Below the pieces are notes generated by a model. It was not told the origin of the DNA. It searched no databases and saw only the letters and a program-made list of their open reading frames with translations. From NCBI GenBank assembly GCA_903860745.1, contig CAIORQ010000081.1, forward strand, positions 1-62,686: 62,686 nucleotides of DNA. Direction: 5' to 3'. The position numbers were made by a program, and so were the translations under genes. Shown piece after piece: positions 1-62,686 of this stretch (positions within the stretch are counted from its first letter, which is position 1; every line of letters starts with the position of its first letter). The stretch comes from an uncultured Actinomycetes bacterium (GTDB lineage: Bacteria; Actinomycetota; Acidimicrobiia; Acidimicrobiales; RAAP-2).

Positions 1-1274
1 AGGTAGAGGCTCCCGGCGGCCACGATGAGGTCCTCGTCGGCGGAATGCTCGCGCGCGTGCGCGAGCGCCGCCGACACGCTCGCGTGCTCGTAGGCGACTC
101 CCCCGGCTCGGCGCACGGCCTCGGCCACCACGTGGGCGTCCATCGCCCGCGGCGACGCGGGCGAGCAGCAGTGGAACTCGGTGAAGCCCAGCGCCACCAA
201 CGGCTCGACCATGTCGTCGACGTCACGACCACCGAGCATGCCCAGAACGCAGCGCCGGGCTCCGACGACGTGGAAGGCGCCGTCCAGGGCGTTGCAGAGC
301 GCACGGACCCCCGCCGGGTTGTGCGCCCCGTCCACCACGATCATCGGGTGGCGGCTCAAGAGCTCCAATCGGCCCGGCATCGTCACGTGCGCCAGCGTCT
401 TGCGCACCACCTCGTCACCCAGCGCGCGCCCTAAGAAGGCCTCGGCGGCGACGATGGCGGTGGTCGCGTTGACCCCCTGGTGGATGCCGTGGAGCGAGAC
501 CAGAACCTCCTCGTAGTGGGCGAAGGGCGTCCGCACGGTGATGGCCCGTCCACCCACCGCCAAATCGTTTCGCTCCAACGCATAGGACTCCTCGATCGTC
601 CACAGCGTCGCCCCGAGTTCGTCGGCCTTCGCCATGGCGATCTCCACCACGACCGCGTTCGTGGTCGACACGATGGCCGTGGCCTCGGGCCGGAAGATCC
701 CCACCTTGTCGCGGGCGATGGCGGAGATGGTGTCGCCCAGGACCGCGGTGTGGTCGAGGTCGACGTTGGTGAGGACCGTGACGTCGCCGTCGACGACGTT
801 GGTCGAATCCCAGGTCCCGCCCAGTCCCACCTCCACCACGGCCACGTCGACTCCTTCGTCGGAGAAGTGCAGCAGGGCCCCCACCGTGAGGAGCTCGAAG
901 CGGGTCAGGGCCACGTGGCTCACGCTCTCGACGTCGTAGAGGCGCGCCAGCAGCGTCGTGAAGTCGTCGTCGTCGATGGGCGTCGCGTTGATCGCGATGC
1001 GCTCATTGATCGCGTGCAGGTCAGGGCTCGTGAAGGTGCCGACCCGCAGTCCCGTACGACACAGCAGCGCCGTGGTGAGGGTGGTGGTCGTGCCCTTGCC
1101 GTTGGTGCCCGTGATGTGCACGATGGGGTAGTCCCGGTGCGGATCGGCCAGGAGCGCCAGGGTGTCGACGATCGGGGCCAGCGAGGGGTTCTCGCGCCGA
1201 CTGGGCGCGAGCCGCTCGTAATCGACGTGGGACTCGAGCCACGCCAGGGCCTCGTCGTACGTGGTCGGCCGCAC
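1..1274 (-). CDS. folC: Folylpolyglutamate synthase / dihydrofolate synthase, 3' end cut by window edge
   Basis: Cytoplasmic Mur-ligase-like enzyme that adds glutamate to folates using ATP. About 424 codons are visible and the C-terminus lies beyond position 1. Conceptual translation shows the ATP-binding loop TGTNGKGTT near residue 50, the VVEVGLGGTWDSTN block and the LTNVDLDHTAVLG block, all typical of FolC. The reading frame is open right through. The chosen GTG (1274) lies 2 bp after the clpX stop, so the gene is very likely co-transcribed and translationally coupled with clpX. No other start fits the family N-terminus as well. A folC downstream of clpX (often with valS between) is common in actinobacteria and clostridia; valS is absent here. 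Confidence 0.9.
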   Translation of the reverse strand, partial: MRPTTYDEALAWLESHVDYERLAPSRRENPSLAPIVDTLALLADPHRDYPIVHITGTNGKGTTTTLTTALLCRTGLRVGTFTSPDLHAINERIAINATPIDDDDFTTLLARLYDVESVSHVALTRFELLTVGALLHFSDEGVDVAVVEVGLGGTWDSTNVVDGDVTVLTNVDLDHTAVLGDTISAIARDKVGIFRPEATAIVSTTNAVVVEIAMAKADELGATLWTIEESYALERNDLAVGGRAITVRTPFAHYEEVLVSLHGIHQGVNATTAIVAAEAFLGRALGDEVVRKTLAHVTMPGRLELLSRHPMIVVDGAHNPAGVRALCNALDGAFHVVGARRCVLGMLGGRDVDDMVEPLVALGFTEFHCCSPASPRAMDAHVVAEAVRRAGGVAYEHASVSAALAHAREHSADEDLIVAAGSLY

Positions 1275-1276
1275 GA

Positions 1277-2530
<1,254 letters not shown>

Positions 2531-2764
2531 CGCTCACCTCCTCTTCCATCTTACGGGGCGCCGCCGCGCGAAAGCGGTACCCCGGGGTCCGTCACCGGCG
2601 CTCGGGGAAGAAACAAAGAGGCGTCGTGGGCCGCGTCCGCACCCGCTTCGCCGGACCCACCCGACACCCCGAGAAGAGTCCCGACCGGACAACCGATCTA
2701 GAAATTACTCCTGATCAGGTAGGTCACCACGAGGGACGAACGAACAAGTCGCCACCGGCGCGGG

Positions 2765-3373
2765 TCACGGTCGAGCGCTGAGGACCTCGTCGATCAGACC
2801 GTACTCCACGGCCTCGTCGGCGCCGATGATGTAGTCACGATCGGTGTCCTTGGTGATCCGCTCGACGCTCTGGCCGGTGTCGTTGGCCAACATGGTGTTG
2901 AGCATGTCCTTCATGCGCAGGATCTCGCGGGCCTGGATCTCGATGTCGGATGCCTGTCCACCCACTCCACCCCAGGGCTGGTGCAGGAGCACCCTCGCGT
3001 GGGGCAGGGCGAAACGCTTGCCCTTGGTCCCCGCGGCCAGGAGCACCGCCGCGGCCGAGGCCGCCTGTCCGAAGCAGAAGGTCGACACGTCGGGCTTGAT
3101 GTACTTGAGGGTGTCGTAGATCGCGAGCAGGCCCGTGATGTCACCGCCGGGCGAGTTGATGTAGAGGTTGATGTCCTTGTCGGGGTCCTCGGACTCCAGG
3201 AAGAGCATCTGCGCGCAGATCAGGTTGGCGATGGTGTCGTCGATGGGCGTGCCCAAGAAGACGATGCGCTCGCGCAACAGGCGACTGTAGAGGTCGTAGG
3301 CCCGCTCGCCGCGGTTGGAGGACTCGACCACGGTGGGCACGAGGTAGTTCTGGGCACGGAAGTGTTCGTTCAC
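2765..3373 (-). CDS. clpP: ClpP, ATP-dependent Clp protease proteolytic subunit
   Basis: Serine protease forming the tetradecameric chamber used by ClpX or ClpC. 202 residues, usual length. The catalytic triad is visible: Ser106 in [10 protein letters not shown] (the usual M-G after AAS is replaced by A-A), His131 in LLHQPWGG and Asp180 in KDTDRDY. The substrate/oxyanion strand INSPGGDIT is intact. The start is GTG, 9 bp after the tig stop, preceded by an AAGGTGA SD. Many actinobacteria carry two clpP copies side by side; only one is here, so a second copy would have to be elsewhere. Confidence 0.97.
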
Positions 3374-3382
3374 GATGTCACC

Positions 3383-4726
3383 TTATTCGTCAGCGCCGTC
3401 GTCCTCGACGGACTGGTCCTGGTTGAGCAGGTTCTTGTCGATGACGAGGCCCAGGTGGTCGACGAAGACGACGTTCTCGCTGAGCCAGGTGTTGGCCTTC
3501 ATCTTGGCCACCTCGGCCCGGAAGGAGACGACACGGCCGGTCTGGTACAGGTTGTCGCGCAGGGTGTCGACGGACAGGTCCATGGCCTCGGCGGTCTTGA
3601 CGAGCTCCTCCTCGACCTCCTCGTCACTGGCCTCGAGGCCCTGGGCCTTCACCAGGGCGCGCAGCGCCAGGTCGATCTTCACCGCTCGAAGGGCGTCGGC
3701 GCGCACCGCCGCGAGCAGCTGGTCGGGCGTCTGCCCGGTGGCCTGGAGGAACTGCTGGAGGTCCATCTTCTGCTGGGCCAGACGGTGACCGAGGTCGTGC
3801 ATCCGATCGTTGGTCTCGGCGTCGACCAGGACCGCCGGGACGACCTCGTCGGCGACCAGGTCGCCCAGGGCCACCAGGGTGGCGTCGCGCTGGGACATCT
3901 GCGCCTCGACCACCTTCATCTTGCCCATCTGGGTCATGACGGCGTCACGCATCTCGTCGACCGTGGGCCAGTCGGTGTTCTCCTCGACCCACTCGTCGGT
4001 GAGCTCGGGGAGGATGCGCTCCTTCACCTGCTTGAGCTTCATCGTGTACACGACGCTCTGACCCTCGCCCGCCTTGGCGGTGACGACCAGTTCCTCCCCG
4101 GCGCGCAGGCCGAGGATCAGGCTGTCCACCTCCGGAACGATCGAACCCGAACCCACGGTGTACATGAAGTCGCTCATCTCGAAGGGCTCGCCCTCGGTGC
4201 CCGGTCGTTCCGCCTTGATGTCCATGTTCACCAGGTCACCACCGACGATGGGACGGTCCACGTCCTCCAGCACGGCGTCGGTCTCGCGGAAACGGTCGAT
4301 CTGGGCCTCGAACTCGTCATCGCTGACCACGGGTGAGGGGATCGTCACGCGCAGTCCCTCGACGCCCGCGATCTCCACCTCGGGTCGGACCTCGACCTCG
4401 GCCTCGAAGACGAGGGTGCCCTCCTCCTCGCCCTCGGTGATGGTCACGTCGGGCTGGCCGATCGGGTCGATCAGGGTCTCGGAGATTGCCCGGGCGTAGA
4501 AGTCGGGAAGGGACTCTCGGATGGCCTCCGAGCGCAGCACGGCCGGTCCGCCGATGTTGGCGATTAGCACCTGCTTGGGCACCTTGCCCTTGCGGAAGCC
4601 CTTGACGTTGACCTGCTGGGCCAGCTTGGCGGCGGCGGCGTCCAGGGCGACGGCCATCTCGGCGTCCTCGACCTCGACGACGAGCTTGATCTTGTTGTTG
4701 TCCAGGGTGGAGATGGTTGCACGCAT
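3383..4726 (-). CDS. tig: Trigger factor, ribosome-associated chaperone
   Basis: Binds nascent chains at the ribosome exit tunnel. Order of domains: N-terminal ribosome-binding domain with the signature GFRKGKVP near residue 40, a central FKBP-like prolyl isomerase domain (GDLVNMDI... VGSGSIVPEVD...), and a long helical C-terminal chaperone domain. I chose ATG 4726 (447 residues, begins MRATISTLDNNKIK) because family N-termini start here; the frame remains open upstream to 4867 but that extension is Arg/Pro-rich and unlike the family. A GGAGGT lies rather far upstream (about 15 nt). First gene of tig-clpP-clpX-folC. Confidence 0.96.
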   Translation of the reverse strand: MRATISTLDNNKIKLVVEVEDAEMAVALDAAAAKLAQQVNVKGFRKGKVPKQVLIANIGGPAVLRSEAIRESLPDFYARAISETLIDPIGQPDVTITEGEEEGTLVFEAEVEVRPEVEIAGVEGLRVTIPSPVVSDDEFEAQIDRFRETDAVLEDVDRPIVGGDLVNMDIKAERPGTEGEPFEMSDFMYTVGSGSIVPEVDSLILGLRAGEELVVTAKAGEGQSVVYTMKLKQVKERILPELTDEWVEENTDWPTVDEMRDAVMTQMGKMKVVEAQMSQRDATLVALGDLVADEVVPAVLVDAETNDRMHDLGHRLAQQKMDLQQFLQATGQTPDQLLAAVRADALRAVKIDLALRALVKAQGLEASDEEVEEELVKTAEAMDLSVDTLRDNLYQTGRVVSFRAEVAKMKANTWLSENVVFVDHLGLVIDKNLLNQDQSVEDDGADE

Positions 4727-4772
4727 AAGGAGAACCAGCCTACCTCCCGGCGGGTTCCTCCCCAGCCCGCTT

Positions 4773-5585
4773 CTAGGGCACGACGTTGAGCGAGGCGGCG
4801 AGGCGGCGCGCGAGCTCGCGGTCGCCACGCACGTCGGTGGCCGAAGCGGCCAAGAAAGCCTCGGCATTGATCCTCCCCGCCATGACGCGCCAGAACAATT
4901 CCACGGCCGTGGACAGCTCCACCAGGGGGATGACGTCGGTCGCGGGGACCGCGACCCCCCGGCCCTGACGCACTTCGACCTGCACGCTGCGCGCCAGTGC
5001 TCCCGTGAGGTTCACGCGCAGCAGTGAGCCCTCGGGCGCGGCGACCCGCTTGGCCCAGACGTAGGGCAGGGCCGCCTCGAAGGTGTTGATGACGATCTCC
5101 TCGCCGGGCCCGTGGTCGTCGGCGGGCTCGAGCAGGGCGTCGCGGATGTCTTGGAGGTGGATCCAGGAATCGAGCGTCCGTGTCTCCATGAACTGGTGGA
5201 GCGGACGCTCACCCAGCGGGCTCCACGCGACCGCATCCCACTGCTCATCGTCGAGCGACCTGAGACGCGCCAGGGTCGCTCGAGTGGCGTCGCGGAAATC
5301 GGCGCGCACCTCATCGGCCCCCAAGTGCCGGCGCGCTGCGACGAAGGCTTCGTTGTTCACACCCAGGTCGTTCCTGACGTGTCCGGGTCGAGGACCCGTC
5401 AACTCCGGCGTGGGGGTGCCGCCGAGGAACAGTTCCGTACCGGTCACGTGGTTCACCACGTCGCGCACGCTCCAGCCCGGACAACTCGTCAAGGCGTCGA
5501 AATCACGTTCGGTCCGTGTCGAGAGAACCAGTTCGATACGCCCCCAGGTGTCCTCCAACGCGTCGATGAGCCAGTCGTAGGCCAC
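4773..5585 (-). CDS. Maleylpyruvate isomerase / mycothiol-dependent DinB-like protein
   Basis: 270 residues. The N-terminal four-helix DinB-like part has the family motif CPGWSVRDVVNHVTG (about 35-49) and the helix SWIHLQDIRDALL, both characteristic of the actinobacterial maleylpyruvate isomerase N-terminal family, with metal-binding His residues in the two motifs. The C-terminal part looks like the SCP2-like MDMPI domain. Known members use mycothiol as cofactor or act in small-molecule detoxification; the substrate here cannot be told. Start GTG 5585. It lies 46 bp upstream of tig on the same strand. Its presence fits a mycothiol-producing actinobacterium. Confidence 0.8.
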   Translation of the reverse strand: MAYDWLIDALEDTWGRIELVLSTRTERDFDALTSCPGWSVRDVVNHVTGTELFLGGTPTPELTGPRPGHVRNDLGVNNEAFVAARRHLGADEVRADFRDATRATLARLRSLDDEQWDAVAWSPLGERPLHQFMETRTLDSWIHLQDIRDALLEPADDHGPGEEIVINTFEAALPYVWAKRVAAPEGSLLRVNLTGALARSVQVEVRQGRGVAVPATDVIPLVELSTAVELFWRVMAGRINAEAFLAASATDVRGDRELARRLAASLNVVP

Positions 5586-5641
5586 GGTTCGCCTCAGCAG
5601 GACTGCGCCAGCGGCGAGGCCGATGTGTGAAGATGGTCCGG

Positions 5642-5716
5642 CGGGAAGTAGCGCAGCTTGGTTAGCGCGCCTGGTTTGGGACCAGGAGGCCGCGGGTTCG
5701 AATCCCGCCTTCCCGA
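5642..5716 (+). tRNA. tRNA-Pro (anticodon TGG)
   Basis: Acceptor stem CGGGAAG pairs perfectly with CTTCCCG; anticodon stem CCTGG/CCAGG encloses loop TTTGGGA, anticodon TGG; T-arm GCGGG-TTCGAAT-CCCGC. Discriminator base A at 5716. No CCA is encoded. It is followed after 19 bp by the stop of the converging zinc-ribbon gene. Confidence 0.96.
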
Positions 5717-5735
5717 CTCGCCGACGCGCACCGAA

Positions 5736-6338
5736 CTACGCGTCGCAGGTCGGGCAGGTGTTCGTGCCCTCCGGGAACGCCTGTCCACAGAATCGGCAGA
5801 TCACCTCGGGGCGATCCTTGGACCCGCAGTCGTGTCCCAGCGCGCGGTTGCCCGGGATGTGGTCGCCGCACCACGGGCAGTAGAGACGTCGACGCGTGTC
5901 CACCGCCCCGCCCGGTGCGCCTGCCGGTGCGCCGCTCTTCGGAGCGAAGCGCGCCAGCGGGATCGGGGCGGCGCCACCGGCGCCCGTGGGCACGTGACTC
6001 TTCGACGCCACCGCGCTCAGCGAGGAACGACCACCGCCGGCACCCGGCCAGGGTGTGAACGCGAAGACGAGGAAGAGGAGCCAGCCGAGGGTCAGACCCA
6101 CCACGTCGACCCAGCCCATCACGCCGTAGCGCGAGAAGGAGAAGGCGCCTCCGTTGAGGAAGGTCGAGGTCTGGGACCACTTGATCAGCACGGTGACCGC
6201 CGTGGTCACCACCGGGATGGCCGGGGCGACCACCCACCACTTCGGCAGTCCCGATTTGGAGATCATCACGGTCCAGGCGATGAAGGAGACCGCCACGACC
6301 ACCAGGACGTACACCAGGGACATGATGTGGACGAACAT
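5736..6338 (-). CDS. Membrane protein with C-terminal zinc ribbons, function unknown
   Basis: 200 residues from ATG 6338, chosen for the AGGAG 4 bp upstream; the frame is open further upstream but that part lacks coding character. The N-terminal half has about three hydrophobic segments (residues ~5-25, 34-52 and 70-95), a Gly/Ser/Ala/Pro-rich linker follows, and the C-terminus holds a CPWCGDHI...H-x-C motif and a CRFC...CPTC zinc ribbon. Zinc-ribbon membrane proteins of this design are widespread and uncharacterised. It sits between tRNA-Pro and tRNA-Arg and points away from the tRNA-Arg gene. I do not recognise a specific family. Confidence 0.75.
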   Translation of the reverse strand: MFVHIMSLVYVLVVVAVSFIAWTVMISKSGLPKWWVVAPAIPVVTTAVTVLIKWSQTSTFLNGGAFSFSRYGVMGWVDVVGLTLGWLLFLVFAFTPWPGAGGGRSSLSAVASKSHVPTGAGGAAPIPLARFAPKSGAPAGAPGGAVDTRRRLYCPWCGDHIPGNRALGHDCGSKDRPEVICRFCGQAFPEGTNTCPTCDA

Positions 6339-6438
6339 GAAACTCCTACCTTCGCAAGGCCGACCTAACCGCCATTTCTTTGAACCTACCCCAAACGCGG
6401 GGTCGGGCTGGTGCATCACGACCACGACCCCGTGTCGC

Positions 6439-6472
6439 GATGGAGAGGCGCTGTGAGAACCACCTCTCCATC
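6439..6472 (-). terminator. Hairpin downstream of tRNA-Arg
   Basis: Perfect 10-bp inverted repeat (GATGGAGAGG / CCTCTCCATC) with a 14-nt loop, beginning 6 nt after the 3' end of tRNA-Arg on the minus strand. There is no clear U-tract, as is common in high-GC actinobacteria. Confidence 0.5.
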
Positions 6473-6477
6473 TCCAG

Positions 6478-6551
6478 TGCCCCCGGCAGGAGTCGAACCC
6501 GCAACCTGACGGGTAGAAACCGTCTGCTCTATCCAGTTGAGCTACAGGGGC
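6478..6551 (-). tRNA. tRNA-Arg (anticodon TCT)
   Basis: On the minus strand: acceptor GCCCCTG with CGGGGGC (one T-G pair), D-arm TAGCTCAACTGGATAGAGCA, anticodon stem GACGG/CCGTC with loop TTTCTAC (anticodon TCT), T-arm GCGGG-TTCGACT-CCTGC. Discriminator A; no encoded CCA. Confidence 0.96.
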
Positions 6552-6646
6552 TCTCCCTCATCGTATCCAGCCCGACCCCGACCACACGTCCCCTCGCCAG
6601 GCGGCTCGGCGACGAAGTGAGGCACTGTGTAATACTGGTGAGTCTT

Positions 6647-6721
6647 GGTGGGCGTAGCTCAGTTGGTTAGAGCGCCAGGTTGTGGTCCTGGAGGTCGCGG
6701 GTTCGACCCCCGTCGCTCACC
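6647..6721 (+). tRNA. tRNA-His (anticodon GTG)
   Basis: Acceptor GTGGGCG pairs with CGCTCAC. G at 6647 and C at 6721 form the G-1:C73 pair that identifies tRNA-His. Anticodon stem CCAGG/CCTGG, loop TTGTGGT, anticodon GTG. No CCA is encoded. A TAATAC -10-like element lies at 6630-6635. Confidence 0.96.
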
Positions 6722-6726
6722 CCACC

Positions 6727-6755
6727 CAACCCCCGGCCGCAACGGCCGGGGGTTG
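6727..6755 (+). terminator. Hairpin terminator after tRNA-His
   Basis: Perfect 12-bp stem (CAACCCCCGGCC / GGCCGGGGGTTG) with a 5-nt loop, starting 5 nt after tRNA-His. No long T-run follows. Confidence 0.7.
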
Positions 6756-6810
6756 ATCGTTTCATCCGCCGACGCACGAGGGCCCTCGAGCCGCGGTATA
6801 GACTCGTCTC

Positions 6811-6886
6811 GCGCCGGTAGCTCAATTGGCAGAGCATTTGACTCTTAATCAACAGGTTCCGGGTTCAAGTCCCGGCCGGCGCACCA
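6811..6886 (+). tRNA. tRNA-Lys (anticodon CTT), CCA encoded
   Basis: Acceptor GCGCCGG/CCGGCGC, discriminator A (6883), then an encoded CCA at 6884-6886, unlike the three neighbouring tRNA genes. Anticodon loop CTCTTAA gives CTT. The anticodon stem has four good pairs and a T-C mismatch at its outer end. A TATAGA element lies at about 6797-6802, a plausible -10. Confidence 0.95.
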
Positions 6887-7023
6887 ATCGAATCTCGAAT
6901 CGTGTGCAACGTGAGCGCTGTGCGCGACCGATGACGCCGACGTGCCGGCCTTCATCGGTGAATCCCCTTAGAACGGAGGCTTCTCACTACGATGTTGCGG
7001 TGATGACCGGCGCGAGGAGATGG

Positions 7024-9282
7024 ATGAGCGGTCGCTTCGCCTCGGTCCACCTCCGGGCAATCCTCTGGATCGTCCTGGCCGTCGTGGTCGCCAATGGGGC
7101 CTTCATCTTCTTGGGCTACGAGTCGAGCCCCCTGTGGTGGACGTCGGGGATCGCGACGCACCAGTGCGCCTGGTACTGCGGACTGCCCTCCATCGATCCG
7201 AACGTCGGCTTCATCACGCAGCCCTTCGGGCATCTCGCCGCGCTGGACCTCCTCCACGGCCACCTTCCCTGGTGGAACTACTTCGAGGGCATGGGTCAGC
7301 CACTGGCCGGCGAGATGCAGTCCGCCGCGCTCTTGCCCCTCGTGCTGCTGTTCGTCTTTCCCGCCGGGCTGTTGCTCTTCCACCTCTCCCTGCAGCTCAT
7401 CGCCGGGGTCTCCACCTACTTCCTGGCTCGCCGGCTGGGCGTCGGCACCACTATCGCGACGGTGGGGGGGATCCTCTTCGCCCTCAACGGGACCTTCGCC
7501 TGGATCGCCAACGCCGTCATCAACCCCATCGCGTTCATGCCCATGATGCTGCTGGGCATCGAGGTGGCGTTGGACGCGACAGGGGCCAAGCGACGTGCGG
7601 GGTGGACGCTCCTCGCCCTGGCGATTGCACTCTCCGTCTACGCGGGGTTCCCCGAGGTGGCGTACCTCGACGGACTCTTCTGCGCGGGCTGGGCCCTCAC
7701 TCGCCTCTTCTCGCTCGAGCGCGAGCGTCGCCGGGCGGGTCTGGGACGACTCGCCGTCGGTGGCGTCGCGGGGCTGGCGCTCAGCGCGCCGATCCTGGTC
7801 GCGTTCTTCGACTACGTCACGTCCGCCAACCTGGGCGCACACGCCGCCAAGGGCTTGGCCATGGCCACGACGTCGCCCAAGACACTGGCGCTGCTGATCG
7901 ACCCCTACCTCAGCGGCACGCTCTTCGGAGGCTCGCCGTCGACGCCGAGCAACCTACTGGGCTACTTCACCGCGACGGTCGCCGTCTTCGCGATCGCTGG
8001 CACGATGGGGCGCCGCTTGCGCCCGCTTCGACTCTTTCTCGTTGGGTGGATCCTGGCGGTGCTCGCGGGCGTTCTCAACGTCCTGTTCGTCCGCCGGTTG
8101 TGGAACCTGGTTCCCGACATGCGCGAGATCGCCTTCGGGCGCTATATCTGGCCCACGGTCGAAATGGCGGTCGTCGTCCTGGCGGTGCTCGGCCTCAGCG
8201 ACATCGTCGCCGCCGCCGTCGATCGACGCCGGGTCATTCTGTCCGCACTGGCGGTGGCGTCCCTGGGACTGGTGGGCGTCTTCGTCGTCGTGCCCCTCGG
8301 AGGGGCGGTGGGTGGATCGGTCAAGGGGGTGGTCACCGTTCTCATCGTGGCCCCCTTCGTGGCCCTGGCGATCATGCTCTACGCCCTGATCTATCTCGAC
8401 ACGCGCAAGGCCCTGCGCGTGGTGGTGGCCCTGATGGTCTTCGAATCAATGATCTTCTTCGTGACGCCGAGCCTGCGCAACCCCTCGTCCACCGTCGTCG
8501 ACACCGGCACGATCACCTACTTGCAGCAACACGAGGGGATGGATCGCTTCCTCACCCTGGGGGTGCTGAACCCCAATTGGGGCACCCAGTTCGACGTCGA
8601 CGAACTCAACGCCATCGACCTGCCCGATCCGGTGAACTTCACCGACTACGTCAAGGCGCATCTGGCGCCGAAGATCAAGAACCCGCGAATCTTCACCCTG
8701 CCCTTCACTCCCGACAACGAGAACGAGGTCGCGGCCCACCTCGGCGCATTCGAGGCGGTGGGCGTCGAGTACCTGCTCACGCCCATCGTCAAGCCGACCG
8801 CGCAGTTGGCCGCCACGGGCATCACGGTGGTCGCCAAGGACTCCGACTCCTTGCTCTACCAACTCCCCCACCCCGGCCCCTACTTCAGTACCGCCCTGTC
8901 GACGTGCACGTCGACAGGGGCCACCGTCGATCGCGTCACGGTCACGTGCCCCAGCGCCACCACCCTGGCCCGCAACGAGCTGTACATGGCCGGCTGGAGC
9001 GCGCACGTGAACGGACGTGCCGCTCCCATCACATCGACCAACGGGCTGACCCAGGATGTGGCCCTGCCGGCGGGAACGTCGACGGTCACCTTCGACTTCC
9101 TGCCTCCTCACGAGATGCTGGCTGGTGGCGTCGCCCTCGCCGGTCTCCTCGGCATGTTCGCCGCATGGCTTCCCCGTCGACGTCCCTCTCGTCGGGGGTC
9201 ACCGAACTCAGTGAACGTCGACGAGCCCCGGGGGGAACCTCTAGAGACGGATGTCTCGACTACAGCACCTCAGCCAGACTGA
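7024..9282 (+). CDS. YfhO-like polytopic membrane protein (glycosyltransferase-type fold)
   Basis: 752 residues from ATG 7024, chosen because GAGGAG lies 5 bp upstream; the frame is open from within tRNA-Lys but that part cannot be coding. Roughly 12-14 hydrophobic segments fill residues 1-470, including an early periplasmic loop with conserved-looking Trp/Asp residues (PWWNYFEGMGQPL), then a large extracytoplasmic region (about 475-700) and one C-terminal membrane helix followed by a basic tail. This layout matches YfhO/DUF6541-type proteins, GT-C-like enzymes involved in cell-surface glycosylation (in Bacillus YfhO glycosylates lipoteichoic acid). Substrate here unknown. The 3' end overlaps the converging DUF2017 gene by 23 bp. 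Confidence 0.8.
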   Translation: MSGRFASVHLRAILWIVLAVVVANGAFIFLGYESSPLWWTSGIATHQCAWYCGLPSIDPNVGFITQPFGHLAALDLLHGHLPWWNYFEGMGQPLAGEMQSAALLPLVLLFVFPAGLLLFHLSLQLIAGVSTYFLARRLGVGTTIATVGGILFALNGTFAWIANAVINPIAFMPMMLLGIEVALDATGAKRRAGWTLLALAIALSVYAGFPEVAYLDGLFCAGWALTRLFSLERERRRAGLGRLAVGGVAGLALSAPILVAFFDYVTSANLGAHAAKGLAMATTSPKTLALLIDPYLSGTLFGGSPSTPSNLLGYFTATVAVFAIAGTMGRRLRPLRLFLVGWILAVLAGVLNVLFVRRLWNLVPDMREIAFGRYIWPTVEMAVVVLAVLGLSDIVAAAVDRRRVILSALAVASLGLVGVFVVVPLGGAVGGSVKGVVTVLIVAPFVALAIMLYALIYLDTRKALRVVVALMVFESMIFFVTPSLRNPSSTVVDTGTITYLQQHEGMDRFLTLGVLNPNWGTQFDVDELNAIDLPDPVNFTDYVKAHLAPKIKNPRIFTLPFTPDNENEVAAHLGAFEAVGVEYLLTPIVKPTAQLAATGITVVAKDSDSLLYQLPHPGPYFSTALSTCTSTGATVDRVTVTCPSATTLARNELYMAGWSAHVNGRAAPITSTNGLTQDVALPAGTSTVTFDFLPPHEMLAGGVALAGLLGMFAAWLPRRRPSRRGSPNSVNVDEPRGEPLETDVSTTAPQPD

Positions 9283-9691
9283 ACAGGAAGGTCTGCAGGG
9301 TCGTGATGTAGTCACGGGTGGGCGCGTCAGCGAGCGCCAGGCGGTCCTCGCTCAACAGGCCCTTGGCCGTGATGGTCGCGCGCAGGGCGATCTGCAACGA
9401 ACACAGCCACGCCCAGGCCTCGGCGTCGTTCAAGAACTCCTCGCCCAAGGTGGCCACGGCCAGTTCGACGTTGGAGGTGATCTCACTTTGTCGGTTGAAG
9501 GTCGCCAGCGGGTCGTCCACGTCGTGGCTGGGGTCGATCGGGGCGTTCAAGCTGGCGTGCCACTCGTGGTCGGGATCCGCCTCGGCGGCCAGGACGTGGC
9601 CGAAGGCCTCGCGGGCGATGGCCCGGCCCGCGTCGTTCAGCCGGACCTCGATGCGACCGTCGCGGCGGCGCACGAAGAGGCGACCCGCCAT
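9260..9691 (-). CDS. DUF2017 family protein
   Basis: 143 residues, starting MAGRLFVRRRDGRIEVRL. Matches the DUF2017 family, found almost only in actinobacteria and nearly always directly after clpS. Its ATG shares one base with the clpS stop codon (TAATG), so translation is coupled. No catalytic motif is visible; the protein is acidic and mostly helical. A role connected to ClpS/ClpC proteolysis is inferred from context alone. Its last 23 bp lie antisense to the end of the YfhO-like gene. Confidence 0.85.
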   Translation of the reverse strand: MAGRLFVRRRDGRIEVRLNDAGRAIAREAFGHVLAAEADPDHEWHASLNAPIDPSHDVDDPLATFNRQSEITSNVELAVATLGEEFLNDAEAWAWLCSLQIALRATITAKGLLSEDRLALADAPTRDYITTLQTFLFSLAEVL

Positions 9692-9993
9692 TAGGAGTCC
9701 TGCTCGATCGTGGAGAGCAGACCGGCCGACTGGAGCTTCACGCAGTAGCCCTGGGCCCGCTCCAGGGGACCCGACCACACGATGGCGCGCCCCTCGTGGT
9801 GAACGGTCAACATCAGCTGGGTGGCCTTGTTGTTCGGGTAGCCGAAGATCTTGAGCAGGATCACGACGACCACCGACATCGGGGTCACCGGGTCGTCCCA
9901 CACCACCACGTTCCAGGGACGTTGGGTCAGCGTCGTGGTCTGGGACTCGGTCTGGGTCTCCCCCGACACGCGCAGGGGCTTCACCGCTGGCAC
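9691..9993 (-). CDS. clpS: ClpS, N-end-rule adaptor of the Clp protease
   Basis: 100 residues. Delivers proteins with destabilising N-termini to ClpC/ClpA-ClpP. The core WNVVVWDDPVTPMSVVV, the YPNNKATQLM helix and VHHEGRA contain the Asp and His residues that bind the substrate alpha-amino group. The first 26 residues are a flexible extension. GTG 9993 has an upstream GGAGAGGTG. It is 30 bp downstream of the epimerase-like gene on the same strand and fused by a one-base overlap to DUF2017. Together with tig-clpP-clpX in this window it belongs to the protein-quality-control set. Confidence 0.93.
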   Translation of the reverse strand: MPAVKPLRVSGETQTESQTTTLTQRPWNVVVWDDPVTPMSVVVVILLKIFGYPNNKATQLMLTVHHEGRAIVWSGPLERAQGYCVKLQSAGLLSTIEQDS

Positions 9994-10023
9994 GTGGACA
10001 CCTCTCCAGAGTCGGCCACCGGG

Positions 10024-10956
10024 TCACGGAGCATCGTGGACCGCGGGGTCTCGACGCCGCAGGCGCCACGAGCCCGCCCAACGTTGTCCGGGCTCGAGGA
10101 CGATGACGTCCTTGCCCGAGCGCAAGGCCTCGGGAGGACAGGTCATCGGTTCGACCCCGATCGAGGTGCGCCGACGACCGCGCGGCAATCCGTCACCGGT
10201 GTAGACCTGCAGGTAGGGGAAGGTCCGGTCCACCTGGAGTTCGACGAGCCCGCCCTCGCGGTCGCGCAGGCGAACGGTGGCCAGTCCCGTGTCGTCGCGG
10301 ACCAGTTCGGTGTAGGCGATGTTGATCTCGTGACCGGAGACGGACTTGGCCTGGCTGAAATCGAGGGCGTGACCAGCCACGGGCAAGATCTCGCCCGTCG
10401 GCAGCAGACGGTCGTTGACCGCCACGAAGGCCCGAGCGGGCACCTCGAGCTCGGCACCTTCGATCGTGTCGGTCAACACCGCGAGGTAGGGGTGGAAACC
10501 GACCCCGACCGGGATCGGCACGTCGTCTCGATTGGTGACGGTGGCCGTGACCGTGAGGCCGAGCGAGCCCAGGTGGTAGGCGACCTCGATCTCGCTGAAG
10601 AAGGGGTACTCCGGTGTGGGGTGCAGCAGCAACGACAGGACGCAGCGGTTCTGATTGACCATCTCGATGTCGAAGGGTCGCCAGCGCACGAGACCGTGGA
10701 TCGCCGTGCCGGTCTCGTGCTCGTCCACCGAGGGCACCCCCACCCGGCCCGAGAAGCTCCAGGGCTCCGGCGAGAGTCGGTTGGGCCAGGGGTACATGAT
10801 CTGACCATGGGCGCCCGGAGGTAACTCCTCGCCGGCGAAGCCCTCCACGACCGCGACGCCCCCCTTGACGAAGGTGCGCAGCGTAGCCCCGACTTCGGTG
10901 ATCACCGCCCGCTGGTCGCCGTGGGCAATCGCGATCTGTTCACCCGAGGGCAGCAC
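10024..10956 (-). CDS. Aldose 1-epimerase (galactose mutarotase) family protein
   Basis: 310 residues with the beta-sandwich mutarotase pattern: an early NR pair after YPWP (about residue 58), AIHGLVRWR carrying the first catalytic His region, VGFHPYL with the second His, and IGVEPMTCP with the catalytic Glu. Catalyses interconversion of alpha and beta aldose anomers or acts on sugar phosphates; the precise sugar cannot be read. Start GTG 10956 with AAAGGATGG upstream. Divergent from surE (56 bp between starts), and followed by clpS after 30 bp. Confidence 0.85.
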   Translation of the reverse strand: MLPSGEQIAIAHGDQRAVITEVGATLRTFVKGGVAVVEGFAGEELPPGAHGQIMYPWPNRLSPEPWSFSGRVGVPSVDEHETGTAIHGLVRWRPFDIEMVNQNRCVLSLLLHPTPEYPFFSEIEVAYHLGSLGLTVTATVTNRDDVPIPVGVGFHPYLAVLTDTIEGAELEVPARAFVAVNDRLLPTGEILPVAGHALDFSQAKSVSGHEINIAYTELVRDDTGLATVRLRDREGGLVELQVDRTFPYLQVYTGDGLPRGRRRTSIGVEPMTCPPEALRSGKDVIVLEPGQRWAGSWRLRRRDPAVHDAP

Positions 10957-10999
10957 GGTCTTCCATCCTTTTGTTCACTGGTGAGTAACTTACGACAGA

Positions 11000-11005
11000 T
11001 AGCGT
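11000..11005 (+). promoter_or_regulatory. -10 element of surE
   Basis: TAGCGT fits TANNNT and ends 7 nt before ATG 11013. No SD precedes the ATG, so a leaderless transcript is likely. Confidence 0.45.
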
Positions 11006-11012
11006 GACGGGT

Positions 11013-11858
11013 ATGAAGATATTGCTGACCAACGACGACGGCGTCATGGCCCCGGGGATCGGTGCACTGGCCCGGGCGGTGGCTGCTTGGATCGACCGTT
11101 GCCCGGCGGGCGAGGAGCGCCAGGCGATCGTGGTGGCGCCGGACCGCAACTTTTCGGGTATGTCGGCCGCGATCGGCGACGTGTTCGACACCAAATCCGT
11201 CTCCTACAAGCGCCATCGCATCACCGGCGCGGAGTCCATCGCGACCTACGGCCTCGACGCGCCGCCGGCGCTGTGCGCCATCCTCGGCTCCCTCGGCACC
11301 TTCGACCTCCAACCCGACCTGATCATCTCGGGCATCAACGCCGGGGCGAACGTCGGGCGCAGCGTACTCCATTCGGGCACCGTCGGGGCCATCTTGTCGG
11401 CGGCGCAACTGGGTCTGTCCGGACTGGCCGTCTCCGTCCAGTGGGGCGAGGACGTCCATTACGACCTGGCGGCCCAACTGGCCATCGAGGTGCTCGACGA
11501 GCTCTTCCGGGCCCCCTCGCGGACCTTGTTGAACCTCAACGTGCCCAACGTGACGCGCGAACACCTACGCGGGGTGCGTCGCGGTCGCATCTCGACCGCC
11601 GAAGTGGTGATGATGGCCGGCCCACGCGCGGGCGGCGAACCCCTCAGTGACGAGGGCGAACTGCCCCTGGTCCTCGGCGCCGCCTCCCCCGAGGTCGGCG
11701 ACGTCAGCGATGAGGACGAGGGTGACGACGGCGCGCTGCTGGTCGCGGGCTACGCGTCCCTGACCCCGATCGTGGGACCACACGAGAACACCGACTCGGC
11801 GCTCGACGGGGTGATCCACACCGCCCTGGGCGTCATCACCCGCCACCTCGAGAACTAG
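11013..11858 (+). CDS. surE: SurE, 5'/3'-nucleotidase
   Basis: Metal-dependent phosphatase acting on nucleoside 5'/3'-monophosphates and short polyphosphate. The N-terminus MKILLTNDDGVMAPGI is the family signature: the two Asp residues bind the metal, with later metal/substrate motifs SGMSAA, ISGINAGANVG and LNLNVP. 281 residues from ATG 11013. An in-frame GTG at 11004 would add three residues; I prefer ATG because a TANNNT box sits 7 nt upstream. Unusual feature: an acidic insert (DVSDEDEGDDG) near residue 235. Its stop overlaps the arfB stop (shared CTAG). Confidence 0.95.
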   Translation: MKILLTNDDGVMAPGIGALARAVAAWIDRCPAGEERQAIVVAPDRNFSGMSAAIGDVFDTKSVSYKRHRITGAESIATYGLDAPPALCAILGSLGTFDLQPDLIISGINAGANVGRSVLHSGTVGAILSAAQLGLSGLAVSVQWGEDVHYDLAAQLAIEVLDELFRAPSRTLLNLNVPNVTREHLRGVRRGRISTAEVVMMAGPRAGGEPLSDEGELPLVLGAASPEVGDVSDEDEGDDGALLVAGYASLTPIVGPHENTDSALDGVIHTALGVITRHLEN

Positions 11859-12283
11859 TCCTCGACGCTGCGGCGAGACTCCTTGATCCGCGAGCGCGCC
11901 TTCTTCGCGTCCACGCGGCGCGTCTGGGAGGCCTTGGTCGGTCGCGTGGCGCGTCGCGGCGTGGGGCGACTCAACCCCGTGCTGATCTTGCCGGCCAGCG
12001 AGGCGAGGGCGGCGGCCTTGTTGGCCGACTGGGATCGGTGTCGGCTCGAGCTGGCCTGGAGCGCGTGCCCGCAGCGCTGGACGAGCCACGCGCGGTCGGA
12101 CTCGCTCAGGACGCGCGAGGCGTCGACGTCGAAGAGCGCCACCACCTTGGTCAAGGAGCGGTTCGCGTGTTGGCCCCCGGGCCCGCCCGAAGTACTGACG
12201 CGCAATTCGATCTCCCCGGCGGGAATCGTCAGGCGCGACCTCACGCGCAGCGATCCGTCGTCATTGACGCGCACGATGCTCAT
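11855..12283 (-). CDS. arfB: ArfB/YaeJ-type peptidyl-tRNA hydrolase (ribosome rescue)
   Basis: 142 residues. Release-factor-like protein that frees stalled ribosomes. The catalytic GGPGGQ sits near residue 33 inside STSGGPGGQHANRS, and the basic C-terminal tail (many R/K, from about residue 105) is what inserts in the empty mRNA channel in ArfB. It is too short for a complete RF1/RF2. ATG 12283 directly abuts the stop of the upstream thioesterase gene without any spacer, indicating co-transcription. Confidence 0.9.
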   Translation of the reverse strand: MSIVRVNDDGSLRVRSRLTIPAGEIELRVSTSGGPGGQHANRSLTKVVALFDVDASRVLSESDRAWLVQRCGHALQASSSRHRSQSANKAAALASLAGKISTGLSRPTPRRATRPTKASQTRRVDAKKARSRIKESRRSVED

Positions 12284-13105
12284 TCAGGCCTGCCCGAAGC
12301 GCACCATCGCCAGCTGGCTCGACGTCGCCACCAGCTCACCCGTGTCGTCGAAGAGCTCACAGCGTTCGTCCACCAGCCCGTCGGCCACGACGACGCACCA
12401 CTGACGCGCCCGCAGCCACTCACTCGCGGGTATCCGCCGGACATAGGAGGTCAGCTGCAGGGTGGGGACCCAGCCGGTCGAACCGAGTGGCAAGGTGGCC
12501 GGCGGGACCGCGTCGGCGGCGAAGAGGACGCTCCACGCGTTCCAGGGCGCACCGCCGTCGGCCAGACGCAGCCAGATCACGACCTGCGCGTCACCCGCCT
12601 CGCCGTTCCACCACGCCGGTGAGTCGGGGTCGCATCGCATGTCCACCAGGTGGTGGATCGAGAGCGACTCGTGGGCGGGCAGTTCCACGCACTCCGACAC
12701 CGGAGCCAGCACCGGCGCGACCGACGACTGGTAGCGCAGCCGCGCGGATTCCCTCAAGGTGCCCACCGTGACGAGTGACTCGGTGGTCACCACCCCCTCC
12801 TGGGACAGGGTCACGTGGACGAAGGACGCGCTGCGCCCCACCCGGCGGACCTCGGTGGCCACGGTGGCCGGACCTACGACGGACGGACTGACGAAATTGG
12901 TGGTCGCCGCCGTGGCGTGCAGGTGGCTCGCCCCCTCGTCGCTGGCCGCCGCGACGGCCGCGTTGGCCATCACGCACTGGAGATATCCCCCGTTGGGGAT
13001 GCCGAAGACCGTGAAATCGTCGACCAGTTCCGCCCGGAAGCGCCCGTCGCCGTCGGGTTCCACGCTCGCCGCGTCCGCCAGCGTCAAGTGCTCGACTTCG
13101 CTCAT
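12284..13105 (-). CDS. Acyl-CoA thioesterase-like protein (double hotdog)
   Basis: 273 residues arranged as two hotdog halves: the first with PNGGYLQCVMANA (long hotdog helix) and FVSPSVVGPATV, the second with the strand SYVRRIPASEWLRARQW near the C-terminus. This fits the TesB-like thioesterase superfamily (4HBT_3). It would hydrolyse acyl-CoA esters, chain length unknown. Start ATG 13105. arfB follows immediately. Neighbouring MMSDH, acyl-CoA ligase and desaturase genes suit an acyl-CoA/lipid metabolism role. Confidence 0.85.
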   Translation of the reverse strand: MSEVEHLTLADAASVEPDGDGRFRAELVDDFTVFGIPNGGYLQCVMANAAVAAASDEGASHLHATAATTNFVSPSVVGPATVATEVRRVGRSASFVHVTLSQEGVVTTESLVTVGTLRESARLRYQSSVAPVLAPVSECVELPAHESLSIHHLVDMRCDPDSPAWWNGEAGDAQVVIWLRLADGGAPWNAWSVLFAADAVPPATLPLGSTGWVPTLQLTSYVRRIPASEWLRARQWCVVVADGLVDERCELFDDTGELVATSSQLAMVRFGQA

Positions 13106-13181
13106 CCCCCCACCTTAACGAGGGCGTCGCGACGTCCCGATGGCCCACGCCTCGATAGATTGTTCACGACAAGGAGCTCCC

Positions 13182-14657
13182 ATGCGTACTGTTCCCCACT
13201 ACATCAACGGCGCGACCGTGACGGCCCCCGGCGAGTTGCCCGTCTTCAATCCGGCCACGGGAGAGGTCACTTCGCGTGTGCCCCTGCCCTCGACCCACGT
13301 GGTCGACGAGGTCGTCGCGACGGCGCGCGCGGCCTGGGCCACGTGGCGCAACTCCAGCCTCTCGCAGCGCACCAACGTCCTCTTCGCCTTCCGGCACATG
13401 TTGGTGCAACACACCGACGAACTCGCGGCGCTCATCACCGCCGAGCACGGCAAGACCATCGTCGACGCCAAGGGAGAGATCGCCCGCGGCCTGGAGAACG
13501 TCGAGTACGCCTGCGGGCTGACCGAGCACCTCAAGGGCGGCTTCTCGTCCCAGGTCGCCGACGGCGTCGACGTGCACTCCTTTCGCGAGTCCCTGGGCGT
13601 GGTCGCGGCGATCACCCCCTTCAACTTCCCCATCATGGTCCCGCTGTGGATGGCCGCCAACGCCCTGGCCACTGGCAACGCGGTGGTGCTCAAGCCCTCC
13701 GAGCGCGACCCCTCGGTATCGGTCCGCCTGGCCGAGCTGTTGAGCGAGGCGGGGTTGCCGGCGGGGGTCTTCAACGTCCTGCAGGGCAACGCCGCCACCG
13801 TGAACCAGCTGCTCAGCCACGAGGGCGTGGACGCCGTGAGCTTCGTCGGCTCGACGCCGGTCGCGCGTCACGTCTACCTCACCGCGACCGAGCACGGTAA
13901 GCGGGTCCAGGCCCTCGGCGGAGCCAAGAACCACATGGTCGTGCTGCCCGACGCGGACCTCGAGATCGCGGCCGACGCCGCGATCAACGCCGGCTACGGC
14001 GCCGCCGGCGAGCGCTGCATGGCCATCAGCGTGGTCGTGGCCGTCGGCGACATCGCCGACGCCCTGGTCGCCAAGATCGCCGAGCGCGTGGACCGACTGA
14101 CCGTCGGTCCCGGCGACGACCCCGCCAGCGACTACGGCCCCGTCATCACCGACGAGCACCGCCAGCGGGTGCTCAGCTACCTCACTGATCCGGGTGCCGG
14201 CGTGCGCGTGGTGCGAGACGGGTCGGACCTGGCCACCCGACCGGGCTTCTTCGTGGGCCCCTGCCTGCTCGACAACGTGACGCCGGGCACGCGGGCCTAC
14301 GACGACGAGATCTTCGGACCCGTGCTCGGCGTGGCGCGAGTGGCCACCTTCGCCGACGCGGTGGCGATGATCAACGAGAACCCCTACGGCAACGGCACGG
14401 CGATCTTCACCCGCGACGGCAACGCCGCGCGACTCTTCAGCCGCCAGGTCAGCGTGGGGATGATCGGCGTGAACGTGCCCATCCCGGTGCCGGTGTCCAG
14501 TTACTCCTTCGGGGGCTGGAAGAACTCCCTCTTCGGCCACGCCCACATCTACGGGCCCGAGGGCATCTCCTTCTACTCGCGGGCCAAGGTCGTCACCACG
14601 CGATGGCCGCTGGCCTCAGAGTCCCAGATCGACCTGGGCTTCCCGCGCACTCGCTGA
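13182..14657 (+). CDS. mmsA: CoA-acylating methylmalonate-semialdehyde dehydrogenase
   Basis: 491-residue aldehyde dehydrogenase that converts methylmalonate or malonate semialdehyde to propionyl-CoA or acetyl-CoA with NAD+ (valine, inositol or beta-alanine catabolism). Start ATG 13182 has AAGGAG 6 bp upstream. Evidence: N-terminal HYINGATV, NAD-binding TPFNFPIMVPLWM, active-site segment YGAAGERCMAIS with the nucleophilic Cys near residue 285, and the MMSDH-specific C-terminus FGGWKNSLFGHAHIYGPEG. No other valine or inositol pathway genes are next to it. Confidence 0.92.
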   Translation: MRTVPHYINGATVTAPGELPVFNPATGEVTSRVPLPSTHVVDEVVATARAAWATWRNSSLSQRTNVLFAFRHMLVQHTDELAALITAEHGKTIVDAKGEIARGLENVEYACGLTEHLKGGFSSQVADGVDVHSFRESLGVVAAITPFNFPIMVPLWMAANALATGNAVVLKPSERDPSVSVRLAELLSEAGLPAGVFNVLQGNAATVNQLLSHEGVDAVSFVGSTPVARHVYLTATEHGKRVQALGGAKNHMVVLPDADLEIAADAAINAGYGAAGERCMAISVVVAVGDIADALVAKIAERVDRLTVGPGDDPASDYGPVITDEHRQRVLSYLTDPGAGVRVVRDGSDLATRPGFFVGPCLLDNVTPGTRAYDDEIFGPVLGVARVATFADAVAMINENPYGNGTAIFTRDGNAARLFSRQVSVGMIGVNVPIPVPVSSYSFGGWKNSLFGHAHIYGPEGISFYSRAKVVTTRWPLASESQIDLGFPRTR

Positions 14658-14717
14658 GCACCCGGGGCCTAGACTCTCGCCACGGTGCCTTCTCGTCGGT
14701 GCCGAGTTCGAGGACCC

Positions 14718-15137
14718 ATGAGCAAGCAGCATTCCAGCGTCCGTGCCTACGGCATCTTGATCCACGACGACGCGGTGGCCCTGGTCCGCTCCTCCAACCC
14801 TCAGCACCAGCCGCCGTTGTGGTGGCTGCCGGGGGGCGGCATCGACTTCGGCGAGACGCCCGAGGAGACGCTGGTCCGTGAGTTCCAGGAGGAGACCGGG
14901 CTGATCATCCACCAGCCCGAACTCTTCTCGGTCACCAGCGACGTGCGCCGCCGCCCCAATGGCGACGGCATCCACACGGTGCGCATCATCTACACGGTGT
15001 CCTACCTCAGCGGCCACCTGACCCACGAGGTCCACGGCACCACCGACCACGCCGCGTGGTACCCGCTCAAGGAGCTCGAGGACCTCAACCTCGCCGACTA
15101 CGCCCGCACCGCGATTCAGGGCGCCCTGCGGAAGTAG
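14718..15137 (+). CDS. Nudix hydrolase
   Basis: 139 residues from ATG 14718 (GAGGA upstream). The complete Nudix box G-x5-E-x7-REUxEExGU is seen from about residue 37 (GGGIDFGETPEETLVREFQ... continuing EETG), so the Mg-dependent pyrophosphohydrolase site is intact. Substrate (NDP-sugar, damaged nucleotide, coenzyme) cannot be inferred. A TAGACT -10-like box lies about 40 bp upstream. The last 22 bp overlap the converging acyl-CoA ligase gene. Confidence 0.9.
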   Translation: MSKQHSSVRAYGILIHDDAVALVRSSNPQHQPPLWWLPGGGIDFGETPEETLVREFQEETGLIIHQPELFSVTSDVRRRPNGDGIHTVRIIYTVSYLSGHLTHEVHGTTDHAAWYPLKELEDLNLADYARTAIQGALRK

Positions 15138-16801
15138 ACGTCCGCCAGGCTGTTCTTGGCGACCTTGCCGGCCGCGTTCCTCGGCAGTCTGGTGGTCGTG
15201 AGAGCGATGCGCGAGGGAACCTTGTAGGCCGCCAGTCGCTCGCTCAGGAACTCGATCAGATGCTCCTCGTCGAGACGACCCTCGGCGCGGACCACGACCA
15301 CCGCCGCCACGCATTCGCCCAGCCGTTCGTCGGCCAGCCCGCACACCGCGGTCTCGAGCACGGCCGGATGGTCGTAGATAGCCGACTCGACCTCGGCGCA
15401 GTAGACGTTGTCGCCACCGCGCAGGATCATGTCCTTGAGCCGGTCCTCGATGTACAAGAAGCCCTCCTCGTCGAGACGTCCGAGGTCACCGGTGCGCAAC
15501 CACCCCTGCACCAAGGTCGCGGCGGTGGCCTCGGGTTGACGCCAGTAGCCCCGAAAGAGCGTCGGACCCGACATCCAGATCTCGCCGACCTCTCCCGGAC
15601 CGAGCACCCGACCGTGGTCGTCGCGGATCTCGACCTCCATGACTGCGGTGGGCGTCTGACCCGTCGAGGTCGGATGCTCCAGGTAGTCGTCGCCGTAGAT
15701 CTGGGGACCGTAGGCGTTGGTCTCGGTCATGCCGAAGCCCAGATTGGGCCGCGCGTTGACGAAGGCGCCCTCCACGCGCTGGACGAGACTGCCGGGGGCC
15801 GGGGCGCCACCTCCGCCCACGGTGACGAGCGAGGAGGTGTCGAACTCACCGAGGCGCGGTGAGTTGACGAGGTCCCAGGACTGGGTGGGAACGCCCACCA
15901 TGTTGGTCACCCGATGCCCCTCGATGAGCTCCAGGGCGTCGTCGGGGTTCCAGTGATGGATCATCACCAGCTTGAAGTGCCACGCGAAGCACGACAGCAT
16001 CACCGGGACGCACCCGGTGACGTGGAAGAGCGGCACCGCCAGGATGAAGCAGGTCGGGTAGCCCGCCGGGTGGTCGCGCGGGCCGCGGCGCTCCCCCTCG
16101 ACGACCAGGCCAGTCGCGAAGGCCATGATCGTCTGGCAGATGGCGTCGTGCGTCGACACCGCCCCCTTGGGCTGGCCCGTGGTCCCCGAGGTGTACAAGA
16201 TGGTGGCGTCGTCACCGCCCGACACGGACACCTCGGGCATGCTCGCGCCCTTGAGCACGACGTCGATCCAGTGCGCGACGCCGGCGGGGGCCGCCGCGGT
16301 CTCGTCACCTCGCGCGAGAACGATCGGCGTCTCGCGACGACGACAGGTGTCCAGGACCCGCTCGCATCGTTCGACGTCCGCCACCACCACGCGCACGTCG
16401 GCGTCGGCGAGGGCGAACTCGAGCTCCGTGGGCGTCCACCAGGCGTTGAGCAACACGGCGATCGCCCCCACCGACACGGTGGCCGCGAAGGCCACGATCC
16501 ACTCGGGGACGTTGCGCATGGCGATGCCCACCCGGTCACCCGGACGAACGCCGAAGAGGTTCACGAGGGAGTCGGCGAACTCGTCGGCGCGGCGCATGAC
16601 CTCGTCGAAGCTCCACTCCTCGTCCTCGAAGACGACGAAGGTCTCGTGAACACCTCTGGCGCCGGCGAAGATGTCGCGCAGGTTCGCCGGGGAGTTGACG
16701 AACACCCGCCTCGTCGCGCCGCCGTCGACCCGGTCGGTGACCTCGAAGAGCTGACCGGGTGCGGTGACGCGCGCCGTCGCGTCGAACAGAGTCAGTGCCA
16801 C
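15116..16801 (-). CDS. Acyl-CoA synthetase / AMP-binding ligase
   Basis: 561 residues of the ANL (adenylate-forming) superfamily. Motifs in order: phosphate-binding ILYTSGTTGQPKGA near residue 210, GFGMTETNAYG (adenine site), LRTGDLG with the ribose-binding Asp, hinge region after YIEDRLKDMI, and the C-terminal RNAAGKVAK containing the catalytic Lys. It probably activates a medium/long-chain or unusual carboxylic acid to its CoA thioester. GTG start with a strong GGAGGG SD. Convergent with the Nudix gene (22 bp overlap). Confidence 0.9.
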   Translation of the reverse strand: MALTLFDATARVTAPGQLFEVTDRVDGGATRRVFVNSPANLRDIFAGARGVHETFVVFEDEEWSFDEVMRRADEFADSLVNLFGVRPGDRVGIAMRNVPEWIVAFAATVSVGAIAVLLNAWWTPTELEFALADADVRVVVADVERCERVLDTCRRRETPIVLARGDETAAAPAGVAHWIDVVLKGASMPEVSVSGGDDATILYTSGTTGQPKGAVSTHDAICQTIMAFATGLVVEGERRGPRDHPAGYPTCFILAVPLFHVTGCVPVMLSCFAWHFKLVMIHHWNPDDALELIEGHRVTNMVGVPTQSWDLVNSPRLGEFDTSSLVTVGGGGAPAPGSLVQRVEGAFVNARPNLGFGMTETNAYGPQIYGDDYLEHPTSTGQTPTAVMEVEIRDDHGRVLGPGEVGEIWMSGPTLFRGYWRQPEATAATLVQGWLRTGDLGRLDEEGFLYIEDRLKDMILRGGDNVYCAEVESAIYDHPAVLETAVCGLADERLGECVAAVVVVRAEGRLDEEHLIEFLSERLAAYKVPSRIALTTTRLPRNAAGKVAKNSLADVYFRRAP

Positions 16802-16835
16802 GCCCCTCCTTCAGGTGACATCAGCCTACGAGCAG

Positions 16836-16841
16836 TACTGT
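16836..16841 (+). promoter_or_regulatory. -10 element of the DUF167 gene
   Basis: TACTGT (TANNNT) ends 6 nt before ATG 16848; no SD is present, consistent with a leaderless mRNA. Confidence 0.4.
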
Positions 16842-16847
16842 GCCGAT

Positions 16848-17135
16848 ATGGCGCTCGGTCGGTTGGTCATCGATGTCCACGTCCATCCGGGATCGCGGCG
16901 CGCGGCGGTGGGCGGACGCCACGGCGACGCCTTGGTGGTCCGGGTTCGTTCCCGTGCCGTGGAGGGCGCGGCCAACGACGAAGTGCTCGACTCGATCTCG
17001 CGGGCCTTCGCCCTGCCCCGACGCGCGGTCGACTTCGCCCACCCCACCCGCTCGCGCGACAAGCGCGTGTGCTTCGTCGGTGACGTCGCCACGCTGCGCG
17101 GGCGACTCGAGCGGCTGCTCAGCGGCGTCGATTAG
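16848..17135 (+). CDS. DUF167 / YggU family protein
   Basis: 95 residues. The pattern VHPGSRR...VRVRSRAVEGAANDE...R-x2-VDFAHPTRSRDKRV matches the DUF167 family (alpha/beta fold of unknown role, common in bacteria). ATG 16848 chosen because it starts at the family N-terminus and sits 6 nt behind a TANNNT box. The stop shares TTAG with the converging desaturase stop. Confidence 0.88.
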   Translation: MALGRLVIDVHVHPGSRRAAVGGRHGDALVVRVRSRAVEGAANDEVLDSISRAFALPRRAVDFAHPTRSRDKRVCFVGDVATLRGRLERLLSGVD

Positions 17136-18058
17136 CCCGGAGCGACGTTGGCGGCGGCCTTCTGGGCCATCCGCTCGACCGTCTCGGAGATCCGGGCGAC
17201 CACCTTGTTCAGCTCCGCGCGGGCGTTCTCGGCCTCGCGGTTGAGGCCCGCGAGGTGATCGACGTCCCAGAGGCTCAGCACCGGTGTGACCACGTCACGC
17301 AGGAACTGACCCAGTCCGTAGATGCCCTCTCGAGCGATGCGCACGGCGTGACGGGTGAAGCTCGGGATCCCGGTGCCGGGCATGGCGAAGTTCGTCACCT
17401 GCTTGGTCGCGGCGACCATCATCGTCGAGGGGTCGATCGCGAAGGCCGCCAGCGCGAGGTCACGGTAGAAGAGGTAGTGCTTCGTCTCGTCGCCGGCGAC
17501 GAGTGCCAGGATGTTGCGCCCGACCTTGTCGTCCTTGGGCAGGTGCGCTCCCGTGTTGCGATGCGCGATCTGGGTGGCGCGTTCCTGGAACGACACGTAG
17601 CAGATGAGGTCCGCGAAGGTGTCGGGGTGGGGCACCTCGCCGCGCGACATCTGCACGCGCCGACCGTCCTCCAACAGCACCGGATCGATGCATCGAGAGA
17701 TGTGGACCCAGTCGCGCATCACCATCGCGTGACGGTTCTCCTCCATCGTCCACTGGTAGTTCCAGTCGCGAATCGGGTGACCCTCGGGGGCGTGGGCCAG
17801 GATCGAGTTGGTGTAGTAGGGGAGGTTGTCCTCCGTGAGCAGGTTGACGTAGATCGAACTGCGCACGCCCTCGGCGATCGGGTAGTCGCTCTCGCTCCAC
17901 GGATGCTCGCCGAAGTCCTCGCCCTCGCCCCAGGCGATCTGCTCGTGGGGGTACCACAGACGCGGTGCCTCCATGTGGCGGTTGTAGAGGCGTTCGACGT
18001 CGGGCGTGATCTCCTCGAGGAGGTCGGTGCGGCTCTGGGGTAGTCGCGTAACTGGCAA
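17132..18058 (-). CDS. Acyl-ACP desaturase (soluble diiron)
   Basis: Soluble ferritin-like diiron enzyme introducing a cis double bond in acyl-ACP using O2 and ferredoxin. Iron ligands are visible: TEDNLPYY (first Glu), EENRH (ExxH), SFQERATQIAH (Glu) and DETKH (ExxH). Resembles mycobacterial DesA-type proteins. The frame is open to GTG 18118, but I favour TTG 18058 (308 residues) since AAGGA lies at a good distance and family N-termini begin close by; the start is uncertain. C-terminal ~25 residues are a basic helix. Shares TTAG with the DUF167 stop. Confidence 0.88.
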   Translation of the reverse strand: MPVTRLPQSRTDLLEEITPDVERLYNRHMEAPRLWYPHEQIAWGEGEDFGEHPWSESDYPIAEGVRSSIYVNLLTEDNLPYYTNSILAHAPEGHPIRDWNYQWTMEENRHAMVMRDWVHISRCIDPVLLEDGRRVQMSRGEVPHPDTFADLICYVSFQERATQIAHRNTGAHLPKDDKVGRNILALVAGDETKHYLFYRDLALAAFAIDPSTMMVAATKQVTNFAMPGTGIPSFTRHAVRIAREGIYGLGQFLRDVVTPVLSLWDVDHLAGLNREAENARAELNKVVARISETVERMAQKAAANVAPG

Positions 18059-18168
18059 ATCGAATCCTTGACCGGGCGTCCACGAGGGCGCAACTTCAGC
18101 GTAACGGCGCGGCGCCACCGTGAAAACGGAGGACTCGTGATTCTCGTCACAAGCCCGAGTAGCGTGAG

Positions 18169-19443
18169 GTGGCCGTGGACCTCCTCGAATCCCTCATCCC
18201 GTCGGATTTCCGACGCGCCATGGACTCGTCCCTTCGACGATTCTTCCTCGGCGTCTTCGTGAATTGCTTCGCCATGGGCCTGACCCTGGCGTTCTACGTG
18301 GTCTACCTCCACAACGTCCTGCACTTCTCGACCTCCTTCGCCACGCTGCTCCTGGCCGCGTCCTCCTTCGCCGGGATCTTCGCCACCACCCTGTGGGGGG
18401 CGCTGACCGATCGCTTCGGTCCGGTGAGAGTCCTCCTCGTGGCCAGCGTCACCGACGCGGCGGCCCTGTGGTACTGGGCCCACATCCGTTCCGAGACCAC
18501 CGCGATCCTCGGCGGACTGGTCCTGGCGGTCCTGGGCGGAGCCACGTGGGGTCCGGGCAGCACGCTGCTGGTGCGCCTCACCGCGCCCGAGCATCGCCAG
18601 CGCGCCTACGGCTTCAACTTCATGATGGTGAACCTGGCGATGGGCCTGGGCGGGCTCGTGTCGGCCAGCGTGGTCGACCTGCACCACCCGATCACCTTCC
18701 GCTGGCTCTACGAGGGCGACGCCGGCGTCACGCTGGTGGCGGCGGTGATCTACGCCACCCTCTGGCGACACGGGCGAAGGTCGTCACCGAGCGGCGACGA
18801 GGACGAGACGAGGCGCGAGGGCTGGGCCACGGTCCTGCGCGACCGACGACTCGTCGTCTTCGTCCTGGCGTCCTTGGTCCTGATGCTCGGCGGCTACTCC
18901 GCGATCGACGCCGGCCTGGGGCTCTTCGTGGTCAACAACCTGCACCTGTCGGTCCACGTCATCGGCGTGTTCCTCTTCGTCGACACCGGCGTCATCGTCC
19001 TCGCGCAGCTCTTCGCCCTGAACTTCCTCGAGGGGCGTAGCCGCACCCGGGTGATGGCGGTGGTCGGGCTCCTGTGGGCGTTCTTCTGGTTGGTGCTCGC
19101 GCTCTCGCTGGCCCTGCCCGCCGCGGTCGCCATCGCCGCCATCTCGGTGGCGGTCGTGGTGTTCGCCCTCGGCGAGACGTTGATGTCCCCCCTCGGTCCC
19201 GCCATCGTCAACGAGATAGCGCCCGAACACCTGCGTGGGCGCTACAACGCGGCCCAGGGGCTCACGTGGGAGTTGGCGGGCACCCTGGCCCCCGCGATCA
19301 CCGCCGCCTTCTACGTCAGCGGCCTCTCGAACTGGTGGCCGCTCTCGGTCGCGGTGCTGGCCCTCGTCGGAGGGGCGATGATGCTCTATCTTCGACGTCG
19401 ACTCACGCCCGAAGAGGACGGACGGGTGCCCTCCCCGCGCTGA
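18169..19443 (+). CDS. MFS transporter
   Basis: 424 residues, about 12 membrane segments in two six-helix halves separated by a charged loop (residues ~203-222). The motif-A like loop DRFGPVRVLL after TM2 is a major facilitator hallmark. The closest general type is the MdtH/multidrug-export branch; substrate unknown. Start uncertain: GTG 18169 or GTG 18175, both just downstream of a TAGCGT box (18160-18165). It stands alone, followed by an AT-richer gap and the IS element. Confidence 0.8.
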   Translation: MAVDLLESLIPSDFRRAMDSSLRRFFLGVFVNCFAMGLTLAFYVVYLHNVLHFSTSFATLLLAASSFAGIFATTLWGALTDRFGPVRVLLVASVTDAAALWYWAHIRSETTAILGGLVLAVLGGATWGPGSTLLVRLTAPEHRQRAYGFNFMMVNLAMGLGGLVSASVVDLHHPITFRWLYEGDAGVTLVAAVIYATLWRHGRRSSPSGDEDETRREGWATVLRDRRLVVFVLASLVLMLGGYSAIDAGLGLFVVNNLHLSVHVIGVFLFVDTGVIVLAQLFALNFLEGRSRTRVMAVVGLLWAFFWLVLALSLALPAAVAIAAISVAVVVFALGETLMSPLGPAIVNEIAPEHLRGRYNAAQGLTWELAGTLAPAITAAFYVSGLSNWWPLSVAVLALVGGAMMLYLRRRLTPEEDGRVPSPR

Positions 19444-19994
19444 GGGTCCGGTGGGCCTTCGCGAGCTCACGACCCTTCATCAGGGCCTTCGTCGAAGTCG
19501 CGTGAAAGAGATCACTTTCTTACAAATTTGACTGTCCGAAGTAGACGTTCCCGGGAAAACTGTGGAAAAATTCTACCCTCTCATCAGCACAAACTCTGGG
19601 ACAATTCCCTCACAAATACCCTTTTTTGTGTACATCGGGCGATAGCGTCATTTCTAGTACTTGTTACCTGACAAGTATTCGCGCGTTTCCGCAGTACCGA
19701 GTACCGCAGTAGCACATGCCATTGGCGAGTCGCCCGACTGGCCGTGGTGTTGACCGAACAGAACCGCATGGTTCACTACCGAGGGGATTATCTCAATGTT
19801 TAGCCTCAATCCACCGTCGAGCTCTCGTCGTTGGTGAAGTTCGGCCATCGTGGGATCGCTGATCGTCGCGGTGGCGACACTTTTGGTAATCACCTGACAC
19901 GCGGTCGTGTCGAGCCACACTTTCGACGAGGCGTGTTACTTGTTCGCGCTGGAAGTCGCCGGGTGGTCCGCGGGCGACCTCACTGCCGAGTCGT
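19444..19994. other. AT-richer intergenic segment beside the IS element
   Basis: About 550 bp whose AT content, especially 19500-19720, is clearly higher than in neighbouring genes. Small frames of 60-88 codons exist on both strands (for example 19654-19920 minus) but I recognise none and see no good SD. It may be the left flank of the IS element, a decayed insertion or a promoter-rich spacer. I could not find a left terminal inverted repeat here. Confidence 0.4.
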
Positions 19995-21269
19995 TCAGGT
20001 CTGAAGTTTCACGAGACGCGCGAAGCACGCACTCCACTGCGCGGCCCAGGGCCAATGTGTTGGCAGGTGCAAGTGACGTCGCCTCGCATGGTTCGTGAGA
20101 CGACCGGGCACCGTGATGAACTTGCGTCGGATGGTCTTCGCGACGAGTGGTCCGGTGACACCGAGTCCGAGCGCTGCGACCCATCGCACGAGGTTGTGCG
20201 CGATGCTCGCGAGCACCGCCCACGCGGCGTTGGCGTTGAAGTCGCCCGAGGGACAGTGCTCGAGACCGGATCCTTCCTTCAAGTCCCGGATGGCGAGTTC
20301 GACGACGGCGTGACGACGGTGGTCGACGTCGAGCAAGACGGCGTCACCGACGCGGTCGGTGACGAAGGCGTGGTAGCGGTAGTCGGGGAAGAGCGCCGGA
20401 CGGGGCTCGTTGAGTTTCGTTCGGCGAACGATCAGACGCTGCCCTTGGTAGTCGGTCTCAGCGACCCAGGCCTCGCCGTTGGCGGTGTAGTCGATTGACG
20501 TCCAATCCTCCTCGTCGATCTGTTCGATCGCCCGTGTGATCACTGGGGTCTGGCGCACGGTGATCGAGTAGCGCACGTCGTGGTCCCGGCAAGCCATCAC
20601 CACGTACTTGGAGAAGAACCCCGAGTCGGCCCGTAGCGTCAAAGTGCCACTCGCGCCGGCTCGTCGCACCCGGCCCACGGTCTCTCGCACGAACCGCTGG
20701 GCACCGCGCTGGGTGTTGGCCGAGCCTTTTCGAAAACGAAGGTGCAGCACCTCACCGGTGTCGGCGCGCGTCGCCAGCACCGGGTGATAACCGAGCACGT
20801 GGGTGTAGCCGTAGCCCGCACCGTGCTTGTGGGCGCCGTGGACCTCGCAGATCGTGGAGTCGATGTCGATGGTCATCGGCGTCTCGCCCGGGCCGGCCCC
20901 GAGGGCCCAGGCGCGAGTGAGCAACTGCTCGGTGACCGAGTCGAGCTGGCGCACGTTTCCGAAGGTGAACTCGCGCAGGAACGTGCCCAGTGTCGAGGGC
21001 GCCATCACCCGGTGGCTCAACACCGCCGCGGTCGATCCCGAGCGCAGCACGTCGGCGTCGTCGATGCAGGTCCCACCGACGACGAGTGAGTGCACCAGCG
21101 TCGCGGCCCGTCGTCCCGGGAACGGCCCAACGGAGATCCTCTCGTCGCAGAGCTGCTCGAGACCGAGCTTCTCGCTGAGCAGACCGGCCAACGCGAGGCC
21201 CGCGTTGGCGACCGCGTGGTCGTCGTCGAACATCACCGACAGGTCCGAGAAAGTGTGCGAGGATTGCAT
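19995..21269 (-). mobile_element. IS1380-family transposase
   Basis: 424-residue DDE transposase from ATG 21269 (GAAGGA upstream). Segments DIDSTICEVHGAHKHG, LTLRADSGFFSK and VELAIRDLKEGSGLEH carry the presumed D, D and E; the downstream NANAAWAVLASIAHNL fits IS1380-family enzymes. The frame is open upstream to 21317. It appears full length with no frameshift, so may be active. An imperfect inverted repeat (21270-21282 / 21332-21345) frames its promoter and RBS. I could not define terminal inverted repeats or target duplications, hence the element boundaries are open. Confidence 0.88.
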
Positions 21270-21345
21270 CGAAAAGGTGTCCTTCTTTTCAGGTTGATTT
21301 GGTGTGTGGTAACACAAATTCTACCTGATGGGGACACCTTTTTCG
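21270..21345 (-). repeat. Inverted repeat enclosing the transposase promoter and covering its RBS
   Basis: CGAAAAGGTGTCC at 21270-21282 is the reverse complement, with one extra T, of GGACACCTTTTTCG at 21332-21345. The inner arm includes the transposase SD. A TAGAAT box (minus strand, 21323-21318) lies between the arms, so the element's own transcript should start inside the loop and lack the outer arm. Confidence 0.55.
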
Positions 21346-21404
21346 CGTATGGTCAGCTCTTCAGACCAGCACCTTCACGGTGGATCCAGGCTAAGGTGAG
21401 GTGT

Positions 21405-22424
21405 GTGATACTCCCCGTCCCCCGGCTGATCGACCCGTTCGCGGTCCCGTCCCTTCGGTGGGGCATCCTCGGGCCGGGCGAGATCGCCGAGTCCTGGGCG
21501 ACCACCGTTCTCGCCAATTCTAACCAGCGGATCGCTGCAGTCGCCTCCAGGACTCCGGGGCGCGCGCAGGTTTTCGCCGACATGTTCTCGGTCGCCGTGG
21601 CGCTGTCGAGTTACGAGGAGTTGGTTGCTCGTGACGACGTCGACGCCGTCTATATCGCCAATCAGCCCAACGACCACGCCGCCGCGGCGTTGCTCGCGCT
21701 CGAGGCGGGCAAGCCGGTCCTGGTGGAGAAGCCCTTCACCAAGAACGTGGCCGAAGCCGCCGCCGTGTTCGATCGGGGGCGCGAACTGGGGCTCTTGGTG
21801 ATGGAGGCGATGTGGACTCGCTACCTGCCCCAGACGGACGTCGCTCGTCAACTGGTCGCGGCGGGCGCCATCGGCGAACCACAGTTGGTGCTCACAAGTT
21901 TTTGCGAGGACAATCGAGCCGTCGCCAGGATGTGGCGCAAAGCCCACGGGAGCCCACTGTGGGACATGGGGATCTATCCCATCGCGTTGTGCCAGCTCTT
22001 CCTGGGCGAGCCGGGGGAGATCGAGGCGAGCGGCATCGTGCTCGAGAGCGGCGTGGACGCGGAGTCCACGACCTCGCTCCGGTACGACAGCGGCGCTCGG
22101 GCGGTGTTCACGGTCTCGGGCATCGCCAGCGCGCCGCTGCACGCGACGATCTCCGGTGATGAGGGGGTGATTCACCTCGGCGAACCCTTCATCTTCCCCA
22201 CGGGCGCGGGACTCGCCGGGCGGGGCATCGGGGCTCCGATCCGGTGGTGGAACGACGAGTCAGGAATTCGCCGACACGCGGGGCTGGTCTATCAGGTGAC
22301 GGCGTTCGCCCACTACCTCGAACAGGGTCTCCTCGAGTCGCCGCTGCAGAGTCACGGGGACAGCCTGGCCTGCCTGCGGGTCGCCGCGGAGATCACCCGT
22401 CGACTCGGGGCCGACCCCTACTGA
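21405..22424 (+). CDS. Gfo/Idh/MocA family oxidoreductase
   Basis: 339 residues from GTG 21405 (AAGGTGAGG upstream). N-terminal Rossmann fold RWGILGPGEIAESWA (nucleotide-binding G-x-G), then the conserved EKPF segment around residue 105 that carries the catalytic Lys, then the mixed beta-sheet domain. Typical of NAD(P)-dependent sugar, inositol or dihydrodiol dehydrogenases. The frame is open upstream into the IS element but that part is not coding. Immediate neighbour downstream is another NAD(P)-dependent enzyme, 145 bp away. Confidence 0.87.
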   Translation: MILPVPRLIDPFAVPSLRWGILGPGEIAESWATTVLANSNQRIAAVASRTPGRAQVFADMFSVAVALSSYEELVARDDVDAVYIANQPNDHAAAALLALEAGKPVLVEKPFTKNVAEAAAVFDRGRELGLLVMEAMWTRYLPQTDVARQLVAAGAIGEPQLVLTSFCEDNRAVARMWRKAHGSPLWDMGIYPIALCQLFLGEPGEIEASGIVLESGVDAESTTSLRYDSGARAVFTVSGIASAPLHATISGDEGVIHLGEPFIFPTGAGLAGRGIGAPIRWWNDESGIRRHAGLVYQVTAFAHYLEQGLLESPLQSHGDSLACLRVAAEITRRLGADPY

Positions 22425-22569
22425 TCGTGTGCGCTTCGCGCGCCGTGGTCGGGGGCAAAGGCACTTCGGCCACTCTCGGACCGTCCCAGGACAAGTACTC
22501 GAGGGGCCACGGGCGTTCGGTCGCGGACCCTTCACGTCGCTCGAAGGTCTACCCTGTCGGAGGACGAAG

Positions 22570-23457
22570 GTGACGACGATGAAGAGGCCTACGATAGCGG
22601 TGCTCGGTTTGGGCTGGATGGGCGCGGCCTTGGCTGACGCCCTGATTCGCGAGGGCCACGACGTCGTCGTGTGGAACCGTTCCGCGGCGAAGTCGGAGCC
22701 CTTCGAGGGCCGCGCCCGACGTCCAGCCACCGTTCTCGACGCGGTGCGTCAGAGTGACGTCGTGATGGTCTGCGTGAGGGACTACGACGCCTCCGACGAG
22801 ATGTTGCACACCCCAGACGTATCGGCGGCGCTGGCGGGCCGGACGCTGGTCCAGTTCTCGTCGGGTACGCCCCAGCGAGCCCGCGAGGCGGGACACTGGG
22901 CGCAGGAGTCCGGTGTCGACTACCTGGACTGCACGATGTCCGCCGGGCCACAACAAGTGGGCACCGATCAGGGGACCTTCCACTACACCGGCCCGCGGGG
23001 GCTCTTCGACTCCTTGAGCGAGCTCTTGACTCCCTTGGTCGGCACGTCAGAGTACTGCGGCGAGGAGTGGGGTTACGCAGCCGCGCTGGACTTCGCGCGA
23101 CTGGGCACCTTCACGGGAGTGTTGACGGTGCTCGGCACGGTCTTCGCGTTGATGCGCTCCGAAGGGGTGTCGATCGACGACTTCCTCCCCACCGTCCCCT
23201 TCTTGTCGCCCGAGTTCATGAAGGGCGTCGTCGCCGCCACGACGGCCGATCATTACCCTTCGGGGACGGCCACGCTGACCACCTGGGAAGCGTGGGCCGA
23301 CCAGTTCGTCGTCGCGGGACGTGAAGCCGGCGTCGACCCCCGCGTCGCCGAGGTGATTCGCGAATCCCTGTCGCGCAGCATCCGCCAGGGTCACGGCGCC
23401 GAGGACATCTACGCCATCTTCTCGGCGTTTGCCAGCGCTGCGGGACCGGGGGAGTAG
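22570..23457 (+). CDS. NAD(P)-dependent 6PGDH-fold oxidoreductase, imine-reductase-like
   Basis: 295 residues. N-terminal Rossmann domain IAVLGLGWMGAALADAL followed by VVVWNRSAAKSEP, a pattern that predicts NADP(H) preference. The middle segment DYLDCTMSAGPQQVGTDQGT resembles the loop seen in imine reductases and reductive aminases rather than the 3-hydroxyisobutyrate dehydrogenase motif, and the all-helical C-terminal dimerisation domain contains ALDFARLGTF. GTG 22570 has GGAGG at a 6-nt distance; ATG 22579 is the alternative. Physiological substrate unknown. Confidence 0.75.
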   Translation: MTTMKRPTIAVLGLGWMGAALADALIREGHDVVVWNRSAAKSEPFEGRARRPATVLDAVRQSDVVMVCVRDYDASDEMLHTPDVSAALAGRTLVQFSSGTPQRAREAGHWAQESGVDYLDCTMSAGPQQVGTDQGTFHYTGPRGLFDSLSELLTPLVGTSEYCGEEWGYAAALDFARLGTFTGVLTVLGTVFALMRSEGVSIDDFLPTVPFLSPEFMKGVVAATTADHYPSGTATLTTWEAWADQFVVAGREAGVDPRVAEVIRESLSRSIRQGHGAEDIYAIFSAFASAAGPGE

Positions 23458-23461
23458 GGCG

Positions 23462-23947
23462 ATGTCCACGGGCTACGTCATCGTGATCATCTGGGCCATC
23501 GGATTGCCGCTCACCGTGGTGCAACTGAAGAGTTTTTCGACGCGCACCAGTCGTCGCATCGCCACGCCGTCGGACTCCTCGGTCGTGCTGGCGAGGTTCA
23601 CGGGCGGGATGAGCTTCAAGCGCGTCGGCGGTGGCGGTGGCAACGCCACCACCCCTCTCGTGGCCCTCTCGCTCCTCGGCTGGGGTGTCCGTCTCGGACC
23701 GAGTCGGAGATTCCTCGAATGGGTGGTCCCAACGCTGGAGTTGCGTTACAGCGAGATCGAGGTCGTTAGCGTGGTCTCGGGACCACGGTTCAAGAACTCG
23801 GGCGTTCTCCTTCGTGCGCCCACGTCGAGCGTGATGGTGGTGATGTGGACCGCGCAGACGGCGGCTCTCACCGACGACCTGGAGCGCCATGGTGTGAGGG
23901 TCGCTCCGGGCGTGGCGAAATTCACCCGGTGGGCCGACTCCGGCTGA
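23462..23947 (+). CDS. Small membrane-anchored protein, unknown
   Basis: 161 residues, ATG 23462 located 4 bp after the previous stop, so likely co-transcribed. One N-terminal hydrophobic helix (residues 4-20), a Gly-rich stretch (GGMSFKRVGGGGG, about 49-61), then a moderately hydrophobic alpha/beta region. No family recognised. Coding character (third-position GC) matches the neighbours. Confidence 0.6.
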   Translation: MSTGYVIVIIWAIGLPLTVVQLKSFSTRTSRRIATPSDSSVVLARFTGGMSFKRVGGGGGNATTPLVALSLLGWGVRLGPSRRFLEWVVPTLELRYSEIEVVSVVSGPRFKNSGVLLRAPTSSVMVVMWTAQTAALTDDLERHGVRVAPGVAKFTRWADSG

Positions 23948-24006
23948 GCGCTGAAGGGTCAGTGACGCGACGTCGCGGTCGGCGGGGTTGCCAGCATTGT
24001 CAGGGT

Positions 24007-24012
24007 TAGGCT
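24007..24012 (+). promoter_or_regulatory. -10 element of the secreted-protein gene
   Basis: TAGGCT (TANNNT) ends exactly 6 nt before ATG 24019, and there is no SD. Confidence 0.45.
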
Positions 24013-24018
24013 TCGATC

Positions 24019-24522
24019 ATGATGACCGCTGGAGCCCACCTGCGCGGAGCTCGGGTCGCCGCGTCGCTGGTGATCGTGCTCGCGGTGTCCCTGCTCTCGC
24101 CCGCGGCACGGGGCGGCGCCGCTCCCGCGGTGCGTATCGACACCGTTGTGACGACCACCCTGCGCGTGTACGAGTTCACGACCTGGTTCAACCCGCCAGC
24201 CGTCGACATCTCGTGCGAGATCGACCACGGACTGGCCCAGGCGGGGGCGGCGACGATTGCGCAGACGATCAACCAGGCCTACTGCATGTCCTCCTCGCGT
24301 TCACTGACCCACCACGTCACCGTGTCGGCGACCGGCGTCGTCAGGCGCTGCGTCGGCGTGATGTGCGGATCGAACGCCGGTTTGGGGACGCCCAGTTTCT
24401 ACCCGGGGACCGAGGTTCGCTCGGGACCCTTCACCTGCGTGATCTCGACCCACGCGGTGACCTGTCGCGAGCACGGGGCCCGGGGCTTCGTCATCACCGC
24501 CAGGGCGATCACGTCGATCTGA
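24019..24522 (+). CDS. Secreted protein of unknown function
   Basis: 167 residues. Residues 1-34 form a signal peptide with basic start, hydrophobic core (VAASLVIVLAVSLLS) and an Ala-rich cleavage region. The mature part holds six or more Cys (CEID, YCMS, RCVGVMCG, FTCVI, TCREHG), suggesting disulfide bonds outside the cytoplasm. No recognised family. Probable leaderless transcript. It precedes the ArsR gene by 87 bp. Confidence 0.6.
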   Translation: MMTAGAHLRGARVAASLVIVLAVSLLSPAARGGAAPAVRIDTVVTTTLRVYEFTTWFNPPAVDISCEIDHGLAQAGAATIAQTINQAYCMSSSRSLTHHVTVSATGVVRRCVGVMCGSNAGLGTPSFYPGTEVRSGPFTCVISTHAVTCREHGARGFVITARAITSI

Positions 24523-24573
24523 AGTCGGTGGACCGTGGGGTCCTCGGGGAATCGGGAGAATCGGGTTTAGTGA

Positions 24574-24603
24574 TTGAGTAATTTCTAAATCCATCGATAG
24601 CAT
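24574..24603 (+). promoter_or_regulatory. Promoter of the arsR-Ehr operon
   Basis: TTGAGT (24574-24579), 18-bp spacer, TAGCAT (24598-24603). The predicted start site falls on or next to ATG 24610, so the regulator is probably translated from a leaderless mRNA. The spacer contains ATTT-CT-AAAT, a small palindrome that could be an operator half. Confidence 0.5.
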
Positions 24604-24609
24604 GGGGTG

Positions 24610-24954
24610 ATGGACGAGCCGCGCGTGGAGCAGCCTCTCTACGTGGCCAAGGCCCAGTTGTTCCGTTCCTTGAGCCACCCGGTGCGCATCCGGGTCCTGG
24701 AGCTCCTGGTGGAGGGCGAGAGACCCGTCAGCGAGTTGCGCGACGCAGTGGGAGTCGAGGCGTCGTCGCTCTCCCAGCACCTCAACGTCCTCAAGCATTC
24801 GGGACTCGTCGCATCGCGGCGACGCGCCAACGTGGTGACCTACCGGATCACCGACCATAGTGTCGCGGAGTTCTTGGCGACGGCGCGACGGGTGATGGCC
24901 GCCACGATGGGGCACACCCGCTCGACGCTCGAACATCTCGAGTCCCAGCAATGA
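24610..24954 (+). CDS. ArsR-family winged-helix regulator
   Basis: 114 residues. Winged HTH visible: LFRSLSHPVRIRVLELL, recognition helix region VEASSLSQHLNVLKHSGLV, wing ASRRRANVVTYRI. It has no cysteine at all, so a thiol-based arsenic/cadmium site is excluded; the C-terminal helix holds several His/Asp/Glu residues but not at the SmtB alpha5 spacing. Its stop overlaps the next ATG by 4 bp (ATGA), tying the regulator to the hydrogenase-like operon that it most likely autoregulates. An in-frame GTG at 24607 is the alternative start. Confidence 0.88.
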   Translation: MDEPRVEQPLYVAKAQLFRSLSHPVRIRVLELLVEGERPVSELRDAVGVEASSLSQHLNVLKHSGLVASRRRANVVTYRITDHSVAEFLATARRVMAATMGHTRSTLEHLESQQ

Positions 24955-25448
24955 GCGATCCCGCTACTCCGCGACGATCATGGGCGTGGCGGGGACTGTG
25001 GCATCGGCCGCTCTCCGAGCGCGTCACGCAACGGCCGCCCCAGGTCACCGGGGTCTCTCTGCGGGGTTCGCTGCAACTGCGTCACGTCGATGCCGGTTCG
25101 TGCAACGGCTGTGAGGTGGAGATCGCCTCGGCCATGGCGCCGCACTACGACGTCGCCCAGTACGGCATCCGCCTGGTGGCCTCACCCCGACACGCCGACG
25201 GGCTCCTGGTCACGGGCGTGGTGACCCAGAACATGGAGGGCCCCCTGCGCCAGACCCTGGCCGCGGTACCGCGTCCCTCGGTGGTGGTGGCCTGCGGTGA
25301 CTGCGCCATCAACGGCGGCATCTTCCGCGACGCCTACGCGGTCGTCGGATCGGTGGGGGAGTTGGTCGAGACTCAGGTCGAGATCCCCGGCTGCCCACCG
25401 CACCCGCGCGACATCGTCGCCGCCTTGCGAAGCCTGAGCGGTCGCTAG
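24951..25448 (+). CDS. Small iron-sulfur subunit of an Ehr / group 4 hydrogenase-like complex (NuoB/HycG type)
   Basis: 165 residues. Cytoplasmic-face subunit that carries the proximal [4Fe-4S] cluster in complex I and group 4 hydrogenases. Ligand cysteines are present: C51 and C54 (GSCNGCEVEI), C118 (GDCAINGGIF) and C148 (PGCPPHP); C115 is an extra Cys. A membrane-proximal N-terminal 35-residue extension is rich in Arg and Trp. Overlaps arsR by ATGA; the next gene starts 2 bp after its stop. The intact cluster site shows that the complex still handles electrons although its large subunit has lost NiFe ligands. Confidence 0.88.
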   Translation: MSDPATPRRSWAWRGLWHRPLSERVTQRPPQVTGVSLRGSLQLRHVDAGSCNGCEVEIASAMAPHYDVAQYGIRLVASPRHADGLLVTGVVTQNMEGPLRQTLAAVPRPSVVVACGDCAINGGIFRDAYAVVGSVGELVETQVEIPGCPPHPRDIVAALRSLSGR

Positions 25449-25450
25449 CG

Positions 25451-27451
25451 ATGACCTGGTACCTGGTCGCGCTGAGTCTGGGCGCCCTGGCGGCGATCGC
25501 CGGGGCGACGCTGCCGCGACGCGTGCGCGTGCCCGTGGCCGCCGCCCTGGGAGCCCTGGGGTGTGCCGTCTCCCTCGTCGCTGCGGTCGGCGACCTCATC
25601 GACGGCCGGACCATCCTGGTGCACAGTGACCGTCTCCTACCCTTCTCGGGGGTGTCGCTGACCCTCGACCCCTTGGCGGCCCTCTTCGTGGTGCTGAGTT
25701 CGCTGGTCGGCGTAGCCGCGTGCCTCTACCTTGTCGGCTACGCGCACGGACCTAGCGCCTCGCGCAGCGCCGTGTCGATCTTCATGGTCTTCGTCCTCGC
25801 GCTCAGCGTCGTGCCGCTCGCGTCGAACATCGTGAGTTTCATGTTCGCCTGGGAGCTCATGGCCCTCAGTTCGCTGCTGCTCATCGTCACCGACCAGGCC
25901 CAGCGCCCCAAGGCCCGCTCGGCGGCCCTGTGGTACGCCGCGATGACCCAAGCGGGAGCCGTGTCGATCACGCTGGGTCTCTTGCTCTGCGCCTCCCGCG
26001 CGCCGGGCCAGAGCTTCGTCGACATCGCCGCGTCGTCGTCGACGCTGTCGGCGACGACGCGCACGGCGGCCTTCGTGCTCGTCCTGCTGGGCTTCGCGTC
26101 CAAGGCCGGTGCCGTGCCGCTGCACGTGTGGTTGCCCAAGGCCCACCCCGAGGCGCCGAGTCCCGTGTCGGCGCTGATGTCCTCGGCCATGGTCTCGATG
26201 GGGGTCTACGGGATCGTGCGGGTGGGTGGTGACCTGCTGCACGGCGGGACCGTGGGCTGGTGGGTCGCGGTGGCGGCACTCGGGATCGTCTCGGCGGTCT
26301 ACGGCGCCCTGCACGCCACGACCGCCAGTGACTTCAAGCGACTGCTGGCGTTTTCGACGATCGACATCATGGGACTGTCGCTGATCGGCGTGGGGGCGGC
26401 GGGAGTGCTCGAGGACAGCGGCATGCACGCGGACGCGACCCTCGCCATGATGGCCGCACTCTTGTTGTTGGTCGCGCACGCCGCCTTCAAAGGTGCGCTG
26501 TTCCTCGGCGCCGGCAGCGTCGAGCGCGCGACCGGGACGCGCAACCTCGACCGCCTGGGCGGATTGGTGCACACCATGCCGACCACCTCCGTGGTGGTCG
26601 CGCTCTCGGCCGGCGCGATCATGGCGGTGCCCACCCTGAGCGGTTTCTCCAGTGAGTGGCTGCTGCTGCAGGGCCTGTTGCACGGCTTCACGGACACCTC
26701 GACCCCCGTGGTCATCGTGATGTTGTTGGGGGTGGTCGCGTTGGCCCTGACGGGCGGGCTCACGGCGGTCGCCTTCGTCAAGGCCTTCGGCATCGGCTTC
26801 CTCGGCCAACCCCGCAGTGCGGGCGCCCGCGACTCGCGCGAAGTCTCGCGGTGGATGGGCTGGGGATCGGCGTTGCTGGTGCTGCCCAGCCTCGTGCTGG
26901 GCCTCGTCCCGGGCCTCGTGGTCAGCCTCATCAACCGGGCGGCGGACACGGGACTCGGAGGGGTCGCGACGACCCCCGTCTCGACGGGCGCGGGACTGGC
27001 CCTGTCGCAGTTGCGTGGCGCGATCGAACCGGCGGCGCTGTTGGGCGCGCTGGTGGGCGTGATGGTCGTGCTCGCGCTGGCGGCGCGGACCCTTGGTCAG
27101 CGCCGCGCGCGCCGGGTGGACGCCTGGGGTTGCGGTCGGGAGGAACAGACGCCGCGGATGCAGTACACCGCGACGTCCTTCGCCGAGCCGCTCCAACGGG
27201 TCTTCGCCGACGTCTTGCGACCTCAGATGGACGTGGAGGTGACCCACGCGGTCGAGTCACGCTACTTCCAGCAGTCCCTCACGTATCACCACCGCATCGC
27301 CGACGTCGTGGAGGTCCGGGCGTATCGTCCCGTCTTCGGCGTCGTCCACCGAGTGGGGGTTCTCGCGAGACGCCTGCAGAACGGGAGCATCCACCGCTAC
27401 CTGGCCTTCGGCTTCGTGGCCCTCCTGGTCGTCGTGGTGGTGCTGGCGTGA
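25451..27451 (+). CDS. HyfB/HycC-like (NuoL-type) proton-translocating membrane subunit
   Basis: 666 residues with about 15-16 membrane helices. Key ion-path residues are present: Glu in FAWELMAL (TM5), Lys in GFASKAGAVPLHVWLPKAHP (TM7 and following), Lys in AHAAFKGALFL. The C-terminal region GCGREEQTPRMQYTATSF matches the tail seen in HyfB/HycC subunits rather than true NuoL, and lacks the long NuoL lateral helix. It should conduct H+ or Na+. Next gene overlaps by 4 bp (GTGA). Confidence 0.9.
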   Translation: MTWYLVALSLGALAAIAGATLPRRVRVPVAAALGALGCAVSLVAAVGDLIDGRTILVHSDRLLPFSGVSLTLDPLAALFVVLSSLVGVAACLYLVGYAHGPSASRSAVSIFMVFVLALSVVPLASNIVSFMFAWELMALSSLLLIVTDQAQRPKARSAALWYAAMTQAGAVSITLGLLLCASRAPGQSFVDIAASSSTLSATTRTAAFVLVLLGFASKAGAVPLHVWLPKAHPEAPSPVSALMSSAMVSMGVYGIVRVGGDLLHGGTVGWWVAVAALGIVSAVYGALHATTASDFKRLLAFSTIDIMGLSLIGVGAAGVLEDSGMHADATLAMMAALLLLVAHAAFKGALFLGAGSVERATGTRNLDRLGGLVHTMPTTSVVVALSAGAIMAVPTLSGFSSEWLLLQGLLHGFTDTSTPVVIVMLLGVVALALTGGLTAVAFVKAFGIGFLGQPRSAGARDSREVSRWMGWGSALLVLPSLVLGLVPGLVVSLINRAADTGLGGVATTPVSTGAGLALSQLRGAIEPAALLGALVGVMVVLALAARTLGQRRARRVDAWGCGREEQTPRMQYTATSFAEPLQRVFADVLRPQMDVEVTHAVESRYFQQSLTYHHRIADVVEVRAYRPVFGVVHRVGVLARRLQNGSIHRYLAFGFVALLVVVVVLA

Positions 27452-28401
27452 ACCGCGTCGCGCTCTCGGTGTGCACCTCGGTGTTGCAGTTGGCCCTGGT
27501 CGGAGTGGGCAGTCTGGTGCTCCTGGGCCTCATGGCGAAGGTGAAGGCCCGCGCCGAGGGCCGCGTGGGATCGCCCGTGGTCCAGCCCCTGCGCGATATC
27601 CGCAAGCTCTTGACCAAGGAGCGCCTGCACGCGCGCCATTCGAGCGTCGTGCTGGCACTGGCGCCGATGGTGATCACGGCGTCGGCGGCGGTGGCCGTGG
27701 GGATCTCGCCGATCATCGGCACGCATCCGGTCCTCGGCCAGAGTGCGGACATCTTCGTGATCGTCTACCTGCTGCTCACCGGCTCCGTCGCGTCCGCCCT
27801 GGCCGGGCTGGACCCCGCCACGGCCTTCGGCGGTATGGGCGCGAGTCGCGCCATGACCATCGGGGCGCTGGCCGAGCCGGCCCTGTTGGTGGCGGTCATC
27901 GCCCTGTCGGTCCAGGCCGGCACCTCGAACCTGCCGGGCATCGTGTCGAGCACCGCGAGTCACCCCGCCTGGGTCTTCGGACCGGTCCACCTCTTCGCCC
28001 TGGGCGCGTTGCTCATCGTGGTGCTCGCCGAGACCGGTCGAATCCCGGTGGACAACCCCGCTACGCACCTCGAGCTGACGATGGTGCACGAAGCCATGGT
28101 GCTGGAGTACGCCGGTCCGGAGCTCGCCCTGGTGACGCTGGGCGAGGCGATGCGCCTCGGACTGCTTTTCTCGCTCGTGGCGAACCTCTTCCTCCCCTGG
28201 GGCGTGGCCACCGGCGATTCGCTGGGTGCCCTGGCCATCGCCTGCGCGGCCCTGGTGGCGAAGACGACGACGCTGGCCCTGGTGGTCGCTCTCATCGAGG
28301 TGCGCAGCGCCAAGCTGCGGCTGTTCCGTCTGCCCGAGCTCCTGGCCGGTGGTTTCGTCCTGTCGGTGCTCGCGGTCGTCATGGGACTGGTGATCAGGTG
28401 A
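27448..28401 (+). CDS. NuoH/HycD-like membrane subunit
   Basis: 317 residues from GTG 27448, which overlaps the previous stop. About eight helices. Segment MAKVKARAEGRVGSPVVQP is the conserved cytoplasmic loop of NuoH/HycD (family form KARxxxRxGP), followed by RDIRKLLTKE. AETGRIPVDNPATHLELTM carries the acidic residues of the junction between the peripheral and membrane arms. It couples redox events to ion pumping. The next gene overlaps by 4 bp (GTGA). Confidence 0.9.
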   Translation: MNRVALSVCTSVLQLALVGVGSLVLLGLMAKVKARAEGRVGSPVVQPLRDIRKLLTKERLHARHSSVVLALAPMVITASAAVAVGISPIIGTHPVLGQSADIFVIVYLLLTGSVASALAGLDPATAFGGMGASRAMTIGALAEPALLVAVIALSVQAGTSNLPGIVSSTASHPAWVFGPVHLFALGALLIVVLAETGRIPVDNPATHLELTMVHEAMVLEYAGPELALVTLGEAMRLGLLFSLVANLFLPWGVATGDSLGALAIACAALVAKTTTLALVVALIEVRSAKLRLFRLPELLAGGFVLSVLAVVMGLVIR

Positions 28402-29054
28402 ACACGGCTTACGTGTCCGCCCTCGACGTCACGGCGGGCCTGGTCCTGTTCGCGGCGGTGATGACCCTCTGGCGTCGCGGGGTGCGCACCATCGTGTCGA
28501 TCCTGGGGGTGCAGGGACTGTCCCTGTCGGCCGTCGCCCTGGTGCTCGCGATTCACGAGCACGACACGGCACTGCTGGTGACCGGAGGTCTCGTCCTGGT
28601 GCTCAAGGGGATCGTCATCCCCGGCCTGCTACTGCGCGCGAGTCGGCTGGACCCGAAGTCCCGGGAGACCCGCCCCCTCGTCAACGTGCCGGCTTCACTG
28701 GTCGCGGCCGCGGTCTTGATCGTCCTGTCCTACGTCGTCAGTGCGCGGATCACCTCGCTGGCGCCCAGCGACGCCACCCGGTTGGTGCCGCTGGGGATGG
28801 CGACAATCCTCGTGGGCTACTTCATGCTCGTCACGCGCCGACGCGCGGTGTCCAAGATCGTGGGCCTGATCCTCGTCGACAATGGCATCGGACTGGTCGC
28901 GTACCTGCTGACCTCGGGAGTGCCCTTTATCGTCGAGCTGGGTTCCTCGATCGACGTCCTGCTCGTGGTCGTGGTCCTGCAGTTCTTGATGGTCTCCATG
29001 GGGCGCCATTCCGACGTGGACGTGCTCACCGAGCGACGGGAGCTGCGCGACTGA
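28398..29054 (+). CDS. HyfE-like membrane subunit (NuoK-related)
   Basis: 218 residues, six or so hydrophobic segments. The C-terminal half (RRAVSKIVGLILVDNGIGL) shows the NuoK/MrpC-like element, with a Glu in the following segment (FIVELGSSIDVLL). The length and internal layout correspond to HyfE of hydrogenase-4-type complexes. GTG 28398 overlaps the preceding stop by GTGA; its own TGA shares one base with the next ATG (TGATG). Confidence 0.85.
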   Translation: MNTAYVSALDVTAGLVLFAAVMTLWRRGVRTIVSILGVQGLSLSAVALVLAIHEHDTALLVTGGLVLVLKGIVIPGLLLRASRLDPKSRETRPLVNVPASLVAAAVLIVLSYVVSARITSLAPSDATRLVPLGMATILVGYFMLVTRRRAVSKIVGLILVDNGIGLVAYLLTSGVPFIVELGSSIDVLLVVVVLQFLMVSMGRHSDVDVLTERRELRD

Positions 29055-30511
29055 TGCTCCTCGTGATGATCGTGGCGATTCCCCTGGCGATGACCCTGGC
29101 GGCGATGGTGTGCCCGTGGAGCCCGTGGCTCGGTCGCGCCTCGGGGCTGGCCAGCGCGGGCGTGCTCGCGCTGGGGATCTGGCTGAGCGCCCTGACCATG
29201 ACGACCCCCCGATGGGGTGCGGCGCACCTGATGCGCGCCGACTCGCTCAGTGCCTTCATGGTCGTGGTCATCGGCTCGGTCTCGGTCCTGGCCACGTCCT
29301 TCACCTCGCGCACCATGAGCCAGGAGATCGCCTCGGGCGCCACCACGGCGCGCCACGCGCGCCACTACGTGATCTTGATGCAGGTCTTCATCACCTGCAT
29401 GCTGATCGCGGTGCTGAGCGCGAACCTGGGCGTGGTGTGGATCTCCATCGAAGCGACCACCATCGCCACCACCTTCCTGGTCAGTCACCGGCGCACCAGC
29501 GGTGCCTTCGAGGCGTCGTGGAAGTACGTGATCCTGTGCTCGGTGGGCATCGCCCTGGCCTTCTTGGGGACGGTCCTGATCTACTACGGCGAGCTGCACG
29601 CGAGCGGTGGCCACGTCGCCTCGCTGAACTGGACCTCGCTGATGGCCGCGGCCCCGCACCTGGACCCCAGGGTCACCCGCCTGGGCTTCGCGCTGCTCGT
29701 CGTCGGCTACGGGACGAAGGTCGGTCTCGTGCCGATGCACTCCTGGTTGCCCGACGCCCACTCCCAAGCCCCGGCGCCGGTCTCGGCCCTCATGTCGGGA
29801 GTCCTGCTGAGCGTCGCCTTCTACGCCCTCCTGCGATTCCGCGCCGTGGTGCAGATCGCGCTGGGCCCGACCTTCCCGCGCGTGGCACTCCTGATGGTCG
29901 GCGTCGCCTCCCTGCTCGTCGCCACGGCCATGCTCATCGCCCAGCGCGACCTCAAGCGGATGTTGGCGTACTCGAGCATCGAGCACATGGGTCTGATGGC
30001 CGTCGGGGCGGCCGTCGGATCGCCGCTGGCGATCGCGGCGGTGCTGCTGCACGTCCTCGGCCACGGCATCACGAAGGCCGTGCTCTTCCTGTCCGCGGGC
30101 GAGATCTACCAGTTGGAGGGAACCACCGAGATCGACCGGATCTCGGGGCTCCTGGCGCGCCGGCCGGTCCTGGGAGGGATCTTCGGCTTCGCGCTGATGT
30201 CGCTGGTGGCGTTCCCGCCCTTCAGTCTCTTCGTCAGCGAGCTCTCCATGGCCCGGGCCGAGGTCGACGCCGGCCTGAGCTGGGTGGTGGCGGTCTCACT
30301 GGCCTGTCTCGCCGTGGTCTTCGCCGCGGTGTTGCGCCACGGACGCCATCTGCTGATGGGGTCGCGCGGTGACGGCGAGTCACCCAGCGTCCTCGACCGG
30401 TCGGCCGCCTCGATGTTGGTCGGTGCCCTCGTCGTGTGCGTGGCGCTGGGCGTGCTGTCGTGGCCCGTGCAGTCGCTCCTGTGGCACGCCGCCCACCAGG
30501 TGACGCCGTGA
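29054..30511 (+). CDS. HyfF-like (NuoM/N-type) proton-translocating membrane subunit
   Basis: 485 residues, about 14 helices. Conserved ion-path residues: Glu in WISIEATTI, Lys in GYGTKVGLVPMHSWLPDAH, Lys in GHGITKAVLFL. The PxxxLPDAHSQAPAPVSALMSG stretch is typical of the antiporter-like subunits of complex I relatives; the whole protein matches HyfF best. With the HyfB-like subunit it gives the complex two antiporter modules. Overlaps the large-subunit gene by GTGA. Confidence 0.88.
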   Translation: MLLVMIVAIPLAMTLAAMVCPWSPWLGRASGLASAGVLALGIWLSALTMTTPRWGAAHLMRADSLSAFMVVVIGSVSVLATSFTSRTMSQEIASGATTARHARHYVILMQVFITCMLIAVLSANLGVVWISIEATTIATTFLVSHRRTSGAFEASWKYVILCSVGIALAFLGTVLIYYGELHASGGHVASLNWTSLMAAAPHLDPRVTRLGFALLVVGYGTKVGLVPMHSWLPDAHSQAPAPVSALMSGVLLSVAFYALLRFRAVVQIALGPTFPRVALLMVGVASLLVATAMLIAQRDLKRMLAYSSIEHMGLMAVGAAVGSPLAIAAVLLHVLGHGITKAVLFLSAGEIYQLEGTTEIDRISGLLARRPVLGGIFGFALMSLVAFPPFSLFVSELSMARAEVDAGLSWVVAVSLACLAVVFAAVLRHGRHLLMGSRGDGESPSVLDRSAASMLVGALVVCVALGVLSWPVQSLLWHAAHQVTP

Positions 30512-31983
30512 ATCCGCACCCGCAGACCCGTCACGTCGTCGCGCACGAGTTGCACGACCTGGCGGCGTCGCAGCTCGCGCTCGGACACCGTCTCGCCCTG
30601 GTGTCGGCCCACGAGGACCACCGTGGTCTGCGCGTCGTCTACCTCTTCACCGGTGGCCCGCCCGACGAGCGCCACGAGTTCGAGCTGCACCTCGACCGTG
30701 CCCACCCCGCGGTGCCCACCCTGGCCGACCTGTCCTTCGCCGCGAGTCGCTTCGAGAGGGCCCTGCACGACGACTACGCCATCGTGCCGGTCGGCCATCC
30801 CTTCCTAAGGCCCCTGGTGCGCCACCAGCACTGGCCCGAGGACTGGTACCCGATGCGTCCGGGCGCCGGGCCCATGCCCCCGCGGCGGGTGCTGGGCGAT
30901 CCCTACCCCTTCACCGAGGTCAAGGGGACGGGCGTGTACGAGATCCCGGTCGGGCCGGTGCACGCCGGCCTGATCGAACCGGGACACTTCCGCTTCTCGG
31001 TGGTCGGTGAGACCATCCTCAAGATGACCGCTCGCCTCTGGTTCGTGCATCGTGGGGTGGAACGTCTCTTCGTCGGCCTCGACGCCGACGAGGGCGTCGC
31101 CATCGCCCAGCGGATCTCCGGCGACAGCGCCGTGGCCCACTCACTGGCCTACTGCCTGGCCGTCGAAGACGCGCGAGGCATCGAGGCGGACGAGGAGTCG
31201 CGGCGCCTGCGCGCGATCGTGCTCGAGCTCGAGCGGCTCTACAACCACGTCGGTGACGTCGGGGCGTTGTGCAACGACGTCAGTTACGCCGTGGCGAACG
31301 CGCGCGCGATGGTCGTGCGCGAACGCATCCTTCGCTTGAACGAGGGCGTCACCGGTCACCGGCTGGGGCGCGGCGCCGTCTTCGTCGGTCGCACGTCACT
31401 GAGGGTCCTGCCGACCGGGCGCGAGCTCGACGAGGTCGCCGAGGCCTTCGAGGACGTCGTCGACCTGGCCCTGGGCAATTCGGTGGTCGTGGACCGCTTC
31501 GTGGGGACCGCCACCCTGTCGAGGAACGACGCCCTGGCCATCGGCACGCTGGGCGTGGTGGCGCGCGCGTCCGGGGTGGCCCAGGACGCGCGCGTCGCCC
31601 ATCCCTTCGTGGCGGGAGGGTTCACCCCCGTGGTCCAAGAGGGCGGCGACGTGATGGCCCGCTTCGTCCAGCGCGTCGAGGAGTTCCGCGCATCGCTCGA
31701 CATCGTGCGCCGCCTCAGCGGCGAGGTCCGCTCCCTGTCGGGCGGGTCGCTGCGTCGGCGCGATCCCAGCGCCGCGGGCGTGGGGATCGTCGAGGGGTGG
31801 CGCGGGGCGGTCGTGCACCGCGTCGAACTCGACGCCCAGGGTCGGGTCGCGCGAGCGCGGACCCTCGACCCGTCCTTCTTCAACTGGCCGGCCCTGTCGA
31901 TCGCGTTGAGTGACACCATCGTCCCGGACTTCCCCTTGTCGAACAAGAGCTTCAACCTGTCCTACGCCGGCAACGACCTCTAG
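30508..31983 (+). CDS. Large subunit of an Ehr complex: NuoC-NuoD/HycE-like protein without NiFe ligands
   Basis: 491 residues: N-terminal NuoC-like domain (1-~120) and a NuoD/HycE-like catalytic-subunit domain. Group 4 NiFe hydrogenases carry RxCGxC near the middle and CxxC near the end. Here the first motif reads R202-ISGDSAVAH (31111-31140), with Ser and Asp instead of Cys, and the C-terminus (SDTIVPDFPLSNKSFN...) has no Cys. Only two cysteines exist (LAYCLAV, ALCNDV). Surrounding family features are preserved (VHRGVERLF, LELERLYNHVGDVG, GRGAVFVGR). So it cannot bind a NiFe centre. GTG 30508 overlaps the preceding stop. Last gene of the operon. Confidence 0.88.
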   Translation: MNPHPQTRHVVAHELHDLAASQLALGHRLALVSAHEDHRGLRVVYLFTGGPPDERHEFELHLDRAHPAVPTLADLSFAASRFERALHDDYAIVPVGHPFLRPLVRHQHWPEDWYPMRPGAGPMPPRRVLGDPYPFTEVKGTGVYEIPVGPVHAGLIEPGHFRFSVVGETILKMTARLWFVHRGVERLFVGLDADEGVAIAQRISGDSAVAHSLAYCLAVEDARGIEADEESRRLRAIVLELERLYNHVGDVGALCNDVSYAVANARAMVVRERILRLNEGVTGHRLGRGAVFVGRTSLRVLPTGRELDEVAEAFEDVVDLALGNSVVVDRFVGTATLSRNDALAIGTLGVVARASGVAQDARVAHPFVAGGFTPVVQEGGDVMARFVQRVEEFRASLDIVRRLSGEVRSLSGGSLRRRDPSAAGVGIVEGWRGAVVHRVELDAQGRVARARTLDPSFFNWPALSIALSDTIVPDFPLSNKSFNLSYAGNDL

Positions 31984-32006
31984 GTCCGGACTCGGGTGAC
32001 GGCCGG

Positions 32007-32012
32007 TACGCT
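32007..32012 (+). promoter_or_regulatory. -10 element of the zincin gene
   Basis: TACGCT (TANNNT) ends exactly 6 nt before ATG 32019, with no SD in between. Confidence 0.45.
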
Positions 32013-32018
32013 GCGGGG

Positions 32019-32366
32019 ATGTTCGCCGTCACCGACCAGCGCTTCGAGGAGCTGTGCGCCGAGGCTCTCGACTCGCTGCCCGAGGAACTGTCGCGCCAGA
32101 TGCAGAACGTCGTGGTGATGGTCGAGGACCAGGCGGTGGGGCGAGCGCTGCTGGGGCTCTACGAAGGCGTTCCGCTGACCAAGCGCGGCCCCCTGACCTA
32201 CAGCGGCGTCCTGCCGGACCGGATCACGATCTACCAGTCGGCGATCTGTCGCTCGTGCCACTCCGAGGACGAGGTCCGTGCGCAGGTACGCAAGACCGTC
32301 ATCCACGAGGTGGCGCACCACTTCGGCATCTCCGACCCGCGCCTCGAGGAGCTGGGCTGGTCGTGA
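32019..32366 (+). CDS. Minimal zincin-like metallopeptidase family protein
   Basis: 115 residues. Contains HEVAHHFGISD near the C-terminus, the HExxH...D zinc motif of the small Zincin_1 family (PF06262-like). The segment before, YQSAICRSCHSEDEVRAQVRKTVI, is also typical. Activity has not been established for this family to my knowledge. Starts 35 bp after the Ehr operon with its own TANNNT box. Followed by a strong hairpin that separates it from a converging SDR gene. Confidence 0.88.
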   Translation: MFAVTDQRFEELCAEALDSLPEELSRQMQNVVVMVEDQAVGRALLGLYEGVPLTKRGPLTYSGVLPDRITIYQSAICRSCHSEDEVRAQVRKTVIHEVAHHFGISDPRLEELGWS

Positions 32367-32375
32367 GGAGTTGGT

Positions 32376-32411
32376 CGAGGGAGGGGCGGCCCCTAATCCG
32401 CCCCTCCCTCG
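32376..32411. terminator. Strong bidirectional hairpin
   Basis: Perfect 14-bp inverted repeat (core GAGGGAGGGGCGG / CCGCCCCTCCCTC) with an 8-nt loop, 9 bp after the zincin stop and 30 bp before the stop of the converging SDR gene. It can serve both strands. Confidence 0.75.
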
Positions 32412-32441
32412 GTCTCTGTTCCCCTCAACAGACCTGTTGGC

Positions 32442-33203
32442 CTAGACCGCCGACCACGATGAGTCCACCGGCACGATGGCGCCGCTGATGTTGCTGGCGG
32501 CGTCCGAGGCCAGGAACACGATCGCCGCCGCCAACTCCTCGGGCTGGGCGATGCGACCCACATTGGCCATGTAGCCACCGATGGCGGCGAGACCCATGGA
32601 GTCTTGTTTCACGTTGACCTCGAGACTGGTGGCCACGCCGCCGGGAGCCACCGCATTGACGCGAATCCCCTTGTCGCGGTAGACGACGGCCGCCGACTTG
32701 GTGAGTCCGATCAGGCCGTGCTTGGACACGGTGTAGGCCGTCCCGGCGGCGCTACCGCGCAGGCCGGCTTCGGAGGTCGTGTTGACGATGGCGCCGTGGC
32801 CCCGGGAGAGCATGTGCGGCACGACGGCGCGCGTGAGCAGGAGGGGCGCGGTCAGGTTGACGCGCAGCACCCGGTGCCAGAGTTCGTCGCTCACCTCGTG
32901 GGGGCCGCTCATGTCGTCCATGATCCCGGCGTTGTTGACGAGGACGTCGACGCCACCGTAGGTCGCCACGGTCGTGGCGACCAGTGCGTCGATCACACCC
33001 TGTTCGGCGAGGTCGCCCGCCACCGCGATGGCGGCACCGCCCTCGTTCACGATCTGCGCCACCACGAGATTCGCGGTGTCGGCGTGGATGTCAGCCACCA
33101 CCACGTTGGCCCCTCGTTTGGCCAGTTCCAGCGCGGTCGCTCGCCCGATTCCGGCTCCCGCACCCGTGACGATGGCGGTCTTGCCTGCGAAGTCCTTGCT
33201 CAT
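32442..33203 (-). CDS. Short-chain dehydrogenase/reductase (classical SDR)
   Basis: 253 residues from ATG 33203 (GGGAGG upstream; the frame runs further up but without family similarity). NAD(P)-binding TGAGAGIG, structural NNAG, catalytic Ser in NTTSEAG and YTVSK (Tyr-xxx-Lys) are intact. The Asp in VVADIHAD after beta2 predicts NAD(H). Substrate unknown. Divergent from the deazaflavin enzyme gene. Confidence 0.88.
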   Translation of the reverse strand: MSKDFAGKTAIVTGAGAGIGRATALELAKRGANVVVADIHADTANLVVAQIVNEGGAAIAVAGDLAEQGVIDALVATTVATYGGVDVLVNNAGIMDDMSGPHEVSDELWHRVLRVNLTAPLLLTRAVVPHMLSRGHGAIVNTTSEAGLRGSAAGTAYTVSKHGLIGLTKSAAVVYRDKGIRVNAVAPGGVATSLEVNVKQDSMGLAAIGGYMANVGRIAQPEELAAAIVFLASDAASNISGAIVPVDSSWSAV

Positions 33204-33321
33204 CACGCCTCCCGGGCGCTCCACGAGCGTCCCTATTTCTGACGGTACCACCAGGACTATTGCGAGGTCAGGTGACCAAGTCCCTTTCGTATAGGTGAAC
33301 ACTCCGTCGTGAACAGGTGGC

Positions 33322-33327
33322 TACAGT
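33322..33327 (+). promoter_or_regulatory. -10 element of the F420-type oxidoreductase gene
   Basis: TACAGT (TANNNT) ends exactly 6 nt before ATG 33334; no SD. Confidence 0.45.
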
Positions 33328-33333
33328 CGCACC

Positions 33334-33801
33334 ATGACCCTCTCGGCGCGCGCGGTGGACGGCGGCTTTCGCCTGCTGAACGGTCTGCATCGCGCGCTGT
33401 GGCGCCTGAGCGGCGGTCGCGTCGGGTCGCGAGCCTACGGGCTCGACATGGTCGAGCTCACGACGATCGGACGACGCAGCGGACGGGCTCACTCGACGAT
33501 GCTGCTGGTCCCCCTGCGCGACGGCGAACGACTGGTCGTGGTGGCGTCCAAGGGCGGCGACGTCCGCGATCCCGACTGGTTCAAGAACGTGGTGGCCGAT
33601 CCCCGGGTCTACCTCAGGGAGCGGGGGCGCGTGCGAGCGATGGAGGCGCGCGTGGCCTCGCCGGTCGAGCGCGAGCGGCTCTGGGTGCGCGCAGTGGATC
33701 GCTACCCGCACTACGAGCGCTACCAACGGCGCGCGGGTCGCGAGATCCCCGTCGTCGTGTTGGCGCCGACGGCTCCGGCGTCGTCGCGCCACCGCGTCTG
33801 A
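33334..33801 (+). CDS. Deazaflavin (F420)-dependent nitroreductase family protein
   Basis: 155 residues of the Ddn/FDOR-A type split beta-barrel family. Diagnostic segments are TTIGRRSGRAHSTMLL (phosphate-binding Arg/Ser region for F420) and VVASKGGDVRDPDWFKNVVADP, which matches the family SKGG-x4-P-x-W motif. Such proteins use F420H2 and imply that the organism makes F420. Substrate unknown. ATG 33334 lies 6 nt from a TANNNT box. Confidence 0.85.
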   Translation: MTLSARAVDGGFRLLNGLHRALWRLSGGRVGSRAYGLDMVELTTIGRRSGRAHSTMLLVPLRDGERLVVVASKGGDVRDPDWFKNVVADPRVYLRERGRVRAMEARVASPVERERLWVRAVDRYPHYERYQRRAGREIPVVVLAPTAPASSRHRV

Positions 33802-33869
33802 GGTCTCCGGCACGAACCGGGCGACGTCGTAGCCTACGGCCTCCCCGGAACCTCGACGGGCCGGTCCAG

Positions 33870-34371
33870 ATGCACGACGCCTACCAGTTGAGCCCGTGGC
33901 ACTACCGGTACACGACCCTGGTCGGTTCGGCCGTCCTGGCGGGTCTGAAGTTCATCGCGGTGTCGATCCAGATCAGGCGAATCGCCCAGTCACCCATCTA
34001 CCGGGCGCGCGCGTGGGGCAGTACCTCCTTGATCGTCGCCCTCGTGGCGGACGCCGGCGTCGTCCTCGCCCCCAGAACCTCACGGCGCTCGGCTACGAAC
34101 CGTGCCTCGGTCCGGTCGCGTTCGTCACCGTCACGTCGGTGACGACGAGTCGCATCGCGCGTTCGGGCCTTCGTCGCCCGTGGCGCCACTTCATGTCGAT
34201 CGCGGTGAACCTGATCGGCTCCGGTGGCGGTCTGAGTCTGGTCGTTCGCTGGGGCGGGGGAATGTGCCGGGTGACGCTCTGGTCCCTGTCGACCATCGCG
34301 TGGGTGACGTGGAGGCCTGGGGACTGCTGCTGGCCATCGGCGAGCAGCAGCGACCTGAGGTCGGCGCCTGA
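33870..34371 (+). pseudogene. Frameshifted small membrane-protein gene
   Basis: From ATG 33870 a coding-like frame gives a membrane protein (hydrophobic segments TTLVGSAVLAGLKFIAVSI and TSLIVALVADAGVVLAP) up to about 34072. After a C-run there, coding character shifts to the next frame (QNLTALGYEPCLGPVAFVTVTSVTTS... with further hydrophobic stretches), and near 34258 possibly to a third frame that ends at 34371 (GDALVPVDHRVGDVEAWGLLL). No single frame explains the region. Either a decaying gene or sequencing indels; family not recognised. Confidence 0.45.
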
Positions 34372-34378
34372 GGCGGGG

Positions 34379-35707
34379 TCACGCCTCCGCGGCGACGATC
34401 CTCCAGGGGTGTTCGATGAAGGCCGTGAGGGTGCGTAGGAACTGTGCGGCCAAGGCACCGTCGATGATCCGGTGGTCGGCCGAGAGCGTCATGCGCATGC
34501 GGTGCCGGGGCACGATCTGATCGCCGACGATCACTGCTTCGCGGGTCGTGGCCCCGACGGCGAGGATGGCGCCCTCGGGCGGGTTGATGATCGCGGTGAA
34601 CTCCTCGACACCGTACATGCCGAGGTTGGAGACGGTGAAGGTTCCGCCGCTCATCTGCTCGATGCTCAGTCCCTTGCCGTTGGCCTGGGCGGCCAAGGAC
34701 TTGGTCTCGGCACCGATCTCGTACACCGACTTCAGGTCGGCGTCGACGATCACGGGGACCACCAAGCCGTGCTGGGAGGCCACGGCCACGCCGACGTTGA
34801 CCCGGTTGTGCAGCTGCATGACCTTGGAGTCGTCGCCGAGGTAGGAGGCGTTGACCTCCGGGTGCTCGCGCAGGGCCAGGGCGACGGCGCGCACGATGAG
34901 GTCGTTCACGCTGACCTTGGCCAGGTCCTTGTCCACGGCCTGCTCGTTGAGGTCCGCGCGCATCTGCGTCAAGACTTCGGCGTCCGCCACCGAGGTCACG
35001 TAGAAGTGAGGGATGGTCTGGGCACTCTCTGAGAGGCGGCGCGCGATCACGCGACGAGCCTTGGTGACCGGCACTTCCTGGGAAGCGCGACGTGCGTCGA
35101 CGATCGGTCCGGTCGCGACCACGGGACGGGCCACGTGGCGAGGTGCCGGGGTCGCGGGCCCCGCCGGCGCGCCCACGAGGGAGTCGAGGTCGGCACGGAT
35201 GATGCGCCCTCCGGGGCCGCTGCCGCGGATACCCGACAAGTCGAGCCCGTGTTCACGGGCCAGGCGACGCACCAGGGGCGAGGCGAATTGGCCGTCCGCA
35301 CCCCGGTTCTCCGGGACGGCACGGCTCACGGTGCGCGACGAGCTCGCGGCGACCGCCGGAGCCGGCGAAGGAGCGGGCGAAGGAGCGGGCGATACCGACG
35401 CGGCGGGCTCGGGAGCGGGAGTTGCCTCGACCGGCGCCGGCGCGGGCGCGGGCGCCGGGGCGGGGGAGTCCTTTCCGTTGTCGAGCATCGCGATCGGCGT
35501 GCCGATGGCCACGGTGTCGCCCTCGGCCACCAAGATCTCGCTCAGGGTGCCGGCCTCGTAGGCCTCGTAGTCCATCGTCGCCTTGTCGGTCTCGATCTCC
35601 ACCAGCACGTCACCGACCTCGACTCGCTCACCCGGCTTCTTGTGCCACGCGGCGACCGCGCCCTCTTCCATCGTGTCGGACAGGCGAGGCATCTTGATTT
35701 CAATCAT
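34379..35707 (-). CDS. pdhC: 2-oxoacid dehydrogenase E2 (dihydrolipoamide acyltransferase)
   Basis: 442 residues from ATG 35707. Domains: one lipoyl domain with the lipoylated Lys42 in EIETDKATM; a long Pro/Ala linker (about 78-125); an E3/E1-binding domain (ASPLVRRLAREHGLDL...GPGGRIIRADL, about 137-175); the catalytic core ending in HRIIDGALAAQFL with catalytic His and Asp. It transfers the acyl group to CoA. Its start lies 8 bp inside the end of the E1beta gene. The likely substrate is pyruvate, judged from E1. A dihydrolipoamide dehydrogenase gene is not adjacent. Confidence 0.92.
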   Translation of the reverse strand: MIEIKMPRLSDTMEEGAVAAWHKKPGERVEVGDVLVEIETDKATMDYEAYEAGTLSEILVAEGDTVAIGTPIAMLDNGKDSPAPAPAPAPAPVEATPAPEPAASVSPAPSPAPSPAPAVAASSSRTVSRAVPENRGADGQFASPLVRRLAREHGLDLSGIRGSGPGGRIIRADLDSLVGAPAGPATPAPRHVARPVVATGPIVDARRASQEVPVTKARRVIARRLSESAQTIPHFYVTSVADAEVLTQMRADLNEQAVDKDLAKVSVNDLIVRAVALALREHPEVNASYLGDDSKVMQLHNRVNVGVAVASQHGLVVPVIVDADLKSVYEIGAETKSLAAQANGKGLSIEQMSGGTFTVSNLGMYGVEEFTAIINPPEGAILAVGATTREAVIVGDQIVPRHRMRMTLSADHRIIDGALAAQFLRTLTAFIEHPWRIVAAEA

Positions 35708-36719
35708 GGCTTTGACCAACCTTCTTGAGTCGCCGACCGACGGCCTCGAGTGTCTGGAATATAGCGTTCACCACGTCGTCGTTGGTCGGCATGGCGGCCG
35801 ATTCCAGGTTCTTGGAGTAGGGCATCGGCACTTCGGCCATCGCCACGCGCCGCACCGGTGCGTCCAGGTAGTCGAAGGCTCCGTCGGAGATCGTCGCGGC
35901 GATCTCGGCACCGATTCCGTAGGTCAGCCAGTCGTCCTCGAGGACCACGGCGGCGTGGGTCTTCTTGACCGACTCCACCAGGGTGGCGCGGTCGAGCGGA
36001 CGCAAGCTCATCAGGTCGATCACCTCGATGTCGAGCCCCTCGGACTCCGCCAGGGACTCGGCGATGTTGCGCGCCACGTAGGCCATGCGCGAGTAGCCGA
36101 TCAGGGTCAGGTCGTGTCCCTCACGGGTGATCTTGGCCTTGCCGATCTCGGCGGGGGTGTCGTCATCGGGCACGTCGCCCTTGGTGTTGTAGAGCGCCAG
36201 GTTCTCCAAGAACAGCACGGGGTCGTCGTCGCGGATGGCGGCCAGGAGCAGGGCCTTGGCGTCGGCCGGAGTGGAGGGGGCGACGACCTTCATTCCCGGG
36301 ACGAAGGCGTAGTAGAGCTCGATGTTCTGCGAGTGCGTGGCACCCAGCTGTTGTCCGCCACCACCGGGGGTGCGGATCACCAGGGGCACCTTGGCCTGGC
36401 CGCCGAACATGCCGTAGATCTTGGCCGCGTGGTTGACGATCTGGTCCAGGGCGAGCAGGGAGAAGTTGATGGTCATGATCTCGACCACGGGGCGCAGGCC
36501 CAGCATGGCCGCGCCGATGGCGGCCCCGGTGAAGCCCTCCTCGGCGATCGGGGTGTCGCGGACGCGCTTGTCCCCGAACTCCGTCAGGAGTCCCGCGGTG
36601 ATCTTGTAGGAGCCCTCGAAGACGCCGATCTCCTCACCCATCAAGAACACGTTCTCGTCTCGCAGCATCTCCTCGCGCAGGGTGTCGTGCAGTGCTTGGC
36701 GATAGGTCTTGATGGTCAT
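35700..36719 (-). CDS. pdhB: Pyruvate (2-oxoacid) dehydrogenase E1 component, beta subunit
   Basis: 339 residues, transketolase-like fold. Starts MTIKTYRQALHDTLREEMLRD; includes GEEIGVFEGSYKIT, EEGFTGAAIGAAMLGLRPVVE with the TPP-activating Glu, and the C-terminal DAPVRRVAMAEVPMPYSKNLE. With the alpha subunit it decarboxylates the 2-oxoacid and acylates the E2 lipoyl group. Overlaps E1alpha by 4 bp and E2 by 8 bp, so a tightly coupled operon alpha-beta-E2. Confidence 0.93.
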   Translation of the reverse strand: MTIKTYRQALHDTLREEMLRDENVFLMGEEIGVFEGSYKITAGLLTEFGDKRVRDTPIAEEGFTGAAIGAAMLGLRPVVEIMTINFSLLALDQIVNHAAKIYGMFGGQAKVPLVIRTPGGGGQQLGATHSQNIELYYAFVPGMKVVAPSTPADAKALLLAAIRDDDPVLFLENLALYNTKGDVPDDDTPAEIGKAKITREGHDLTLIGYSRMAYVARNIAESLAESEGLDIEVIDLMSLRPLDRATLVESVKKTHAAVVLEDDWLTYGIGAEIAATISDGAFDYLDAPVRRVAMAEVPMPYSKNLESAAMPTNDDVVNAIFQTLEAVGRRLKKVGQSHD

Positions 36720-37972
36720 CGCGCCACCTCCACGTTGTAGCGGGCGACGACGGGAAAGAGCGGGTCACCCGGCCGGCGTCGTGAGTCGTTGGCGACCGGC
36801 GTCGCGTAGTTGTAGTCGAAGAGGGTCGACACGTCGGGAACCGCGCTGGCCCGGGCGAAGGCGTCGGCGGCGTCGGCACGGGCCGTCTCCTCCTCGTCGA
36901 TGTGGCGCAGCTCGGCAGCGGTGAGGATCTTCTCCTTCACCAGACGGTTGGCCAGTGCCGGGACCGGGTCGAGCCTGGCGACCAGGGCGACCTCCTCGGG
37001 CGAGCGGTACTTCGCCGGGTCCACCACCGAGTGCCCACGAAGTCGCTCACAGACGACTTCGAGGAGGAAGGGCTTGCCGGCGCGCGCGGATTCGATGGCT
37101 CGCGAAGCGGCGTCGGCGACCAGCACCGGGTCGAGCCCGTCCACGCGCTCCGACGCCATGGCGTAGGCGGAGGCGCGCTTGTAGATCTCGGGTTCGGCGG
37201 ACGCCTTGGCGACCGTGGTGCCCATACCCAGGCCGTTGTTGATCACCACGAAGACGACCGGGAGGCTCCAGAGGGCCGCGATGTTGAGCGATTCGTGGAA
37301 GGCGCCGATGTTGGCGGTGCCGTCACCCATCGTGCACATGACGATCTCGTCGAGGCCGCGGTAGTTGATGGCCAGGGCCGCGCCCGTGGCGAGGGGGAGC
37401 TGTCCACCCACGATGCCGTAGCCGCCGAGGAGTCGATGCGTCATGTCGAACATGTGCATGGAACCGCCCCAGCCCTTCGACACCCCGTCGACGCGGCCGT
37501 AGAGCTCGGCCATCGCGTGGTTCGGGTGGATGCCGCGCATCAGGGCGTAGCCGTGCTCGCGGTAGTTGGTGAACAGGTAGTCGGTCTCGCGCAGCGCCGA
37601 CATCAAGCCGACGACGGTGGCCTCCTCGCCGAGGTTCAAGTGGCAGTAGCCCCCGATCAGGGCCTCGGTGTAGGCACGCGCGGAGCGCTCCTCGAAGCGG
37701 CGGATCAGCATCATGTCGCGGTAGAACTGGACGAGTCGGGCGCTGTCGGCCTTCTTGGTCGCCGTTCGGCGAGCGGCGGCCTTGGTCGCGCCGGCCTTGA
37801 CCGGGGCCGACGACGTCGCCACCGCCTTCTTGGCGGGTGACTTCTTGGCCACCGCCTTCTTGGCCACCGCTTTCTTGGCCACGGCTTTCTTGGCCACGGC
37901 CTTGGTCGACGAAGGGGCGACCGCCGCCTTGTCGGGTGTCGGCTTCGCGGTTCTCAACGAGTCAACAGTCAT
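36716..37972 (-). CDS. pdhA: Pyruvate dehydrogenase E1 component, alpha subunit, with a Lys/Ala-repeat N-terminal tail
   Basis: 418 residues. The enzyme part starts near residue 78 (LVQFYRDMMLIRRFEE) and shows the PDH-type signatures GGYCHLNLGEEA, KGWGGSMHMFD, and the TPP motif MGDGTANIGAFHESLN...VINN. Residues ~24-75 are an unusual disordered tail built of KAVAK/KKSPAKK-type repeats, similar in composition to histone H1 or actinobacterial HU tails and not part of normal E1alpha. ATG 37972 has GAAGGA 6 bp upstream. The divergent aquaporin gene begins 198 bp away. Confidence 0.93.
   Translation of the reverse strand: MTVDSLRTAKPTPDKAAVAPSSTKAVAKKAVAKKAVAKKAVAKKSPAKKAVATSSAPVKAGATKAAARRTATKKADSARLVQFYRDMMLIRRFEERSARAYTEALIGGYCHLNLGEEATVVGLMSALRETDYLFTNYREHGYALMRGIHPNHAMAELYGRVDGVSKGWGGSMHMFDMTHRLLGGYGIVGGQLPLATGAALAINYRGLDEIVMCTMGDGTANIGAFHESLNIAALWSLPVVFVVINNGLGMGTTVAKASAEPEIYKRASAYAMASERVDGLDPVLVADAASRAIESARAGKPFLLEVVCERLRGHSVVDPAKYRSPEEVALVARLDPVPALANRLVKEKILTAAELRHIDEEETARADAADAFARASAVPDVSTLFDYNYATPVANDSRRRPGDPLFPVVARYNVEVAR
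37841..37900 (-). repeat. Four tandem 15-bp repeats coding for KKAVA units in E1alpha
   Basis: Unit (plus strand) CTTCTTGGCCACCGC, four copies with 0-3 differences, giving KKAVA each; a degenerate fifth (KKSPA) flanks at 37826-37840. In-frame expansion or loss of units would leave the enzyme frame intact. Confidence 0.8.
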
Positions 37973-38170
37973 CGGGATTCCTTCAGCGCCATCATGGGGT
38001 AGGGGTATCTAATTCGTTTTTGAGATTAAAGATTAACCTTCCAAGCATATTAGAGATAGAAGGCGATGTCCATAGCATTCCACTGACCAACCCGTGGCCC
38101 GAGCATCACGGGCGACTCCAGTGTTGTCGCCCATAATTGGGGGATCGTGAACAGAGTGAGGAGCTCGAAC

Positions 38171-38908
38171 GTGGGAAGAAAGTTTCTGGCTGAGTTCTTC
38201 GGCACCGCGGTGTTGGTGTTCTTCGCCGTCGGTGTCGCCACCTTGATGTTCGGCTTCAAGATGGACGGGGGGAGTGTCGCCGCCGGAGTCGTGGCGACCG
38301 CGCTGACGTTCGGCCTCGTCTTGTTGGGACTGGCGTATTCACTCGGACCGATCTCGGGGTGCCACGTGAACCCGGCCGTCACCATCGGCGCCTTGGCCGC
38401 CCGTCGCCTCAGTGTCGGCGAGGCCCTGGGCTACTGGGTCGCCCAGTTCCTGGGTGGCTACGTCGGTGCCGTGCTCTTGTGGACCGTCTTGCGCCAATCG
38501 TCGCTCTACCACACGTCGACGCAGGGACTCGGCACTGATGGCTACGGGTCGGCGTCACTGATCCATCTCAGCGCCGGCGGTGCCTTCCTCGCCGAAGTCA
38601 TCTTGACGGCGCTCTTCGTCTTCGTGATCCTCGTGGTCACCGGTCCCCGGGGCAGCAGTTCCACGGCGGGTGTCGTCATCGGTCTCACCTTGACCGTGGT
38701 CCACCTGATTGGCATCCCCCTGACGGGGACGTCGGTGAACCCCGCGCGCTCCCTGGGACCGGCGCTGATCGTCGGGGGCACCGCACTCAGCCAGGTGTGG
38801 TTGTTCTTGGTGGCCCCTCTGGTGGGCGGTGTCGTAGCGGCTGTCGTCCACGCGATGCTCTATCCCACGGTGCGTCCCGACATCGTGGTCGTCGAGGTAA
38901 CTCCCTGA
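38171..38908 (+). CDS. Aquaporin (MIP family, AqpZ-like)
   Basis: 245 residues from GTG 38171, chosen because GAGGAG is 7 bp upstream and AqpZ-type proteins begin the same way (GRKFLAEFFGTAVLVFF); an in-frame GTG at 38147 is the alternative. Six membrane helices and both half-helix motifs are present: HVNPAVTIG and TSVNPARSLGPAL. The selectivity residues near them (His after LTVV, Arg in NPAR) suggest a water channel rather than a glycerol channel. Inner membrane. Confidence 0.92.
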   Translation: MGRKFLAEFFGTAVLVFFAVGVATLMFGFKMDGGSVAAGVVATALTFGLVLLGLAYSLGPISGCHVNPAVTIGALAARRLSVGEALGYWVAQFLGGYVGAVLLWTVLRQSSLYHTSTQGLGTDGYGSASLIHLSAGGAFLAEVILTALFVFVILVVTGPRGSSSTAGVVIGLTLTVVHLIGIPLTGTSVNPARSLGPALIVGGTALSQVWLFLVAPLVGGVVAAVVHAMLYPTVRPDIVVVEVTP

Positions 38909-39107
38909 CCGGAGCACCCGTGGGTGGCGAGGTCGCCGGACCCAGGGAATTATCGGCCCCAGTGCGCGGCCAGAGTGCTAGAAACGGTCCATTGGCTGCG
39001 GTCATCGTGCGTCACCGTTCGACAGCACTCGTGTTGGGGCGTTCGATCGCGTCGACACGGGTCGGGCGATGTCGGGTCGGCGACCGCTCGGGGAAGAGGG
39101 GGTTGTG

Positions 39108-39572
39108 GTGGCCTTTATCGACGTGAAGAAACTCTCCAGCATCGACAAGGTGGTGGTCGGCGCGGGGGCGGTGGGCTTGATCGCCCTGTTCCTGCCCTGG
39201 CTGGGCTAATCGTCGCCCGACGCGAGCGCGTCGCAGAGCGGCTTCGGTGCGGGACTCGGCCTGCTCGGTGCGCTCCTCATCGTCGCGACCGCGGTGTATC
39301 TCGGGATGCAGCGTTCGGGGGCTCAGATGCCCCGGACCTCGATGGGCCCGGGGGTCATCACCCTCGGGGGTTCGCTGGTCGGCACGGTACTGGTCATACT
39401 GCATTGGCTCTCGGCACCTCGCGCCAGCGTCGCCGGCGGACTCGTCACCTACGGGCCGCGCTACGGCATGATCATCGAGTTGTTGGCGGGTGTCGTCCAG
39501 GCGCTGTGCGCCCTGACCCTCTTTCGTCGATCGGGCGAGGCCGTGCCCTGGAGCAGGGAGACGAGTTCCTAG
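39108..39572 (+). pseudogene. Small membrane-protein gene interrupted by an in-frame TAA
   Basis: From GTG 39108 (GAGGGGG just upstream) the frame encodes a hydrophobic protein, reaches a TAA at 39207-39209 (codon 34, after LIALFLPWLG) and continues open and coding-like in the same frame to TAG 39570-39572. The downstream part has three more membrane segments (GLGLLGALLIVATAVYL, ITLGGSLVGTVLVILHW, MIIELLAGVVQALCAL). One substitution (TAC or TAT to TAA) would explain it. A sequencing error cannot be excluded. Family not recognised. Confidence 0.6.
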
Positions 39573-39584
39573 GAGCTGCGTGGT

Positions 39585-40007
39585 TCACTCGTCGTCTCGG
39601 CGCGTGAACTCGATGATCTCCAGGGTGTCGCCCTCGCGGATCGACTCGTGGTGGGCCTGCTGTTGACGAGTCAGTTCATCGAGTTCGGAGTCGTCGGCCA
39701 CCTCGATGCGCACCAGTTGGTCGTCAGCGCCCGGAGAGCTTCGAATGAGTTCGTCGAGTTTGAGTTGCAACGACGACTGGTGACGGCTCTGGGTGTGCTG
39801 GATGACGAACAGCATGATCAGCGCGATCGCCGTCCCGACGACGGAGAAGGCGTTCTCCCAGCGGGTCGGGAAGCCGTCCACGGCTAGGGCGACGACGGAG
39901 GTGACGACGAGGAGGCTCGCGACGACGGCGACGCCGGTTTGCGAGGACTGGTTGTCGATCCAGTGCAGGATGCGGCTGACGCGGCGACGCAATGGTGAGG
40001 CGTTCAT
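39585..40007 (-). CDS. Low-affinity iron permease family membrane protein
   Basis: 140 residues with two membrane helices (about 25-43 and 53-69). The segment WENAFSVVGTAIALIMLFV followed by IQHTQSRHQSSLQLKLDELI is the conserved core of the low affinity iron permease (Fe_permease, PF04120-like) family. The family name comes from fungal Fet4; the bacterial function is not well established. The C-terminus is acidic and helical. ATG 40007. Convergent with the interrupted gene at 39108-39572 (12 bp). Confidence 0.75.
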   Translation of the reverse strand: MNASPLRRRVSRILHWIDNQSSQTGVAVVASLLVVTSVVALAVDGFPTRWENAFSVVGTAIALIMLFVIQHTQSRHQSSLQLKLDELIRSSPGADDQLVRIEVADDSELDELTRQQQAHHESIREGDTLEIIEFTRRDDE

Positions 40008-40150
40008 GGGGATCCTTTCGGCGGTGCGCTTCGACCTGACGCGGTGATCGACACGGCGGCGACGCCCAAAGAGCGAGTAGGACCAACGTAGCGCGACGTC
40101 GTCGGTTCACGTCGCACACGTAGCGCGCCATGAGCGTGGCGCGGCCTACC

Positions 40151-40156
40151 TATTGT
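40151..40156 (+). promoter_or_regulatory. -10 element of the methyltransferase gene
   Basis: TATTGT (TANNNT) ends exactly 6 nt before ATG 40163; no SD. Confidence 0.45.
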
Positions 40157-40162
40157 GGGGTG

Positions 40163-40960
40163 ATGCCGACTCCTCGCTACACCCATGGCCACCACGAATC
40201 GGTGCTGCGAAGCCACCAGTGGCGCACCGCCGCCAACTCCGCGGGTTTCCTCCTGGCCGATCTCGGAACCGGGGATCGAGTGCTGGACGTGGGTTGTGGA
40301 CCGGGCAACATCACCGCGGACCTCGCGCAGTACGTCCCCGACGGGTCGGTGGTGGGCATCGACCTCTCCGAGGAGATCATCGCTCGCGCGACTTCGGACC
40401 ACGCCGCGACGCCCAACGTCTCGTTTCGCGTCGGCGATGTCTACGGTCTCGACGCACCCGACGGTTCCTACGACGTCGTCTACGCCCATCAGGTCCTCCA
40501 ACACCTGCACGACCCGGTGGCCGCCCTGCGAGAGATGCGTCGGGTGCTCGCCCCGGGTGGACTGTTGGCCGTTCGCGAAGCCGACTTCGGGGGCTTCTTC
40601 TGGCATCCCGCCACCCCGGCGCTCGATGAGTGGATGGAGCTCTACCACCGTGTCACCGCCCACAACGGTGCCCAGGCCGATGGGGGGCGCCACCTGCCCC
40701 AGTGGGTGCGCGGTGCCGGGTTCACCGACCTGGCGGTCACCGCCACGTCGTGGACCTTCGAGACCGCCGAGGACCGGAGCTGGTGGGGCGGACTCTGGGC
40801 CGACCGCGTGGTGCTGAGTGAATTCGCTCGTCAGGCCGTCGAGTACTCCTTGAGCACACCCGAGGAGCTCGAGACCATCGCGGCGGCCTTTCGGAGTTGG
40901 GCGACGTCCGAGGACGGACTCTTCGTCGTCCCCAGCATCGAGGTCCTGGCGCGGCCCTAG
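40163..40960 (+). CDS. SAM-dependent class I methyltransferase
   Basis: 265 residues from ATG 40163. Motif I VLDVGCGPGNITADLA, acidic residue after strand 2 (VGIDLSEE), motif post II VGDVYGLDAPDGSYDVVYAHQVLQH in pieces, and RVLAPGGLLAV are all clear. Closest to the UbiE/MenG-type small-molecule methyltransferases; substrate unknown. An ATG 33 bp upstream (40130) is in frame but lies on the far side of the -10 element. Confidence 0.88.
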   Translation: MPTPRYTHGHHESVLRSHQWRTAANSAGFLLADLGTGDRVLDVGCGPGNITADLAQYVPDGSVVGIDLSEEIIARATSDHAATPNVSFRVGDVYGLDAPDGSYDVVYAHQVLQHLHDPVAALREMRRVLAPGGLLAVREADFGGFFWHPATPALDEWMELYHRVTAHNGAQADGGRHLPQWVRGAGFTDLAVTATSWTFETAEDRSWWGGLWADRVVLSEFARQAVEYSLSTPEELETIAAAFRSWATSEDGLFVVPSIEVLARP

Positions 40961-40970
40961 TGCGATTCCT

Positions 40971-41432
40971 CTACCATCCGGAGGGGGAGCAGCCGTACTG
41001 GTCGGGCACGTAGGTCTGCGTGACCTTCATGGCGACGAAGATCTGCTCCATGCGCGTAGCGCGACCGGCGTCGGGCGCGAAGCGCGTACCGCCGAAGTGC
41101 ACCCACGTGGAGTTGGCGAAACCGATTCCGGAGTAGTACGGGCCCTCCATCGACCAGTTGCCGTTCACCTCGCAGATCGCGACCCGCTGCCACATCTGGA
41201 CGAATTCGTGCAGCGTGACGTGGAAGTTCGTCGCGATGTCGGTCACGGCGTGCTGGGTCTCGAGTTCGAGACGGACTCGCTGCAGGGCGAGACGGTGGCG
41301 CGCGAGGGCCACCGGGCTGAGCGTGGCGTGCGCCGGGTGGGCCTTCACGTGGTGCTGGCTCGCTCCAGCCGGCGATACCGGGGTGGCCACGCTCACGAGC
41401 GCGACCGCGAGGGTCATCAAGGTACGTCGCAC
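40971..41432 (-). CDS. Secreted Rpf-like transglycosylase
   Basis: 153 residues from GTG 41432 (AGGAGA, 6-nt spacing; the open frame extends upstream but without SD). Residues 1-26 are a signal peptide (RRTLMTLAVALVSVATPVSP). After a His/Ala linker and a helical stretch, the C-terminal ~75 residues (WQRVAICEVNGNWSMEG...YYSGIGFANSTWVHFGG) match the resuscitation-promoting-factor lysozyme-like fold; the Glu in CEVNGNW is the expected catalytic acid. The domain is shortened, ending at GCSPSGW. It probably cleaves peptidoglycan in growth or reactivation. Confidence 0.8.
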   Translation of the reverse strand: MRRTLMTLAVALVSVATPVSPAGASQHHVKAHPAHATLSPVALARHRLALQRVRLELETQHAVTDIATNFHVTLHEFVQMWQRVAICEVNGNWSMEGPYYSGIGFANSTWVHFGGTRFAPDAGRATRMEQIFVAMKVTQTYVPDQYGCSPSGW

Positions 41433-41824
41433 GACAAATCTCCTAGTCCGAGTTCGCCGCGGCACGTTCCGAGGCCCGAGGGCTCTGGCAGCGTGACGAG
41501 ACGACACTCGTTTCATGGTCACCCGTATCGGGTCGTACAGGTTGCTTGCTCTGCATAAAGACGCAAACAACAAAGCAGTAGTTTCTGCGTGACCATTCTA
41601 CGACAGGAGAGTGAATTCGACACGCCCAGGAGGAGCGTTGTTGCATGATAAATATTGATTAATCTGCAGTTTTAAGGCCACGAACAATATTCGTGATTCA
41701 CGTCATCTCGGAAGCAGAATTCGACCCGTTGACTCGCGACAAACCCCAGATGAGGCCCTGAATCTGCAAGATAATGCGGCAAATGAACAAATAACCAGAA
41801 TCGGACGGCGTCGAAGGCCTCCGC
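41433..41824. other. AT-richer intergenic region with a palindrome
   Basis: 392 bp between the Rpf-like gene and the PadR gene with no convincing ORF. It is much richer in A+T than its surroundings at 41560-41800. It holds CACGAA-CAATA-TTCGTG (41679-41695), a 17-bp inverted repeat that could be an operator, and a small ACGAG/CTCGT hairpin near 41500. The segment 41433-41600 would be a long 5' leader of the Rpf-like gene; I looked for c-di-AMP (ydaO) riboswitch motifs there and did not see them. Confidence 0.5.
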
Positions 41825-42388
41825 TCACGCCGGAGGGGGGGCGTCGCCGGGGAAGAGCTCGGGAAAGAGTGCGGGAAGTTCGCTCAACCACTGTTCGACG
41901 GCGCCCTCGAAGAGGCGGCCGAAGCGCAGCGTGGCCAACTCGAAGGGGTCGTTGTTGTTCGTTCGCATGTCGACCTCCAACGCCGCGTAGTACTCGCGAC
42001 GCTCCTCGCGTTCGCGCGAGAACTCCGCCATGATCGTGCGAAGTCGCTCGGGCTCGAGGAAGGCGCCGAACCGGATGGTGAGCAGGACGGGGAATCGGAT
42101 GATCTCGTCCGAGGGACCCCCGTCGAGCCAGTCGTGGAGTGCGCGAACCCCCTGACGGGTGATCGAGAACTCACGGCTGGCCCGAGGTCCCAGGGGCCCG
42201 GCCTCGATGTAGCCGCGCTCTTCGAGGGTCTGGAGTTCTCGATAGACCTGACTGCGGGTGAGGGTCCAGAAATCACCGATGAGTATCCCGGCCGACTGCG
42301 ACAGCGCGTTGCCGTTGATCGGCCCGATCTGTGAGATGAGCCCCAACATGGCGGCGGCAGTGGAGTTGAGGGGGACTTGACTATCCAC
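41825..42388 (-). CDS. PadR-family transcriptional regulator
   Basis: 187 residues from GTG 42388. N-terminal winged helix (AAAMLGLISQIGPINGNAL..., wing EAGPLGPRASREFSITRQG) followed by a helical dimerisation domain (about 95-170), the PadR/Vir layout. Divergent from the ABC exporter pair at 42414, with only 25 bp between the two start codons. The start is 7 nt after a TACACT -10 box, so leaderless. PadR regulators next to ABC exporters usually repress them and respond to the exported compound. Confidence 0.85.
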   Translation of the reverse strand: MDSQVPLNSTAAAMLGLISQIGPINGNALSQSAGILIGDFWTLTRSQVYRELQTLEERGYIEAGPLGPRASREFSITRQGVRALHDWLDGGPSDEIIRFPVLLTIRFGAFLEPERLRTIMAEFSREREERREYYAALEVDMRTNNNDPFELATLRFGRLFEGAVEQWLSELPALFPELFPGDAPPPA

Positions 42389-42405
42389 AGTGGACAGTGT
42401 ACCGT
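42377..42405 (+). promoter_or_regulatory. Bidirectional promoter and putative PadR operator
   Basis: Plus strand: TTGACT (42377-42382), 17-bp spacer, TACCGT (42400-42405), start codon 8 nt later. Minus strand: TACACT (42401-42396) 7 nt before GTG 42388. The near-perfect palindrome TCCACAGTGGA (42384-42394) sits in the plus-strand spacer and over the start of padR, an ideal place for a repressor of both genes. Confidence 0.55.
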
Positions 42406-42413
42406 CATCCCCT

Positions 42414-43346
42414 ATGGAAAGCGAGAGAAAGTCTGCCGCCGTCTCGGTGCAGGGGCTCACGAAGCACTATGGCAAGTCCCCCGCTCTGCGCGGGGTGGAC
42501 TTGGAGATCCGCGAGGGTGAGATCTTCGCGCTCCTGGGGCCCAACGGGGCGGGCAAGACGACCTTCGTGGAGATCCTCGAGGGTTTTCGCCATCGCGACG
42601 GGGGAGAGGTGAGGGTCCTCGGGATGGATCCGAACCACCAACCCATGGCGCTCAAGACACGTATCGGCATCGTCTTGCAATCCTCGGGGATGGACCGCTA
42701 CCTCAACGTCGCCGAGACCGTCGCCATGTACTCCAGTTACTACCCACAGCCCCGGCCCGTCGACGAGATCCTCGAACTGGTGGGTCTCACCCAGAAGCGC
42801 GATGAGCGGGTGCTTCGCCTCTCGGGTGGCCAGCAACGTCGTCTGGACGTCGCCATCGCACTGGCCGGCAACCCGGACCTGCTGTTCCTGGACGAGCCGA
42901 CGACCGGTTTCGACCCGAGTGCGCGGCGCGAGGTGTGGGACGTGATCAAGAACCTGCGCAGTCTGGGCAAGACCGTGCTCTTGACGACGCACTTCATGGA
43001 CGAGGCCCAGTACCTGGCCGATCGCCTCGCCGTCATCGCCAACGGTCGTATCGTGGCCGAGGGCGATCCGGCGACCCTGGCCGGGCGTGACCGGATGCGT
43101 GCGACGATCAGATTCACCCTGCCCGAGGGCGCCCGCCCGCCGGCGCACTTGAGCGCCGAGGTGGTGGTGGGCTCGTCCTACGAGGTGTCGAGCGACCGGG
43201 TCACCCAGGACCTCCACGACCTCACGTCGTGGGCGCTCGGGTCGGCCATCGACCTGGAGGACCTGCGGGTGGACCGTCCCAGCCTCGAAGACGTCTACCT
43301 GGAGCTGACGAGCGAGACCGATCCCTACCACGAGGAGACGCGATGA
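42414..43346 (+). CDS. ABC transporter ATP-binding protein (drug/lipid exporter type)
   Basis: 310 residues from ATG 42414. Walker A LLGPNGAGKTT, Q-loop IGIVLQSSG, signature LSGGQQRRLDVAIAL, Walker B LLFLDEPTTGFDP and switch His in LTTHFMDEA are complete. The C-terminal ~90 residues form the DrrA/CcmA-type extension (FTLPEGARPPAHL onwards). With the following permease it forms a half-size ABC-2 exporter. Probably leaderless and under PadR control. Confidence 0.93.
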   Translation: MESERKSAAVSVQGLTKHYGKSPALRGVDLEIREGEIFALLGPNGAGKTTFVEILEGFRHRDGGEVRVLGMDPNHQPMALKTRIGIVLQSSGMDRYLNVAETVAMYSSYYPQPRPVDEILELVGLTQKRDERVLRLSGGQQRRLDVAIALAGNPDLLFLDEPTTGFDPSARREVWDVIKNLRSLGKTVLLTTHFMDEAQYLADRLAVIANGRIVAEGDPATLAGRDRMRATIRFTLPEGARPPAHLSAEVVVGSSYEVSSDRVTQDLHDLTSWALGSAIDLEDLRVDRPSLEDVYLELTSETDPYHEETR

Positions 43347-44116
43347 ACTCCGCCGCGATGTTGAGCACCCAGGTCAAGTACGTCAACAAGGCCTTCTGGC
43401 GCAATCCCGCCTCCGCCTTCTTCACCTTCGCCTTCCCCCTGATGTTCCTCGTGATCTTCACCTCGCTCCTGGGCAACCATACGATCAAGGTCTCGGCCAA
43501 CGGTCCGACCATCGCGATCTCCACCTACTACGTGGCCGCGATGGCCGCCTACGCCGTCATCTCGGCCACCTACAACAACATCGCCATCGGCCTGGCGATC
43601 CAGCGTGATTCCGGCGTCCTCAAGCGCACCCGCGGCACCCCGATCCCCAGCGGGATCTACATCCTCGGTCGCCTCATCCACGCCTTCTTCGTCGCGGTGA
43701 TCCTGGTCGTGATCACCGCCGCCTACGGTCGACTCTTCTATCACGCGGCCCTGCCCACCGGTCGTCCGCTCGCGGAATTCCTGGTGATGCTCCTGGTGGG
43801 AACGATGGCGTTCTGCGCCCTCGGCTTCGCGATCACCACGGTCATCCCGAACGCGGACGCCGCGCCGGCGGTGGTGAACGCGAGCATCCTGCCCCTGTTG
43901 TTCCTCTCGGGCATCTTCATCCCGCTGGCGTCGAACGCGCCCTCGTGGCTGCTGTGGATCGCGCGCATCTTCCCCGTGCGACACTTCGCGCTGGGCATGG
44001 ACGCAGGCTTCGTGGGTTCACCCTTCAACTGGACCGACGTGCTCATCGTGGCGGCGTGGGGGGTGGGGGCCTTCGCGGTGTCCTATCGCTTCTTCACCTG
44101 GGAGCCCAAGCGCTGA
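43343..44116 (+). CDS. ABC-2 type transporter permease
   Basis: 257 residues, six membrane helices. Starts ATG 43343, overlapping the ATPase stop (ATGA). Features of the ABC-2 family: LKRTRGTPIPSGIYILGR cytoplasmic loop after TM2, FLSGIFIPL in TM5 and FPVRHFALGMDAGF before TM6. DrrB/NodJ-like; the substrate is likely a hydrophobic small molecule. Ends 7 bp from the stop of the converging XRE gene. Confidence 0.92.
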   Translation: MNSAAMLSTQVKYVNKAFWRNPASAFFTFAFPLMFLVIFTSLLGNHTIKVSANGPTIAISTYYVAAMAAYAVISATYNNIAIGLAIQRDSGVLKRTRGTPIPSGIYILGRLIHAFFVAVILVVITAAYGRLFYHAALPTGRPLAEFLVMLLVGTMAFCALGFAITTVIPNADAAPAVVNASILPLLFLSGIFIPLASNAPSWLLWIARIFPVRHFALGMDAGFVGSPFNWTDVLIVAAWGVGAFAVSYRFFTWEPKR

Positions 44117-44123
44117 TCCAGGA

Positions 44124-44828
44124 CTAGTCGGGCTGACCGTCCTGCATGGCCTGCAGGACGTCCACCGCCGAGGTGAGCCCCCGTCGGCCCTTGCGCGCGG
44201 CCTTGGCCGGGGCGTCGGGCAGCGACTGGATCTGCTGGCGGCGGCCGACCACGTTCCAGACCCCTCGCGCGGCCTGCGACGAGTGGTTGGTGTACATGTG
44301 GGGGCGCAGGGCGTCGAACTGGAGGGAATCGCCCGCCTGGAGCACGTAGGTGTCGAACTCGAGTTGCAGGGTGAGCTCGCCTTCGATGATGTACGCGTAT
44401 TCGAAACCAGCGTGGCGCATGAACTTTCCCTCGATGGATGAGGAGGCACCCGGGGAGTAGGTCACGAGGAGGGGTTCTCCGGGTCCGCCGCTCCCGGTGG
44501 CGAGCTGCTCCCAACGCACGCCGTTGTCCATCTCCAACGTGGCGTTGTCGCTGGCGCGTTGCACCGGAGGGTGCGCGTGAGCGCGGTTGGCTTCGGCGCT
44601 GGTGGGCTCCGAGCCGTCCGACAGCGGGTCGTTGTTCAGCAGGTCGTCCATCGACAGTCCGAGGAAATTGCTGATCGCGTAGAGGGTGGAGACCGACGGC
44701 TGGGTCTTTCCCGTCTCGACCTGGGAGATGAGCGAGGGTGAGACACCGATCTCCCCGGCCAGACTGCGAAGTGAGATGCCGCGCTTGACCCGAGCGTGGC
44801 GCAAAAGAGCACCCACCTCTGACGTCAT
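44124..44828 (-). CDS. XRE-family regulator with C-terminal cupin sensor domain
   Basis: 234 residues. HTH_3 at residues 5-60 (LLRHARVKRGISLRSLAGEI, recognition helix SPSLISQVETGKTQPS), a linker of about 30 residues, then a cupin domain (100-200: EYAYIIEGELTLQLEF, LQAGDSLQFDALRPHMYTNH). This SutR/PuuR-like architecture senses a small ligand in the cupin. ATG 44828. Its own promoter carries a perfect palindrome over the -35 box (see 44935-44975), suggesting autorepression. Neighbours upstream on the same strand are bicupin and SDR. Confidence 0.88.
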   Translation of the reverse strand: MTSEVGALLRHARVKRGISLRSLAGEIGVSPSLISQVETGKTQPSVSTLYAISNFLGLSMDDLLNNDPLSDGSEPTSAEANRAHAHPPVQRASDNATLEMDNGVRWEQLATGSGGPGEPLLVTYSPGASSSIEGKFMRHAGFEYAYIIEGELTLQLEFDTYVLQAGDSLQFDALRPHMYTNHSSQAARGVWNVVGRRQQIQSLPDAPAKAARKGRRGLTSAVDVLQAMQDGQPD

Positions 44829-44934
44829 GTTCTCCCCTTCACGATCGAGACGACGAGTCGGCCCCGCGTCGTGGGATGCGGGAACGACACCACAACTGTG
44901 CAGCGGGGCACCTCGCCCGCCACCCGTGCGCCAA

Positions 44935-44975
44935 AGTGTAACAAGGATTGGGCCGATTGTTCACTCGCAGTGAAC
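44935..44975 (-). promoter_or_regulatory. Promoter and palindromic operator of the XRE-cupin gene
   Basis: On the minus strand TGAACA (44963-44958), 17-bp spacer, TACACT (44940-44935). The perfect 7+7 palindrome GTTCACT-CGC-AGTGAAC (44959-44975) covers the -35 box. It lies 107-147 bp upstream of the XRE start codon, leaving a 5' leader of about 100 nt. Confidence 0.6.
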
Positions 44976-44994
44976 TGTACGTCGGATCGGGCCG

Positions 44995-45900
44995 CTAGTC
45001 GTGGTGGTGGATCTTGTCCGCCAGGTGCTCCCACTCGCGGCTGAAGCGGTAGGAGTGTCGCTGCGGCGGCTGGGGCGCCTGGACCTCGATCCACCGTACG
45101 AGTTCGTCGCCGCGGTTCTCGAAGCCGTGGTCGGCGCCGACGCCCGCCCAGAGGACGTCGCCGGGGTGCATCACCATTTCGTGACCTTCGACGAGGGCGT
45201 GCGTCTCTCCCGCGACGAACACATAGGCCTCCTCGAAGGGGTGGTCGTGGGGGTGCGCGATGGCCGTGGGTTGGTAGTCGACCATGAACATGGTGTGGAG
45301 GTAGGCGCCCACCTGCTGGTCGATCAGCATCTTCACGCCGATGCCGCTGTAGGCCAGGAGGGCGGTGGCCATGGAGGGTGAGACGGTGGGAGCGTTGACG
45401 TCGCTGCCACCGGCGAGGCGCTTGAGGTCCATGGCGTCGGAGTCGAAGCGGACGGCGTTGCGGTTGCGCGGGTCGCGCATGTCGGGCACGACCGGGCTGG
45501 TCTCGACGAGGTCCTGGCCGGTGAAGAAGGTGTCCACGCGTCGTCCGTCGGTGAGGTGTCCGGGAGCGGCCATCTGGAGGAACTGGACGGGACCGTTGAC
45601 GGCTCTCATGGCGTAGGGCTCGCCCAGGGGGAGCACGATGCAGTGGTGCGCCGCGAGGTGCGTCGTCTTGCCCAGGGTGGTGACGGCGAGCGTTCCCGAA
45701 TAGACGTACAGGCTGATCTCGTGGGAGTGCAACACCGGGTCCACCGATCCACCGGCGTCCAGGAACACCATGGACAGGGTCATGTGCGGTGAGCCGGCCG
45801 CCTGGTCGATCAGGACCTGCTGTCGGTAGCCCTGGGAGTGCCCGCGGTAGGCCTCGGGAACTGCCGCGTGCGTCGAATCGATGCGGGTGGTGTGAAACAT
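44995..45900 (-). CDS. Bicupin domain protein
   Basis: 301 residues with two cupin barrels. First barrel: SVDPVLHSHEISLYVYSG...LPLGEPYAMRAV; second barrel: IAHPHDHPFEEAYVFVAGE...MHPGDVLWAGVGADHGF with the classical HxH-x4-E metal set. C-terminal QAPQPPQRHSYRFSREWEHL. Related general shapes are ureidoglycine aminohydrolase or other two-barrel cupin enzymes, but no specific assignment is possible. The second barrel has intact metal ligands, so an enzymatic role is likely. Starts 29 bp after the SDR stop (same operon). Confidence 0.8.
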   Translation of the reverse strand: MFHTTRIDSTHAAVPEAYRGHSQGYRQQVLIDQAAGSPHMTLSMVFLDAGGSVDPVLHSHEISLYVYSGTLAVTTLGKTTHLAAHHCIVLPLGEPYAMRAVNGPVQFLQMAAPGHLTDGRRVDTFFTGQDLVETSPVVPDMRDPRNRNAVRFDSDAMDLKRLAGGSDVNAPTVSPSMATALLAYSGIGVKMLIDQQVGAYLHTMFMVDYQPTAIAHPHDHPFEEAYVFVAGETHALVEGHEMVMHPGDVLWAGVGADHGFENRGDELVRWIEVQAPQPPQRHSYRFSREWEHLADKIHHHD

Positions 45901-45929
45901 CGGACTCTTCCTTTCGCTCTAGCTGGTGG

Positions 45930-46634
45930 CTACTTGAGGAGCCATCCGCCGTCCATCGCCAGGTTGACGCCGTTGACGCCGGTGTTGTCGAGGAGGAACT
46001 CGACGCTGTCCACGATCTCCGCCATGGTCACCAGTCGCCCCAGGGGCGTCCGGTTGACGATGTGGCTGTTGTCCTTCGAATCCCAGTAGGGACTGTCGCC
46101 GATGATGCCGGGGTGGACGGCGTTGACGCGCACGGGCGCCAACTCCGTGGCCAGGGAGTGGACGATCCCGACGACGCCCCCGTTGACCGTGGAGACCGTC
46201 GTGGAGCCGGGGTAGGGGCGCTCGAGGGCCAGTCCGCCGAAGAGGACGATGGACGCCCGGTCACTCAGGCGCGACCGCAGGGTGTGCACGACCTCGGTGT
46301 AGCCGACGAGCTTGAGCGTGACGAGACGCACCGCCGCCCGTACGTCGTAGTGGTCCAAGGTGTTCATGTCGCGTTCGATCGCGGCGATGACGAGGTCGTC
46401 GATGGTGCCCACCGAGGACAGGGCCTCGGCGATGGTCTCGGGCTCGGACAAGTCCAGCGCCAAGCCCGTCACTCCCATGCCGATCTCCTCGACCGCCGCC
46501 GCCGCGCTCGCGGGCGTGCGCCCGGTGAGGATGACCTGCGAGCCTTGGGCGGCGAGGTCCCGGACGATCTCCTTGCCGATTCCTTGCGTGCCGCCTACGA
46601 CCAGCGCGGTACGGCCTTCACGAGCGAGTGACAT
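45930..46634 (-). CDS. SDR-fold protein lacking the catalytic Tyr-Lys pair
   Basis: 234 residues. Nucleotide-binding GGTQGIGKEI is intact and Arg/Thr in LTGRTPAS suggests NADP. The active-site region reads SIVLFGGLALERPYPGST...STVNGGVVGIVHSLA; where classical SDRs have YxxxK there is T...G, so neither Tyr nor Lys is present. The C-terminal MDGGWLLK is normal. Either an altered mechanism or a non-catalytic, NADP-binding partner. First gene of the SDR-bicupin unit, with an operator-like palindrome 17 bp upstream. Confidence 0.8.
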   Translation of the reverse strand: MSLAREGRTALVVGGTQGIGKEIVRDLAAQGSQVILTGRTPASAAAAVEEIGMGVTGLALDLSEPETIAEALSSVGTIDDLVIAAIERDMNTLDHYDVRAAVRLVTLKLVGYTEVVHTLRSRLSDRASIVLFGGLALERPYPGSTTVSTVNGGVVGIVHSLATELAPVRVNAVHPGIIGDSPYWDSKDNSHIVNRTPLGRLVTMAEIVDSVEFLLDNTGVNGVNLAMDGGWLLK

Positions 46635-46650
46635 GGTCCCCCCTGTAGTT

Positions 46651-46667
46651 GTTCAGTGTCATAGAAC
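46651..46667. promoter_or_regulatory. Operator-like inverted repeat before the SDR-bicupin operon
   Basis: GTTCAGTGTCATAGAAC, 17 bp, the same length and outer bases (GTTC...GAAC) as the perfect palindrome before the XRE gene, with weaker inner symmetry. It is 17-33 bp upstream of the SDR start codon. Confidence 0.45.
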
Positions 46668-47429
46668 ATACATGAAATCACTTGCGGTGTCAGCCACGGC
46701 GGGCGTTGCCGTGAGGTGCGGCTCACGCGGGCCCGGCAGAAGTCCCCGTGGGTCGCATCCCGGGCCACGGGGATCGGCGCACTCCGCCACGTCGTGAAGC
46801 GTGCCTGGGCGGGCCACTCGGTGACACCTCGCTCGATTCGAGGTGGATACGCCCTCGTCAGGGGCTCCATGCGAGAGAGTGGTGCCATCCCCTCGACCAG
46901 CGTCGTCACGGACCCGAATCCCGGTCCCGGGTCGCGTCAGGTGGCCGCACCAGCGTTGTGGCTCGTCCCCCACCTCGGCGGAGCTGAGGGTCGGCTCCGC
47001 CGTTCGCGCGGGCGACGCTCCAGCGACGTCGACGTCGGTCGGGCTGAACAGTCGTCGCGGCTGGCGTGGGACCGGACCTTCTCGGGGAAGCGACCGCGGG
47101 GATTCAGCCGTCGGCGGAGAACTCCAGAACCCTCGAAACCTGGGGTTCACGGGACCCGTCAGGCTCATGGAGCGACGGGCCCCCTCGCCTGAAAAATCCT
47201 CACTCATGTTCGCTATATGTGTACACTGTTCACTTGTTGGGGGGAGTCAGCGCTGGATGGTCCAGGGGTGGAGGGTCGGAGTCGACGTGAGGTGGGGCCG
47301 AAGGTGTGCCCATCGACTTGGACCGCTGCCTCGCGGGGCTGGCACTCGTGATGGGCACCGGGACGTTGACCTCGCGACTCGGTGGGTACGAGTTCGGCCG
47401 TCGGTCCGGACGTGTCAGAGAGGATTGTC
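46668..47429. other. Long intergenic region between divergent SDR and M24 genes
   Basis: Roughly 760 bp. Open frames exist on both strands (for example minus 46659-47207, plus 46716-47192) but they are Arg/Pro/Gly-rich, lack SD sequences and resemble no family, so I do not call a gene. A CACCTCG/CGAGGTG hairpin lies near 46830. The right part holds promoter-like AT-rich sequence (47190-47235) for the M24 gene, leaving a leader of about 200 nt. Confidence 0.5.
47208..47234 (+). promoter_or_regulatory. Cluster of XRE half-site-like sequences before the M24 gene
   Basis: GTTCGCT (47208), GTACACT (47221) and GTTCACT (47228) are copies with 0-1 mismatches of the GTTCACT arm found in the XRE operator. 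They overlap promoter-like sequences (TATATG, TACACT). Single half-sites occur by chance; the clustering is the point. Confidence 0.35.
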
Positions 47430-48773
47430 ATGGCGGTCAAGACACTTGGATTCAACGGCGTCGACTGGGAGCAGCGGGTCGACTTCGACCGACTGCGTAC
47501 CGAGAGACTCGCCCGCCTGAACGCGCAACTCGACTCCAGCCACCTCGGGTCGCTGCTCACCTTCGACTTCAACAACATCCGCTACATGACGTCGACGCAC
47601 ATCGGGACGTGGGCCATCGACAAACTGATCCGCTTCGCGCTCCTGCCGCGTGGGGGACAGCCGGTGGTGTGGGACTTCGGCTCGGCCGCCAAGCACCACG
47701 TCCTGTACAACCCCTGGCTAGACCACGGTTCGGGGGCGCACGACGACATCGAGCCCGAGCACGGCTCGCGACCCGGCATCTCGACCTTGCGCGGCGCCTT
47801 CCACCCCGACGCCGGCATCGCCGAGGGCGTCGCCAAGGCGATCAAGCGAGAGCTCGACAAGTACGGTCTGGCCAACGAGCCGCTCGGCGTCGACGTCGTC
47901 GAGATGCCGGTGTTGATGGCCCTCAAGGCCGAGGGGATCGACGTGGTCGACGGCCAACAGGTCTTCCTCGAGGCGCGTCGCATCAAGACCGTCGACGAGA
48001 TCTCGTTGCTGGCGAGCGCGGCGTCGATGGTCGACGCGGCCTACGACGAGTTGTACAGCTTCTTGCGCCCCGGGGTGCGCGAGAACGAGTGCGTCGGACT
48101 GGTCAACAAGGTCCTGTACGACCTGGGCAGCGAGCACGTCGAGGGGGTCAACGCCATTTCGGGCGAGCGCTGCTCGCCGCACCCCCACGTGTTCACCGAC
48201 CGCATCCTGCGTCCGGGGGATCCGGCGTTCTTCGACATCCTGCACTCCTTCAACGGCTACCGGACCTGCTACTACCGGACCTTCGCGGTCGGCTCCGCGT
48301 CGGTGGCCCAACGAGACGCCTACACGAAGTGTCGTGAGATCATGGACAACGCCATCGACCTCGTGCGCCCCGGGGCCACCACTGCCGACATCGTGTCCGT
48401 GTGGCCCAAGGCCCAGGAGTTCGGCTTCCCCGACGAGATGGCGGCCTTCGCGCTGCAGTACGGACACGGCGTGGGACTGTCGATCTGGGAGAAGCCGATC
48501 TTCTCGCGACTGGTCTCCTTCGATCACCCTGAGGTCCTCGAGGAGGGCATGGTCTTCGCCCTCGAGACCTATTGGCCGGCGGCCGATGGATGGGGTGCCG
48601 CGCGTATCGAGGAGGAGATGGTCGTCACCGCCACCGGCTGCGAGGTCATCACCAAGTTCCCCGCCGAGGAGCTTCTGGTCGCGGGCCAGCGCTACTGGAC
48701 GGTGGACGGAAACCTCAACACCACGCGAGACGCGCAGTCGCACGTGAACACTCGCGCGTCGCGCCAGAAGTAG
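47430..48773 (+). CDS. M24 (pita-bread) family protein with altered metal site, DddP/creatinase-like
   Basis: 447 residues from ATG 47430 (AGAGAGG upstream). The N-terminal creatinase-like domain contains LLTFDFNNIRYMT; the C-terminal pita-bread domain follows from about residue 210. Expected M24 metal ligands are D, D, H, E, E. Seen: D269 (FFDILHSF), H346 (YGHGVGLS), E379 (ALETYW) and E394-396 (RIEEEM), but where the second Asp should be the sequence reads CYYRTF (280-285). So the dinuclear site is changed: M24 lyases and creatinase also depart from peptidase chemistry. Could be a lyase or amidinohydrolase-like enzyme; not a standard aminopeptidase. Confidence 0.8.
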   Translation: MAVKTLGFNGVDWEQRVDFDRLRTERLARLNAQLDSSHLGSLLTFDFNNIRYMTSTHIGTWAIDKLIRFALLPRGGQPVVWDFGSAAKHHVLYNPWLDHGSGAHDDIEPEHGSRPGISTLRGAFHPDAGIAEGVAKAIKRELDKYGLANEPLGVDVVEMPVLMALKAEGIDVVDGQQVFLEARRIKTVDEISLLASAASMVDAAYDELYSFLRPGVRENECVGLVNKVLYDLGSEHVEGVNAISGERCSPHPHVFTDRILRPGDPAFFDILHSFNGYRTCYYRTFAVGSASVAQRDAYTKCREIMDNAIDLVRPGATTADIVSVWPKAQEFGFPDEMAAFALQYGHGVGLSIWEKPIFSRLVSFDHPEVLEEGMVFALETYWPAADGWGAARIEEEMVVTATGCEVITKFPAEELLVAGQRYWTVDGNLNTTRDAQSHVNTRASRQK

Positions 48774-48789
48774 CCGAGTCCGAGATCAA

Positions 48790-48821
48790 GCGGCCCCGCC
48801 GTCTCGCGACGACGGGGCCGC
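48790..48821. terminator. Bidirectional hairpin between M24 and DUF4232 genes
   Basis: GCGGCCCCGCCGTC / GACGACGGGGCCGC, 14-bp stem with one mismatch and a 4-nt loop, 16 bp after the M24 stop and 14 bp before the converging stop. Confidence 0.65.
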
Positions 48822-48835
48822 GCCTCCCCGGGACC

Positions 48836-49372
48836 TCAGGCGCCGGTGGTGCCGGCGACCAGCAACTGGGTGTGGGTGCTGGCGGTCTTGGTGCACACCG
48901 AGATGCGCAACGCGAGGTAGTGGTTCGACACGAAGCCGCCCAGGGTCACCACGACGCCGCCAGCGTTGCGCGCCACGCAGGCGCTGGAGGTGTAGTTGCC
49001 GGTCTCGGTCACACCGAACCCGGCGCTCACCGACCTCCCCGGGGCGACCTCGTGGCGAACGGGCATTTCACCCGTGGAGTTGTTGTGCGCCGCGGGACCC
49101 ATGTGGAGCGTACTGTGGGACGCGCCGCCCGCGACGGGTTGAACAGCGGGGACGCCCCAGATGCTGCAGGCCGAGGGACCGGTGTTGGTGAACACGATCG
49201 GGTACCAGATGGTGCCGGCGGCACCCTGGGCAGTGCCCACCGACACCTTGAGGTGGCTGGCGACACACGAGGGGGCGCTCGCGGCCGACGCCGAGGCCGC
49301 GACGGCTCCCGAGGCGGCCACGACTCCGGTGGCGAGCAGGGAAGCGCTGGCGAACATACGCAGTGATCTCAT
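48836..49372 (-). CDS. Secreted DUF4232-like protein
   Basis: 178 residues. Signal peptide at 1-31 (MFASASLLATGVVAASG...) followed by a beta-rich domain with the DUF4232 pattern: four Cys (SCVASHL, ACSIWG, ACVARN, SVCTKT) and IVFTNTGPSACSIWGVPAV. The family is common in actinobacteria as exported proteins or lipoproteins of unknown role. No lipobox is visible, so probably released. Start ATG 49372; ATG at residue 6 is possible. Confidence 0.75.
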   Translation of the reverse strand: MRSLRMFASASLLATGVVAASGAVAASASAASAPSCVASHLKVSVGTAQGAAGTIWYPIVFTNTGPSACSIWGVPAVQPVAGGASHSTLHMGPAAHNNSTGEMPVRHEVAPGRSVSAGFGVTETGNYTSSACVARNAGGVVVTLGGFVSNHYLALRISVCTKTASTHTQLLVAGTTGA

Positions 49373-49441
49373 GGGTGTTGACGGCCTTTCGTTGAGGTCT
49401 TTCCCGTGTTGTGTCGGTCGCAGGCCGGTTCTTACAGAGGG

Positions 49442-50482
49442 TCAGAAGGTGGACGCGTCGATCACGAAGCGGTACTTCACGTCGCTGGCCACCGTACGGT
49501 CCCAGGCCCGGTTGATCCCCTGCGCGTCGGTCAGCTCCACGCGCGCGGTGATGTCGTGGGTGGCGCAGAAGTCCATCATCTCCTGGAGTTCGGCCACGCC
49601 GCCGATCTGCGAACCACTGACCGACCGCCGCGCACTCGTCAGATGTTCCTGCTGGAGCGCCACGGGCACGCCCGACAGACCGACGATCACCAGGGTCCCG
49701 TCCACGTCGAGCATCCTGACGTAGGGGTTGAGGTCGATGTCGGCGGAGGTCGAGTTGATGACGAGGTCGAAGCGGTCGCGATAGCCGCGCAACACCGTCG
49801 GGTCCGAGGTGTCCACGAAGTGGTCGGCGCCCAGGGCGACGGCGTCGTCGGCCTTGTTGGGCGAGTGGGAGAAGACGGTGGTCTCGGCTCCCAGAGCGTG
49901 GGAGAACTGGACCCCCATGTGCCCGAGGCCACCCAGACCGATGACGGCGACGCGCGAGCCGGCCCCCACCTTCCAGTGGCGCAGGGGCGAGTAGAGGGTG
50001 ATGCCCGCGCACAGCAGTGGGGCGGCGCCGGCGGGGTCCAGGGACTGCGCGACGTGCACGGCGTAGTCCTCGTCGACGACGAAGTCACGCGAGTAGCCAC
50101 CGAAGGCGAGGGTGGCGCCGTCGCGCTCGTAGCCGTTGTAGGTCGGCGTCATGCCGTCGAGGCAGTACTGCTCCAGGCCGCGGGTGCACCGTTCGCAGTG
50201 CCGACACGAGTCGACGAACACGCCCACGCCGATCCGCTCGCCGACGCGGAACTTCGTGGCGTCGGCGCCCACTTCGGTGACTTCGCCGATGATCTCGTGG
50301 CCCGGGACCATGGGGAAGAGTGAGCGGCCCCACTCTTCTCGCACCTGATGGATGTCGGAGTGACAGATGCCCGCGTAGAGGATCCGCAGGGCGACGTCGC
50401 GAGGTCGTAGGTCACGACGGTCGAACTCGTAGGGGACCAGTTCGGTCTGGGCGGCGTGGGCCACGTAGCCGCGAGTGCGCAT
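49442..50482 (-). CDS. Zinc-dependent NAD(P) alcohol dehydrogenase (CAD/YahK type)
   Basis: 346 residues from ATG 50482 (AAGGAG, 6-nt spacing). Catalytic zinc ligands are Cys in YAGICHSDIH, His in GHEIIGEV and a later Cys (LLCAGIT); structural zinc Cys set in CRHCERCTRGLEQYC. Rossmann motif VIGLGGLGHMG. The residues after the second strand (FSHSPNKADDA) are those of the NADP-preferring cinnamyl-alcohol-dehydrogenase branch. Reduces aldehydes broadly. Divergent from the hydrolase gene at 50582. Confidence 0.92.
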   Translation of the reverse strand: MRTRGYVAHAAQTELVPYEFDRRDLRPRDVALRILYAGICHSDIHQVREEWGRSLFPMVPGHEIIGEVTEVGADATKFRVGERIGVGVFVDSCRHCERCTRGLEQYCLDGMTPTYNGYERDGATLAFGGYSRDFVVDEDYAVHVAQSLDPAGAAPLLCAGITLYSPLRHWKVGAGSRVAVIGLGGLGHMGVQFSHALGAETTVFSHSPNKADDAVALGADHFVDTSDPTVLRGYRDRFDLVINSTSADIDLNPYVRMLDVDGTLVIVGLSGVPVALQQEHLTSARRSVSGSQIGGVAELQEMMDFCATHDITARVELTDAQGINRAWDRTVASDVKYRFVIDASTF

Positions 50483-50581
50483 GGGGGACTCCTTCAGAGG
50501 TGATGAGGACTGCCCTCTCACGTTAGCCATCGACGTCGCGGTGGCGGTGGCGCGATTAAATGTGAGGAGAGGAGGTGTTCC

Positions 50582-51535
50582 ATGGCCGTCGATTTCGAGC
50601 AGTACTTCACCCGTTCCGGCAAGCGCGGGGTCCTGGGAGGCGGCGAGAGCGTCGTCGAGGTCTCGACGCCCCGGGGCGACTTCCACGTCTGGACCAAGCG
50701 CACGGGGAACAATCCCGACGTGGCGCTGCTCCTGCTGCACGGGGGCCCGGGAGCCACGCACGAGTACTTCATCGCGGCCGACTCCTACCTGCCGGCCGCG
50801 GGCGTCGAGTACTACTACTACGACCAGCTGGGCTCGGGGAACTCCGACGCCCCCGACGACCCCTCACTGTGGAGCATCGAGCGCTTCGTCGACGAGGTCG
50901 AGCAGGTTCGCATCGCTCTGGGCCTGGGACCCGAGAACCTCTTCGTGCTCGGTCACTCCTGGGGCGGGGTCCTGGCGATCGAATACGCCCTGCGTCACCA
51001 GGACCAGCTCAAGGGACTGATCATCTCGAACATGATGTCCGATGGCGCGGCGTACAACCGCTACGCCGAAGAGGTGTTGATGCCCCAGATGGACCAGGGG
51101 GCCCTCGCCGAGATCAAGGCCATGGAGGCCCGGGGGGACACCGACGACCCCCGCTACGAGGCGCTCCTCTTGGAGCACCACTACGTCCATCACGTGCTGC
51201 GTCTGCCCTACGAGCAGTGGCCCGCTCCCGTGCAACGCGCCTTGGCCAAGATCAACAAGGACATCTACGTGCCGATGCAGGGGCCCAGCGAACTCGGACT
51301 CAGTGGGGTGCTGCTGGAGTGGGACCGGACGCCCGACCTCCACGAGATCCAGGTACCCACGCTCGTGATCGGCGCCCAGTACGACACCATGGACCCGCAA
51401 TTCATGCGCCACATGGCCTCCTTGCTGCCGTCGGGGGAGTACCTTCACTGTCCCGAAGGTTCGCACATGGCGATGTACGACGACCAGGAGACCTATTTCG
51501 AGGGCCTGATCTCCTTCCTGCGGCGCCACGCCTGA
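50582..51535 (+). CDS. Proline iminopeptidase-type alpha/beta hydrolase
   Basis: 317 residues, ATG 50582 with very strong GAGGAGAGGAGGTG SD. Oxyanion motif LLHGGPGATHEYF, nucleophile elbow LGHSWGGVLA (Ser near residue 125), an alpha cap domain rich in Glu/Tyr, and C-terminal GAQYDTMDP (Asp) and GSHMAMYD (His). This combination defines the S33 prolyl aminopeptidase/amidase family. It could release N-terminal Pro from peptides or hydrolyse amides; the neighbouring M24 gene is a possible functional link but is 1.8 kb away. Confidence 0.87.
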   Translation: MAVDFEQYFTRSGKRGVLGGGESVVEVSTPRGDFHVWTKRTGNNPDVALLLLHGGPGATHEYFIAADSYLPAAGVEYYYYDQLGSGNSDAPDDPSLWSIERFVDEVEQVRIALGLGPENLFVLGHSWGGVLAIEYALRHQDQLKGLIISNMMSDGAAYNRYAEEVLMPQMDQGALAEIKAMEARGDTDDPRYEALLLEHHYVHHVLRLPYEQWPAPVQRALAKINKDIYVPMQGPSELGLSGVLLEWDRTPDLHEIQVPTLVIGAQYDTMDPQFMRHMASLLPSGEYLHCPEGSHMAMYDDQETYFEGLISFLRRHA

Positions 51536-51578
51536 CGGACCACGCAGAGGCGTAACCCTTTCGAAATATACGTTTCAG

Positions 51579-51584
51579 TAGGAT
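51579..51584 (+). promoter_or_regulatory. -10 element of the glycosyltransferase pair
   Basis: TAGGAT (TANNNT) ends 8 nt before GTG 51593 and 2 nt before GTG 51587; this favours 51593 as a leaderless start. Confidence 0.35.
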
Positions 51585-51592
51585 AGGTGGTC

Positions 51593-52744
51593 GTGCAGCC
51601 CATCGCCTCGTCGCCGACTGCCCTGCTGCTCGCGCCATCGCGACGCGGGACCGTGGTGCGCGCCCTGCGGCAGAGCGCGCCGGCCGTGGCGGTCTTCGCC
51701 GCCTCCCGTCTGGTCGTGCTCGCGGTCTTCGCCGCGGTGGCCGCGGTGAAGAGGCAGCCACTGGGCCACTATCTCACGCGGTGGGACTCGCGGTGGTACC
51801 TCTCGATCGCTCGCAACGGCTACGCCACGGCCATTCCCCACGGCCACGGCACGGCGGCCCAGGTCAACCTGGGCTTCTTCCCGCTACTGGCGGTGCTGAT
51901 CCGCTTGACGCACGTCGTGACCTCGCTGAGCTTCCCGGCGTCGGGTGAACTCGTCAGCACCCTCGCCGGCGCGGCGGCGTCGGTCGCCATCTGGTGGATG
52001 GTGCGTGACCGCTATGGCGAGACGGTGGCCACGAGGGCGGTCGCCCTGGTGTTCTTCTCACCCGCCGCGGTGGTCTTCTCGCTGGTGTACAGCGAGGGCC
52101 TCATCATCACCCTCGCGGCGTCGACGCTGTGGGCCCTGCACCGTGGTCGTTGGGTGATGGCGGGACTCTTCGCCGCGCTCGCGACGGCCTGTGACCCGGT
52201 GGCCTGCGCCATCGTGGTGCCCTGCGCCGTGGCGGCCTACGGCGCGTGGCGCAACGATCGCGACGCGCGAGCCTGGTGGGCCCCCGTCTTGGCCCCGGCG
52301 GGCATCTCGGTCTTCTTCCTGGTCCTGTGGATCCACACCGGATCACCCTTCAGTTGGTATCTGGCCCAACGCGCGGGATGGCAGGGCGGACCGATGGGCA
52401 CCGGCGTCTTCTACGCCCTCTACCGCGTCGTCGTCAGCGGGCTGGGTGACCTGAACTCTCTGGTGAAGACCGCCACCCTCGTGGCCACGGCCGGCGCGGT
52501 GGTGGTCTGGCGCCGCGTGCGTCCACCGACCACGTGGAGTGCGTACGTCGCGGCGGTGCTGCTCTTCGGTCTCCTCTCGCCGATCGTGGGGATCTCGCCT
52601 CGACTGCTGCTGAGAGGGTTCCCGCTCTTCGCGATCGTCGCGGCCGGCGTGTCGCGTCGCCTCTTCACCGCGATTCTCGTGGTGGGCGCGTTCGCCATGT
52701 GCCTGCTCGCCGTGGCGTCGACCACGCTCGCCTGGACCCCTTAG
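51593..52744 (+). CDS. PIG-V/GT-C-like membrane mannosyltransferase
   Basis: 383 residues, about nine or ten membrane helices. The first periplasmic loop contains RWDSRWYLSIARNGY, the WDxxxY-type signature with catalytic Asp found in PIG-V and related actinobacterial GT-C mannosyltransferases, and FFPLLAVLIRL follows. It would transfer a sugar from a polyprenyl-phosphate donor outside the membrane. GTG 51587 is an alternative start. Its TAG shares a base with the GTG of the next glycosyltransferase, indicating one operon. Confidence 0.8.
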   Translation: MQPIASSPTALLLAPSRRGTVVRALRQSAPAVAVFAASRLVVLAVFAAVAAVKRQPLGHYLTRWDSRWYLSIARNGYATAIPHGHGTAAQVNLGFFPLLAVLIRLTHVVTSLSFPASGELVSTLAGAAASVAIWWMVRDRYGETVATRAVALVFFSPAAVVFSLVYSEGLIITLAASTLWALHRGRWVMAGLFAALATACDPVACAIVVPCAVAAYGAWRNDRDARAWWAPVLAPAGISVFFLVLWIHTGSPFSWYLAQRAGWQGGPMGTGVFYALYRVVVSGLGDLNSLVKTATLVATAGAVVVWRRVRPPTTWSAYVAAVLLFGLLSPIVGISPRLLLRGFPLFAIVAAGVSRRLFTAILVVGAFAMCLLAVASTTLAWTP

Positions 52745-53991
52745 TGGGCGCGGTCGCGGGACTGCACTGCGACGACGCGAGGACGTCGTCGCCGACGCCG
52801 GCGCGACCGCTCAACCGGGCGCAGGCGCTCTACCTCGGCGTCTCGCTGGTCGTGGCCCTGGCGGGTTCGGTGGGTTGGACCTACCATCGCCGCCAGGTCG
52901 ACATCCAGGTCTACTTGATGGGCGCGCGCCACCTGAGGAGTGCCCACCTGTATGCGCTGTACCTGAGCGGGGTCCACCTGCCCTTCACCTACCCACCCTT
53001 CTCCACCGTCTTCTTCTGGCCCATGACCCTGGTGCCCACGGGTGCGGCCGAGGTCATCTGGTCGATGGTCAATCTGGCGTCGTTGACGCTGATCATCGCC
53101 GTCACGCTCCTGTGCGTGGCGCCGCAAGCGCGCGGCGACCAGCTCGGCGTGCCGTGGGCCACCGTGGCGATGTTGCTGGGTCCGGCGGTCCTCCTCGAGC
53201 CCGTGATGCTCGACCTCAGCTTCGGCCAGGTCAACCTGGTGCTCGTCGCGATGATCCTCACGGACCTGACCACACGGGTGCGGATCGGCGGGCGGACCCT
53301 GCCGCGCGGCGTCGGCGTCGGTGTGGCCGCCGCCGTCAAGCTGGTGCCGGTGATCTTCATCCCCTACCTCATCGTGACGCGTCAGACCCGTGCGGCGCTG
53401 ACCGCCACGCTCAGCGCCGCCGCGTGCACCCTGGCGGCCTTCGCCGTCAACCCCTCCGCGTCGTGGTCCTACTGGACCCGCTACGTCAACGACCAGTCGC
53501 GCATCGGCACGGTCACCTACATCTCCAACCAGAGCCTCGAGGGGGCCCTCGATCGCGTGGCCCACCACCCACTGTCGGCGCACGTGATCGACGCGGTCGG
53601 TCTCGTCGTCGTCGTCGCGGGGCTGGGAGTCGCCTGGTGGGCCTGGCGGCGCTCGTCCACGTTCCTGGCGGTGCTGGTGACCGCGGACCTCGGTCTCCTC
53701 GCCTCGCCCATCACCTGGGCTCATCACATGGTCTGGATCGTGCCGGTGGTGGCGTGGCTCTGGTGGGGCAGGGACCGACCCGCCGGTGGACGGTGGTGGG
53801 CACTGGGCGCGGCGACGCTCTTCTACGTGGCTCCCATGTGGCGCATCGCCCACGGCCCCGCCTTCGACACCTCCGAGCACGGCGTGGCCCTGGTGGCGGG
53901 TAGCAGCTTCACCCTGGCCGCCGCCCTTTTCCTGGCGCTGGTCGCCGCCATGCTCTGGCGCCGGGGACGCGTGGTCGCAGCGCCGTCGTGA
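52744..53991 (+). CDS. GT87 (DUF2029) family glycosyltransferase
   Basis: 415 residues from GTG 52744 (TAGTG overlap). Polytopic, ten or so helices. RQVDIQVYLMGARHL in the first outer loop holds the conserved Asp of GT87/PimE-like alpha-mannosyltransferases; FTYPPFSTVFFWP, LDLSFGQVNLVLV and SPITWAHHMVW are further family blocks. Uses polyprenyl-phosphate-mannose in known members (phosphatidylinositol mannoside or lipoarabinomannan synthesis). Paired with the PIG-V-like gene, so both likely act on the same cell-envelope glycan. Confidence 0.87.
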   Translation: MGAVAGLHCDDARTSSPTPARPLNRAQALYLGVSLVVALAGSVGWTYHRRQVDIQVYLMGARHLRSAHLYALYLSGVHLPFTYPPFSTVFFWPMTLVPTGAAEVIWSMVNLASLTLIIAVTLLCVAPQARGDQLGVPWATVAMLLGPAVLLEPVMLDLSFGQVNLVLVAMILTDLTTRVRIGGRTLPRGVGVGVAAAVKLVPVIFIPYLIVTRQTRAALTATLSAAACTLAAFAVNPSASWSYWTRYVNDQSRIGTVTYISNQSLEGALDRVAHHPLSAHVIDAVGLVVVVAGLGVAWWAWRRSSTFLAVLVTADLGLLASPITWAHHMVWIVPVVAWLWWGRDRPAGGRWWALGAATLFYVAPMWRIAHGPAFDTSEHGVALVAGSSFTLAAALFLALVAAMLWRRGRVVAAPS

Positions 53992-54067
53992 TCTCGGTGC
54001 GACGACCGAATCGTCGAGGGGAGTCCGGGCGCAAAACCACTGAAAATTCGGCCTATTTAATACCTGA

Positions 54068-54086
54068 CTAATCCACTAAGATTTAG
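54068..54086 (+). promoter_or_regulatory. Putative operator upstream of the sulfite reductase operon
   Basis: Imperfect inverted repeat CTAATC-N6-GATTTAG in an AT-rich stretch (54040-54086) that also contains promoter-like TATTTA and TAAGAT. About 40 bp before the start codon. It may bind a sulfur- or Fe-S-responsive regulator; identity unknown. Confidence 0.35.
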
Positions 54087-54125
54087 CGACAACACGTCGG
54101 AGGACGCGGTGGAAGGGGTCAGTGA

Positions 54126-55793
54126 GTGTCAGAGGAATCGGCGACATTGGTCGCAGAAGAGGGAATCAAGCGCACCAGCAATCTCCTGCGCGGCGACCTG
54201 GCCCGCGACCTCGATTCGGCGGAGCCGAACCTGTCGGGACACTCCGAACACCTCTTGAAGTTCCACGGCATCTACGCCCAGGACAACCGCGACGTGCGAC
54301 GTGAGAGGACCCTGGCGGGCGAGACCCTGGAGTACATCTTCATGATCCGCGTCGCCATTCCCGGCGGACGACTCGATTCGACCCAGTGGCGCGCTCTCGA
54401 CGACATCGCCGAGGACTTGGCCGACGGTTCCATCCGCCTGACCACGCGCCAGGCCGTCCAGTTCCACGGCGTCGTCAAGTACGACCTGCAGACCCTCACC
54501 TCACGCCTGCACGCCCACGCGATGACCTCCTTCGCCGCCTGCGGCGACGTGGTGCGAAATACGGTGATGTGCTCGGGTCTCGTGTCGGACGACGCCCACA
54601 CCCACGTCACCGACCTCGCCGACCACCTCGCGCGCACCTTCAAGCCCGCGACCCAGGCGCACTGGGAGATCTTCGTCAACGGCGAACGGGCGGCCACGAT
54701 CGAACCCGACGTCGAACACGAGTTCTACGGCGACACCTACCTCCCGCGCAAGTTCAAGATCGCCATAGCGCACCCTGACGAGAACTGCGTCGACGTCCTC
54801 GCCCAGGACCTCGGACTCGTTCCCGGCACCCATCCGGAGTTGGGTCTGGGCTACAACGTGACCATCGGCGGCGGTCTGGGTCGCTCCTACGCCCAACCCG
54901 ACACCTTCGCCCGCCTGGCGACGCCGCTGACCTTCGTCACCCCTGAGGAACTCGACGACCTGATTCGCGCGGTGATCACCACCTACCGCGACCTGGGGGA
55001 CCGGAGCAATCGGCGCCGAGCCCGCCTCAAGTACGTGGCGGCCGACATGGGTGTCGAGGCCTTCTACGCCGAGATCGAGCGCCGCTACGGTCGCCCCTTG
55101 CGCGCGCCGCTGCCGGTCGTGCTGCACGAAGCCGACGACCACCTGGGCTGGCGCGAGTTGAGCGACGGCACCCACGAGATAGGGATCCGGGTCGGGGCGG
55201 GACGCGTGCGCGACGACGAGAAGGGACGCGGGCTGCGCAGCGCGCTACGCGAGCTCGCCACGACGCTCGAGCTGCGCTTCTTGATCACCCCCCAACAGGA
55301 CCTGGTGGTCTCGGCGATCCGCGGCGACGATCGCTCGTTGGTGAGCGACGTCCTGGCCAAGCACGGCGTGCGCGGGGTCGAGGAGCTGGGGCTCGTCGAG
55401 CGCAGCGCCCTGGCCTGCCCCGCCCTGCCGACCTGCGGACAGGCGCTGGCCGAGGCGGAGCGACGCTTGCCGTCGCTGGTGGAGGGCCTGCAGGGGAGCC
55501 TCGAAGCCTCCGGAGTGGGACGGCGACGGCTCCAGCTGCGCATGACCGGCTGCCCCAACGGCTGCGCACGTCCCGCGGTGGCCGAGGTCGGCGTGGTCGG
55601 ACGCACCAAGACCGCCTACGACCTCTACCTGGGCGGCGGACCCCGCGGCGACCGGCTGGCCACCCTGCACCAGGAGAAGCTCAAGCTCGACGAGATCCCG
55701 GGCGTGCTCGAACCCCTGCTGGTGCGCTGGCGCGAGGAGGGGCTCGACGGCGAGGCCTTCGGTGACTACTACGCCCGGGTACTGGCCCCGTGA
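54126..55793 (+). CDS. Assimilatory sulfite (or nitrite) reductase hemoprotein
   Basis: 555 residues. Siroheme-[4Fe-4S] enzyme reducing sulfite to sulfide with six electrons. Two ferredoxin-like halves (SGHSEHLLKFHGIYAQDNRD and RLTTRQAVQFHGVV); siroheme-anion Arg/Lys residues lie in those segments; cluster ligands are in ACPALPTCGQALAEAER (C-x5-C) and MTGCPNGCARP (C-x3-C). The ALPTC...AEAER and MTGCPNGCARP motifs are typical of CysI rather than NirA. No flavoprotein partner (CysJ) is adjacent, so electrons may come from ferredoxin. GTG 54126 with GGAAGGGG upstream. Confidence 0.9.
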   Translation: MSEESATLVAEEGIKRTSNLLRGDLARDLDSAEPNLSGHSEHLLKFHGIYAQDNRDVRRERTLAGETLEYIFMIRVAIPGGRLDSTQWRALDDIAEDLADGSIRLTTRQAVQFHGVVKYDLQTLTSRLHAHAMTSFAACGDVVRNTVMCSGLVSDDAHTHVTDLADHLARTFKPATQAHWEIFVNGERAATIEPDVEHEFYGDTYLPRKFKIAIAHPDENCVDVLAQDLGLVPGTHPELGLGYNVTIGGGLGRSYAQPDTFARLATPLTFVTPEELDDLIRAVITTYRDLGDRSNRRRARLKYVAADMGVEAFYAEIERRYGRPLRAPLPVVLHEADDHLGWRELSDGTHEIGIRVGAGRVRDDEKGRGLRSALRELATTLELRFLITPQQDLVVSAIRGDDRSLVSDVLAKHGVRGVEELGLVERSALACPALPTCGQALAEAERRLPSLVEGLQGSLEASGVGRRRLQLRMTGCPNGCARPAVAEVGVVGRTKTAYDLYLGGGPRGDRLATLHQEKLKLDEIPGVLEPLLVRWREEGLDGEAFGDYYARVLAP

Positions 55794-56527
55794 GCGTCTA
55801 CTTGGTCGGTGCCGGTCCGGGGGACGCCGATCTCTTGACCCTGCGAGCCGCCGCGGTGCTGGCGCGCGCTGACGTCGTCGTCCACGACCGCCTGGTGGGC
55901 GAGGACGTCCTGGCCCTGGTGCCCACGGGCGCCCGTCGCCTCGACGTCGGGAAGCTCCCCGGCGGGGGTGGGGACTCCCAACACGCGATCAACGACCTGC
56001 TCATCGAACTGGCTCTCGAGCACGAGACCGTCGTCCGCCTCAAGGGGGGCGACCCCTTCGTCTTCGGTCGCGGGGGCGAGGAGGCCGCGGCCCTGGAGGC
56101 CGCGGGCGTCGAGGTGCACGTCGTGCCGGGGATCTCCTCGGCGTTCGCCGCACCATTGCTGGCGGGCATTCCGGTGACCCACCGGGGCGCCTCGCGCGGG
56201 GTCTGCGTGATCACGGCCGTCGCCGAGAGCGGCGTGGAGGTGGATTTCGAGCCCCTGGCCGCACCCGAGATCACGCTCGTGGTCTTGATGGGCGTGGCCC
56301 GGCGCGCGAGCATCGCGGCTCAGTTGCGACGCGGTGGGTTGGCCGCCGACACAGCCGTGGCGGTGGTCGAGCGTGCGGCGAGTCGCGACCAGCGGGTGAC
56401 CCGGGCGCGCCTCGACGCACTGGCCGCCCTCGACGTGGCGTCACCGGCCGTCATCGTCGTGGGCCCGGTGGCCGCGTTGGAACTGGGTCTGTCACTCGCC
56501 GTGGGCACCTTGGTGGGAGCGGCGTGA
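55790..56527 (+). CDS. cobA: Uroporphyrinogen-III C-methyltransferase
   Basis: 245 residues. Makes precorrin-2 by two SAM-dependent methylations, first step of siroheme synthesis. Signatures: VYLVGAGPGDADLLTLRA (SAM loop), VVHDRLV, VRLKGGDPFVFGRGGEE and VVPGISSAFAAP. GTG 55790 overlaps the reductase stop (GTGA) and the next gene overlaps its own stop, giving a three-gene operon that makes the reductase and its cofactor. Some cobA-type enzymes also feed cobalamin; here siroheme use is implied. Confidence 0.95.
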   Translation: MSVYLVGAGPGDADLLTLRAAAVLARADVVVHDRLVGEDVLALVPTGARRLDVGKLPGGGGDSQHAINDLLIELALEHETVVRLKGGDPFVFGRGGEEAAALEAAGVEVHVVPGISSAFAAPLLAGIPVTHRGASRGVCVITAVAESGVEVDFEPLAAPEITLVVLMGVARRASIAAQLRRGGLAADTAVAVVERAASRDQRVTRARLDALAALDVASPAVIVVGPVAALELGLSLAVGTLVGAA

Positions 56528-57072
56528 TGTTCCCGCTCGCGGCGGACCTCACGGATCGCGACGTCCTGGTGATCGGCCTCGGTCGGGTCGGCGTACACAA
56601 GGCGGCTCAGTTGATCGAGGCCGGCGCGCGGGTGCACGTGATCACGCGCGAGGTGCTCGGGGAGGTGCCCGAGGGCCTGGCGTCGTTGGAACGGCGCCCC
56701 TACCGACGCGGCGACCTCGCCGGTCATCTGCTGGTGGTGTCGGCGGCGGCGCACGAGGCCACGAACGACGAGATCGTGGCCGAGGCGAGGGAACGGGGCA
56801 TCTGGCTCAATGTCGTCGATGACCCGCCACGCTGCAGCTTCTACTTCACCTCCGTCTACCGCGACGGCGACGTGGTGGTGTCGGTCTCGTCCTCGGGGGC
56901 GTCGCCCTCGCTCGCCCAGTGGATCCGCCGGCGCATCGAACAGCTCCTGCCCCCGGGCTTGGGCGCGGTGGCCACCGCGTTGCGCGAGGAGCGCCGGGCC
57001 CTGCACGCCGCGGGCGAGAGCACCGAGCGCGACTGGAGCCGACGGGTCGACGACCTGGTCGCCGAGCTCTAG
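56524..57072 (+). CDS. Precorrin-2 dehydrogenase / sirohydrochlorin ferrochelatase (SirC/Met8-like)
   Basis: 182 residues. NAD-binding VLVIGLGRVGVHKAAQL, then VVSAAAHEATNDEIVAEARE and WLNVVDDPPRCSFYFTSVYRDGD in pieces, and SSSGASPSLAQWIRRRIEQ, all typical of the CysG N-terminal/Met8 family. Oxidises precorrin-2 to sirohydrochlorin and may insert iron. Start GTG 56524 or ATG 56527. Normal G-G-G spacing in the Rossmann loop is slightly altered (GLGRVG). Its TAG shares CTAG with the converging MFS gene stop. Confidence 0.9.
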   Translation: MMFPLAADLTDRDVLVIGLGRVGVHKAAQLIEAGARVHVITREVLGEVPEGLASLERRPYRRGDLAGHLLVVSAAAHEATNDEIVAEARERGIWLNVVDDPPRCSFYFTSVYRDGDVVVSVSSSGASPSLAQWIRRRIEQLLPPGLGAVATALREERRALHAAGESTERDWSRRVDDLVAEL

Positions 57073-58793
57073 TTGTAGTCCACCCGCAGGGCGGGCAACG
57101 GATCGTCGAGTTCCACCTCGTCGCTCTTGGCCCCGCGCACCCACGACGCGCCGGCGGCCAGCAGACTGGCCACGATGGCGAAATCGAGCGCCGCGTGGAG
57201 CCCCGCGCGAAAGGACGCCCCGATCAGGGAGGGGAAGTAGCTGCGACCCAGCAGGGTGGCCTGTTGCGCGGCGCTGAGCTGGGCCAGTCCCGAGGGGCCG
57301 AGCAGGTGCTGGATGGGATTGACGCCGAGGAAGGCGGCGAAGAGCGTGGAGATCGGGGGCAGGTGCGACGCGTGTGTCGCTACCGCCGCGGGGACGCCGT
57401 TGGCGATGAGGCCCTGGTAGAGGTTCGTCGACAAGGTGCTCGACAAGCCGAGTATCAAGAGCGTGAAGAAGAGTCCGATGGAGAAGACCTGGGCGGAGTT
57501 CTGGAAGGTCGTGTTCATCCCCGAACCCGCTCCGCGGTGCCGGGGTGGTAGGGAGTTCATGACGCCGGCGCGGTTGGGCGAGCCGAAGGCCGCCATGGAG
57601 GCGCCGGTGAAGAACAACACGACGCCGAAGATCCAGTAGTGGAAGTTCACCGGCAGCGCCTCCAGGGCCGCGAAGCAGACGGCCACGGCGAGCATCCCGC
57701 CCGAGGCGAAGGGGCGCGCTCCGAAGCGGTCCGAGAGGTAGCCGCTCAAGGGACCCGAGATCAGCATGCCCGTCGTGAGGGGGACCATGGCGACGCCCGC
57801 CCACAGGGGGGTCCGGTCGAAGCTGTAACCGTGCAGGGGCAACCAGATGCCCTGCAGCCAGATGACCAGCATGAACATCAGCCCACCGCGGGCCAAGGCG
57901 GCGAGGAAACTCGCGCTGACGCCGGCCGTGAAGGGGCGGATGCGAAAGAGGGGCAGGCGGAACATCGGCGAGGCGACCCGTCGCTCGATGATCGCGAAGA
58001 GGAACATGATGTCCACACCCACGACCACGCAACCCAGCACGAAGGGACTGGTCCAGCCCATGTCGTGTCCGTGGTAGGGCTCGATGCCGTAGGTGAGACC
58101 GACCATGATGAGGACCATGCCCACGGCGAAGGTGGTGTTGCCCAGCCAGTCGATTCGTGAGAGGTGGCGTTCACCGAGCTCACGGAGGGACCGGTAGCCC
58201 CAGACGGTGCCCAGGAGGCCGACGGGCACGCTGACGAGGAAGATCAGGTGCCAGTCGAAGGGGGCGAGCAGTCCACCCACGATCAGGCCGATGAAGGTCC
58301 CCGAGAACGCCGCCGCCTGGTTGACGCCCATGGCCAGGCCCCGCTGGTGGCGAGGGAAGGCGTCGGTCAAGATGGCCGAGGAGTTGGCCATCAACATCGC
58401 GGCGCCCAGGGCCTGGAACAGGCGCATCACGATCAGCCACAGTCCCGCGGCGTGGCCGTGCATCCAGGTCACCGACAGGGCGGCGGAGAAGACGGTGAAC
58501 ACCGCGAAGCCCGCGTTGTAGATCCGCACCCGGCCGTAGATGTCACCCAGGCGTCCCAGGCTGACCACTAGGACGCTGGTGACGATGAGGAAGCCCAGGA
58601 TCATCCAGAGCAGGTAGAAGGAGTTGCCCGGCTCCAGGGGGTCCAGGCCGATCCCGTGGAAGATCGCCGGCATCGCGATGAGCACGATCGACGAGTCGAT
58701 GGTGGCCATGAGCATTCCCATGGTGACCACCGACAGTGCCACCCACTTATAGCGTGGGGACGGCGCTGTGGTGGGGGTGTTCAGCTGGCGCAC
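57069..58793 (-). CDS. DHA2-type (14-helix) MFS drug exporter
   Basis: 574 residues from GTG 58793. Begins with a short polar tail and YKWVALSVVTMGMLMATID, the EmrB/QacA-type TM1 with conserved Asp; GRLGDIYGRVRIYNAG is motif A; GAAMLMANSSAILTDAFP and motif C-like MGVNQAAAFSGTFIGLIVGG in TM5 are present. About 14 helices. Expected to export drugs or lipophilic compounds by proton antiport. The frame is open far upstream, but the upstream part is antisense to the signal-peptidase gene's frame and not coding. No regulator is adjacent. Confidence 0.88.
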   Translation of the reverse strand: MRQLNTPTTAPSPRYKWVALSVVTMGMLMATIDSSIVLIAMPAIFHGIGLDPLEPGNSFYLLWMILGFLIVTSVLVVSLGRLGDIYGRVRIYNAGFAVFTVFSAALSVTWMHGHAAGLWLIVMRLFQALGAAMLMANSSAILTDAFPRHQRGLAMGVNQAAAFSGTFIGLIVGGLLAPFDWHLIFLVSVPVGLLGTVWGYRSLRELGERHLSRIDWLGNTTFAVGMVLIMVGLTYGIEPYHGHDMGWTSPFVLGCVVVGVDIMFLFAIIERRVASPMFRLPLFRIRPFTAGVSASFLAALARGGLMFMLVIWLQGIWLPLHGYSFDRTPLWAGVAMVPLTTGMLISGPLSGYLSDRFGARPFASGGMLAVAVCFAALEALPVNFHYWIFGVVLFFTGASMAAFGSPNRAGVMNSLPPRHRGAGSGMNTTFQNSAQVFSIGLFFTLLILGLSSTLSTNLYQGLIANGVPAAVATHASHLPPISTLFAAFLGVNPIQHLLGPSGLAQLSAAQQATLLGRSYFPSLIGASFRAGLHAALDFAIVASLLAAGASWVRGAKSDEVELDDPLPALRVDYN

Positions 58794-58846
58794 ACGTCTC
58801 CGAGCGACTCTGGCGGGTGGGTCCAGACTAACGGGCCGGTCCCCGA

Positions 58847-59863
58847 TCAGTCGCGGGTGACGCCGAGCGAGTCGGGCGCGTCCGCGCCGAGGTGGCCCGC
58901 GAGGACCCGATCCATGTCCGGCATCACGGGGGCCTCGGGTACGTGCACGTATCGCCCGCGCACGACGAGTTGGCGCTCGGGCCGCGAGGAGGGTCGCAGC
59001 AGGTGCAGCAGGTAGAGCCAGAGCGGTGAGGTGACGAAGAGGCCGACGATGGCCCACTCGTACCAGTGGAAGGAGGCCACCTGCTGGAGCCCGAGTTGTC
59101 CGCCGCGCAACACCTTGCCCGTCAAGACGGCGCGATGCCCGGGACTGACGAAGGACGCGCTCTGCCCGCCGGGGATGCGGAACTCGCTCGGCAGCAGGCC
59201 GGTGTTCACGACCACGATCTGGCTGTAGCCCGGTCGCAGGGCGGCGGTCTCGACGATGATCCCGCGCACGAGGGGTCGCAGGAGCCACACCGGCGTCGCC
59301 ACCATGAGTGAGACGAAGAGACGGTCCCATTCGCGCCGGTGCTCGGTGGGGAAGAGCCGCCGCGCCATCAAGATCACCGTGAGCGCCAGGGCCAAGAAGG
59401 GCAGGGCGAGGTTGAACCAGCCCGCCGCGGGGATCGCCGCGACTTCGCGGCCGCGCACCATCGACGCGGTGATCCTCCAGGGGTCGACGATGTTGGCGGC
59501 GTCGCCCTTGGTCTCGATGGTCCCGTCGGGGAAGACGTAGACGATGCGGTGGGTGTAGACGTGCGGGTCGTTGGGGGGCGTGAAGGTGATGACCTCGCCG
59601 GCGTGGAAGTGCGTGCCCGGCGCCAGGTCCAAGACGAGGGAGCCGACGCACATGGTGGGGCACATCGAGGGGCTGGTGATCATGTACTCCGCGCCACCGC
59701 TGAGGCGCCAGCCGGCGGAGAAGAGGATCGAGGCGCCCACCACCGCGATGGCGAGGCGAAGGCTCCAGATCATCGGCTTCGCCGCCGGCGAGGCGGACTC
59801 GACCTTCGCCTGATCGAGGGGGCGCGCGGGTCGGCGCCGGCGGGCGTGGCGGGCCCGGCTCAC
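58847..59863 (-). CDS. SipW-like (S26B) signal peptidase
   Basis: 338 residues from GTG 59863, overlapping the LamG gene stop by GTGA. TM1 (MIWSLRLAIAVVGASILFSA) is followed by ITSPSMCPTMCVGSLV with catalytic Ser, GEVITFTPP, VYTHRIVYVF with the His that replaces Lys in the S26B (SipW/archaeal/ER) branch, and IETKGDAANIVDPWRI. Unlike B. subtilis SipW, it has a C-terminal extension with two or three further helices and an extracytoplasmic domain. Such peptidases process TasA-like precursors; the two genes upstream in this operon are plausible substrates. Confidence 0.85.
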   Translation of the reverse strand: MSRARHARRRRPARPLDQAKVESASPAAKPMIWSLRLAIAVVGASILFSAGWRLSGGAEYMITSPSMCPTMCVGSLVLDLAPGTHFHAGEVITFTPPNDPHVYTHRIVYVFPDGTIETKGDAANIVDPWRITASMVRGREVAAIPAAGWFNLALPFLALALTVILMARRLFPTEHRREWDRLFVSLMVATPVWLLRPLVRGIIVETAALRPGYSQIVVVNTGLLPSEFRIPGGQSASFVSPGHRAVLTGKVLRGGQLGLQQVASFHWYEWAIVGLFVTSPLWLYLLHLLRPSSRPERQLVVRGRYVHVPEAPVMPDMDRVLAGHLGADAPDSLGVTRD

Positions 59864-61986
59864 AAGACGGCCTGACTCACGGCGTAGGAGACCTGGCTGG
59901 AGAAGCTGGAGTTCTGGGTCATGAAGGTCAGGGGCATCAGGAGATGCAGGCCCGCCACTCCGGTCGCCTCCGTGCCGGTCAGCTTCAAGGTGATCGAGAG
60001 TGCGACCGAGGTGCCCGACACCGGTTGGGGCATGACCTTGGGCAGCAGCGTGTTGGCTTCGACCGAGGTGCTCGGCGCGGCGCAGGCCGTGGAGGCGAGG
60101 TAGGGCTCGACGCAGGAGGTCGTCGATCCCTTCACCGCCCCGACCGTGACCTCGACGGTTCCGCAGGCCGGCGACGTCGCCCGGTCGTAGAGGGGCCAGT
60201 AGGCGGTGGGACTGAGGCTCAGCACCGCGTACTCCTCGGTGGCGGTGTTCTGCTCGGCGTAGAGGCTCGTCACCTGGGCCGCGGACAAGGTGGTCGAGTA
60301 GACCGCGGCGTGGGCCAGGGAGCCCGTGAGGTAGTTGTTCGAGGGCGGATCGCTCCATCCGGTGCTGTAGCCGTATCCCAGGTGCCAGTACCCGGTGTAG
60401 CTCTGGACGCTCAGCGCCGAGCTGGCCGAAGCCACGAGGGTCCCGTCCACGTAGAGCGACACGCCGGAGGCGCTGACCGTGGCGACGGCGAGGTGCCAGG
60501 CGCCGTCGTTGTAGCTACTCGTCGACGTCGCCTCCACCCGCGTCGGGGTCGTACCGTAGGCCACGCCGTAGACGAGGTGACCGGTGGCGTCGATCCACAG
60601 CATGTGGTCCGAGTCGGTCGCGGTGCCGCCGTCGGTGGCGAGGTTGTTGCGACTCATCAAGACGCCCGAGGTCGTCGTGTCGAACCAGACCGATTGCGAC
60701 GTGGTCTGGACGCTGGCGGCCGAGGACGCACCGTTGACGGCCGAGCCGGCGGCGCCGTTGAGCGTGACGGCGGTGCCCCCCAGCGGGCCGAGCGCGCCGG
60801 TGGTGACCGTGCCGGTACCCGGGGCGCCGGTGTTCGAGTGACCCGAGGCGTCGTAGAACTTCACGGCGGTGGCGGCCAGCGAAGGAAGGGCTCCGGTGTA
60901 GGAGGCCGCGCCGGTGTCGGTCATCGGCCAGTAGGTGGTGGGGCTGAGGGCCGAGATCGCGGTGTTGTAGGCGCCCTGGGAGGTCGTGGTGTACAGGGTG
61001 TTCACCTGCGTGGCGTTGAGTTGTGAGGGGATGACCGCGAAGCCGGCCAGCGATCCCTTGAAGTAGGCGTTGGTGGGCTTGTCGCTCCAGGCGGGAGTGG
61101 CCGCGAGTTCCGATCCCCAGCCCAGTGACCAGTACCCGGTGTAGTTGCTGGCCGTCGTGGCCGAGGCGGTGACCACGGGGGAGTTGTCGACGAAGAGCTG
61201 GTCGAGGTTGCCCGAGCCGATGGTGGCCACCACGAAGTGCCACGCGCCGTTGTTGACCGTCACGATGCTGGTCACCTCGGTGAGCGTGCCGGCGTTGTTC
61301 GTGGCCCACACGAGTTTGCCGGCCGAGTCGATCCAGAGCTCACGGTCGTTCGAGGTCGAGGTGGTGTTCGTCTGGACGCTCGAGAAGCCGATCAGCGTCC
61401 CCTGGGCGGTGGAGGTCTTGACCCAGCCCGCGATGGAGAAGGTCTGGGGGTTGGCGAAGGACTTGACGCTCTCACCCCACCCGGTCGACCCGTCGAAGGT
61501 CGCCGCGGTGGACGAGAGCGTGCTCATCGCGGTGTTCAAGGTCACGCCGTAGACCGGTAGGACCGGGTCCGTTCCCGCGCTCGAGGCGTCAGTGAGCTGC
61601 TGCACCCCGCAGCCGTTGGAGCCCATGAGTCCGGAGGTCGCCGAGAGCGTGCCGGTGCTGGCGAGGGTGGTGCTCGCGCTGGTGGCGGTGGTGCTCAACG
61701 TGGCGGTCGGCAGCGGGTTCCCGGTGCAGCTGGCGGCGTCGGCCGAGATGGTGGCTCCGCTGGACACGCACACCGCCGCGTCGGGTGTGGTGCCCTGGAC
61801 CAGCAGGTTGCCGCTGGAGAAGACGTTGGCGTTGTTGATCAGAACGGCGGCGAAGACGCTGGCGGCGGCGACGGTGGGCACGAGGAGGTACCACAGGGAG
61901 CCCAGTCCCACGGCGGCGAAGGAGCGAAGGGGGTGGCGCGCGATTGACCGAAGGGTGAAGGTCTTAGCTCTTGGGGTAGGTCGCAC
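59860..61986 (-). CDS. Large secreted protein with two LamG (concanavalin-like) domains
   Basis: 708 residues. Basic N-terminus and hydrophobic helix at ~28-50 (GLGSLWYLLVPTVAAASVFAAVL) followed by NNANVFSSGNLL, resembling the SipW-type export signal in which N-x-F-SxG follows the helix. Two LamG-like repeats (about 160-335 and 395-590), each with FDGSTGWGESV/VTLNGA..., GAWHFVVATI / GAWHLAVATV, TGYWSLGWG / TGYWHLGYG and a final YTTTSQG/YAEQNTAT unit. Extreme Ser/Thr/Ala content. Probably a surface adhesin or sugar-binding protein. Start GTG 61986 has no SD; uncertain. Confidence 0.75.
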   Translation of the reverse strand: MRPTPRAKTFTLRSIARHPLRSFAAVGLGSLWYLLVPTVAAASVFAAVLINNANVFSSGNLLVQGTTPDAAVCVSSGATISADAASCTGNPLPTATLSTTATSASTTLASTGTLSATSGLMGSNGCGVQQLTDASSAGTDPVLPVYGVTLNTAMSTLSSTAATFDGSTGWGESVKSFANPQTFSIAGWVKTSTAQGTLIGFSSVQTNTTSTSNDRELWIDSAGKLVWATNNAGTLTEVTSIVTVNNGAWHFVVATIGSGNLDQLFVDNSPVVTASATTASNYTGYWSLGWGSELAATPAWSDKPTNAYFKGSLAGFAVIPSQLNATQVNTLYTTTSQGAYNTAISALSPTTYWPMTDTGAASYTGALPSLAATAVKFYDASGHSNTGAPGTGTVTTGALGPLGGTAVTLNGAAGSAVNGASSAASVQTTSQSVWFDTTTSGVLMSRNNLATDGGTATDSDHMLWIDATGHLVYGVAYGTTPTRVEATSTSSYNDGAWHLAVATVSASGVSLYVDGTLVASASSALSVQSYTGYWHLGYGYSTGWSDPPSNNYLTGSLAHAAVYSTTLSAAQVTSLYAEQNTATEEYAVLSLSPTAYWPLYDRATSPACGTVEVTVGAVKGSTTSCVEPYLASTACAAPSTSVEANTLLPKVMPQPVSGTSVALSITLKLTGTEATGVAGLHLLMPLTFMTQNSSFSSQVSYAVSQAVL

Positions 61987-62048
61987 GGAGGTTGATCAGG
62001 TATCGATTGTCAGGGGTCGGTGAACGGGGGACGACAACGTGGTACTGG

Positions 62049-62093
62049 CGCAACGGAACTCCTCGGCCCCAGGGACCGAGGAGTTCCGTTGCG
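62049..62093 (-). terminator. Hairpin between the TasA-like and LamG genes
   Basis: Perfect 18-bp inverted repeat (62049-62066 with 62076-62093; core CAACGGAACTCCTCGG) and a 9-nt loop. It begins 15 bp after the TasA-like stop and may end or attenuate transcription, lowering expression of the LamG protein and peptidase relative to the fibre-like protein. Confidence 0.75.
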
Positions 62094-62107
62094 TCACGGG
62101 TTATACG

Positions 62108-62686
62108 TTACGACTGGTTCCAGGTCATGGTCATCGACGCCGCGAGACCCTGGTCGGCGTTCGTCGCCGAGGAGTCGAGCATCGCGGTGAAGGTGTAGGC
62201 CTGGCTGGCTCCCGGGGCGAGCAGCGTCAGTCCCGGCGAGCTGGCGTTGGTGATCGAACCGAGCGTCGCCGCACCGGCCAGGGTCCCGGTGTTCACCGGG
62301 GTGGCCGGGCACGAGGCGGCGGCGTTGGCCGGGTAGAGGCACTTGCCCGTGACGCCCACGCTGAAGTCGACCTTGCCGCAGAAGCCCGCGGTGTCCGAGC
62401 CCACGTAGCCGTTGGCGTCCGTCGCCGCCGCCGCGTTGCAGGCGCTGAAGACGAGGCTCTCGAGCGACGCGGTCACGTTGCCGTTGTTCTTCATCGTGAT
62501 GGTCGTGGTCAGCGGCGTACCGGCCGGGACCTGGTCCAAGGTGCCCACCAGCTTGTTGATGGCGCAGGTGGCCGAGTTGGTGCCCACCGTGCCTCCGGAA
62601 CCCACACCGGTCGAGAAGCAGTTGGTCGCACCCTGGCTCTCCTCGAGCTGCATGGTGCCAGCCGAGAAGGTGTTGGAGTTGTTGAC
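62108..62686 (-). CDS. TasA/camelysin-like secreted protein, 5' end beyond the window
   Basis: 193 residues visible; the start lies past 62686. The visible N-terminus VNNSNTFSAGTMQL is the post-signal signature of TasA/CalY (camelysin) proteins, which are cut by SipW-type peptidases and can form extracellular fibres. The rest is a beta-sandwich-like domain: TTTITMKNNGNVTASLESL (a typical DUF11/TasA strand pair), several Cys pairs (FSACN, GFCGKV, KCLYPA, SCPATP), and a C-terminal strand AQAYTF-like SQAYTFTAML...ASMTMTWNQ. Followed by a strong hairpin, then the LamG protein and the SipW-like peptidase. Confidence 0.75.
   Translation of the reverse strand, partial: VNNSNTFSAGTMQLEESQGATNCFSTGVGSGGTVGTNSATCAINKLVGTLDQVPAGTPLTTTITMKNNGNVTASLESLVFSACNAAAATDANGYVGSDTAGFCGKVDFSVGVTGKCLYPANAAASCPATPVNTGTLAGAATLGSITNASSPGLTLLAPGASQAYTFTAMLDSSATNADQGLAASMTMTWNQS

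What the first reader, a model, noticed from the sequence alone, without database searches (positions are those of the whole stretch)
24951..31983. Complete Ehr-type complex: group 4 hydrogenase architecture without NiFe ligands
Six overlapping genes encode a NuoB-like Fe-S subunit, two antiporter-like subunits, NuoH-, HyfE- and NuoCD-like subunits. The large subunit has RISGDSAVAH (31111-31140) where hydrogenases have RxCGxC, and no CxxC at the C-terminus, while the Fe-S subunit keeps its four cluster cysteines. Ion-path Glu and Lys residues in the membrane subunits are intact. This is an electron-to-ion-gradient machine with an unknown substrate site, matching the Ehr class described as lying between complex I and group 4 hydrogenases. 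Function of Ehr is not established.
Basis: partly seen in the sequence, partly recalled or inferred. Interest (0 to 1): 0.82.

Follow-up and report, generated by a model that had tools for sequence, protein, structure and literature searches.

The report
Hydrogenase-like ion pump without its metal
This bacterium carries a complete relative of hydrogen enzymes and of respiratory complex I whose nickel-iron site is missing as a stable family trait; it belongs to the known but functionally unexplained 'Ehr' class, and some relatives have lost even the last electron-carrying cluster, which suggests that the machine may not need electrons at all.

Summary
Window 24951-31983 encodes a six-subunit complex I/formate-hydrogenlyase-like complex, preceded in the same run by an ArsR gene (24607-24954). 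All four [NiFe] cysteines of the large subunit are replaced (HycE C241, C244, C531, C534 become S204, S207, S485, G488). This is a family signature: R[IV]SGD[ST] and NKSFNLSY[AS]GNDL recur from Actinobacteria to Nitrospira and candidate-phyla bacteria, under purifying selection (dN/dS 0.11-0.22 in four pairs of relatives). No HypD and no molybdenum formate dehydrogenase were found in the genome, so hydrogenase or formate hydrogenlyase is very unlikely. Filing as Ehr is supported; the same gene order is annotated 'formate hydrogenlyase' in mycobacteria.

The new part concerns mechanism. The window keeps one [4Fe-4S] site but has no electron-input subunit in the operon. In a fully supported clade nested among its relatives, 8 of 8 loci keep the pocket signature but have T/D, C, D, D at the four cluster positions; 6 further genomes show similar losses. 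Those complexes cannot be ordinary oxidoreductases. I favour an ion-translocating complex driven from a converted, proton-wired pocket, redox-coupled in this genome (0.5); a non-redox pocket is the main rival (0.33).

The parts
24607..24954 (+). ArsR/SmtB-type regulator (115 aa, GTG start, no cysteine); overlaps the next gene by 4 bases
   Evidence: PF12840/PF01022, NF033788; relatives lie in the stretch held, upstream or downstream of the operon, in 29 of 41 actinobacterial loci, 9 of 10 class B loci and three Rokubacteria loci
24951..25448 (+). small Fe-S subunit (HycG/NuoB-like, 165 aa)
   Evidence: PF01058 E 3.8e-29; best PDB match HycG 7z0s_G E 1.2e-30
25101..25112 (+). cluster motif C51-N-G-C54, hydrogenase-type spacing (ligands 1 and 2)
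25302..25304 (+). cluster ligand C118
25392..25394 (+). cluster ligand C148 (PGCPPHP)
25451..27451 (+). antiporter-like subunit, HyfB/NuoL-like (666 aa)
   Evidence: NF005086 hydrogenase 4 subunit B, 520.8 bits (below its cut-off of 667); ion-path residues
27448..28401 (+). NuoH/HycD-like membrane subunit (317 aa)
   Evidence: PF00146 E 3.8e-36
28398..29054 (+). HyfE-like membrane subunit (218 aa)
   Evidence: NF008556 E 7.9e-17, below its cut-off; no Pfam match
29054..30511 (+). antiporter-like subunit, HyfF/NuoN-like (485 aa)
   Evidence: NF005044 354.6 bits, below its cut-off of 610
30508..31983 (+). large subunit, HycE/NuoCD-like (491 aa, GTG start)
   Evidence: PF00346, PF00329, PF00374; 7z0s_E E 4.8e-53, Z 45.0
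30976..30978 (+). E157, equivalent of HycE E193 on the beta1-beta2 loop
31111..31140 (+). RISGDSAVAH: S204 and S207 in place of HycE C241 and C244
31942..31980 (+). NKSFNLSYAGNDL: S485 and G488 in place of HycE C531 and C534; last residue aligns with HycE residue 537

Best explanation
This is an Ehr-type complex: the membrane arm (two antiporter-like subunits, NuoH-like and HyfE-like) and the peripheral pair (HycG-like, HycE-like) of a formate-hydrogenlyase-type complex whose [NiFe] site has been turned into a metal-free polar pocket (S204-G-D206-S207, N479-K480-S481, N483, S485, G488). Shown by sequence: subunit set, loss of all four NiFe ligands, conservation of the replacement residues, conserved proton-path and antiporter residues, intact ligands for one [4Fe-4S] cluster, no HypD and no molybdenum formate dehydrogenase found in the genome. 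Inferred: a diffusible partner exchanges electrons with the single cluster; a small proton-accepting substrate is turned over in the pocket (E157, R432, H247, E392, R353 supply protons as in HycE); the event is relayed through the NuoH-like subunit to the antiporter-like subunits, which move H+ or Na+. It does not make or use H2 and is not formate hydrogenlyase. The ArsR gene probably regulates it.
For: Replacements conserved: in 95 class A rows (clade A0 counted apart) S204 is Ser in 90, D206 Asp in 92; K480 is Lys in 94 of 94 and S485 Ser in 93 of 93 rows with a letter there. HypD: no match in the own genome, 96.6% complete, nor in 33 of 33 genomes of the genus searched (73-97% complete). 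PF01568 finds one place only, on contig C30 near nuoD, taken as NuoG. Proton-path residues named for HycE in PMC9474812 (passages) map to R432 (Arg in 94 of 94), H247 (95 of 95), E392 (95 of 95), R353 (95 of 95) and E157 (Glu in 84 of 95). Cluster ligands CCCC in 70 of 75 class A rows. Antiporter pattern EKHHKHKE in 122 of 149 HyfB-like and 117 of 160 HyfF-like rows, all classes and the E. coli references included, not made non-redundant. dN/dS 0.192, 0.128, 0.220 (genus pairs) and 0.110 (Cryobacterium pair) for the large subunit. Tree.
Against: No ferredoxin-like or NuoI/HycF-like subunit lies in the operon of the window or its actinobacterial relatives (the same pattern finds HycB, HycF, HyfA, HyfH and NuoI in E. 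coli), so how electrons reach the cluster is unexplained. Complex I's quinone-headgroup His and Tyr are I156 and G205 here. The canopy Asp of HycE (D529) is Asn. E157 is Gly in 9 of 95 class A rows. Most important, a nested clade keeps the pocket but has no cluster ligands, and four Microbacteriaceae loci have lost one or three of the four cysteines: the cluster is dispensable in parts of the family. No activity data exist for this genome.
Confidence: 0.5

Rival explanations
1. Non-redox machine. The pocket does acid-base or ligand-binding chemistry coupled to ion movement (either direction), like the membrane-potential-driven CO2-hydrating DAB2 complex that also uses a NuoL-like subunit; where the cluster survives, as here, it is structural or a redox sensor.
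For: Clade A0: in the 8 loci where the small subunit could be read, 8 of 8 have T/D, C, D, D at the four ligand positions and 48 of 48 subunits have no CxxC or CC in the matched stretch. The pocket is kept: 12 of 12 A0 large subunits have S204, G205, D206, K480, S485 (in 4 of these 12 the small subunit was not seen). The clade has support 100/100 and lies inside the family. HyfB-like pattern unchanged in 8 of 8; HyfF-like with E396 in 5 of 8, Lys in 3. Six further genomes in a sample of 285 show TCDD, SEGD, TEGD, TEDD or DADN (only their small subunits were read, plus one large subunit, L192, with the pocket motif). No electron-input subunit in the window's clade. DAB2: PMC13144422 (passages).
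Against: The window's own branch keeps the four cysteines in 70 of 75 class A rows; a merely structural cluster is rarely so conserved. A0 hosts may have repurposed the complex; R353 is Lys in 7 of 12 A0 rows. Absence of COX1 in small A0 hosts is weak, since Nitrospira moscoviensis, which respires, also gave no match.
Confidence: 0.33
2. Quinone reductase-like complex: a soluble donor reduces the cluster, which reduces menaquinone in the pocket, as in complex I.
For: Same fold as the quinone subunit of complex I, Z 41.3 with the mycobacterial enzyme; proton path shared.
Against: Headgroup His and Tyr absent (I156, G205); tandem CC of the complex I small subunit absent, CxxC instead; the pocket residues are polar.
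Confidence: 0.08
3. Fe-S-catalysed reduction of sulfane sulfur, as in archaeal MBS.
For: MBS is a solved relative with a partly emptied NiFe site (PMC7684303, passages).
Against: MBS works through a cluster with three cysteines because its motif is three residues shorter, and keeps two of the four large-subunit Cys; the window has hydrogenase-type spacing with four ligands and none of the large-subunit Cys.
Confidence: 0.03
4. Active [NiFe] hydrogenase or formate hydrogenlyase, as the mycobacterial relatives are annotated.
For: Overall similarity to HycE/HycG only.
Against: No NiFe ligands, no HypD found, no Mo-formate dehydrogenase found, no HycB/HycF in the operon.
Confidence: 0.005
5. Decaying remnant or plain Mrp-like antiporter without an active pocket.
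For: Metal site lost.
Against: Pocket and proton-path residues are near invariant against a mean column identity of 51%; dN/dS 0.110-0.220; the six genes stay together across phyla wherever the contig is long enough.
Confidence: 0.05

Closest known systems
Ehr (energy-converting hydrogenase related) complexes of Nitrospira, Saganbacteria, Geobacter
   Same: Group-4-like large subunit without NiFe ligands, antiporter-like, HyfE-like, large and small subunits; function unknown (PMC6349859, PMC10284858, PMC8691401, passages). Nitrospira and Saganbacteria loci fall in the same clade.
   Different: Gene order here is ArsR-small-HyfB-H-E-F-large; in the Nitrospira-type loci the small subunit comes last and no ArsR match is seen. 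The published sequences themselves were not compared.
Mycobacterial hyc locus (Rv0081-Rv0087), annotated formate hydrogenlyase
   Same: Same order: ArsR-type regulator, two 'oxidoreductases', hycD, hycP, hycQ, hycE (passages). M. persicum L082 has the window's gene order and both pocket motifs.
   Different: The M. tuberculosis proteins themselves were not compared here; that they share the ligand loss is inference from M. persicum and other Mycobacteriaceae loci.
E. coli formate hydrogenlyase / hydrogenase 3 and 4 (HycE, HyfG)
   Same: Fold (Z 45.0), small-subunit cluster spacing, proton-path residues, HyfB/HyfE/HyfF-like subunits.
   Different: No NiFe ligands, no HycB/HycF in the operon, no HypD or Mo-formate dehydrogenase found; protein ends where HycE residue 537 aligns.
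Respiratory complex I (NuoB, CD, H, L, N)
   Same: Fold and membrane-arm residues.
   Different: No NADH module in the operon, no tandem Cys, no quinone His/Tyr.
MBS, archaeal sulfane sulfur reductase
   Same: NiFe site dismantled (PMC7684303, passages).
   Different: MBS keeps two of four large-subunit Cys and has a three-Cys cluster; the window has none and a four-Cys cluster.

Membership tests
[quoted passage not shown]
   S204, S207, S485, G488 for C241, C244, C531, C534 of HycE
Ehr complex | antiporter-like membrane subunits plus HyfE-like, large and small subunits | tested here: met
Ehr complex | groups with published Ehr large subunits | tested here: inconclusive
   Groups with Nitrospira and Saganbacteria loci, lineages in which Ehr was described, but the published sequences and Geobacter Ehr were not themselves in the tree
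Ehr complex | redox-coupled charge translocation | not testable with these tools
   No activity data; suspected, not shown, in the paper seen
Group 4 [NiFe] hydrogenase / formate hydrogenlyase | RxCGxC and C-terminal CxxC ligands | tested here: not met
Group 4 [NiFe] hydrogenase / formate hydrogenlyase | HypD maturation protein in the genome | tested here: not met
   0 matches in own genome, 96.6% complete; 4 of 14 control genomes ring; 0 of 33 genomes of the genus
Group 4 [NiFe] hydrogenase / formate hydrogenlyase | HycB/HycF-like electron-transfer subunits and molybdenum formate dehydrogenase | tested here: not met
   no ferredoxin pattern in the operon (control); PF01568 only at one place, taken as NuoG
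Complex I | quinone-headgroup His and Tyr of the 49 kDa subunit | tested here: not met
   I156 and G205
Complex I | tandem cysteines (CC) in the small subunit | tested here: not met
   CNGC instead
MBS | shortened motif leaving three Cys on the proximal cluster; two residual large-subunit Cys | tested here: not met
   hydrogenase-type spacing, no residual Cys; MBS features from passages of PMC7684303; no MBS sequence was aligned

The most novel reading that the evidence does not exclude
Ehr is not an oxidoreductase family. It is a complex I-like machine whose dismantled NiFe site has become a non-redox, proton-wired catalytic or ligand pocket coupled to ion movement; the [4Fe-4S] cluster is a dispensable leftover, retained here and lost outright in a clade of candidate-phyla and Thermoleophilia-type bacteria, where the complex has no visible redox cofactor site and in 3 of 8 loci sits near F1 ATP synthase genes.
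Probability: 0.33. Interest if true: 0.92.

Novelty: new member of a known kind. Interest (0 to 1): 0.6.

Why it matters
The window itself is a new member of a known class of unknown function, but it sits in a genus in which no [NiFe] assembly gene HypD was found, and in a genome with no other [NiFe] large subunit, which makes the hydrogenase reading untenable here. It ties the Acidimicrobiaceae complex to the mycobacterial hyc locus, called formate hydrogenlyase or [NiFe] hydrogenase in the papers seen here, and says that this name should be dropped if the mycobacterial proteins share the signature. The cluster-less relatives are a natural experiment: a complex I-shaped machine with the coupling pocket and ion path but no electron carrier. 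If they pump or use an ion gradient, the coupling mechanism of the whole complex I superfamily can be studied without electron transfer.

Tried and rejected
Viral contigs: no relative. Conserved partner genes in the flanks: among 41 actinobacterial loci the recurrent clusters are the six genes, ORFs on other frames that overlap them (judged from the example ORF of each cluster), and ArsR (29 loci); each remaining cluster is in 11 loci or fewer (best 45 clusters looked at). A palindromic operator upstream of the ArsR gene: no inverted repeat found in 24480-24640. Rfam: only four tRNAs in the window. Class C proteins (L051-L057, L062, L178), two of which I first took for cofactor-free, were set apart: their small subunits carry an N-terminal single-cluster ferredoxin-like stretch in L062, L178, L051 and L056; L052, read in the same call, does not. 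Class C falls inside class A and was left out of the tree. Small-subunit fusions with a ferredoxin motif exist in two class A loci (L123, L176), so absence of an electron wire is a statement about the window's clade, not the whole family; four actinobacterial loci (L085, L095, L097, L109) have a ferredoxin-pattern ORF outside the operon genes or in another frame. Literature: 'energy-converting hydrogenase related' as one phrase gave no paper; papers holding other senses of 'hydrogenase-related' (PMC11540253, PMC9381531; passages) and a Parcubacterium paper (PMC5220378, passages) gave nothing on Ehr. That cluster-less Ehr is unreported rests on searches of an open-access library, of which mostly titles and abstract openings were seen; Marreiros et al. 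2013, which defined Ehr, is not held (seen only in a reference list) and may discuss it. My notebook's figure of 32 genus genomes without HypD is wrong; one search lists 33. One search missed one subunit of L130 and part of one of L131; one search read all 48.


Full report
WHAT IS THERE. The window is contig C81 of a 2.13 Mb, 110-contig genome, 96.6% complete. A related contig labelled Acidimicrobiaceae (DAIDJP010000013.1) has the length of a contig of a same-genus genome, so the genus is probably of that family. Seven genes run in one direction: an ArsR-type regulator (24607-24954), a HycG/NuoB-like small subunit (24951-25448), HyfB-like (25451-27451), NuoH-like (27448-28401), HyfE-like (28398-29054), HyfF-like (29054-30511) and a HycE/NuoCD-like large subunit (30508-31983). 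The next gene, a zincin-like protein (32019-32366), gives no match in the 80 named loci and is not part of the unit.

THE NiFe SITE IS GONE AS A FAMILY TRAIT. Aligned with E. coli HycE, the four ligands C241, C244, C531, C534 are S204, S207, S485, G488. The numbering check is good: residues that the formate hydrogenlyase structure paper calls E193, R478, D529, S283, H284, E437 and R395 (PMC9474812, passages) fall on E157, R432, N483, N246, H247, E392 and R353. In 95 class A rows S204 is Ser in 90, G205 Gly in 95, D206 Asp in 92, S207 Thr or Ser in 89; K480 is Lys in 94 of 94, S485 Ser in 93 of 93, G488 Gly in 93 of 93 rows with a letter there. The last residue, L491, aligns with HycE residue 537. 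I recall, from no call, that hydrogenase precursors are cut there; the window protein has no extension beyond it. Selection on the large subunit is purifying: dN/dS 0.192, 0.128 and 0.220 in three genus pairs and 0.110 in a Cryobacterium pair.

THE GENOME SHOWS NO MEANS TO BUILD OR FEED A [NiFe] HYDROGENASE. PF00374 rings only at this gene. HypD has no match in this genome and none in 33 of 33 genomes of the genus searched, 21 with the complex and 12 without, 73-97% complete. The only Molydop_binding match is on contig C30, between nuoD and a NuoI-like ORF, and is taken as NuoG. Metal-free formate dehydrogenases and [FeFe] hydrogenases were not searched. Within the genus 20 of 37 genomes have a strong match to the large subunit, two of them cut by contig ends, and one more has pieces with stops.

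FAMILY. Together with unnamed relatives the large subunits fall into: class A (window type; Actinobacteria, Nitrospira, Rokubacteria, Acidobacteria, Verrucomicrobia, Saganbacteria, Omnitrophota, Methylobacter and a thaumarchaeal bin), a nested clade A0 (candidate-phyla bacteria and Thermoleophilia-type Actinobacteria), class B (four cysteines as RACxAC and CYACxDR) and class C (degenerate motifs, inside class A). In a tree without class C and NuoD, rooted on FHL, A plus A0 is a clade (99/94 bootstrap/SH-aLRT), A0 lies inside it (node 81/87) and is itself 100/100, and B with the Bryobacterales protein L133 is the sister (99/93). [quoted passage not shown] Ech, Mbh and MBS were not included.

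CLOSEST NAMED SYSTEMS. The description of Ehr in PMC6349859 and PMC10284858 (passages) fits: related to group 4 hydrogenases, no Ni/Fe ligands, antiporter-like subunits, unknown function. The gene order ArsR-small-HyfB-H-E-F-large is that of the mycobacterial hyc locus, described as a predicted formate hydrogenlyase or putative [NiFe] hydrogenase (passages). Mycobacterium persicum (L082), Mycolicibacter kumamotonensis (L089) and other Mycobacteriaceae show both pocket motifs. The annotation cannot be right for them; for M. tuberculosis this is inference.

ELECTRON SUPPLY. The small subunit has a hydrogenase-type four-cysteine site (C51-x-x-C54, C118, C148). A ferredoxin pattern that finds HycB, HycF, HyfA, HyfH and NuoI in E. 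coli finds none in the operon of the window or of its actinobacterial relatives; L085, L095, L097 and L109 have a hit elsewhere or in another frame. Exceptions in the wider family: small subunits fused to a ferredoxin motif in L123 and L176. In 41 actinobacterial loci the only recurrent neighbour is ArsR, in 29. Of the 35 ArsR ORFs 24 have no cysteine, the window's among them, so a thiolate metal sensor is unlikely. ArsR also lies beside class B operons in 9 of 10 loci.

THE RESULT THAT CHANGES THE QUESTION. Of 75 class A small subunits 70 have all four cluster cysteines; the other five are three Cryobacterium (CCCS, CCCS, CCCN), one Microbacteriaceae bin (ACAS) and one Rokubacteria (four Cys, the first shifted). 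In clade A0 the small subunit could be read in 8 loci: 8 of 8 have Thr or Asp, Cys, Asp, Asp in a protein that is otherwise well conserved (NACEQEL, GDDA, GDPP), and 48 of 48 subunits have no CxxC or CC in the matched stretch. A sample of 285 genomes of the phylum of L120's genome gave 11 matches: 8 without the site (two of them already counted), patterns TCDD, SEGD, TEGD, TEDD, DADN; one partial; two with all four Cys that accompany a large subunit with RICGIC. Yet the large-subunit pocket is unchanged: 12 of 12 A0 rows for S204, G205, D206, K480, S485, Y486, though in 4 of these rows the small subunit was not seen, and R353 is Lys in 7. The HyfB-like ion-path pattern is unchanged in 8 of 8; in the HyfF-like subunit E396 is Lys in 3 of 8, as in E. 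coli NuoN. Seven small A0 hosts (0.5-1.1 Mb; the small subunit seen in six) have no COX1 match, but neither has Nitrospira moscoviensis, and the larger A0 hosts differ: L134's genome has three matches, G298 a weak one, G340 none. In 3 of 8 A0 loci F1 ATP synthase genes lie beside or within 5 kb of the operon (L120, L131, L137). So the pocket has a function that survives without the cluster. This argues, without proof, that electron transfer is not the essence of Ehr. A complex that uses a NuoL-like subunit and membrane potential for CO2 hydration without redox chemistry exists (DAB2, PMC13144422, passages).

VERDICT ON MECHANISM. Shown by sequence: ligand loss, new conserved pocket, conserved proton path and antiporter residues, intact single cluster site in this genome, no HypD found, no electron-input subunit in the operon. 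Inferred: ion translocation; substrate turnover in the pocket; partner. For this genome I give 0.5 to a single-cluster redox-coupled ion pump of unknown substrate, 0.33 to a non-redox pocket, the rest to quinone, sulfur, remnant and hydrogenase readings. Complex I-type quinone binding is disfavoured because the headgroup His and Tyr are I156 and G205; MBS-type catalysis because the cluster spacing is that of hydrogenases (PMC7684303 passages).

CLASS B. Ten proteins keep cysteines at the NiFe positions, nine at all four and one with Asp at the second. Nine of the ten operons have ArsR beside them, but 8 of the 10 genomes have no HypD match, one of them a single-contig, 99% complete genome (G137). 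They probably bind something other than the NiFe cofactor. This may be a state between hydrogenase and Ehr.

Noticed in passing
L120, L130, L131, L134, L136, L137, L145, L177; also L186, L187, L189-L192: Ehr-type small subunits that have lost the [4Fe-4S] ligands (T/D,C,D,D; SEGD, TEGD, TEDD, DADN); in the first eight loci the large-subunit pocket is unchanged.
   Followed up: yes
L120 1881-2309 and 15214-19420; L131 7-1867; L137 7-3114: F1 ATP synthase genes beside or within 5 kb of the cluster-less Ehr operon in 3 of 8 loci (beta, gamma and epsilon by Pfam or by clustering with those).
   Followed up: partly
L023/L063, L042-L050, L164-L172: Class B: large subunit with Cys at the NiFe positions (RACxAC, CYACxDR) in genomes of which 8 of 10 have no HypD match; same operon type with ArsR beside it in 9 of 10.
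   Followed up: partly
L062 (G020:C40): A same-genus genome carries a second, class C complex: cluster ligands of the small subunit lost (DDES) but an N-terminal single-cluster ferredoxin-like stretch present.
   Followed up: partly
window 34379-37972: 2-oxoacid (pyruvate-type) dehydrogenase E1 and E2 genes near the operon, opposite strand; E1-like ORFs also lie near the Ehr operon in Cryobacterium loci (clusters 32 and 39, 4 and 3 loci with the window).
   Followed up: no
window 33334-33801: F420H2-dependent quinone reductase family gene (PF04075) 1.3 kb downstream of the operon; not among the recurrent neighbours.
   Followed up: no
window 19995-21317: DDE transposase (PF13701) about 3.3 kb upstream of the ArsR gene.
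   Followed up: no
L078 10620-11041: Candidatus Mycobacterium methanotrophicum has partial extra matches to the large subunit after the long one, followed by a second ArsR match.
   Followed up: no
L117 small subunit: Rokubacteria small subunit with adjacent cysteines (NCC), as in complex I, instead of CxxC, inside class A.
   Followed up: no
L076 / G030:C51: Record JAGXBH010000035.1 is titled Acidobacteria but has the length of contig G030:C51, from a genome of the window's genus: probable mislabel.
   Followed up: no
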